Positions 1 through 30,747 of a stretch of DNA of 30,747 nucleotides are shown in pieces. Position numbers and translations under genes: made by a program. Each line of letters begins with the position of its first letter. Position 1 is the first letter of the stretch. This DNA comes from a virus: IMG/VR virus record IMGVR_UViG_3300028844_004700, positions 1-30,747 of that record, one strand, 5' to 3'. The notes under the pieces are model-generated. The model was not told where the DNA came from. It made no database searches and saw only the letters and a program-made list of their open reading frames with translations.

Positions 1-2373
1 GATAATTTCATGCTTGTCTTTTCTCAGTATGGGTATGTTTTAATTTACAATGAAAAAGGTGTTTTTCAAGGTAGTATTAATCCATCTCCTTACCTTGGGC
101 GAGATATTCATACATTTCAATATACAGCAAAACAAGACGTTTTAATTTTAACTCATCCTTACCATAAAGTTCAGGCAATACAGAGAGAGAGCGCGGCATC
201 TTCTGGGTTTATAATGTTTGATGCTCAGTTTGACAGTGAGCCAGCGCATAACTTTGGTAACATACTAAGTACAGCGACAATTGATAAGTCATACAAGCTT
301 TTCTTTAACAATCTAAGTGAGGGGGACTTGTGCCAGATAAAGTTGTTCTACGGCAACCCAGAGGATGAATCAAACCTAATTTCATCTCCAAATGATTTTA
401 CCACCGACTGGAGCAGGGTGTTTACCGATGAAAACGTAAATATAACACCTAACCAGCTAAACGATCCGGACGGAAACAAAACAATAGACAGGGTCGAAAT
501 GGATGGAACCGACTACTCTGCTATGAGCACAGAAGTGGAGATGTCTATTAATAAATGGTACACACTAAGTTTCTATATACAACTAGGAACTGCTGGCGGC
601 GTTGATCTTTATTTTAATGGAGGCGGCAATCTTCTTTCGCAGGATCTAACTAGCTCAGTAAATGATACTGAGCTTACTAGGGTTGAATACACTTTCAAAG
701 CTAGTGGAATCAACGGTTTTTTTGAGATAGGAAAGAGGTTGGGCAGTGGTACTGATTGGGCTGGTAGCTTTTATGCTGGATGGTTCCAGTTAGAGGAAGG
801 GAAAACCGCCACTGATTACAAAGGGGCGTTACCAAGCCCATATCTTGTATCTTTTTACTACTCCGTTATTGATAGTGGTATTGTTGGTGGAGGGCAGAGC
901 GCCTCATCAATGGTTAGTAGTCTAAATAGCAACATAAGCGGCTTAGGTTATAAGGCAACAGCGGTTTATCAGGAACTAAGTAAAGGCGGTTATAATTACC
1001 AAGAGTTATTATATTTGTCTATCATTCCCAAAGCATCGCTAGCAGAGGGAAGTTATTTACAAGAGTGCGGCACGTCATCAAATACTGGCAACATGGTTTT
1101 AACTTATGATTACGCTGAAACAACTGGTGATGTAGGGGATGAGCCAGCTTGGAGTGAAACAAGGGGCTACCCTTCTACGTGCGTATTCCATCAAGGGAGG
1201 TTATATTTCGGCGGAAGTAAATCTTTACCTCAAACAATATGGGGTTCTAACTCTTACGACGAGTTTAATTTTGAAACTGTGGACTCAAGCAATATTGTTG
1301 ATACTGACTACATAAACAGGACAATAACATCTAATGATTCAATGGCCATCACGTCATTACTCAGCGGAACAAGTCTTATTGTTGGGTCAAACCTTGGAAT
1401 GCTAACCATATCAGCTTCTGGCGGCACAATAACGCCAACAGACGCAATAATTACGCGAGAAAACTCGCTGGGCTGTCGTTTGATTCCCATGGTTACAATG
1501 GATAACACTGTTTTCTACCTACAATCAGGCGGTAGCGAGCTAAATAATATAGGCTATGATTACTCTTCTGAAACCTATGCAACATACCCAAACGCTTTAT
1601 TGTCTGATCATTTAGTTGATAGGCCTGTTGAAATGTGCGTGACAACTGGAGGCGGTGATTTTAACTCTGAAAGTTTATTCGTTATTAATGAGAGTGGTAA
1701 TGCTTCTGTATTTAGAAGGGTTGCAGCTCAAGAAGTCTCCAACTGGTCTAGCCTTGCAATGGATGGAGATATAGTTTCTTGTTCTGGTGTTGATGATGAC
1801 GCTTGGTTTATCGTTAGGCGAGAAAATTCTAATGGTAAATTTTACACGCTTGAATCAATGAGCGAATCAGGGGTTTACCTTGATTGTCATACTTCTTTTA
1901 CTGGTATGAGTGGAATAACTGAATTAACAGGTCTAGATTCTTATGCTGGCACTGAGGTTGCAATTTTATCTGATGGTTATTTTAATACTGACACCGTTAG
2001 TGATGATGGCACTTTACAGATTCAGTATAGTTCAGATTCAATTATTATCGGCTACCCGATTGATTTTGAACTTGAGACGATGCCCGTTAATATTGAAACT
2101 CAACAAGGTCATATTAGATTCAAAAGAAAGCGCATAATCAAAACACAGATTGATCTACAAGATTCATTTGGCTTTGATGTTGAGTATAATAAAAGAGTTA
2201 AAACCGTTGGTGATCACTCGATGGATTTTAATTTTGGAGCACCAGAAGCGCAAACTAAAATTGAAGAGCTAAACTGGTTGGGGTGGACTAAAGAGGATTG
2301 CACTATAAAAATATCGTCTAAATCCCCTTATCCTGTTAATATTAGAAGCATGGAATTTGAAGTGCATTACTAG
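1..2373 (+). CDS. Tail tube/stabilisation protein (tail tubular B-like), 5'-truncated
   Basis: This is a podovirus tail protein of the type that lies just after tail tubular protein A and forms the tail nozzle. The reading frame is open to base 1 and the first visible residues already match the interior of such proteins (a 'DVLILTHP' motif at about residues 43-50, counted from the ATG at 10), so the true start is probably upstream of the window. A family-like segment, 'RGYPSTCVFHQGRLYFGG' followed by 'PQTIWGS', lies at residues 385-413. Residues of about 124-270 look like an inserted beta-sandwich binding module ending in 'WFQLEEGKTATDY', a signature common in phage carbohydrate-binding domains. 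It is followed after 11 bases by the internal virion gene at 2385. The general assignment is firm; the exact family name and the missing length are not visible. Confidence 0.85.
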   Translation, partial: DNFMLVFSQYGYVLIYNEKGVFQGSINPSPYLGRDIHTFQYTAKQDVLILTHPYHKVQAIQRESAASSGFIMFDAQFDSEPAHNFGNILSTATIDKSYKLFFNNLSEGDLCQIKLFYGNPEDESNLISSPNDFTTDWSRVFTDENVNITPNQLNDPDGNKTIDRVEMDGTDYSAMSTEVEMSINKWYTLSFYIQLGTAGGVDLYFNGGGNLLSQDLTSSVNDTELTRVEYTFKASGINGFFEIGKRLGSGTDWAGSFYAGWFQLEEGKTATDYKGALPSPYLVSFYYSVIDSGIVGGGQSASSMVSSLNSNISGLGYKATAVYQELSKGGYNYQELLYLSIIPKASLAEGSYLQECGTSSNTGNMVLTYDYAETTGDVGDEPAWSETRGYPSTCVFHQGRLYFGGSKSLPQTIWGSNSYDEFNFETVDSSNIVDTDYINRTITSNDSMAITSLLSGTSLIVGSNLGMLTISASGGTITPTDAIITRENSLGCRLIPMVTMDNTVFYLQSGGSELNNIGYDYSSETYATYPNALLSDHLVDRPVEMCVTTGGGDFNSESLFVINESGNASVFRRVAAQEVSNWSSLAMDGDIVSCSGVDDDAWFIVRRENSNGKFYTLESMSESGVYLDCHTSFTGMSGITELTGLDSYAGTEVAILSDGYFNTDTVSDDGTLQIQYSSDSIIIGYPIDFELETMPVNIETQQGHIRFKRKRIIKTQIDLQDSFGFDVEYNKRVKTVGDHSMDFNFGAPEAQTKIEELNWLGWTKEDCTIKISSKSPYPVNIRSMEFEVHY

Positions 2374-2384
2374 AGGTTGAAAAC

Positions 2385-2825
2385 ATGAATGAAGGTGCAA
2401 GCGGTGTAAATCCTTATGCTAAAGGCGCGAATGCTGGTATAGGCCTGTATTCGTCTTATCAGCAAACAAAGGCTAATCGTTACAATGTAAAAACTGAGGC
2501 AGCAAGGGCTAAAACGGCAAGGTTAAAAGAGTACCGTGATACTATGGCGACAAACCTAGCTCAAGGTGCGGCTAGTGGCTTTGCTCAGTCTGGCAACTTG
2601 GTGGATATAAATAACGCCAATGCCTTGACGCTAGAGTCTGATATTGGCAAGATAGACACGCAAGCAAGCACGCAGATTAAGCTTGCTAAATTGGCTGGTA
2701 AGGGGCAAATGGCATCAATATTCGGCTCTGCTGCAACCTCCATTTATGAGCAAGAAAGCAAAAAGAATAAAATGACTGAATCAATCGGTAGCGCTCAACC
2801 TTCTAACGACATTGCAAACGGGTAG
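2385..2825 (+). CDS. Small internal virion protein (T7 gp14-like position)
   Basis: The predicted 146-residue protein is rich in Ala, Gly, Gln and Ser, with a central charged helical stretch and a glycine-rich start. In T7-like phages a small internal core protein sits directly between the tail nozzle gene and the two large core proteins, which is exactly this position; those proteins are ejected with the DNA and help build a trans-envelope channel. Size and composition fit, but the family is poorly conserved and the assignment rests mainly on synteny. A 'gagg' ribosome site precedes the ATG at 2385, and the stop is 3 bases before the next start. Confidence 0.65.
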   Translation: MNEGASGVNPYAKGANAGIGLYSSYQQTKANRYNVKTEAARAKTARLKEYRDTMATNLAQGAASGFAQSGNLVDINNANALTLESDIGKIDTQASTQIKLAKLAGKGQMASIFGSAATSIYEQESKKNKMTESIGSAQPSNDIANG

Positions 2826-2828
2826 ATA

Positions 2829-4952
2829 ATGAAATTAATTCAAACTGGCGAACAAGTAACTGGCACTGTTTTATCTAATACAGGCGAAAGAGCGATAAGC
2901 GCATCATCAAGAGCCTTGCTTGAATCGTCAAATCAAATAGCTAATGCAGCGGAAAGAATAGGAAACAAGGAGTTTGAGGATGATTTCAACATTGCAGCGA
3001 AAGAAGCAGAAGAACAAGCAGGTATTGACGCGGTTGAGGCGGTCGAGAGCGGTTACACTTTTGACGAAGACAATAACAATACAATCTACGCTCAACAGTT
3101 CAACAAAACTGCACGAATGACTGCGCAAGCAAACATTGACGCGCAAATAACAAGCAAGTCAAAAGAGTTAAGTGTCGCATATAGCAATGACGCTCAAGGC
3201 TTTCAAACTGCCTTGAAAGAGCATGTAGACGCATTCTCATATGATAATAATTTAGATGCTCAGCAAAAAGCAGTGCTTAGCGGAAAGGTAGTTGCAGAGA
3301 ACAAAAAATACCTTGGCTCTATTATGGCTAAATCAGTAATTGAGCAAAAGAATAAAGAAAGTGTTAGCGTGATCAATGCAATTGAAACTCGATCAAACGT
3401 AGCTCTTCAAAATTTATTTGATGGTGATAAAGTTGCGTTTAACGAAGATTTAGGCCTAGTTAATAAAGAGCTGGAATTGGCAGTTGAAAATAACAACATC
3501 ACACCAGCTCAAGCAGCACAGCAAACGATCGCATTTACTAAAAAAGCCAACATTACAGAAGTTGAGGGGAAAGTAGAAAGAGCGGTTAATCTAATGCTTA
3601 GTGATGATTCGTTTACCTACGAAGAGCAGGTGGGTTATTTAAACCAAGGAAATAAAAAAATTGATGAATGGTTAGTAGAAACAGAAAAGAGTGGGCTTTA
3701 TTCGCCAAGTGAATTAAACCAAGAAGAAGATAAGCTGCGCAAATCTTTACAAAGAGCAAATGACACACTATTTAAAAAACAAAGTGACTTAATTAATGGC
3801 AATCTTTCTTCATCAATCGTAATGAACTCCGATGTGTTGGACTACAAAAACAAAGATGAAAAGAAAGCTATTGATATCGTTTATAAATCAATGGCAGGTG
3901 AAGCAGGTCAAGACATATTCAATCCGCAAACTCGACTTTTGGCTATCGAGCTATCTGCAAGTAAAAAGATAATTCCTTCTGAGGTTTTATCTTCTATGCG
4001 TAAAAATAGTAAATCTCGTGATCCTGAGCGTGTTTTAGCTGCGGTTAATCTAGTTACGGCAATGGTTGATAAGTCGCCCGATTTAATAGACCAATTCACA
4101 GACAGTGAGATTGCAATGGCTGCAAAGGTTCAATCATTAATCGGTCTAGGCGTTAACCCTCAAGATTCAGTCGTTGAGGCTAACGAATACTTTAGGAAGC
4201 CAGCGCAAGAGCGCAAAGAATCGGCTATATCAAACGCAACAAGTGAAGGCACTGCAAAAGCTTACAATAAAGCTGTCCGGTCATCATTAGAAGATTTTAA
4301 GGATGATAACCTTGACCCTATGTTCTTTAGTTCTGTAGATGATAGCTCTATGCTTAGTGGTGATTACAAAAGATTGCATGATCACTACCTAACTTTAACG
4401 GGTGATTATGAGGCTGCAACTGAATTAACCAACAAGCAAGTAAAAAATGTATATGGCGTTAGCTACTTGAACGGAGACCCTAAGATTCAAAAATATTCAC
4501 CTGAGCTTGTTATGAATAAATCTAACGATAAGTCAGAGTGGCTTCTTCAATCGTGGGGTAAACAGGTAAACAGAACCGTTAACGAACTAAACGGAAAGGG
4601 CGTAAAAGTTCGCAATGGTGATATTATTTATCAACCAAGCGTTGAGACTTACCGAGGAGTTAAAGCGTGGAAAATGTTTTATAAGGATTCTGATGGGATA
4701 CTAATACCTGTATCTGAAACAAAAGCCGGTTATTGGTTCCCTAATAAAGGCGAGACAGAAGTAGGTAAAAATGAAGCCTATGAAATTGAACAGGCAAAAA
4801 TTAAAGCTGCACAAAAAGCACAGGAAGCAAAAATATTGTATACTGGCAACACCGAGAATTTAAAATCAATTCGCAAACGCTTGAATAATGATGACGGGTT
4901 ATCATTATCTGAATCAGTACAAGACATTGAGCGTGATGATAAATACCAATAA
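2829..4952 (+). CDS. Large internal virion protein (T7 gp15-like)
   Basis: This 707-residue protein is mostly helical and charged, with long Gln/Ala/Glu-rich stretches at residues 1-250 and no signal peptide or clear enzymatic motif. Its place between a gp14-sized protein and a 1338-residue protein is the T7 order 14-15-16, and gp15 of T7 (747 aa) is of similar length. In T7 this protein forms the periplasmic tunnel of the DNA ejectosome. The start at 2829 follows the previous stop by 3 bases, with 'cgggtag' as ribosome site. The call comes from order, size and composition, not from a recognised motif. Confidence 0.65.
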   Translation: MKLIQTGEQVTGTVLSNTGERAISASSRALLESSNQIANAAERIGNKEFEDDFNIAAKEAEEQAGIDAVEAVESGYTFDEDNNNTIYAQQFNKTARMTAQANIDAQITSKSKELSVAYSNDAQGFQTALKEHVDAFSYDNNLDAQQKAVLSGKVVAENKKYLGSIMAKSVIEQKNKESVSVINAIETRSNVALQNLFDGDKVAFNEDLGLVNKELELAVENNNITPAQAAQQTIAFTKKANITEVEGKVERAVNLMLSDDSFTYEEQVGYLNQGNKKIDEWLVETEKSGLYSPSELNQEEDKLRKSLQRANDTLFKKQSDLINGNLSSSIVMNSDVLDYKNKDEKKAIDIVYKSMAGEAGQDIFNPQTRLLAIELSASKKIIPSEVLSSMRKNSKSRDPERVLAAVNLVTAMVDKSPDLIDQFTDSEIAMAAKVQSLIGLGVNPQDSVVEANEYFRKPAQERKESAISNATSEGTAKAYNKAVRSSLEDFKDDNLDPMFFSSVDDSSMLSGDYKRLHDHYLTLTGDYEAATELTNKQVKNVYGVSYLNGDPKIQKYSPELVMNKSNDKSEWLLQSWGKQVNRTVNELNGKGVKVRNGDIIYQPSVETYRGVKAWKMFYKDSDGILIPVSETKAGYWFPNKGETEVGKNEAYEIEQAKIKAAQKAQEAKILYTGNTENLKSIRKRLNNDDGLSLSESVQDIERDDKYQ

Positions 4953-4961
4953 GGCTAAAAA

Positions 4962-7900
4962 ATGGCAGATTTAACCGAAACTAATTTAGACATTGAAAGT
5001 GATTTTATTGATCAACAAGATGAAATAATTAACCCTGTTTCTGACTTTGGCGATCTAAAGCAAGTTAAAGTTGAAGAGGAGGCGGAGTTCAACCAAGATC
5101 TAGACGCGGAAGAATTCTCCTTTACCGACAAATTAGGCGCAGCGCTTAGAAAAGAAAACTTTGTAGGCTCTTATATTAGCTCAGAAGATAACTTGAAAGA
5201 TATTAACCGCGCTAGTTGGGCGCCAGAAGAGGGCTATAATCCTTTTGATGGTGACATTGAAGGCTATGAAGGTTATGAGCAAGAATTCACTAAAGCATTT
5301 ACACCAGAAGCAACCGAGGCAATCAAGCGACAAATAGACAAAGAGCAAGAAGATAATAAAATATTAGAATCTGCTTTTATGGGTGGCGCTGGTTATTCTG
5401 TGTTAGCCGCTGTTACTGACCCTTCACAATGGGCGCTGGCTATCACTACTGGTGGAATGGGTAACTATGCAAAAGGTGTAAGCACTTTGGCTAAAGCCGC
5501 ACAAGCAACCGCCGCGGTAACTGGTGAAACTGCAATCACAGAGGCATTGCTTCAATCAACACAAAGCTCTCGGTCAGCTCTTGAATCTGCTTTTAATATT
5601 GGTGGTGCCGCTGTTTTAGGTGGCATAGTTTCCGCTGGTGCATTTAAAATATCTGATTCATTTGACGCAAAAGAAGCACTAAGCGCAGTTACCAATGAAA
5701 CATTAAAGCATGATAGCAAACACACCTTTAATACCGATGTAGAATCATTTTCTATGGAAGCTGGGGATATTTCAGAACATACCGCCGTAATGAATCAAGG
5801 CGCAGCTAATGATCTTGAATTTAATATCAAAGCTAAATCAGGTGGTGCGGCAGCGGTTGACCAAAACGTAAACTTAACTAATGAAGCGTTAAGTATGGCT
5901 AGCCAATCAAAGGCGCAAAAGGCAGCTAAAGCAATGGTTGATAGCAAGGCAAATAAAATCATTTCTAAGCATTCACCAATACTAAGAACTATCACGTCAA
6001 CAAATATTAACACTAAAAACGCTGTCGTTGGATTGGCTGAAAACGCACTGATCATGGAGAATAATTACTCAGGTGATTTAGTATCTAGCCTTGATTTTGC
6101 AATAAAAAAATCTAACTTAGATAATATCAACACAGCTCGTAATATGGCTGATGTTAAAGCCGAACAATTAAAGCTTGATGGAGATTACGAGGCAGCAGTT
6201 ATAAAAGCTGAGCAAGACGCAACTGATGCTTATAACCCTAAAAAGAGCAAATCAACATTAGAGCAATTTGTAACCGTAGCAAAGCGAAAAGTTAAAAGAG
6301 TTAATGCTCGGCTCCAAACCTCTAGAGATTTAAGCAAAGAAGTTAAAGAGGAAGCGCTTAAGTTAATCAAGGATAATCTAAGCCCCAAAGCAGCAGTTAA
6401 TGAGGCTATAGGAAATGTTTTAGCTAAAAATGGTGATTTAGGTGATCGGGCAAAGACGATAAAAGACAGTTTTAATTTATCTTTTGATGAAAAGTTTGTG
6501 GCTTCTCAGGCGTCAACGCAAGCCGCTGAAACAATCGCCAATAAAGAAACAGCAATGTATGTAAACAAGCTTTCAAGGCTTGAGGATGATTATTTTAAAA
6601 AGTGGAACGAGTTAAGCGGAAAAAATAGCAATAAGCGGAACGACTTTAACACAAAAGCTTTTATGGTTTACAACCTTGATGGATCAAACAGCGATGAGCT
6701 TTTAGGTGGTTTAGGCTTAACTGCTGACAGCTCAGAAGCTAACCTGCTTGTTGATTATGCAGGGCAAGTAAAGAAACAAGTTATGGATCCGCTTCAAGAC
6801 GATATAGAAGAGTTTTTGCCAACTCTATGGGAAAACATAACCGACGAAGAGGGCAATATAATTGATACAAATTACCTTCACCGTAAATATAACACGCAAG
6901 CTATTGCAGATAATCACGATGCTTTTAAATCCATCTTGGTTAAGTATATTGATAGTAGCTCAAGAATTGCCGCAGAGAATGCACGATTAAAATCAACCGA
7001 TGTTTTAAATAGCCAGTTATCAGCACAAAGATTTGTTAATAACTTAGAAGCTCAAATATTAGACACTGAGTTAAAAATAAAAGAATCCCCTACGGGCAAA
7101 CTAAAAAACGAACTAGAAACTGAATTAGAAGAATTAAACGAAAGCCTTTTATTTAGAGAAGAAAATTTAGATAAAGCTGAACAAGCAGTAAAGCGCAATG
7201 CAATCAGAGGTGAAGATTTAACCGAGGAGCAATTGAGCGTAGCGGCTGAATACACCATCCAGAAAATCACCGATAACGGCGGCATTCTTAATCCTAGTGA
7301 CTTAATGGGCGCTGGCTCTGACGACATATTTAAGGCTAGAACAATCCAACTACCTAACAGTGCATTTTTAGCTAGTGCGGCTGATAACGTTGCTAATGTT
7401 GATTTCATCAACACCAATTTGAACTATTCAATATCAAGAGCGATTGAAGGTGTTACGCTTGAGACTTCTATTGCAAAGGCGTTCAAAGATAAAGGAAAGT
7501 TTTCTTTTTGGCGTGAGGCTAACGAGATAGAAAAGTTTGGCACCAATGAAAAATTTATTCAAGACGAACCACGACACATTGAAACAATAGACGATATCAA
7601 AGCCTATGTTAAAAGTGCTTATGTATTGGCCATTAAAAACGGTGAAGATTTAGAGATGATCGGAAAGCAAACCGACCAAGATTTAAAAGATATTGACGTT
7701 ATGTATGAGCGCTTGAGAGGTAATCGCGGTTCTTATGCAGACCCTGCGTCATTTGGCGCTAAGTTAAGTAAAACCTTTATGACGATAGGAGCAACTGCTT
7801 ATCTTGGGAAAGTTACTTTATCTAGTGCTCCTGATGTTGGTCGATTAATTATAAGAAATGGATTTCAAGAGTCATTTGATGCCATGAAGGTAATTACATC

Positions 7901-8978
7901 AAAAGCAATTAACGGCGAATTGCGAAACATGAAAAAAGAACAGTTAGATGCCTTTGGCGTTGCTGCTAGTGCTTGGATGAACAAACGCGCTCAAATGTTC
8001 GGTGACACAAAAGGTTTATATGATGATTCTCAAAAGTGGGATCGCATGTTATCCAAAGTTTCTAATAAATTCTTTCAGTTTACAGGGATTACTCACTGGA
8101 ATGATATGCTTCAAACGGTTGCATCTGTAAGTTCAATCAGTAACGCTATAAAATTAGGCGAAGATTTATCAAAAGGAGTAAAAGTAAAAGAGCACCACCT
8201 TGCACAAGCTAGAGCACTTGGCGTATCTGATGATGATTTAAAAGAAATATACTCTCAATGGGTTAAAGCTGGAAAAGAATCTCAGGGTTCTGTTAGATTT
8301 GCTAATATTGAGAAATGGGATAACCCAGAAATAACAAACAAATTTACTAACGCGGTTCATGCGGATATTAAACAAACCGTTATTGAGCCTAGCATAGGAG
8401 ATAAACCTTCTTGGTATGATGCAAACCCATTCACTAAGCATATTACACAGTTCCAAAGCTTTGTTAGCGCTTCTGTAACTCGCTCTATGTTATCGGGTAT
8501 GCAAACGGATGGAATAAGAGCAACGCAAGGCGCTATAGTAATGCTTGGTCTTGCTCACGCAATGAGATATGTTAAAGCTTATCTAGACGATCCTAGCGGC
8601 GAGAAAGCAAAGAAAATTGATGAAGAAGAAGCCTATACGCAAATAATGGAATCAATAGACCGGTCAGGGCTTCTACCTTTGCTAAGTTACTTTAACCGAT
8701 ACGGAACGCCTTTAACTGGATTATCATTAACTGGCTCAGAAGTAGGTCGCTATTCTCAAATGTCACAAACACGCGCGGCAATTGCTGGCCCCACTCTTGG
8801 AATAGTTGAGCGAGGGGCAAACATTGCAACCGATTTAATAAGGGCTGGAACAGGTGGGTCAGACAACAAAACGGCGGCAGAGCATTTAAACGAAGCAGGC
8901 AAAAACGCCTCAAGAATCGCGCCTTTTTCAAATTTTTACGGTATATCCTATTTGATGAATAGATATCGTGAGAAATAA
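4962..8978 (+). CDS. Very large internal virion protein (T7 gp16-like, no visible transglycosylase)
   Basis: At 1338 residues this is the largest gene and matches T7 gp16 (1318 aa) in size and position. T7 gp16 enters the cytoplasmic membrane during DNA ejection and carries an N-terminal lytic transglycosylase. Here the N-terminus is acidic (many Asp/Glu in residues 1-60), and I see no Glu-Ser pair or other transglycosylase motif. Gly/Ala-rich hydrophobic segments lie near residues 140-165 and 210-230, and further ones near the C-terminus ('IVMLGLAHAM'), suiting membrane insertion. The middle third is long charged helix. The ribosome site is 'aagg', 9 bases before ATG 4962. The role is inferred from synteny and size. 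Confidence 0.7.
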   Translation: MADLTETNLDIESDFIDQQDEIINPVSDFGDLKQVKVEEEAEFNQDLDAEEFSFTDKLGAALRKENFVGSYISSEDNLKDINRASWAPEEGYNPFDGDIEGYEGYEQEFTKAFTPEATEAIKRQIDKEQEDNKILESAFMGGAGYSVLAAVTDPSQWALAITTGGMGNYAKGVSTLAKAAQATAAVTGETAITEALLQSTQSSRSALESAFNIGGAAVLGGIVSAGAFKISDSFDAKEALSAVTNETLKHDSKHTFNTDVESFSMEAGDISEHTAVMNQGAANDLEFNIKAKSGGAAAVDQNVNLTNEALSMASQSKAQKAAKAMVDSKANKIISKHSPILRTITSTNINTKNAVVGLAENALIMENNYSGDLVSSLDFAIKKSNLDNINTARNMADVKAEQLKLDGDYEAAVIKAEQDATDAYNPKKSKSTLEQFVTVAKRKVKRVNARLQTSRDLSKEVKEEALKLIKDNLSPKAAVNEAIGNVLAKNGDLGDRAKTIKDSFNLSFDEKFVASQASTQAAETIANKETAMYVNKLSRLEDDYFKKWNELSGKNSNKRNDFNTKAFMVYNLDGSNSDELLGGLGLTADSSEANLLVDYAGQVKKQVMDPLQDDIEEFLPTLWENITDEEGNIIDTNYLHRKYNTQAIADNHDAFKSILVKYIDSSSRIAAENARLKSTDVLNSQLSAQRFVNNLEAQILDTELKIKESPTGKLKNELETELEELNESLLFREENLDKAEQAVKRNAIRGEDLTEEQLSVAAEYTIQKITDNGGILNPSDLMGAGSDDIFKARTIQLPNSAFLASAADNVANVDFINTNLNYSISRAIEGVTLETSIAKAFKDKGKFSFWREANEIEKFGTNEKFIQDEPRHIETIDDIKAYVKSAYVLAIKNGEDLEMIGKQTDQDLKDIDVMYERLRGNRGSYADPASFGAKLSKTFMTIGATAYLGKVTLSSAPDVGRLIIRNGFQESFDAMKVITSKAINGELRNMKKEQLDAFGVAASAWMNKRAQMFGDTKGLYDDSQKWDRMLSKVSNKFFQFTGITHWNDMLQTVASVSSISNAIKLGEDLSKGVKVKEHHLAQARALGVSDDDLKEIYSQWVKAGKESQGSVRFANIEKWDNPEITNKFTNAVHADIKQTVIEPSIGDKPSWYDANPFTKHITQFQSFVSASVTRSMLSGMQTDGIRATQGAIVMLGLAHAMRYVKAYLDDPSGEKAKKIDEEEAYTQIMESIDRSGLLPLLSYFNRYGTPLTGLSLTGSEVGRYSQMSQTRAAIAGPTLGIVERGANIATDLIRAGTGGSDNKTAAEHLNEAGKNASRIAPFSNFYGISYLMNRYREK

Positions 8979-9012
8979 CATTTAAACCATACGAAACCAA
9001 CAAGGAATTAAC

Positions 9013-10626
9013 ATGACTAATTATTCGGAAAAAGAACCGGCGGTACAGCGTTTTACATATGACGGCACAGTAACAAAATTTTATTTTCAATTCCCCTTTT
9101 CTGGCGATGAGGATTTGGTGGTATTTTACGGTGAAGAAGAAAAGTCATTAAATATCGACTACACCTCAACACCTGTACTTGAAAACGGGATAGCAACCAA
9201 CCAAGGCTACATAGATTTAGTTACATTTCCAGAATCTGGCGCTGAAATAGTAATTATTAGACGAACAGTTTTAGACAGAGAAACTGATTTTGCTTCTGGA
9301 TCAAGATTTACCGCTGATTTGGTTGATTCAGAGTTTGATCAGGTACTAAGACAAATTAGCGACTCGCGTTTAACAGGAACATTTATCAATGCCCCTGCAT
9401 ATTTGGCTGGTATCTTTGATTGCAATATCAAAAACTTTGAGGCTAATAAAGTACTGTCAATTACAGAGGATGGTTTAGGAATTGAAACAGTTGGCGTTGA
9501 AGATATTGGTGGAATACCTGAACTTACACAAGAAATACAACGTTATGTTGATTTAACTGAGGAGAACGCCGCTTTAACCAACGCTGATGTAGAGGCTACC
9601 CAAGAGAATGTGGTTTTATCTGAGGGTGTTTTAGAAGATTGCGTGGATGTATTATCTGCAACTGATGAAGTGTTAATATTAACAAACGCTGATGTTGAAA
9701 CTACTAATGATAACGTTGCTAAAACTAATTCTGATGTTGTAGCTACTCAAAACATTATTGATAGTATTACTTTACCCACACTAACTTCTGATGATGCGTA
9801 TAAAGTATTAAGTGTTAATAGCTCCGTTGATGGTTATACACTTAAAGGTAAAATAGCGCATAACCTAATCAAAGAATCACAGTGTGTTGTTCCTAACGTC
9901 AACAACCTACTTCCTGCCTTTGGTGCAACAAGAACATATAGTGATAACAGCTACCTTAGTGAATGTTGGAAGTATTACCGTGGTGATTCTGAGGATATAC
10001 GAGTTAACGTAGATTCGCTTGGAAACCTAGTGTTTTTAGATCACTTAGATGGTGGTCTGCTAACGGTAGACGTAGAGATACCACCTGCATTTTCAAGTGA
10101 AGGATTATTTGCAAGAGCAGTATATATTGATGAGTTTGGTGGCTTTAAAGACGTTCCTTGTTCGATCAGGTATGACCTTCAACAGTTGCAGATACCTTTC
10201 TCAACACTACCAACAGGTAGAGTGTTCGCAGTATCAGTATCACAAGAGGTTGGTGACATTGAAATACTAGCAGAGAGGACTATTATTGATAATGTTTTAG
10301 GTCGTGTCGGTGAAGGCTTTGAAATACTAGAGTATGGCGCCTACGGCAACAACTCATCGGGCACTATACCCCAAGGTTATTCATGGTCTGACTTTTCTAG
10401 AGTTGAAATATACTCTACAAGTAGTATTGAATCTGTTAAAGTTGGCAGTGTAACAACTATCACCAAAGAGCACCTTGCAGCAAACAGCAGTTCATGGCTA
10501 GCATTTGCGAACTTAAGTGAGGGTGCTTTTGTGAGAATAGGTGCGTCATCTAGTACGGGATGGTCTATAGGTGGCGGGCAATCAAACGATGGTGGAAATG
10601 TGTCAGGAATTAAGGGGTGGTTCTAA
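9013..10626 (+). CDS. Tail fibre protein
   Basis: The N-terminal 120 residues resemble the virion-attachment domain of T7-type fibres: 'FTYDGTVTKFYFQFPF' followed by 'DLVVFYG', a 'DYTS' strand pair and 'VIIRRTVLDRETDF'. Residues of about 175-250 carry repeated 'LTNADVEATQENV' / 'LTNADVETTNDNV' units, which look like a trimeric coiled-coil shaft. The C-terminal 250 residues, rich in Ser, Gly and Val, have no recognised fold and are the likely receptor-binding tip. The start has 'aaggaa' 6 bases upstream. The stop TAA shares its last A with the ATG of the next gene, as expected for a fibre and its chaperone. Confidence 0.85.
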   Translation: MTNYSEKEPAVQRFTYDGTVTKFYFQFPFSGDEDLVVFYGEEEKSLNIDYTSTPVLENGIATNQGYIDLVTFPESGAEIVIIRRTVLDRETDFASGSRFTADLVDSEFDQVLRQISDSRLTGTFINAPAYLAGIFDCNIKNFEANKVLSITEDGLGIETVGVEDIGGIPELTQEIQRYVDLTEENAALTNADVEATQENVVLSEGVLEDCVDVLSATDEVLILTNADVETTNDNVAKTNSDVVATQNIIDSITLPTLTSDDAYKVLSVNSSVDGYTLKGKIAHNLIKESQCVVPNVNNLLPAFGATRTYSDNSYLSECWKYYRGDSEDIRVNVDSLGNLVFLDHLDGGLLTVDVEIPPAFSSEGLFARAVYIDEFGGFKDVPCSIRYDLQQLQIPFSTLPTGRVFAVSVSQEVGDIEILAERTIIDNVLGRVGEGFEILEYGAYGNNSSGTIPQGYSWSDFSRVEIYSTSSIESVKVGSVTTITKEHLAANSSSWLAFANLSEGAFVRIGASSSTGWSIGGGQSNDGGNVSGIKGWF

Positions 10627-10952
10627 TGTATGCAGTAATAAAAAATGGTAAAGTTACATCGATGATTTACAGTGAGAAGCCTGTAGGATTAAACCTTGAA
10701 GGTTGTGAGTTGGTTGAAAGCGAAGATGGTATGGTTGGAATGACTTATGCCGATGGTGTGTTTATTGATGTTAAATCAGCAGAAGAGTTGGCAATAGAAG
10801 CACAATTGTACCTCGACTCAACTGATTACATATATCTTTCGCAAAAAGAGAAAGGTTTAAGTGATAAAGAAGTTGCTAAAAAGTATGCAGACATAATCAC
10901 TAAACGAATAGAGAGCCGAGACATTGTAAGCGATTACGAAGATTCAATATAA
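10626..10952 (+). CDS. Probable tail fibre assembly/chaperone protein
   Basis: A 108-residue protein overlaps the fibre stop codon by one base (TAATG). It begins 'MYAVIKNGKV', and its C-terminal part holds 'LDSTDYIYLSQKEKG', which recalls the 'TDWYVxRxxETG' signature common in small proteins encoded after phage tail fibres. Those proteins aid fibre folding or cap the fibre. A GTG at 10617 could start the frame three codons earlier, but 'aagggg' lies 8 bases before the ATG at 10626, so the ATG is preferred. The protein is acidic overall with no membrane segment. The function rests on position and one motif. Confidence 0.65.
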   Translation: MYAVIKNGKVTSMIYSEKPVGLNLEGCELVESEDGMVGMTYADGVFIDVKSAEELAIEAQLYLDSTDYIYLSQKEKGLSDKEVAKKYADIITKRIESRDIVSDYEDSI

Positions 10953-10980
10953 ATATTTTTAAACTAAAAAGGAGAGTGAA

Positions 10981-11343
10981 ATGTTAAAAGAAAAAGTGAA
11001 AAAATGGGTTGATATTAAAGCGGTAGTTACTACCTTTATGGTGTTGCTGTCTGCATTGGCCGCGGCATCCACACAGGTAGATCGGTTTGTTGACGAAGTA
11101 TCAAGTGGTATTTATGAAAATGTAACGAATGACACTTACAAAATCGTTCAGTATGACTTATTGAAGCAGCTTGAAAAAATTACATCAGATCCAGAAGATA
11201 TCAAGTGGCAAGATATAGTTAAATTTACTGATTTCTGCGGAGGTTACTTTGGGCGAGAATATATCCCAACTCAAAGTAATTTAATTTCGCGTGACTTAGA
11301 ACGAGCTTGCGGAATGGTTATCTCTAGATATGATGATGGTTAA
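10981..11343 (+). CDS. Small N-terminally anchored membrane protein of unknown function
   Basis: The 120-residue product has a basic start (MLKEKVKKW) and then one hydrophobic segment at about residues 14-31. A soluble region of about 85 residues with two cysteines (C87 and C109 approximately) follows, probably periplasmic. A strong ribosome site, 'aaggagagtgaa', precedes the ATG. It is the last rightward gene of the tail module and meets the leftward GNAT-like gene tail to tail, the stops overlapping by 4 bases. Many phages have a holin or antiholin after the fibre genes, but the single anchor plus soluble domain is not diagnostic, so I leave the function open. Confidence 0.6.
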   Translation: MLKEKVKKWVDIKAVVTTFMVLLSALAAASTQVDRFVDEVSSGIYENVTNDTYKIVQYDLLKQLEKITSDPEDIKWQDIVKFTDFCGGYFGREYIPTQSNLISRDLERACGMVISRYDDG

Positions 11344-11705
11344 TACTCTTTGATGTAAATAATCTCATTATCAGATTGAGTGCAATCAATAAACCCACCT
11401 CTTTGCGCTGCATTTCTAAGTGTGTTTTGATTTGGGTTTTTGGGGTCTATAATGGCAATCCATATTCCACCTATTGACGACTGCCACATAGACAAAGCTT
11501 TCCTACATGGCTTAACAAATCCAGTATGCCACTCATTGAAAACAATTCCTTGCTCAGTAAATTTTTTGTAAGCAACCACACCTAAATAGATGCTGCCATC
11601 AAAAAACACAAAGTAATCACAATCACCTTTGCAACGATAAGCGCTTCCAGAGCCAATTAGCAGACTCTTTCCGCGCTCTTTTGTAGTTTTGCCCCAAGAA
11701 ATCAT
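11340..11705 (-). CDS. GNAT-like small phage protein
   Basis: The 121-residue protein has a pattern like GNAT acyltransferase folds: paired strands ('DYFVFFDGSIYLGVVAY'), a central 'GFVKPCRKAL', a strand 'IWIAIIDPKNPNQ' and 'LRNAAQRGGF', recalling the GNAT 'N..A...YEK.GF' end motif. The acetyl-CoA pyrophosphate loop (Q/RxxGxG/A) is not clear, so catalytic activity is uncertain. GNAT-like phage proteins are known from lysis modules and, in P22-like phages, head assembly. It is the last gene of the leftward lysis unit, 5 bases after the holin stop, and converges on the tail module. Confidence 0.55.
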   Translation of the reverse strand: MISWGKTTKERGKSLLIGSGSAYRCKGDCDYFVFFDGSIYLGVVAYKKFTEQGIVFNEWHTGFVKPCRKALSMWQSSIGGIWIAIIDPKNPNQNTLRNAAQRGGFIDCTQSDNEIIYIKEY

Positions 11706-11710
11706 TAAGG

Positions 11711-12172
11711 CTACTTACCCCCTTTTAATGAGTTAATTGTCCCACCGCCAGTGTAAAGGACAAATATAGACATCACAGGCCAAAAAACAAAGTCACTAGA
11801 TGCGACTTGCCACATGATGTCATAGGCATTAACGCCGCTAACCGTTGTTGTGGTTACGCCATCCTTTACAACGGTAACGGTAACGGAAGTGATCGCGTAT
11901 ATCCAACCAGCAACAACAACATTAATTAGCATAAAAATCCAACTAAACATTACAGCAAAGGCAAGCATTCGCTGCACTACCTTGAATGGGGCTAAAGAGT
12001 CGAGAAGCCTAATTCCCCACTCGCGAGTTTTTTCGCTATCTTCTGCTTTTTCTTGGTCGCTATAATATAAGTTACCAAGCGCGGTGCCGGCGCGAACCAA
12101 AAGCCCTTTTTCATTATCCAGTATATTGTCAACGGCTTTTTCGGTTCCGAATAAACTTCCAAACATACCCAT
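11711..12172 (-). CDS. Holin (GTA_holin_3TM-like)
   Basis: This 153-residue protein starts with an amphipathic region (MGMFGSLFGTEKAVDNILDN) and has hydrophobic spans at about residues 66-97 and 126-143. A short polar Thr/Val loop lies between them, and the C-terminus is small and basic. The N-terminal 'DNILDNEKGLL' region, the 'WGIRLLDSLAPFKVVQRML' lead-in and the position directly after an endolysin fit the holin family named after gene-transfer-agent holins. It would form membrane lesions that time lysis. The ribosome site 'aggag' sits within the last codons of the endolysin gene, 8 bases before the ATG at 12172, suggesting translational coupling. Confidence 0.75.
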   Translation of the reverse strand: MGMFGSLFGTEKAVDNILDNEKGLLVRAGTALGNLYYSDQEKAEDSEKTREWGIRLLDSLAPFKVVQRMLAFAVMFSWIFMLINVVVAGWIYAITSVTVTVVKDGVTTTTVSGVNAYDIMWQVASSDFVFWPVMSIFVLYTGGGTINSLKGGK

Positions 12173-12174
12173 AT

Positions 12175-12573
12175 TTAGTACTCCTGTAGATCAATCTCAA
12201 AATGAGGTGAATCTTGAAATGTACGCCATAAACCACCTGCCTTGATTGGTACTCTTTCAATAATGGCGGCAGTCATCATTGCCTGAATTACCCATCTAAA
12301 CCAATCATGTGACCAAGTCACATTACCATTAACGTCACGACAATACAGGTCAATTGCGTAAGAATAGCCATCTTCCTTTGGCAAGTGCATAGATTTCATT
12401 GTTGTGGACTTGCCAGCGGCCAAAAGCTCTCTTTGTCGCTCAACTGTGCGCAAGCCTTCCGTTACCCCAAAATCAAGTTTGCTGATAGTTATGGCTCGCT
12501 TAACCACTCTAACCATATCAGGGTGAACACCATCAAGACGTTCAAGTGATTTTTTTCCTAAATAAAATTTCAT
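12175..12573 (-). CDS. Endolysin, M15-type L-alanyl-D-glutamate peptidase
   Basis: A 132-residue peptidoglycan peptidase with the VanY/M15C zinc site. H63 lies in 'KSMHLP', D75 in 'SYAIDLY' and H124 in 'DSPHFEID', with D121 near the last histidine; 'GLRT..RQ.EL..G.S' (residues 40-56) is the usual substrate-side motif. H63 to D75 is 12 residues, whereas the common SxHxxGxAxD spacing is 7, so this enzyme has about five extra residues there. There is no signal peptide, consistent with export through the holin encoded next to it. The start at 12573 has 'gggag' 10 bases upstream and overlaps the preceding gene by 32 bases. Confidence 0.88.
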   Translation of the reverse strand: MKFYLGKKSLERLDGVHPDMVRVVKRAITISKLDFGVTEGLRTVERQRELLAAGKSTTMKSMHLPKEDGYSYAIDLYCRDVNGNVTWSHDWFRWVIQAMMTAAIIERVPIKAGGLWRTFQDSPHFEIDLQEY

Positions 12574-12868
12574 TTTTTCTTTGCTCCCGTATTTTTCTTA
12601 AAAGATAGTAAACTTTAGTTCTACTATAGCCTGTCTGTTCAACTATTTGCAGCGATGTTTTCTTTAAGGTTAATCTCTTAACCCGTTTAAGCGCGTGCTC
12701 CTCTCTTATTTTATTAGGGCTTAAATCCGTTCTCTCTATAAACTTTCCCAATATCATGCTAGATACGCCCAACTTTTCAGCCACCTCTTTTGCCGTTCGA
12801 GTTCTTAATAAAGATCCTATACGGAACTTGTTCTTTTTGCAAAAAATTAAGTCCTCACTTGCTTTCAT
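12542..12868 (-). CDS. Tandem helix-turn-helix protein
   Basis: The 108-residue, very basic product contains two helix-turn-helix-like segments: about residues 23-45 ('RTAKEVAEKLGVSSMILGKF') and about 70-93 ('LQIVEQTGYSRTKVYYLLRK'). It probably binds DNA, possibly as a regulator. The frame extends to an ATG at 12931, but that would overlap the upstream gene by more than 60 bases. The ATG at 12868 has 'ggag' 8 bases upstream and lies 2 bases after the upstream stop, so it is chosen. The gene overlaps the endolysin start, placing a DNA-binding protein in translational contact with the lysis cassette. Confidence 0.65.
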   Translation of the reverse strand: MKASEDLIFCKKNKFRIGSLLRTRTAKEVAEKLGVSSMILGKFIERTDLSPNKIREEHALKRVKRLTLKKTSLQIVEQTGYSRTKVYYLLRKIREQRKNEILFRKKIT

Positions 12869-12870
12869 TG

Positions 12871-13239
12871 TTAAATCTCCATCATTAAAAATACGATTGC
12901 TTTTGCTCGCAGTTCGTTTTCGTGATAGCAATCAATTCTGTTGACAGTATTGTTATCATAATCTACATAAAATGCAGCCCAACCTTTTGTTACTGCCGAA
13001 TAGATTGCACCTATCTTATACTTATTAGCCAAAAGCCCCATATCTGGCCAATTTTTTATGTCGAATGAAACCCATTTATCACACATACCCATTCGGAGTA
13101 CCGACCCATTTCCAAAAATGTCTGGTTTTATATCATTTTTATTTTTAGGGTGTAGCTTTATTAACACAGCCTGTGACAATTCAGCATCCGTAAGCTCTTG
13201 CAATTGTTCTACTGTTGGTTTGTTGTTTTTAATATCCAT
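12871..13239 (-). CDS. Small phage protein, possibly an ABA-sandwich/NinX-like domain
   Basis: The 122-residue protein begins with a helical 'LTDAELSQAVLIKLHP' segment and contains 'NWPDMGLLANKYKIG' followed by 'WAAFYVDYDNN'. It ends in a helix with 'ENELRAKAIVFLMME'. This helix-strand-strand-helix layout, with late Trp-Pro and terminal 'RAxxxAxL', recalls the phage ABA-sandwich or NinX-like domains found as single small ORFs in many phages, whose role is unknown. The stop is 2 bases before the next start. The family call is tentative; coding status is well supported by the tight packing and ribosome site. Confidence 0.5.
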   Translation of the reverse strand: MDIKNNKPTVEQLQELTDAELSQAVLIKLHPKNKNDIKPDIFGNGSVLRMGMCDKWVSFDIKNWPDMGLLANKYKIGAIYSAVTKGWAAFYVDYDNNTVNRIDCYHENELRAKAIVFLMMEI

Positions 13240-13250
13240 TTAATTCTCTC

Positions 13251-13442
13251 TTATAAAATACAAAGGCGGTTTAATTCCTTATAGGTTTCTTTGTCCATGT
13301 ACATTTCTGCGCCATGAAGTGTTTTTACTGGCCGAATTAAAGTGACGGAGCCGAGGAAGTTACTTTCACAATATTTGATTCTGTGAATCGGGTATTTAAC
13401 TTTAAATTCACGTACTCTTTTTCTTGTTGCTTCTGATATCAT
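13251..13442 (-). CDS. Small hypothetical protein
   Basis: A 63-residue basic protein (MISEATRKRV...) with no recognised motif. The frame has an earlier ATG at 13469, which would overlap the end of the upstream gene. The ATG at 13442 has 'aagga' 9 bases upstream and is preferred. It lies between the secreted barrel-like gene and the ABA-sandwich-like gene in the same leftward unit. A basic helical start followed by short strands could suit nucleic-acid or protein binding, but nothing shows a function. Confidence 0.5.
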   Translation of the reverse strand: MISEATRKRVREFKVKYPIHRIKYCESNFLGSVTLIRPVKTLHGAEMYMDKETYKELNRLCIL

Positions 13443-13458
13443 TTTTTTAAATCCTTGG

Positions 13459-13992
13459 TTAAAATTCAACCCTTAAAGATATGCTGGATATAGTTTTGCT
13501 TTGGTAGTTTGAATGTTCTGACTTTGCTTTTAAGCCGATTGAAGACCCAATATTTATGTAATATCTAAGCTCGCTAGATAATGATAAATAAGTATCTACA
13601 TTAACAGAGGCAAACGAGATATAATTAATCACAGCCATTCTTTCATGTGCGTAACTGTATAATCCGACTTTAAACGAGGTGCCCTGTTCTCCGTTTCTTT
13701 TTTGGTGCTCAGCGGCCACAAACGCATAATTGTTATCATTAATTTCAATCTGCACACCTAAACCACCACCATAAACTTTCGTTTTTTCTGTTGAAAACAT
13801 ATTTTCTGAGTATGCTGAAAAGTAAAGGTTTTTATCAATCTGTTTGCTTATTCGCATAGATTGAAACGCCGAACCTTTACCGCTTGACTTTATCGAGCCA
13901 ATAGATAGTTGCATGTAATCTTGGCTCATTAGATTAGCCGCTGCTGTTCCCTGAGTTAGAATTAACGCTATTGCTATTATTAAGTGTTTCAT
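13459..13992 (-). CDS. Secreted, outer-membrane beta-barrel-like protein
   Basis: Residues 1-19 form a classic signal peptide (basic MKH, hydrophobic core, cleavage after Ala-Ala-Ala19). The mature 158 residues show many alternating polar/aromatic strands, such as 'YFSAYSENMF', 'YAFVAAEHQK', 'FKVGLYSYA' and 'SLSSELRYYINIGSSIGLKAKS'. The chain ends 'ISSISLRVEF', a C-terminal Phe with alternating hydrophobic residues like the BAM-recognised beta-signal. An eight-stranded outer-membrane barrel fits the length. Phages and prophages sometimes encode such proteins (lambda Lom, for example), with proposed roles in receptor masking or host-surface change. Its start overlaps the coiled-coil gene by 59 bases. 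The role is unknown. Confidence 0.65.
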   Translation of the reverse strand: MKHLIIAIALILTQGTAAANLMSQDYMQLSIGSIKSSGKGSAFQSMRISKQIDKNLYFSAYSENMFSTEKTKVYGGGLGVQIEINDNNYAFVAAEHQKRNGEQGTSFKVGLYSYAHERMAVINYISFASVNVDTYLSLSSELRYYINIGSSIGLKAKSEHSNYQSKTISSISLRVEF

Positions 13993-14107
13993 TTTGCAGT
14001 TCCTTTATTTTAAGCTTTAATTGCTTGTTTTCAGCCTCAAGCTTTGCAGCTTTATCTCTGAATAAGTTTTTCCGCTTTACTAATTCTGGCTTAGTCCATA
14101 CATCCAT
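13934..14107 (-). CDS. Small coiled-coil protein
   Basis: The 57-residue product has a basic, strongly helical stretch (residues 10-40, 'AAKLEAENKQLKLKIKELQN') with leucine/isoleucine heptads, then a Ser/Asn tail that is read out of frame from the signal-peptide codons of the next gene. ATGs at 14113 and 14107 are both possible; 'aagg' is 3 and 9 bases away respectively, so 14107 is chosen. It overlaps the upstream stop (14091) and the downstream barrel gene. It has no membrane anchor, so it is not a recognisable inner spanin. The long overlap weakens the case, but the coiled coil is convincing. Confidence 0.5.
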   Translation of the reverse strand: MDVWTKPELVKRKNLFRDKAAKLEAENKQLKLKIKELQNETLNNSNSVNSNSGNSSG

Positions 14108-14264
14108 AATCATCAACCTTATACTGTTTTGATTCAAACGCATCTAAAGCGGCTTTCATGCTTTGAGTTTTGCGAGGCCAAACCGCAACCGATTTACCTG
14201 CAAGGTAATTTTTTTTTGCTTGCTTTTCGTCTGGCGGCAAAACTGTCAATTGGACTTTGCACAT
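14091..14264 (-). CDS. Small hypothetical protein
   Basis: A 57-residue protein starting 'MCKVQLTVLPPDEKQ', with a predicted helix 'MKAALDAFESKQY' near the end. The ATG at 14264 follows 'agggga', which is the end of the regulator gene, and the regulator stop TAG lies just before it, so the pair is probably translationally coupled. An upstream ATG at 14294 in the same frame lacks such a site. No family was recognised. Confidence 0.5.
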   Translation of the reverse strand: MCKVQLTVLPPDEKQAKKNYLAGKSVAVWPRKTQSMKAALDAFESKQYKVDDYGCMD

Positions 14265-14265
14265 G

Positions 14266-14499
14266 CTATTCCCCTTTCTTGCTTTTATATGCAATTTCCG
14301 ATTCTGTCATTAACTCAGAAACACGGCAGCCGATTAACTCACAATACTCAGCAATGCCAGATATTTTCTTGATAGCGTCACCGTTAAATGCTAACTGTAT
14401 CGCTCTGTTTGATACACCTCGCTTTCTTGCTAAGTCATTGACTGAAACGCCGTGACGAGCCATCACCACCTTAAACCCTGCTGTAATATCTAATTTCAT
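14266..14499 (-). CDS. XRE/Cro-type HTH transcriptional regulator
   Basis: This 77-residue protein is a single helix-turn-helix domain: residues 7-60 contain 'GVSVNDLARKRGVSNRAIQLAFNG', the usual XRE scan, followed by a dimer-type C-terminal helix. The start at 14499 (ribosome site 'aaggg') is preferred over 14532, because a sigma70-like promoter at 14559-14531 predicts transcription beginning near 14524. A TTCGC/GCGAA inverted repeat in that promoter's spacer is a likely operator for this or another phage repressor. It heads the leftward unit that includes endolysin and holin and may set its timing. It lacks the C-terminal domain of a CI-type repressor. Confidence 0.7.
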   Translation of the reverse strand: MKLDITAGFKVVMARHGVSVNDLARKRGVSNRAIQLAFNGDAIKKISGIAEYCELIGCRVSELMTESEIAYKSKKGE

Positions 14500-14530
14500 T
14501 TTTAAGCCCTTGTAAATATAAAGTACAGTC

Positions 14531-14559
14531 ACAATACTTCGCTTTGCGAAAGTTTACAA
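14531..14559 (-). promoter_or_regulatory. Leftward sigma70-like promoter with inverted repeat in the spacer
   Basis: On the minus strand, TTGTAA (14559-14554) and TATTGT (14536-14531) are separated by exactly 17 bases, each matching the consensus at 4 of 6 positions. The inverted repeat TTCGC-TTT-GCGAA (14538-14550) fills the spacer, where a bound repressor would block RNA polymerase. The expected start near 14524 gives a leader of about 25 bases before the regulator ATG at 14499. Confidence 0.55.
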
Positions 14560-14602
14560 GGCATTTTTTAGTTTATCATTTATTTTTTGTGATGCAGATA
14601 AC

Positions 14603-14621
14603 AAAAACCGCCCGTAGGCGG
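14603..14621 (-). terminator. Rho-independent terminator of the recombination operon
   Basis: Read leftward, a CCGCC/GGCGG stem with a 4-base loop (14621-14608) is followed by TTTTT (14607-14603). It begins 5 bases beyond the stop of the 14627-14887 gene and separates the recombination operon from the regulator-headed unit. Confidence 0.8.
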
Positions 14622-14626
14622 ATTGT

Positions 14627-14887
14627 TTAGTTTAGAGTTTCACTTGCTAACTCATTTAATATTTCTAACCTGTCGGTTATTGGCTTTAGTTCGGTTTCAA
14701 AGTTTTTAATCTTTAAATTAATAAGGTCGATTAAATCCTGATCGTTGGAGCCAAAATAAACCGCGTGGTAGTGAGTTCCAATCTTGAGCCCATTACCATC
14801 TTCTTTTTGCGCTAACGCGTTTTTGAGGCTGTTTATTTTCGCCTGTATTCCCTCGCCTTTTTTTATTAATTTCTGTACTTTATTCAT
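14627..14887 (-). CDS. Coiled-coil hypothetical protein
   Basis: The 86-residue product has two charged helical segments (residues 1-28 and 48-84) around a short strand region with 'GTHYHAVYFG'. This suits a small antiparallel coiled coil. The ribosome site is 'gaggtagtt' before ATG 14887. It is the last gene of the leftward recombination unit, directly followed by a strong terminator, and is preceded by a weaker hairpin after the exonuclease. No family was recognised. Confidence 0.55.
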   Translation of the reverse strand: MNKVQKLIKKGEGIQAKINSLKNALAQKEDGNGLKIGTHYHAVYFGSNDQDLIDLINLKIKNFETELKPITDRLEILNELASETLN

Positions 14888-14911
14888 AACTACCTCTGTT
14901 TAATTAAATGT

Positions 14912-14936
14912 TAAAATAGGCGGCTATTAACCGCCT
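14912..14936 (-). terminator. Weak terminator-like hairpin after the exonuclease
   Basis: AGGCGG (14918-14923) and CCGCCT (14931-14936) form a 6-bp stem with a 7-base loop just beyond the exonuclease stop. Read leftward, it is followed by 'TATTTTAA', a short U tract, so termination would be partial and the small gene at 14887 could still be reached. Confidence 0.5.
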
Positions 14937-14941
14937 TAAGA

Positions 14942-16561
14942 TTAAAGAATTTTAGCTAATTGAAAAGCAAAGTCTCCTGCTAACTCATTATCAATGTAAA
15001 AATGGTACTGCGGCGGCATAAGAGATTTTATTTTTTCTCGCGCAATATCAGTTTCGTTTATTTTCTCGCTGATGCTCTCAGGAACTTCAAACTTAACAGG
15101 CTGTGAATTTACGCCTTTAAAATCTGGTTCAGTTCCTTTAACTGGATAATCAGGCTCAACAGGTTTTTCAACTGGCTTGTTTTTTTCTTCCAGTTGTCTA
15201 GCTTCTTCCTGTTCAAGTAAGAGCTTCTCACGCGCGGTTTCAGAAAGTAGCTTTTTTTCCTCTGCTTTCTTGTGGTCGTTAATTCGAGTAGTAACGATTG
15301 CCTTAAACGCTTCGTAAGGTTGATTAAGCAATTCAAAAGCATCATTAAATAAAAATTTGTAATCATTTGCTCTTTTTTCTAATAACTCAAAGTTAGGAGC
15401 GATTAGCTTAGTTGCTTCTGTAAGTTTGATTTTCCACTCGTTAACAACAGTGTCCAGCGCGTCTTCAATAGATGTGATTGTGCGCTTGTTTTTCATTGCC
15501 AAGTCAAAGTCAGGGTTAATATTAATAATTCGACCAATACCAAACTGAGCGCCAATTTCACGATCACATTCAAAAACACAATTATCAATTTTTTGTTGAG
15601 CGGTGTTTTTGAGATTGTTTTTCTTATCTTCTTTTGCTTGTTTAACTTGCTTTTCGCCATGCGCATACATTTTTTGAAGAACAGAATCAATGTCAGCGGC
15701 TAAACCTTCAAATTCTGCATAACTAACAAAGCTTGTTTTAATATCAGCTACGCGCTGTTTCAATTCTTCGCGTGTTTTCTTAACTGCTTTGTTTAGTTGG
15801 TCTTTTTCTGCAAAATCAGAATCGCTTTGTAAGTCGCGTTTCATTTCAACTATCGCAAGGTCTTTTATTTGAGTTAAATAATCAGGAAGGTTACTGATTA
15901 TATTTGTACCTTCAACCTTGCAATGAATTGAAGGCAACTCTTTTTTATCAGCAACAACAGTTTCTTGCTTTGCTTCAATTACGTGATTTTCTAAATCTTT
16001 TTCAAACAACAACCAAGCGTTAATTAATTCTTCGCGGCGCTCTGGCACTGAAAAATATTTCATCATTACGCGCTTTTCTGCTGTTCCATCTGAAACAACA
16101 AATAAAACATATTCATGCTCAGAAACTAAAAGCTGGTGCTCTAACTGCCAATAATGAGAGGGCTCTAACGTTTCATTTCTTACGTTTTCCGCTAACGTTT
16201 CATTCCAAAGTTTATGCTCAAACTCATGATCGTTATCATCTGAAATGCCATCAAAAGAAGCCATTAAGCGCAAACCTTCAATGTCATATCGAACACCGAC
16301 ACAAGGAAGGTAATCGTCCATTGTTTCAATCGATAATGTATTACGTGCGGCATCTTCTGCTTTATGCCCTTTATCAAAAAGAATTTGCTTTGATTTTGGG
16401 ATAACCGCTTCTTTAAACTCAACACTTTTTTCATCAAGCAACTGTTTACGTGTTTTGTACTTACCAGCTCCAAGAATGACCGCCGCTTCTGTGGCTGTAA
16501 AATGACTATGTCTAGACAATTTCCATTCTAAAGTGCCTTGCTCTAAGCTTAATAATTCCAT
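14942..16561 (-). CDS. YqaJ/lambda-Exo-type recombination exonuclease with long C-terminal extension
   Basis: Residues 1-200 form a YqaJ-type nuclease: 'GTLEWKLSRHSHFTATEAA' at 9-27, 'FDKGHKAEDAAR' with E69, 'ASFDGI' with D104, and 'EFEHKLW' with E115 and K117, which are the PD-(D/E)xK residues, then 'QLEHQ' at 139-143. It would degrade 5' ends to give the 3' strands annealed by the ERF protein encoded just upstream. Residues of about 230-460 are a charged coiled-coil region like those fused to or paired with phage YqaJ proteins. The tail is rich in Pro and Glu. The start follows the ERF stop by one base, with 'gaggtaaaatag' as ribosome site. Confidence 0.85.
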   Translation of the reverse strand: MELLSLEQGTLEWKLSRHSHFTATEAAVILGAGKYKTRKQLLDEKSVEFKEAVIPKSKQILFDKGHKAEDAARNTLSIETMDDYLPCVGVRYDIEGLRLMASFDGISDDNDHEFEHKLWNETLAENVRNETLEPSHYWQLEHQLLVSEHEYVLFVVSDGTAEKRVMMKYFSVPERREELINAWLLFEKDLENHVIEAKQETVVADKKELPSIHCKVEGTNIISNLPDYLTQIKDLAIVEMKRDLQSDSDFAEKDQLNKAVKKTREELKQRVADIKTSFVSYAEFEGLAADIDSVLQKMYAHGEKQVKQAKEDKKNNLKNTAQQKIDNCVFECDREIGAQFGIGRIININPDFDLAMKNKRTITSIEDALDTVVNEWKIKLTEATKLIAPNFELLEKRANDYKFLFNDAFELLNQPYEAFKAIVTTRINDHKKAEEKKLLSETAREKLLLEQEEARQLEEKNKPVEKPVEPDYPVKGTEPDFKGVNSQPVKFEVPESISEKINETDIAREKIKSLMPPQYHFYIDNELAGDFAFQLAKIL

Positions 16562-16562
16562 G

Positions 16563-17309
16563 CTATTTTACCTCTACTTGTTTTAGTTGTTCGAACTGCG
16601 CTTGGCTGATCACAATTCCTTTTTTCTGCAAATATGTAAGCATTTGATCAGGTGTTTTTTTGCCTACCTGTATTACTTTTGACCATGCAGGGAAGTTTTT
16701 ATTAAACTCTGTATCTGGGTAGCACTGAGTCTCTTGGTTGATATCAAAGCCAGTTCCATCTTCGCTATCAAAATCTTCACCGCCAACAACAATCCCCATT
16801 AGCCCAGTTAAAGTATAACGGCGTAAATATGAAAGAGTTGAAGCAATGCCCTTTAGCGCATCTTTGCCGCCACTGGAATCTCGACCAGAAGTTAGCTCGC
16901 TAAACTCAGAGTGTCCATCTTTGTGCGTGACAATGCAACGAACGGTAATTAACTCTACATTTTGCGATTGAGTAAATCGGTAAGACAATCCAGTTTTCTT
17001 TAATGCTGGCTTTATTGCCTCCGCAATATCTTCAATTTTTGCGTAAGTGTAGTAAGTTCGACCCTTTGAGCTTTCAAAGTCAACAACCCCACCTTTTTCA
17101 ATTACTGGTAAAATTGATTGGAACTCTGACATAGCCAAATCAAAAGCCTTTTTAGCTTGATTGGCATCGTAACGCTCGCTTAATGCCATTAGTCGCTCTA
17201 GCTTTTCAATGTCAGCGCCTTGATTTACCGCAAGCTCGACCAATCGCATTGGCGTACTTTGGCTTACTTGTAAGCGTTGATTTTCTTGTGTGATAATTTC
17301 GTTTTCCAT
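16563..17309 (-). CDS. ERF-family single-strand annealing protein
   Basis: This 248-residue protein carries the ERF signature: 'YTYAKIEDIAEAIKPALKKTGLSY' spans residues 87-110 (abridged here to its key stretch), and 'GGKDALKGIASTLSYLRRYT' lies at 148-166. 'GLMGIVVGGEDFD' follows at 169-181. ERF proteins, as in P22, form rings that anneal complementary single strands and partner with an exonuclease, which is the next gene here. The family length is about 200-250 residues, so the protein is complete. The C-terminal 60 residues are a variable region. The ribosome site is 'aggag', 5 bases before ATG 17309. Confidence 0.9.
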   Translation of the reverse strand: MENEIITQENQRLQVSQSTPMRLVELAVNQGADIEKLERLMALSERYDANQAKKAFDLAMSEFQSILPVIEKGGVVDFESSKGRTYYTYAKIEDIAEAIKPALKKTGLSYRFTQSQNVELITVRCIVTHKDGHSEFSELTSGRDSSGGKDALKGIASTLSYLRRYTLTGLMGIVVGGEDFDSEDGTGFDINQETQCYPDTEFNKNFPAWSKVIQVGKKTPDQMLTYLQKKGIVISQAQFEQLKQVEVK

Positions 17310-17317
17310 GGTAGCTC

Positions 17318-17608
17318 CTATTTATAAACACACTTAATTTCAGCTATTAAAGCTTCAACTTTGCAATTAAAGTCGTATATTGATTTCGCATCGAGCGGTA
17401 AATAAATAGAATTCACGCAATGTATATCTACATCACCATTCCATATGTAACATATTAAATACCCACAGTTCGGCTTAGCATCTACGCTGAGGCTAATGCC
17501 ATTTCTTGGCTTAAAATCAACAGTAAAATCAACAATTTTATTAATGCCTCTCTTAACTGCTTCTTTTATTTGTTTCTGCTCGTTTATTTGTTTCTGTTCG
17601 TTATTCAT
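17318..17608 (-). CDS. Paralogue B of a small phage protein pair
   Basis: A 96-residue protein begins with a Gln-rich duplicated start (NEQKQINEQKQIKEA). Its body 'GINKIVDFTVDFKPRNG...KPNCGYLICYIWNG' aligns without gaps for about 80 residues to the 118-residue protein encoded at 17671-18027, with close to half of positions identical by eye. The two genes are therefore a tandem duplication. The ribosome site 'aagga' precedes ATG 17608. No function is recognised; both sit between the small membrane genes and the ERF gene in the first leftward operon. Confidence 0.6.
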   Translation of the reverse strand: MNNEQKQINEQKQIKEAVKRGINKIVDFTVDFKPRNGISLSVDAKPNCGYLICYIWNGDVDIHCVNSIYLPLDAKSIYDFNCKVEALIAEIKCVYK

Positions 17609-17618
17609 ATTTTAATCC

Positions 17619-17678
17619 TTATTTATTTAAAATATCGCGATGAATGCACACTTTTGTTTGCTCGTAATTCCTACCCAT
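17619..17678 (-). pseudogene. Remnant of duplicated small-gene 3' end (19 codons)
   Basis: A 19-codon frame overlaps the stop of the 17671 gene and ends 'CIHRDILNK', echoing the end 'RINCDILNK' of the small membrane protein at 18152-18331. The last 20 bases (17619-17638) are identical to 18152-18171, a direct repeat 533 bases apart. This is best read as the broken edge of the duplication that made the paralogue pair. It could still be translated, but the ribosome site is weak. Confidence 0.5.
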
Positions 17679-18027
17679 ATTCGCGCTTAATTTCAGATAT
17701 TAAATGTTCAACATTGAAATTAAAGTCGTCGATTTCTTTTATTGAGAGTGCAAAGTGTACAATCTGCATGCGACATGCTTCTCCTTTACCGTTCCATACA
17801 TAACAGAATGAATAACCATTGTTAGGCTTAAAATCTATGCTAAACCGGTTGCCATTTTCTGGCCTAAACTCAATCGCAAAATTAACAAGCTTATTAATAC
17901 CTTTCTCAATCGCTTGGTTTACTTGTTGTTGTTCGTTTTCAAACTCAAATCTAACGCTGCCAATAACAACAAGATTGCCATATTCAATTGACCAATCCCC
18001 CTTTGTAAATTTAGTTTTATTGCTCAT
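17671..18027 (-). CDS. Paralogue A of a small phage protein pair
   Basis: A 118-residue protein with 'GDWSIEYGNLVVIG' near the start, then the region shared with the 96-residue paralogue ('GINKLVNFAIEFRPENG...KPNNGYSFCYVWNG') and the ending 'HLISEIKREYG'. The frame is open to 18087, but 'ggaggtg' lies 7 bases before the ATG at 18027, and that ATG overlaps the stop of a 37-residue membrane protein (TAATG), so 18027 is the likely start. No family was recognised. The conserved 'KPNxGYxxCYxWNG' core suggests a common fold kept under selection in both copies. Confidence 0.6.
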   Translation of the reverse strand: MSNKTKFTKGDWSIEYGNLVVIGSVRFEFENEQQQVNQAIEKGINKLVNFAIEFRPENGNRFSIDFKPNNGYSFCYVWNGKGEACRMQIVHFALSIKEIDDFNFNVEHLISEIKREYG

Positions 18028-18140
18028 TACAAAACACCTCCAGCGATAAGTGATCCAACTATATAAAAAGCAAACGCAACTGAGCACATAACTATGATTA
18101 CTGTCGCCTTAAACTCTTCTACCATTTTTGGTTCTTTCAT
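18027..18140 (-). CDS. 37-residue single-span membrane protein
   Basis: A short frame (MKEPKMVEEFKATVIIVMCS...) encodes a charged start and one hydrophobic span, about residues 12-36, ending 'GGVL'. Its ATG at 18140 has 'aaagga' upstream, and its stop TAA overlaps the start of the next gene. Tight coupling on both sides supports real coding. Small membrane peptides expressed first from an early phage promoter often act on the host envelope or in superinfection exclusion, but no function can be read from this sequence. Confidence 0.55.
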   Translation of the reverse strand: MKEPKMVEEFKATVIIVMCSVAFAFYIVGSLIAGGVL

Positions 18141-18151
18141 TTTTATTTCCT

Positions 18152-18331
18152 TTATTTATTTAAAATATCGCAATTAATGCGTTCGTTGTAAGCTGGCATA
18201 CCGTTCGTAATGCGTTGGCAGTATCTGCTTTGCTCTATCTGTTCATCTTCAAAGCTAAGCTCCCCCATGATTAAAGCAATCAAAAAAATTATCAATACTG
18301 TTAAATATGCCTGTACTTTGTTAGTTGTCAT
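18152..18331 (-). CDS. Small membrane-anchored protein, first leftward gene
   Basis: The 59-residue product has a hydrophobic span at about residues 8-24 ('AYLTVLIIFLIALIMG') and then an acidic, Cys-containing tail (C38 and C54 approximately) ending 'DILNK', probably periplasmic. The frame extends upstream to 18379, but a promoter at 18398-18370 puts the transcript start near 18363, and 'agga' precedes the ATG at 18331. It is the first gene of the leftward early unit. The tail could form a disulphide. Function unknown. Confidence 0.55.
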   Translation of the reverse strand: MTTNKVQAYLTVLIIFLIALIMGELSFEDEQIEQSRYCQRITNGMPAYNERINCDILNK

Positions 18332-18369
18332 TTTCTTAATCCTGTTGGTTGTTTTGTTTGGATAACTGA

Positions 18370-18398
18370 ACTCTAGCAATTGAATTTTATACTGTCAA
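18370..18398 (-). promoter_or_regulatory. Leftward early promoter
   Basis: Minus strand: TTGACA (18398-18393), a perfect -35 hexamer, then 17 bases, then TAGAGT (18375-18370), 4 of 6 matches to the -10 consensus. The predicted start is near 18363, about 32 bases before the ATG of the first leftward gene. The -35 box abuts the palindrome array. Confidence 0.65.
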
Positions 18399-18441
18399 CT
18401 AGTATTTAATAAATATTTAATAAATATTTATTAAATATTTA
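18399..18441. repeat. Phased palindrome array in the divergent control region
   Basis: Three exact copies of the 10-bp palindrome TAAATATTTA lie at 18410-18419, 18421-18430 and 18432-18441, with centres 11 bp apart, about one helical turn. Together they form a perfect 32-bp inverted repeat (18410-18441). A degenerate copy (7 of 10) at 18399-18408 keeps the 11-bp phase. The array sits between the -35 boxes of the two divergent promoters, so it is a likely cooperative operator, or an AT-rich unwinding or origin element. Confidence 0.75.
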
Positions 18442-18463
18442 CTGTATTTATTGCAAATATATA

Positions 18464-18492
18464 TTGACTTGGCTTTTTTTGTTAGGTACATT
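18464..18492 (+). promoter_or_regulatory. Rightward early promoter
   Basis: TTGACT (18464-18469), a 17-base T-rich spacer and TACATT (18487-18492) make a good sigma70-type promoter. Transcription would begin near 18499. The ribosome site 'gagga' at 18512-18516 precedes the HTH gene at 18523. Confidence 0.7.
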
Positions 18493-18522
18493 TAACGAAA
18501 TTAATCAAAACGAGGACTATGT

Positions 18523-18756
18523 ATGTACGGTAATACAATTAAATCACTAATGAATAAACATTCTTTTGACTCTGTTTATGAGCTAGCTAAAGAATCAGGT
18601 GTAACCGCAATGGGTATAAGCAATATTATTAATAATGATGTTAAAAAGCCTCATCGCACAACCATTAAAAAACTAGCTGAGGTTTTTGACTTAACGGTAA
18701 TTCAATTAAAAGACCAAGTTAAAGCAGAGCAAGAAAAATATAGCGATGAGGGGTAA
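18523..18756 (+). CDS. Cro/XRE-type HTH regulator, first rightward gene
   Basis: A 77-residue HTH protein: residues 15-65 read as 'SVYELAKESGVTAMGISNII' and then 'HRTTIKKLAEVFDLTVIQLK', a complete XRE domain with nothing beyond it but a short charged tail. Its position directly after the rightward promoter and next to the palindrome array makes it the best candidate for binding that array, as Cro does in lambda-like switches. No full-length CI-type repressor with a cleavage domain was found. The stop is followed 3 bases later by the replication gene. Confidence 0.75.
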   Translation: MYGNTIKSLMNKHSFDSVYELAKESGVTAMGISNIINNDVKKPHRTTIKKLAEVFDLTVIQLKDQVKAEQEKYSDEG

Positions 18757-18759
18757 TTC

Positions 18760-19569
18760 ATGAAATGGGTTAAACACGACACAGATGCAAACCAAGACGC
18801 AAAACTTCAAAATGTATTGCTTGATTATGGACTTGATGGTTACGGGCTTTATTGGTACTGCATAGAGCTTATTGCTGGAAAGGTTGATAACGACAATATA
18901 ACGTTTGAACTTGAGCATGACGCTAGAATCATAGCTAGAAATACTGGCAGTTCTGTTCAAAAAGTTCAAGAAATGATGACTTATTTTGTTAATGAGGGTT
19001 TGTTTGAGAATAACGATGGGGTTGTTACATGCCTAAAGCTTGCTAAGCGATTAGATAAATCAATGACAAGCAATGCGCAAATGCGTGAAATCATTGGTAA
19101 TTTAAAAAGTCATGATTCAGTCATGATAAAATCAGCAAAACCCATGCAAGATAAGATTAGATTAGATAAGAATAGATTAGATAAGAATAGAGAAGATATA
19201 AACCCTATTGTTAAGCCAGAGGCTAAACCAAGTAAATATAAGTTTGACGCTTATCACATGGAGATTTCGGATTGGATGCTTTCAAGGTTGTTAGTTCTAT
19301 ACCCAAATCTAAAAAGGCCAAATTTAGATTCTTGGGCTAACACTTTAAGGCTAATGATTGAAGTCGATAAGCGAGATCCTGCTATGATTAGCAAGGTTTT
19401 CGAGTGGGCTAATCAGGACACATTTTGGTCTAGTAATATTTTAAGCGCCAACTCACTAAGGAAACAGTTTGATAAGCTTGCTGTTAAAGTAAATCAGCCA
19501 GCGAACAACCAATCAACGCTAAATAGAATTAGCAGTGATTTCAGTAAAAAACCGGAAGGGTGGAGTTAG
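18760..19569 (+). CDS. Phage replication initiator (Lin1244/Lin1753-like N-terminal domain)
   Basis: The 269-residue protein starts 'MKWVKHDTDANQDAKL', followed by 'YGLDGYGLYWYCIELIAG', the hallmark of the DUF4373 winged-helix domain in phage DnaD/O-like initiators (residues 1-110). A short linker with 'DKIRLDKNRLDKNRED' at about 130-144 is encoded by 15-bp DNA repeats that may be the origin. Residues 155-245 are a helical C-terminal domain with 'DSWANTLRLMIEVDKRDP' and 'FWSSNILSANSLRKQFDKL', likely to contact the helicase loader encoded next. The ribosome site is 'gagggg'. It would bind the origin and recruit host DnaB through the loader. Confidence 0.8.
   Translation: MKWVKHDTDANQDAKLQNVLLDYGLDGYGLYWYCIELIAGKVDNDNITFELEHDARIIARNTGSSVQKVQEMMTYFVNEGLFENNDGVVTCLKLAKRLDKSMTSNAQMREIIGNLKSHDSVMIKSAKPMQDKIRLDKNRLDKNREDINPIVKPEAKPSKYKFDAYHMEISDWMLSRLLVLYPNLKRPNLDSWANTLRLMIEVDKRDPAMISKVFEWANQDTFWSSNILSANSLRKQFDKLAVKVNQPANNQSTLNRISSDFSKKPEGWS
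19146..19190 (+). repeat. In-gene iterons, putative replication origin
   Basis: Two identical 15-bp units (attagataagaatag) lie at 19161-19175 and 19176-19190, and a third, 11 of 15 matching, at 19146-19160. A purine-rich AT stretch follows. They fall within the linker of the initiator gene, like the origin inside the lambda O gene. Codon constraint on the linker could also produce a repeat. Confidence 0.55.
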
Positions 19570-19570
19570 C

Positions 19571-20278
19571 ATGAAAACACTATCTGAACTTTTAAATGAA
19601 AATGACAATGGTGACAAACCTAAATTAACCTATGAAGACCTGCTTAAAAAGCGCGAGGAGGAGAATAAGCAATTTATAGATGAACTCGTCAAGCAAAAAG
19701 GCAAAAGCTCCTTAGAATTGCTTGTAGGGCGCTCTGGTATTTTACCATTACACCAAGATTGCACGGTAAATAATTTTATTGCTAACACGCCAGAGCAAAA
19801 AAGAGCAAGGCAGTTTGCGCACTTTTACGCTCTAAACTTTAACAAAGACAACGGCACTAATTTTATTTTGAGTGGTGAAAGCCGAACAGGTAAAAATCAT
19901 TTGTCAGCAGCAATTTGCAGCAAATTAATTAAAGATGGTAAGTCATGCTTAATAATTACCATTACCGATTTAATGATAAAAATGCGCAAGTGTTACGGTG
20001 ACAAAGCGGAATTAACAGAAGATGAATTCATTAATAGCTTAATAAAATTAGACTTATTGGTTATTGACGAAATCGGATTGCAACGCAAAAACGATAATGA
20101 AATGCTTTTGCTTAATCAAATAGTTGACCAGCGAACAGGGCATTTAAAGCCAACTGGAATGCTAACGAACTTAAACTCGGAAGAATTAAGCGCCCTTTTA
20201 GGTGTTCGCATAATGAACCGAATGCAAGAAAACGGCGGTCAATGGGTCGCATTTAATTGGTCAAGCTTTAAAAAATAG
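19571..20278 (+). CDS. dnaC: DnaC-like helicase loader (AAA+ ATPase)
   Basis: A 235-residue protein resembling E. coli DnaC. Walker A is 'GESRTGKNHLSAAI' (residues 102-115) with K108 and the DnaC-typical Asn109-His110; 'DGKSCLIITITDLM' follows, Walker B is 'LLVIDEIG' at 162-169, and 'NQIVDQRT' and 'TGMLTNLNSEEL' are sensor-region matches. The ending 'WVAFNWSSF' also matches DnaC. It would load host DnaB onto single strands opened by the initiator. The ATG at 19571 has 'ggag' just upstream; an earlier ATG at 19535 lies inside the initiator gene and is less likely. The N-terminal 50 residues are charged, suiting a DnaB-binding region. Confidence 0.88.
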   Translation: MKTLSELLNENDNGDKPKLTYEDLLKKREEENKQFIDELVKQKGKSSLELLVGRSGILPLHQDCTVNNFIANTPEQKRARQFAHFYALNFNKDNGTNFILSGESRTGKNHLSAAICSKLIKDGKSCLIITITDLMIKMRKCYGDKAELTEDEFINSLIKLDLLVIDEIGLQRKNDNEMLLLNQIVDQRTGHLKPTGMLTNLNSEELSALLGVRIMNRMQENGGQWVAFNWSSFKK

Positions 20279-20286
20279 AGGTAATT

Positions 20287-20982
20287 ATGAAAATTTCAGA
20301 AAAAGATAAAAATATTGTTGCGGCGGTGATTGCTAGTCGCGGTGAAATAAAGGGTGAGGATTATGCCTTTGAGAGAGTAGCTGTTTGTATTAAGCCAGTT
20401 TGCGGCTATAACAGTGGAGAAGTGCTATTAGTGCATCACACGGCAAACCAGAGCATCTGGAAGTACATCTGCACAATAGAAGAATACAACCAGTGCATTG
20501 AAGATATGGAACTAGCTGGGTGGATGTGCAGTATATATAGAGATTACACTCATTATAAGGATATGTGTAAGAGGATCAGTATTTACACATCAAACAAAAC
20601 ACTATTAAAAAAGAATTGCATTTATGATAAGCCTTTGGTTTATACGCAAGATGATTATGATAATAATGTAATGCCGCCTATCGGATGCAAATTAAATGTA
20701 AAGAACAAGTCAGCTTTGTGGACAAATGTCACGCTTAAATTTTCTGGTAACGCTCATGTTATCATTGGATGTAATGATAAAGTGCTGGATCAATGTTTCC
20801 TTATTGGTGACGTACAGTTTTTGCCAACCAAAACACCAGAGCAGATAAAGCAAGATAAGATAGATTCTCAAATAAAAGACCTAGCTATAAAATATTCCGG
20901 ACTTTTCGATGACCTTGATACATCTCCGTTGTCGTTTATAGCAGCGCTACAGAAAGATGGATACATAGTAGAGCCTAAATAG
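20287..20982 (+). CDS. Cysteine-rich hypothetical phage protein
   Basis: A 231-residue protein with ten cysteines spread over residues 30-170, none in a plain CxxC pair. It begins 'MKISEKDKNIVAAVIASRGE', and its central part holds 'VYTQDDYDNNVMPPIGCKLN'. The last 50 residues are helical and charged ('EQIKQDKIDSQIKDLAIKY'). The ribosome site 'agagg' precedes ATG 20287. It sits between the DnaC-like loader and the Dam methylase in the early rightward operon, so a role in replication or DNA modification is possible, but nothing in the sequence shows one. Confidence 0.6.
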   Translation: MKISEKDKNIVAAVIASRGEIKGEDYAFERVAVCIKPVCGYNSGEVLLVHHTANQSIWKYICTIEEYNQCIEDMELAGWMCSIYRDYTHYKDMCKRISIYTSNKTLLKKNCIYDKPLVYTQDDYDNNVMPPIGCKLNVKNKSALWTNVTLKFSGNAHVIIGCNDKVLDQCFLIGDVQFLPTKTPEQIKQDKIDSQIKDLAIKYSGLFDDLDTSPLSFIAALQKDGYIVEPK

Positions 20983-20993
20983 GAGTAAATAAC

Positions 20994-21551
20994 ATGGCAG
21001 TATCGAACGGAAATTCAAATACACCGGAAAGCGAAAAAGACTTAGGTCAAACCCCATGGTGGTTCATTCGCTCACTTGAAAACCTTTTGGGTAGAGAGTT
21101 AGACTTAGATGCTTGTTGCTTGGAAGCTACGGCAAAAGCGGATAAATTTATATCACTTGAGAATGGAGTGGATTGCTTTGTTGATGAGTGGATTGTTAAT
21201 ATAAATGGCAATAACCTTGCATGGTGCAACCCTCCATTTTCTAATATTGACCCCTTTATTGATCGCGCAATTCACCAGTGTAAAAAACACGGAACAGTAA
21301 CGGCAATGATTATACCAAACAACCCCGAGGTTGCTTATCGCAGAAAATTAAAAGATGTTTGTGATACGTTTATTGAAATGCCTTTCCGCCTAAAGTTTTT
21401 GCGCCCTGATGGATGTAAATTTTTAGATGCAAAAGGCAATGAAAACAGCCCAAAGTTTAGTTGTGCGGTAGGCATTATCACGCCTTTGGGCTTGCAGTTC
21501 CCCTCTAGAGTCGTTGAGTATGATTTTAGAGCAGGGTTTTATGAAAAATAA
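20994..21551 (+). CDS. dam: Phage DNA N6-adenine methyltransferase (Dam-like)
   Basis: The 185-residue protein begins with 'QTPWWFIRSLENLLG' and 'ELDLDACC' (residues 35-42, the S-adenosylmethionine-side motif). 'WCNPPFS' at 77-83 is the NPPF form of the catalytic (D/N)PP(Y/F) loop, followed by 'MIIPNNPE'. This matches the short phage Dam family, which methylates adenine, usually in GATC, to protect or mark phage DNA. There is no target-recognition insert beyond the family's usual one. The ribosome site 'aggag' precedes ATG 20994. It belongs to the early rightward operon. Confidence 0.87.
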   Translation: MAVSNGNSNTPESEKDLGQTPWWFIRSLENLLGRELDLDACCLEATAKADKFISLENGVDCFVDEWIVNINGNNLAWCNPPFSNIDPFIDRAIHQCKKHGTVTAMIIPNNPEVAYRRKLKDVCDTFIEMPFRLKFLRPDGCKFLDAKGNENSPKFSCAVGIITPLGLQFPSRVVEYDFRAGFYEK

Positions 21552-21575
21552 TCTACATTAATTAAGGAGCTTATT

Positions 21576-21716
21576 ATGGATGATGAAGAGGTAAATCTAA
21601 TAGAGGTCGCTATCGACCTTGTCATTGATTTAATTATTAGCAATAAAATAACAGGCGATAAAAAGCAAAAGGCGCTTGATGCAATCGATTTGTTAGCACA
21701 AGTTATTAAAAAATAA
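21576..21716 (+). CDS. 46-residue acidic-helical small protein
   Basis: The frame MDDEEVNLIEVAIDLVIDLI... encodes an acidic start, a hydrophobic amphipathic helix (residues 7-22) and a basic second helix ending 'AQVIKK'. A good ribosome site, 'aaggagc', stands 6 bases before the ATG. It fills the space between the Dam and DUF1367 genes. It may be a small protein-binding factor; no family was recognised. Confidence 0.5.
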   Translation: MDDEEVNLIEVAIDLVIDLIISNKITGDKKQKALDAIDLLAQVIKK

Positions 21717-21748
21717 AACGCGGAAAGTCGAAATTAACAAGGCTAATC

Positions 21749-22186
21749 ATGAAAATTGAAGTCATAAAACTTGCCGGTGGCGTGTTATGCGCCGCTAGCG
21801 ATTTAGAGCTAGAAAAGCTAAATAAGTTTAAAACTAACGGGCAATACACAATTGAGATTAAGCGAGTTAGAAACCCTGATTTTCACAGGAAGGTATTTGC
21901 TTTTTTTAATTTCTGTTTTGAGCACTGGCGAGGGGATAATGAGTTTCAAAGCGAGTCAAAGCAGTTTGACGTATTTAGAAATCATTTAACCGTTTTGTCT
22001 GGTTTTTATGAATCGCTTTACAATATCAAAGGCGAGGTTAGAATCGAGGCTAAATCGCTTTCATTCTCTGCAATGTCACAAGAAGAGTTTGAAGAGTGCT
22101 ATAATGCTTTAATTAGGGCGGCAATGAAGAATATTTTTAACAGTGCCGATGATAATACATACAATCAATTAAGGGGATTTTTCTAA
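21749..22186 (+). CDS. DUF1367-family phage protein
   Basis: A 145-residue protein with the features of DUF1367: 'KFKTNGQYTIEIKRVRNPDF' followed by 'HRKVFAFFNFCFEHW' (residues 45-60), a middle 'FRNHLTVLSGFY', and 'EAKSLSFSAMSQEEFEECYN'. The family is common in the nin-like region of tailed phages, and its function is unsettled. Neighbours (Dam upstream, NinG downstream) agree with that setting. Its stop shares one base with the next start (TAATG). Confidence 0.7.
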   Translation: MKIEVIKLAGGVLCAASDLELEKLNKFKTNGQYTIEIKRVRNPDFHRKVFAFFNFCFEHWRGDNEFQSESKQFDVFRNHLTVLSGFYESLYNIKGEVRIEAKSLSFSAMSQEEFEECYNALIRAAMKNIFNSADDNTYNQLRGFF

Positions 22187-22401
22187 TGACGTTATTTCCA
22201 TTTAACTTATTGAAACACAAGCACAATTGGCAAGACACTAATCAGAATCGTTGGGGGCCTGCTACAACGCAATCTTGCTCGTGTGGAGTGTCAAGAAAGG
22301 TGATTGCAAAGCCGGACTCTAAAAATATAGGGCGCAACTTCTTTTGGTTGCATAGTGATGGTACGCTAGAGAAAGACGAGAGAATTTTTAAGCACAACTA
22401 A
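22186..22401 (+). CDS. Small putative metal-binding protein
   Basis: The 71-residue product contains 'HKHNW' near residue 11 and 'SCSCGVSRK' near residue 31, which could form a small zinc site of two His and two Cys. The rest is basic with 'FFWLHSDGT'. Translation is probably coupled to DUF1367 through a one-base overlap. Similar H-x-H-W / C-x-C small proteins are common in phage genomes without known function. Confidence 0.5.
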   Translation: MTLFPFNLLKHKHNWQDTNQNRWGPATTQSCSCGVSRKVIAKPDSKNIGRNFFWLHSDGTLEKDERIFKHN

Positions 22402-22415
22402 AATATGGAGGATTT

Positions 22416-23030
22416 ATGGCGAATAAAAGAAAGTGCCCGTTGTGTGGGAATTATAACCACGTAAAAGATGGAAAGATGATAAACAACAGGCTGTATTGCA
22501 ACATGGAGCACGCGTTATTTTACGCAAGGAAAATGGCTCCAAAAGCAAAGGCCAAGGTATTGACTGAAAAAAGTAAAGAGGTTAGAAAAATAAGAAAGAT
22601 ATGCAAAGACAATGATCATAGGCATCAATTTAAATTAACAAAAGAAGTAATACAAAGATGGTGCTGCAAAGTTCGTGATGCTGACTTACCTTGCATTAGT
22701 TGCGGCAACACAAACCCATCAATTGTTTATGCTGGTGGTCATTATAAAACGGCTGGCGGACATCCGGAGTTAGCGCTAAACACTTTGAACATTCATAGGC
22801 AATGCAACGTAACCTGTAATAAATTTAAGTCTGGAAATATTGCAGGCGATAAGAACTCTATTGGTTATAGAAAAGGTCTTGTTGAAAGATACGATCAAGA
22901 TTTTGTTGATAAGCTTGAGTCTTACCACGCACCAGCAAAATTAGCTTGTGATCAACTGCGAGAGCTTAGGGCTTATTATTCCAAGCTAACCAGAGATAAC
23001 AATAAAAACGATGAAGATCGACCATTTTAA
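22416..23030 (+). CDS. ninG: NinG/Rap-like recombination protein
   Basis: A 204-residue protein with an N-terminal zinc-ribbon-like part (C7, C10, C28) and a NinG core: 'KVRDADLPCISCGNTNP' (C93, C96), 'AGGHYKTAGGHPELALNTLN' with H109, 'IHRQCNVTCNKFKSGN' with H127, C130 and C134, and 'YRKGLVERYD'. NinG/Rap in lambda promotes focused recombination and binds branched DNA; the His/Cys layout resembles an HNH-type fold. It closes the early rightward region, which also has DUF1367. The ribosome site 'ggagg' precedes ATG 22416. Confidence 0.82.
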   Translation: MANKRKCPLCGNYNHVKDGKMINNRLYCNMEHALFYARKMAPKAKAKVLTEKSKEVRKIRKICKDNDHRHQFKLTKEVIQRWCCKVRDADLPCISCGNTNPSIVYAGGHYKTAGGHPELALNTLNIHRQCNVTCNKFKSGNIAGDKNSIGYRKGLVERYDQDFVDKLESYHAPAKLACDQLRELRAYYSKLTRDNNKNDEDRPF

Positions 23031-23046
23031 TAAAATGAGGTACAAT
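23018..23046 (+). promoter_or_regulatory. Possible promoter before the packaging module
   Basis: TCGACC (23018-23023), 17 bases, then TACAAT (23041-23046), 4 and 5 of 6 matches to the sigma70 boxes. It lies between ninG and the RHH/terminase genes, where a late promoter could be expected. The AT-rich setting makes chance matches common. Confidence 0.35.
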
Positions 23047-23104
23047 CAATATTATTTTACTAAAAAGGTCTATTAAATGGATATTTTAGAAAGTGGTGCC
23101 GTTA

Positions 23105-23263
23105 ATGGCTAAATCAGAAACGACACCAATTAAAGTTTACTTTCCTAAGTCGCAGCATGACAAGCTTATGGAAGAAAAAAAGCAGTCTGGAAAATCTATT
23201 TCTAAAATAGTTAATGGTCTTATAGATAAAAACCTACCATCAAAGGGCGGTTCAAATGGCTAA
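23105..23263 (+). CDS. Small ribbon-helix-helix protein
   Basis: A 52-residue frame reads 'IKVYFPKSQHDKLMEEKKQS' and then 'GKSISKIVNGLIDKNL', a ribbon (residues 9-13) followed by two helices, the layout of Arc/CopG-type DNA-binding dimers. Its stop overlaps the terminase small subunit start by 8 bases. A ribosome site 'agtggtg' precedes the ATG. It may regulate the late region or assist terminase in binding DNA; the gene order suggests the first, but this is inference. Confidence 0.6.
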   Translation: MAKSETTPIKVYFPKSQHDKLMEEKKQSGKSISKIVNGLIDKNLPSKGGSNG

Positions 23264-23885
23264 AGACAAAGAAGAAAAAGATGCAAAGGTCAAAGTAAGG
23301 CGTGGCGCACCTGATAATCGAATGAAAACTCATTACAAGATTGATAAGGGAAGAACGGTAAAGCTAACGCTTGCCGAAAAATCTATTCTTGATTATTGGG
23401 TCGTAAATGACGTTTCAAAAACAAATGCTTGGTTAACTGTATTTGAAGAGATGGACAAGGCTTCTGCTTATGCTGGCCAATGGTTCAGGGCTGCCGATAG
23501 AATAGCCTATCTTCAATGGTACAAATCAAAACAAGCGGTAGTGGTTAAGGCTCAATTAAGTGATTTGGTAATAAGAATTGGCTTGATGTGTAAATTCACC
23601 GCAGCCGATACATTCAATCAGTACCAAGGCGCAATTAACGTTCACGACCTACCGGAAGAAGTTTTGGCAGTTGCAGAGGTTGAGCATAAATACGCACCTA
23701 ATGGAGCGTGCATTGAAACAAAGCTAAAAATGCCTTCAATGTCTGTGATCATGACTTCAATCGCCAAGCTTGCTGAAGTTGACCCAACACTTGCCGAAAT
23801 ATTTAGAACTCAATTGCAAGCAAGCAAGCCAACACTAAACCGAAGCAAACCCAAAACGATAGAAAGTAAGGCTGATGATGCTTGA
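23256..23885 (+). CDS. terS: Terminase small subunit
   Basis: A 209-residue protein directly upstream of the large terminase and overlapping its start. It has a basic N-terminus, a helical 'LTLAEKSILDYWVVNDVSKT' then 'AWLTVFEEMDKASAY' helix-turn-helix-like segment (residues 37-70), and a central helical oligomerisation region. A Lys/Ser-rich tail completes the chain. This pattern and place are normal for small terminases that select the packaging site. No strong family motif was recognised beyond that. The ATG at 23256 lies at the end of the RHH gene. Confidence 0.7.
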   Translation: MAKDKEEKDAKVKVRRGAPDNRMKTHYKIDKGRTVKLTLAEKSILDYWVVNDVSKTNAWLTVFEEMDKASAYAGQWFRAADRIAYLQWYKSKQAVVVKAQLSDLVIRIGLMCKFTAADTFNQYQGAINVHDLPEEVLAVAEVEHKYAPNGACIETKLKMPSMSVIMTSIAKLAEVDPTLAEIFRTQLQASKPTLNRSKPKTIESKADDA

Positions 23886-25383
23886 TAATATAGTTATTGA
23901 TTATACTAAGGTAGAACATAAAGTTGACCCTGCGGTTCTTCCTCATAGGTACGAGCCATACATGCACCAAAATGAATTGGTTGATACTTTCTTTGACATG
24001 CTCGAAGGTGAAAATGAATTAAAGAGATTTGGCCTTGAGTGGCACCGCCGCGCCGGTAAGGATATGACTTTCTGGCAATTAGTTGTAGCTGCTGCTATTT
24101 CAGAAGCTGGCGATTATGCCTACATGCTACCAACCAACAAGCAAGCTATGAAGGTAATTTGGAATAGTAACGTAAATGACAAGGAGCAAGAACCTTGTAA
24201 GTTTTTTGACTTCATACCCACATTGTATTTATCCGATACGAACAAGGGCGAGCAAAGGGTTGAATTAACAAACGGTAGTAATATTTATATTATCGGCTCT
24301 GATAACTACGATTCAAATGTTGGCATGAATGTAAAGGGGGTTGTCTATTCTGAGTGGTCATTGTGCGACCCAAGAGCACACGCCTTTTTTGAGCCTATGC
24401 TATTAAAGCACGCAGCAGAAAACTCAAAAACAGGATGGGCTTTGTTTTGCTGGACACCGCGTGGTAAAAATCACGCATACGACACAAGGAATAACGCACT
24501 AAAAGAAATAAATAAAAATTATTGGTATTTTAGTTCGTTAGACATAACCAAGACATTTAAGGTTGATGGAACGCCGCTAATAACAAGGGAAGCAATAGAT
24601 AAAGCAATTGAAGGTGGAGCCGACCCCGATTTAGTTCAGCAGGAATATTATTTAGATTATGCCGCAGCCGTTAAAGGTGTTGTATTTGCACAAGCAATGA
24701 AAAGATCACATGCAGAAGGTCGCGTTGTTGATATGTTTTCGCCTGACTCTGAATACAAGTTCGACCCTAAATTGCCAGTTATGTTCTTCTTTGATATTGG
24801 TATGGGTGACGCTACAAGTTTATGGGCTATTCAAAAGCCACGCGACCCGAAAGATAAAAATCTTTATGCCATAGATTACTATGAAAGTAATCGTGTAAAA
24901 GGCGGTGGCATGGAGCACTATGTTGAATACATAAACGGATTAAAAGAGCAATTAGGCTTTAAGTTCATAAGTACAATCTATTTACCTCATGATGGTAAGG
25001 TTCATGAATGGGGTAGTGGAGAGACAAGGGTTGCATCATTAACTAAACATTTCCCAAGAGTGAAAACAATCGAGAGAATAAGCCGAGTTGAGAACGGAAT
25101 CTATCAAACACAATCTATCTTTCACAGGGTTATATTTGATGTAAATCGCTGCAAACAAGGTATAATATGTTTAGAGAACTATAAGTATAAAATGGCTAAT
25201 GGAGTTCCTAATGGGTTTGTTCATGATGAATATTCACATGGAGCGGATTCATTTAGACAGATGGGACAGCTTTACGGAGTTTTACCAGATGAAGCAAGAG
25301 ACGCATTAGCCGATGAACTTAGCAACTCAATGAATGAGGGGATAGCCGATGATTACGAAACTTTCAACCCACTTAAGCGTTAA
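23875..25383 (+). CDS. terL: Terminase large subunit
   Basis: The DNA-packaging motor ATPase-nuclease. Walker A is 'EWHRRAGKD' (residues 55-63, K62), Walker B 'GVVYSEWSL' with E160, and the coupling motif 'WTPRG' at 193-197. The nuclease domain begins 'VMFFFDIGMGDATSLW' with D307 as a probable metal ligand, and 'HDEYSHGADSFRQM' near the C-terminus supplies further acidic residues. The Walker B here has Ser-Glu rather than Asp-Glu, as in related podovirus terminases. ATGs at 23875 and 23878 are both possible; the second sits at the better distance from 'taagg'. The gene overlaps the small subunit by about 10 bases. Confidence 0.93.
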   Translation: MMLDNIVIDYTKVEHKVDPAVLPHRYEPYMHQNELVDTFFDMLEGENELKRFGLEWHRRAGKDMTFWQLVVAAAISEAGDYAYMLPTNKQAMKVIWNSNVNDKEQEPCKFFDFIPTLYLSDTNKGEQRVELTNGSNIYIIGSDNYDSNVGMNVKGVVYSEWSLCDPRAHAFFEPMLLKHAAENSKTGWALFCWTPRGKNHAYDTRNNALKEINKNYWYFSSLDITKTFKVDGTPLITREAIDKAIEGGADPDLVQQEYYLDYAAAVKGVVFAQAMKRSHAEGRVVDMFSPDSEYKFDPKLPVMFFFDIGMGDATSLWAIQKPRDPKDKNLYAIDYYESNRVKGGGMEHYVEYINGLKEQLGFKFISTIYLPHDGKVHEWGSGETRVASLTKHFPRVKTIERISRVENGIYQTQSIFHRVIFDVNRCKQGIICLENYKYKMANGVPNGFVHDEYSHGADSFRQMGQLYGVLPDEARDALADELSNSMNEGIADDYETFNPLKR

Positions 25384-25804
25384 GGCAGGAATAGAGCAAA
25401 CCTTTGTTGTATTCACTAACTCTAATCACTGGCTATTCAATGCAGTATTTAAAAAAGGATTTAATCATTGCTATGTTATTAAGTGGGATGGTTATCAATT
25501 CATTCTAATAGACCAAAACCGCACAGGGTTAACTATCAAAACAATGGAAGAGTACAGAGGGCTAATACTAGGAAAGTCTAATTACTTATTCCCCTACCTA
25601 GAGCAAGATAAATCAGTATCAAATGTAATAAGCGTAAACAAAGCTCATATTGGCCAATTATATAATAAATCCCGTAGTAACTTCATAGTGTCATTAATAC
25701 GTCCTAATTCATGCGTAGAGTGTGTTAAATCTGTATTAGGTATGAATACTATCTGTTACTTAACGCCATATAGCTTGTATAATAAATTGATTAGATTAAA
25801 ATAG
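25349..25804 (+). CDS. Hypothetical protein encoded after terminase
   Basis: A 151-residue protein overlaps the terminase end by 35 bases. It has 'GFNHCYVIKWDGYQFILIDQN' (abridged core HCYV-W-G-ILID) and, near the C-terminus, 'CVECVKSVLGM' then 'ITPYSLYNKL'-like residues ('LTPYSLYNKLI'). The C-x-x-C-VK-LG ... TPY-LY ending is a pattern I associate with small podovirus proteins next to terminase or portal genes, of unknown role. A thiol-hydrolase-like fold with His and Cys is conceivable but not shown. Confidence 0.6.
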   Translation: MITKLSTHLSVKAGIEQTFVVFTNSNHWLFNAVFKKGFNHCYVIKWDGYQFILIDQNRTGLTIKTMEEYRGLILGKSNYLFPYLEQDKSVSNVISVNKAHIGQLYNKSRSNFIVSLIRPNSCVECVKSVLGMNTICYLTPYSLYNKLIRLK

Positions 25805-25976
25805 ATTAAAAATCAGGCAATAAAAAAGAATTCAATTAAAGCTAAGTTATTGATTATTAAATAAGATGATTAAGATTAGGTTTAGTTTGATGATATACAC
25901 ATGAAGATTATTCTGTATTATTCGGATTTGTTGCCGTAAATTCAAGATAAAAGACTTTAATAGTGGGGTATAAATT

Positions 25977-26213
25977 ATGGGTGTAGGTTTGGCTGTTGCC
26001 TCTGCTGCAAGTGCTGCATATGGCGCGTATCAATCAAAGAAATCTGCTGATGCAAGCAAGGATGCTTACAAAGAAGAGCAAGCTGAATTAGATGAAGCAC
26101 AGGCGTTGGCTGACAAATCGGCTGCTGCGGCTTTATTTGCTCAGGGTGGTGGAGCATCATCACAATCAATTAGTGGTCGTTCGGTTTATTCTAGTTTATT
26201 AGGTGGTTCTTAA
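25977..26213 (+). CDS. Small Ala/Gly-rich protein before the portal
   Basis: The 78-residue product has a small-residue hydrophobic start (MGVGLAVASAASAAYGAYQS), a charged helix (residues 20-50) and a Gly/Ser-rich end. Similar short Ala-rich proteins precede portal genes in related podoviruses and may be structural or linked to the portal. Its stop shares one base with the portal start (TAATG). It follows a 172-base AT-rich stretch in which I see no gene and no convincing promoter. Confidence 0.55.
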   Translation: MGVGLAVASAASAAYGAYQSKKSADASKDAYKEEQAELDEAQALADKSAAAALFAQGGGASSQSISGRSVYSSLLGGS

Positions 26214-27835
26214 TGGAAGATGTAAAAGCAAAGGGCTTTTTAAAGCGATTTAATACAGCTAAAGCGGTTCGTGATGAGTGGGAATCTTTATTGCGTGAAA
26301 CTTATGATTTGTTCCTACCTGACAGACAAGGCTTTGATTGTGGTCAACGAGGTAAATCAAATAACATTGATCTTTATACTGATGAAGGAGTCAGAGCCTT
26401 ATCTAAGTTTGCAAACAACATTAAGACTAAGTTAATGCCTTCTGGCCAGCGTTGGGCTAAGTTAGAGCCAAGCGGTAACTTTAAAGTGGACATGCTACGC
26501 GGTAGTATCTCGAAAGAAGAAGAGGAAAAGGTTCAGCAAGGATTGGATATAGACACGGAAGTGTTATTTTATCATTTGTGGTCTAGTAATTTTGACCAAG
26601 CTGTAAACGAGTCTATGCAAGATATGGCTGTTTCTGTTGGTGCCTTTATGATTCAGGACACAGGGCGTGAGGATGCGCCTTTAAACTTTGTTTCCGTGCC
26701 TGCTGACCAATTAGCTATTGAAGAAGCTGGAGATGGTGTTATCCGTTCAGCATGGAGAGAATGGATTATTAAAGCCCGTGAAATCGATGGTATGTGGCAA
26801 GAACGTGAGGCTGATGACAAATTAGACAAGTTAATTACTGATAAGCCAGAAAGTGACGTTAAAGTTATCGAGGGGACTATTTACAATCCTAGTGATGATA
26901 ATTACACGTACAGCGTTTACATTTCGCAGTCAGAAAAAAAGATTGTCTTTTCTACGGATTACGAAGTTTCGCCTTGGGTTATTTTTCGTTGGTCTAAATC
27001 ACCACAAGAAACTTGGGGTCGTGGTGCTGCAATGAACTGCAAGCACACAATGGCCATGTTTAATCAAGAAGAGAAGGATGTTGCAAGCGCAAGAGCAAAA
27101 GAGATTGACCCGGTAGCGGTAATTGATACAAGTGCAATTGTTAACCCTCATAAGGTATCTTTCAATGCAGGGGCTAGAATACTTAAGAGCCCTGATTGGA
27201 ATGGTAGCGCAGCACAATCAAAGGCGGTTGAGCTGTTAACCTCTGGCACAAACTTCCAAGTAGCGCAAAACTCAAGAGAGAATTATAAGTCAGCACTTAA
27301 AGAGGCGTTTTACTTGCTTGATTTGCCACCCATGGATGCTGGGGCTAAGACTGCAACTGAGTACCAAGTGCGAGTTAATGAGGCTTTGGAGCAAAAGAAT
27401 GCAGCGTTTACTCGGCTAAACAAAGAACTGATAGAGCAAACTATATCCCGAGTTTATTATATTCTTAGTAGATACAACATCGTTACGCCTTACAAATCAA
27501 ACGGAAAAGTGATGGGTGTTAAATCAACCGCTCCACTTGCTGGCTATCAAGATGCTAAAGATATCGAAACGGTACAGAAGTTTATTTCTGATACTATCGC
27601 TATATTTGGTGATGAATTAGGCGCTGAGATTGTCAGGAAAGAAATTGATATCGACAAATACGGTGATTATGTGGCTGATAGAATGAGCATTCCTATTGAT
27701 ATTAGGCTTACAGTTGAGAAGAAAAAAGAGATAGATCAACAAGTCAAAGATGAAAAGGAGGCTCAACAGCAAGCATTATTGGCTGAGCAGGCAGTAAATC
27801 AACCACCAGCACCACAAGTTCAACCTGAATTGTAG
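26213..27835 (+). CDS. Portal protein (T7-type head-tail connector)
   Basis: This 540-residue protein starts with a helical 'RDEWESLLRETYDLFLPDRQ', followed by 'LYTDEGVRALSKFANNIKTK' and 'LMPSGQRWAKLEP' (residues 74-87), the characteristic beginning of podovirus head-to-tail connectors. Later parts 'WGRGAAMNCKHTMAMFNQEE' and 'ATEYQVRVNEALEQKN' also match, with the C-terminal crown rich in Gln and Pro. Twelve copies would form the channel used in packaging and ejection. Length is typical (T7 gp8 536 aa). The start is coupled to the preceding small gene. Confidence 0.92.
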   Translation: MEDVKAKGFLKRFNTAKAVRDEWESLLRETYDLFLPDRQGFDCGQRGKSNNIDLYTDEGVRALSKFANNIKTKLMPSGQRWAKLEPSGNFKVDMLRGSISKEEEEKVQQGLDIDTEVLFYHLWSSNFDQAVNESMQDMAVSVGAFMIQDTGREDAPLNFVSVPADQLAIEEAGDGVIRSAWREWIIKAREIDGMWQEREADDKLDKLITDKPESDVKVIEGTIYNPSDDNYTYSVYISQSEKKIVFSTDYEVSPWVIFRWSKSPQETWGRGAAMNCKHTMAMFNQEEKDVASARAKEIDPVAVIDTSAIVNPHKVSFNAGARILKSPDWNGSAAQSKAVELLTSGTNFQVAQNSRENYKSALKEAFYLLDLPPMDAGAKTATEYQVRVNEALEQKNAAFTRLNKELIEQTISRVYYILSRYNIVTPYKSNGKVMGVKSTAPLAGYQDAKDIETVQKFISDTIAIFGDELGAEIVRKEIDIDKYGDYVADRMSIPIDIRLTVEKKKEIDQQVKDEKEAQQQALLAEQAVNQPPAPQVQPEL

Positions 27836-27910
27836 GGTTTATTTTTGAGATTAATAGATGTACAATAGATTTTGTCAAGTAAGTTTTAATCAAATAAAAG
27901 AGGTATTACA

Positions 27911-28060
27911 ATGAGCATTTTATTCATGAACATTAGATATGGTGTAAATTATTTTCAGTGCGAAGCGTGGTTTAAGAACGCCATCGTAACTAAAAACAAC
28001 GCACACAAAAACAATAAGAAAAAGTTTCAAGTTTACACTTTATTTGGCCATTCCTTTTAG
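27911..28060 (+). CDS. 49-residue basic small protein
   Basis: The frame (MSILFMNIRYGVNYFQCEAW...) is basic in its second half ('KNNAHKNNKKKF') and ends 'LFGHSF'. A ribosome site 'agaggta' precedes ATG 27911, and the stop is 7 bases before the next start, so coding is plausible. It lies between the portal and the Bbp19-like gene. No family was recognised. Confidence 0.4.
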   Translation: MSILFMNIRYGVNYFQCEAWFKNAIVTKNNAHKNNKKKFQVYTLFGHSF

Positions 28061-28067
28061 GGTTTAT

Positions 28068-28280
28068 ATGTCAATCAGCAACGAAGACTTGAAAAAAGCA
28101 ATCTATTCCATGTTTGAAACAAAACAAGGTAAGATTGTTTTAGATGCTTTAAACGAAAAGCTAAAAGAGCCAAGCTATACAATAGGTGAACCTTCAGAGG
28201 CTGCAATCTATCGTGAAGGTAGCAGAAGAACTCTAGCATGGTTAATTGAATCGCATGAAGAAGTTAAAAAAGGACAATAA
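28068..28280 (+). CDS. Bbp19-like small phage protein
   Basis: The 70-residue product reads 'MFETKQGKIVLDALNEKLKE' and then 'EAAIYREGSRRTLAWLIE', matching the short Bbp19-type pattern (F-T-x-G-x-x-VL ... REG-R). It is named from Bordetella phage BPP-1, where the gene also lies near the portal and capsid genes. Function is unknown, presumably morphogenetic. ATG 28068 follows 'aggg'; an upstream ATG at 28044 would overlap the preceding small gene. The stop is 2 bases before the scaffold start. Confidence 0.65.
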   Translation: MSISNEDLKKAIYSMFETKQGKIVLDALNEKLKEPSYTIGEPSEAAIYREGSRRTLAWLIESHEEVKKGQ

Positions 28281-28282
28281 AA

Positions 28283-29065
28283 ATGTCACTAGAAAATAAA
28301 GAAGTAGAAGTAGTCAAGCAAACAACCGAAACACAAGAGCAATCTAATGTTTCTGATTTACTTAATGGTGAAGTTGAAGAGGAATCAACGCAAGAAGAGC
28401 AATCTAAGCCTGAACAAGAAGAGCAAGCTGATCGCCCTGATTGGCTGCCTGAGAAATTCAAAGACCCTCAGTCAATGGCTGAATCTTATAAAAGCCTTGA
28501 AAGTAAATTTGGTGCATTCACTGGCGCACCAGAAGAAGGTTATAGCGAAGAATCATTGAAAGACCTTGGTGATATGACTTGGTTTAAAGAAGGTGAAGCA
28601 GGATTAGACTCATTTAAGGCACTTGCTGCTAATATGGGAGTTAGTCAAGAGGGATTTGATAAGCTAATGACTGCCTATGTTGCCTCTGAATCTGAACGAG
28701 CAGGCAATATATTTAAAGAAAAGATTGCAACTATTCATGAATCATTTGGAGGTGAACAAGCCACTAAAAAAGCATTCGCAGCCATTAATTCTCGCACCAA
28801 GTCAGTATTAGGTGAAGAAGGCTCGGCAATGCTTAAAGACGCTTTAGATGGTGGAAATACAAGCTCTGTAAGTGTTATTAAATTAATCAACGGCATTTTA
28901 GATGCAAAACAAGGAAAAGAATTTAAACAGCCTACAAAGGCAAGTGACCAGTCAGCCGTAACAGAAGCAAGCTTGCAGGAATTAATGAACGACCCTAAAT
29001 ACAAAACAGACCGCGAATACCAAAAGCAAGTAGCGGCTAAGTTCAGAGAGTTTTACGATAAATAA
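28283..29065 (+). CDS. Capsid scaffolding protein
   Basis: A 260-residue, acidic protein, with Glu/Gln-rich residues 1-50, then 'RPDWLPEKFKDPQSMAESYK' at 51-70, a motif seen at the start of T7-type capsid assembly proteins. A Pro/Glu linker and helical regions follow, and the chain ends in a charged Lys/Arg segment ('KQVAAKFREFYDK') of the kind that binds coat protein. It lies between portal and coat genes, the T7 gp9 position. It would guide procapsid assembly and be absent from mature virions. Confidence 0.85.
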   Translation: MSLENKEVEVVKQTTETQEQSNVSDLLNGEVEEESTQEEQSKPEQEEQADRPDWLPEKFKDPQSMAESYKSLESKFGAFTGAPEEGYSEESLKDLGDMTWFKEGEAGLDSFKALAANMGVSQEGFDKLMTAYVASESERAGNIFKEKIATIHESFGGEQATKKAFAAINSRTKSVLGEEGSAMLKDALDGGNTSSVSVIKLINGILDAKQGKEFKQPTKASDQSAVTEASLQELMNDPKYKTDREYQKQVAAKFREFYDK

Positions 29066-29067
29066 TA

Positions 29068-29208
29068 TTTCTCTTGATTGATGGATAACTACTTGTAGCC
29101 CAAACATCAAGAACAACGGGAAGCTGAGCAAGCGACCCAAAAGAACCCTTAAAAGGACAATTCTTTTATTTGCTCAACAAGTTAACGGCTCTAAACAATC
29201 AAGAGATA
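29068..29208 (+). ncRNA. Candidate structured leader RNA before the capsid gene
   Basis: The 181-base gap holds no gene but three inverted repeats in nested order: 29070-29080 with 29196-29206 (11 bp), 29125-29131 with 29170-29176 (7 bp plus a G-U), and 29139-29145 with 29161-29167 (7 bp), around an inner CCT/AGG hairpin. The 5' strand of the outer helix can instead pair locally with 29106-29112, so two exclusive folds are possible. The capsid ribosome site lies about 25 bases downstream. No known RNA family was recognised. Confidence 0.4.
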
Positions 29209-29246
29209 AAGAGCTCAATTTATTAATTAATATAAGGATTACTACC

Positions 29247-30167
29247 ATGCATGACGTATCAGCAAGTGTTGTTAAACTATTTGATTCAGAAGTTAAGCAA
29301 CAATATCAAGAGGTGGGCGGTAAAATTCGTCCTCATATTTACACTAAAACTGGAGTGGTTGGCCTAAAAGTTGGAATGCCTGTTTATGGCATGGGCTTTG
29401 CCAAAGACGCACCAACAGGCGGAAAAGACGTTGAAACTATGGGTTCATCTACTACGGAAGTAGAAATTACCCTAGATAAAAAACAAGCATCTGAATATTC
29501 AAACATTTTTGAAGAAGATGAAATCAACTTTGATGATCGAAATGAATTGGCAATGGTTATTGCTAAAGCATTAGGCCGAACAGAAGATCAATCTGTTTTA
29601 GATGCATTAACCGGTTACACTTTCCCAACTGCAAATGTAATTGCTGTTGACTTTGAAGAATCAGGTATTGAGACAAGCTTGACAGTCTCTAAAGTAATTG
29701 AGGCGTCTGTATTGATGGAAGATGCAGGTGTAGACGAAGAAGGTCGATTCTTTGTTGCTCCGGCTAAAGCAATGCGCGGCTTGATGAATGATGTTAAAGC
29801 TACTAGCAATGACTTCACAGGTGAAAATGCACTGGTTAACGGTCGTATTAACTACTACTGTGGCTTTAAGTTCATCTGGATTGGTGATACTACTGACGTT
29901 GCAACAGGTGATTTATATGGTTGTGATAACAACGGTAAAACTAGCCGTTCTTGTTACGCTTTCCACAAGCAAGCTGTGGGTATGGCAGTTGGCAACTTAG
30001 ATAAAGGCTCTAAGATTGATTACGTTGCACAAAAAACATCGTACTTGGTTTTATCTCCTTTGCGTGTTGGCGCCGCTGTTCGCGATGCTACTGGCATTAT
30101 CCAAGTAAAAATTAATACCGCTGGGCCTGTTGAAGCAATCGAAGAGGCAAAAACTTCAAAATCTTAA
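29247..30167 (+). CDS. Major capsid protein
   Basis: A 306-residue coat protein in the T7-type position after the scaffold. It has an N-terminal arm, 'SSTTEVEITLDKKQASEYSN' at about 67-86, an alpha-helix 'NELAMVIAKALGRTEDQSVL', and the later 'GRFFVAPAKAMRGLMND' and 'YYCGFKFIWIGDT' strands. 'HKQAVGMAVG' and 'SYLVLSPLRVGAAVRD' follow. These segments recur in podovirus capsid proteins of the HK97 fold. Hundreds of copies are needed, which fits the strong terminator after it and the structured leader before it. The ribosome site 'aagga' precedes ATG 29247. Confidence 0.88.
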   Translation: MHDVSASVVKLFDSEVKQQYQEVGGKIRPHIYTKTGVVGLKVGMPVYGMGFAKDAPTGGKDVETMGSSTTEVEITLDKKQASEYSNIFEEDEINFDDRNELAMVIAKALGRTEDQSVLDALTGYTFPTANVIAVDFEESGIETSLTVSKVIEASVLMEDAGVDEEGRFFVAPAKAMRGLMNDVKATSNDFTGENALVNGRINYYCGFKFIWIGDTTDVATGDLYGCDNNGKTSRSCYAFHKQAVGMAVGNLDKGSKIDYVAQKTSYLVLSPLRVGAAVRDATGIIQVKINTAGPVEAIEEAKTSKS

Positions 30168-30185
30168 GTTTTAATGTTGTTCAAT

Positions 30186-30216
30186 AAGGGGCTAGCGCAA
30201 TGCTCGCCCCTTTTTT
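30186..30216 (+). terminator. Strong rho-independent terminator after the capsid gene
   Basis: AAGGGGC (30186-30192) pairs with GCCCCTT (30206-30212) around an inner AGC/GCT pair and a short loop, followed by a T6 run (30211-30216). It lies 18 bases past the capsid stop and would limit read-through from the head genes into the tail genes. Confidence 0.9.
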
Positions 30217-30229
30217 CTAAGGCGGTAAC

Positions 30230-30747
30230 ATGGCAGAATCAAAAGTTTCAATAATTAGCAAAGCAGCCATAAAGCTGGGTGAAAGCCCTGTTTCTGGTGA
30301 TGATGGATCAAGCGCTTGGGAGATTGGCGATTCAGTTTATAGTGATTGCTATGAGTCTTTGCTTGCCTACAGAGAATGGACTTTTGCACGAAACAAGCAA
30401 TATTTTGCAAAGCTAAGTAAAGATAGCGTTGCAGATTACAAGTATGTTTATCAAATCCCTAACAACGTTTTAACTGTTATCGACCTAAACGAGCTGACAA
30501 CTTATGAAATTATTCAAGGTGAATTGCACACTGACATTGATAATCCTTTGGTGTCTTGCATAATCAAGCCTGATGAATCAAAACTCCCTGCTCCATTTGT
30601 TAAAGCCTTGGTAATGGTTGTAGCGGCTGAAATGTGCTATCCACTAACTGATAATTCAACACGAGAAGATAAATTAACCAGGCAGTCCGTAGGTTTAATC
30701 AAGCAAGCAGTTGCCATGGACTTATCACAAGAGCCTTTATCATCATT
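30230..30747 (+). CDS. Tail tubular protein A-like, 3'-truncated
   Basis: The 172 visible codons (MAESKVSIISKAAIKLGESP, then 'YSDCYESLLAYREWTFARNK' and 'YVYQIPNNVLTVIDLNE') match podovirus tail tubular protein A/gp11-like adaptors that join portal to nozzle. The later 'VKALVMVVAAEMCYPLT' and 'VGLIKQAVAMD' also fit. T7 gp11 is 196 residues, so only about 20-30 codons should be missing beyond the right edge. The ribosome site 'aaggcgg' precedes the ATG, directly after the capsid terminator. Its usual downstream neighbour is the gene cut at the left edge of this window. Confidence 0.85.
   Translation, partial: MAESKVSIISKAAIKLGESPVSGDDGSSAWEIGDSVYSDCYESLLAYREWTFARNKQYFAKLSKDSVADYKYVYQIPNNVLTVIDLNELTTYEIIQGELHTDIDNPLVSCIIKPDESKLPAPFVKALVMVVAAEMCYPLTDNSTREDKLTRQSVGLIKQAVAMDLSQEPLSS

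Follow-up and report, generated by a model that had tools for sequence, protein, structure and literature searches.

Tandem AT-only palindromes between divergent early promoters of a podovirus-like phage, a candidate operator of its Cro-like protein

What is a run of phased palindromes doing between two back-to-back early promoters of a phage? We addressed this question in a virus record of 30,747 bases (the whole stretch of DNA that was analysed, hereafter the window). The phage is small and podovirus-like. Its large terminase is ~42% identical to those of Vibrio phage CKB-S2 and other roughly 32-kb Vibrio phages, and the order of its morphogenesis genes resembles theirs. The early genes follow a lambdoid order. 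Judged from the sequence, our best reading of the array, held tentatively and a little short of an even chance, is that it is the operator of the phage's own Cro-like helix-turn-helix (HTH) protein (18523-18756).

The early region and its promoters

The leftward operon that starts at the array encodes ERF and a RecE/YqaJ-like exonuclease. The rightward operon encodes, in order, a Cro/C1-type HTH protein, the initiator, a DnaC-like loader, Dam and NinG. All main genes point away from the array, and the GC skew changes sign there and at ~11.3 kb, which makes the array the genome's only divergent transcription hub. No CI-type repressor or integrase was seen among the proteins scanned, and a scan of the leftward genes likewise gave no CI-type protein. 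The features of this region are as follows.

14942..16561, minus strand: YqaJ/RecE-like exonuclease, leftward operon
16563..17309, minus strand: ERF-type ssDNA annealing protein, leftward operon (3e-20)
18152..18331, minus strand: phrog_6168, a small protein of unknown function encoded by the first leftward gene, start codon probably the ATG at 18331
18370..18398, minus strand: predicted leftward early promoter, -35 TTGACA (18398-18393), 17 bp, -10 TAGAGT (18375-18370), extended TG (10/12; by position only)
18464..18492, plus strand: predicted rightward early promoter, -35 TTGACT (18464-18469), 17 bp, -10 TACATT (18487-18492) (9/12; by position only)
18523..18756, plus strand: small HTH protein of the Cro/C1 type (77 aa) whose gene opens the rightward operon (Pfam HTH_26 2.6e-7, HTH_3 8.3e-7)
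18760..19569, plus strand: replication initiator with a Lin1244/DUF4373 N-terminus and a lambda-O-like C-terminus
19148..19198, plus strand: iterons of 15 bp (3.4 copies of AAGATAAGAATAGAT) within the initiator gene, a candidate origin of replication
19535..20278, plus strand: DnaC/IstB-type helicase loader (P-like)

The initial annotation had placed the array between -35 boxes at 18398-18393 and 18464-18469, and we found the boxes at these positions, flanking an element at the promoter hub. Each -10 hexamer scores 4/6. Promoter-like matches in the region are not above shuffles (9 vs 10.6 ± 3.5), so the predicted promoters rest on position and not on the scan. Between the two -35 boxes lie 65 bp with 91% AT. 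This gap holds the genome's most AT-rich 65-mer, and the genome's least stable 60-mer lies there too. The midpoint of the gap (18431) coincides with a dyad axis of the array.

Some other features of the window were recorded in passing. The iterons fall between the DUF4373 and lambda-O-like parts of the initiator gene and are a likely origin, as in lambda O. Two neighbouring leftward genes (17318-17608 and 17671-18087) are tandem paralogues with ~73-76% identical DNA over two stretches; neither has a family match. The product of 13459-13992 (minus strand) matches Pfam TDH below threshold (E 0.004; 17 bits, cut-off 27 bits). This protein appears to be beta-rich and either secreted or located in the outer membrane, and the TDH match is no basis for calling a toxin.

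Architecture of the array and its candidate ligands

The decamer TAAATATTTA occurs exactly only three times in the 30,747 bases, at 18410-18419, 18421-18430 and 18432-18441. As first described, the three exact palindromes have centres 11 bp apart and build a perfect 32-bp inverted repeat (18410-18441); the runner-up among the gapless palindromes of the window has 14 bp. A fourth, degenerate copy in the same phase had also been proposed. This description holds in part: weak copies lie in phase on either side, but there is no clean fourth copy, and the slot at 18443-18452 matches at just 5/10 positions, leaving a hole between the perfect series and the copy at 18454.

A palindromic unit repeated in tandem has two series of dyad axes, so the array can also be read as three 15-bp dyads of the form ATATTTA-w-TAAATAT, centred at 18409, 18420 and 18431. 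We assigned no strand to the following elements.

18399..18408: in-phase degenerate copy CTAGTATTTA, 7/10
18402..18416: putative operator A, 15-bp dyad GTATTTAATAAATAT, 6/7 paired, centre 18409
18403..18441: tandem array with a period of 11, 3.5 copies of TATTTAATAAA (Tandem Repeats Finder, 96% matches, one mismatch)
18413..18427: putative operator B, 15-bp dyad ATATTTAATAAATAT, 7/7 paired, centre 18420, overlapping A and C (read from the sequence)
18424..18438: putative operator C, 15-bp dyad ATATTTATTAAATAT, 7/7 paired, centred on 18431, where the interval between the -35 boxes has its midpoint, and 22 bp from A
18454..18463: degenerate copy CAAATATATA in the same phase, 8/10, standing 22 bp beyond the last perfect copy

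We compared the array with null models. Among 20,000 composition-matched sequences, none (0) contained a palindrome of at least 32 bp; with order-1 models of the intergenic region the frequency was 5e-5. A short-period self-match of at least 39 bp never appeared in any null model. The hexamer TATTTA stands at 18403, 18414, 18425 and 18436. The tight 11-bp packing most likely arose from tandem duplication of one dyad, so that the exact phase reflects one event and not three coincidences. Upstream of leftward genes, at 17611 and 18144, there are repeats resembling the array, which we rejected because translation of these genes starts there. By eye we also noticed a single 17-bp dyad that covers the leftward -35 box (ATACTgtcaactAGTAT, 18389-18405); it is likely due to chance and was not counted.

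The protein encoded at 18523, initially annotated as HTH, belongs to the Cro/C1 type by Pfam and is the likeliest candidate ligand of the array. Its model from alignment-free structure prediction has five helices at low confidence (pLDDT 56). We detected no homologues in phages, and among viral contigs only one carries it (L001, discussed below). A 41% match in a Mogibacterium genome and weak plasmid matches were judged uninformative. None of the collections searched contains a close homologue from which the DNA recognition of this protein could be deduced. Two further proteins are alternative candidates.

14266..14532, minus strand: second small Cro/C1-type HTH protein, inside the leftward operon (HTH_26 5.8e-5)
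23105..23263, plus strand: small ribbon-helix-helix-like protein, 52 aa (model pLDDT 79; Foldseek)

The surroundings of the array recall the oR/oL and Cro region of lambda. The gene at 18523 is the first one past the rightward promoter, ahead of the lambda-O-like initiator and the DnaC-like loader, just as a small HTH protein comes first in the rightward early operon of lambda before the O and P genes. Dyads lie between or beside the early promoters in both, and a recombination operon runs leftward. Unlike in lambda, we found no CI-type gene that would share the operators, and the promoters stand back to back around one shared array. Whereas the 17-bp operators of lambda are ~23-24 bp apart, the AT-only dyads of the window are packed every 11 bp. 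In lambdoid Cro operator regions, several similar dyads of 14-17 bp stand ~22-24 bp apart; the window has dyads at 22 bp and also overlapping ones at 11 bp. The Cro operators of the telomere phages PY54 and N15 are also short palindromes next to early promoters (16 bp there), and the one that PY54 Cro binds lies upstream of the gene for the prophage repressor of that phage (PMC4488713). The operators of these phages differ from the array in being single or spaced, in having G/C contacts and in lying beside a prophage repressor gene.

Two properties of the array speak against an operator. Both -35 boxes have the dyads on their upstream side, where activator sites and UP elements are at least as typical as repressor sites, and HTH proteins do not usually have operators made of A and T only. 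The spacing also has to be considered. The two major grooves read by a dimer of the Cro type follow each other on one face of the helix, and the usual spacing of such dimers is 22-24 bp. With centres 11 bp apart, two dimers would compete for one major groove, so only alternate sites, 22 bp apart, could be filled together. The initial annotation had held that an 11-bp phase on one face suits cooperative binding of HTH dimers. This argument is weak, because on general grounds neighbouring dimers would compete for the major groove and because one duplication accounts for the phase. Its broader proposal, an operator for a protein of the 18523 type, is favoured by the Cro-type family and by a coupled promoter change in one pair of relatives (below), but the 11-bp geometry is doubtful.

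Control regions of related phages

We searched 2.9 million viral contigs with two array patterns. Apart from unrelated chance matches, only L001 was retrieved. This contig is identical to the window over 5391 bases, array included, with zero differences; no relatives at 80-95% identity turned up. It is consequently not an independent test of the array, and we rejected it as evidence of conservation. The initial annotation had looked to relatives for the same array and 11-bp phase; neither was found there, the sole second copy being this identical contig, and by the terms of that annotation this counts in part against its proposal. The chance matches to the first pattern lie inside one AT-rich coding gene present on three contigs. 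The match to the second pattern, on L114, is a hairpin beside a TnpB-like gene (5272-5295, TATTTATTAAATATTTAATAAATA), the same motif in an unrelated context.

Because no independent copy of the array was found, we compared the control regions of phages that have the initiator gene in common with the window. Pantoea phage PdC23 has the same layout, comprising a leftward ERF operon, a small DNA-binding regulator, a DUF4373 gene and a P-like gene, and Bacteriophage 15G is laid out in the same way. Their initiators are homologous to that of the window, and both have back-to-back predicted promoters around an AT-rich gap, which measures 44 bp in PdC23, 44 bp in its relative L111 and 43 bp in 15G. 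PdC23 and 15G differ from the window in this shorter gap (43-44 bp), in its unrelated sequence, in an unrelated small regulator and in having no 11-bp array. The gap of the window is 21-22 bp longer than those of PdC23, L111 and 15G, about two 11-bp units, so the relative helical phase of the two promoters is kept. In control regions of the PdC23 type (L111:1350-1550 and L024:2060-2250) we noticed by eye CAAAGnnnCTTTG-like dyads near the -35 boxes, some of them ~23 bp apart; these are candidate operators of the PdC23 Cro-like protein.

One pair of relatives gives evidence of a link between regulator and promoter DNA. The flanks of L094 and L102 are near-identical (87% for the leftward protein, 96.5% for the N-terminus of the initiator), whereas the Cro-like proteins are just 42% identical and the promoter DNA diverges abruptly. 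In these sequences, regulator and promoter DNA have been exchanged together, as for a repressor-operator cassette. The coupled exchange is seen in one pair only, and its Cro-like proteins are not close to that of the window. The segments L094:1417-2489 and L102:1693-3929 provide a natural repressor-operator swap in environmental phages.

In L102 there are also two 15-bp dyads with an odd centre that consist of A and T only (nTTATTT-A-AAATAAn), and the distance between them is exactly 22 bp. A pair of dyads 93% identical to each other stands at this distance in the window, and neither pair was recovered in 5000 dinucleotide shuffles. These observations support, purely by analogy, an operator role of AT-only dyads next to the gene of a Cro-like protein, the proteins of the two phages not being close. 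In L058, L069, L074 and L079, a small protein that reads as ribbon-helix-helix lies upstream of the DUF4373 initiator gene. This suggests that in the slot before the initiator one fold has been replaced by another, ribbon-helix-helix standing in place of helix-turn-helix.

Alternative explanations and a proposed switch

The AT-richness of the gap raises the question of whether a phage protein is needed at all. As a two-way UP element, the array would offer the minor groove of its phased AT stretches to host RNA polymerase, for docking of the alpha C-terminal domains, and would boost both early promoters without a phage protein. We consider this somewhat unlikely as the explanation of the array, and it may coexist with operator function. 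Known UP elements (rrnB P1, Mu Pm) are similarly AT-rich directly upstream of -35 boxes, and in relatives with this layout the DNA between the two boxes is AT-rich as well, with an unrelated sequence. Phage promoters with UP elements are known (PMC4390567). In the -59 to -38 register, the published UP consensus (quoted in PMC5664571) is matched well on the left side, at 11/15 for the leftward promoter (top 0.4% of genome positions), and at 10/15 for the rightward one (top 1.6%). However, this score is high for any AT-rich DNA (mean 8.0, s.d. 1.7 in windows with at least 19 A/T of 22), and the two values are about 1.2-1.8 s.d. above such windows. UP elements require neither palindromes nor a three-fold exact repeat, are not palindromic arrays and seldom cover as much as 65 bp for two promoters at once. 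Relative to the leftward promoter, the perfect array occupies mainly -40 to -78, and from the rightward one it is farther away than usual. A host factor could use the same DNA, either as a nucleation site for an H-NS-type silencer or through an OmpR/PhoB-type regulator on the TATTTA direct repeats, and we regard this as very unlikely. H-NS-type proteins prefer AT-rich DNA with TpA steps, and 11-bp direct repeats are usual for OmpR/PhoB-type regulators; TATTTA recurs in 11-bp steps from 18403 to 18436. An unwinding element of a replication origin, the alternative offered in the initial annotation, is highly improbable. The genome's least stable 60-bp stretch is at the array, near the skew minimum and 0.7 kb from the iterons. 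The array does not adjoin the initiator iterons, and none flank it. The origin-like iterons instead lie inside the O-like gene with an AT-rich stretch of their own (77% AT at 19149-19213), as in lambda, which makes unwinding at the array less likely.

The spacing itself would suit a different kind of protein. In operators of the ribbon-helix-helix type, which include those of Arc and MetJ, short palindromes stand in tandem about one helical turn apart, and dimers bind adjacent sites cooperatively on one face of the DNA, at about the spacing of the array. RelB, of this fold, occupies adjoining 12-bp half-sites (PMC2812701). In the YefM operator, whose protein had an unsettled fold, the centres of the palindromes are 12 bp apart (PMC4803016). 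Under this reading, each 10-bp palindrome would take one dimer of a ribbon-helix-helix regulator, for instance the 23105-23263 protein. Its model has an extended strand followed by two helices, the best Foldseek matches include the ribbon-helix-helix proteins ORF56, Arc and CopG, and small proteins that read as this fold are encoded upstream of the initiator in several relatives. We nevertheless rate this as quite unlikely. The structural matches are weak (E 0.08-1.4), the protein has no Pfam family match and no homologues in the phage collection, and its gene lies 4.6 kb off, adjoining the small terminase gene. Unlike for RelB-type operators, no such protein is encoded at the hub, and relatives that do have one there have no 11-bp array. 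Equally improbable is a neutral or structural tandem repeat, in which slippage expanded one 11-bp unit into what is a mere easily bent or melted spacer. One repeat event would account for the phase, with one mismatch in 3.5 copies, for a gap about two units (21-22 bp) longer than in PdC23, L111 and 15G, and for the absence of the array from the relatives compared. Slippage alone does not call for a unit that is itself a dyad, a gap midpoint on a dyad axis or the recurrence of 22-bp dyads in L102.

An operator of the Cro-like protein therefore remains the best reading; the array, its location, the gene order, the HTH fold family and the coupled change in one pair of relatives are observed, and from here on we infer binding, the dyads occupied and the direction of the effect. 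Soon after infection both early promoters would fire, the leftward one transcribing the recombination genes and the rightward one the genes for the Cro-like, O-like and P-like proteins and the rest. As the Cro-like protein accumulates, its dimers would bind the AT-only dyads and block sigma and the alpha C-terminal domains of RNA polymerase at both promoters. Both operons would be turned down, including expression of the Cro-like gene itself. With overlapping dyads 11 bp apart, dimers would fill alternate sites (22 bp apart) and not all three. A more specific proposal, which we consider unlikely, is an overlapping operator lattice of identical dyads one helical turn apart, in which neighbours share a major groove and dimers exclude each other, so that occupancy would flip between two registers. 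In one register the middle site would be filled alone; in the other, the two outer sites, 22 bp apart, would be filled together.

The array is real and unusual in its tight 11-bp packing, yet it belongs to a well-known kind of switch. The L094/L102 case, in which phages with this replication module have swapped a small regulator and its promoter DNA together, is useful for predicting regulator specificity in uncultured phages. If the lattice exists, two divergent promoters would respond in a dose-dependent manner to one small Cro-like protein, without CI. If the array is the operator of the Cro-like protein, it would offer a clean test of HTH operators packed closer than the protein can fill, and the phage would have a condensed form of the lambda control region that lacks CI and regulates its two early operons from a single set of sites.
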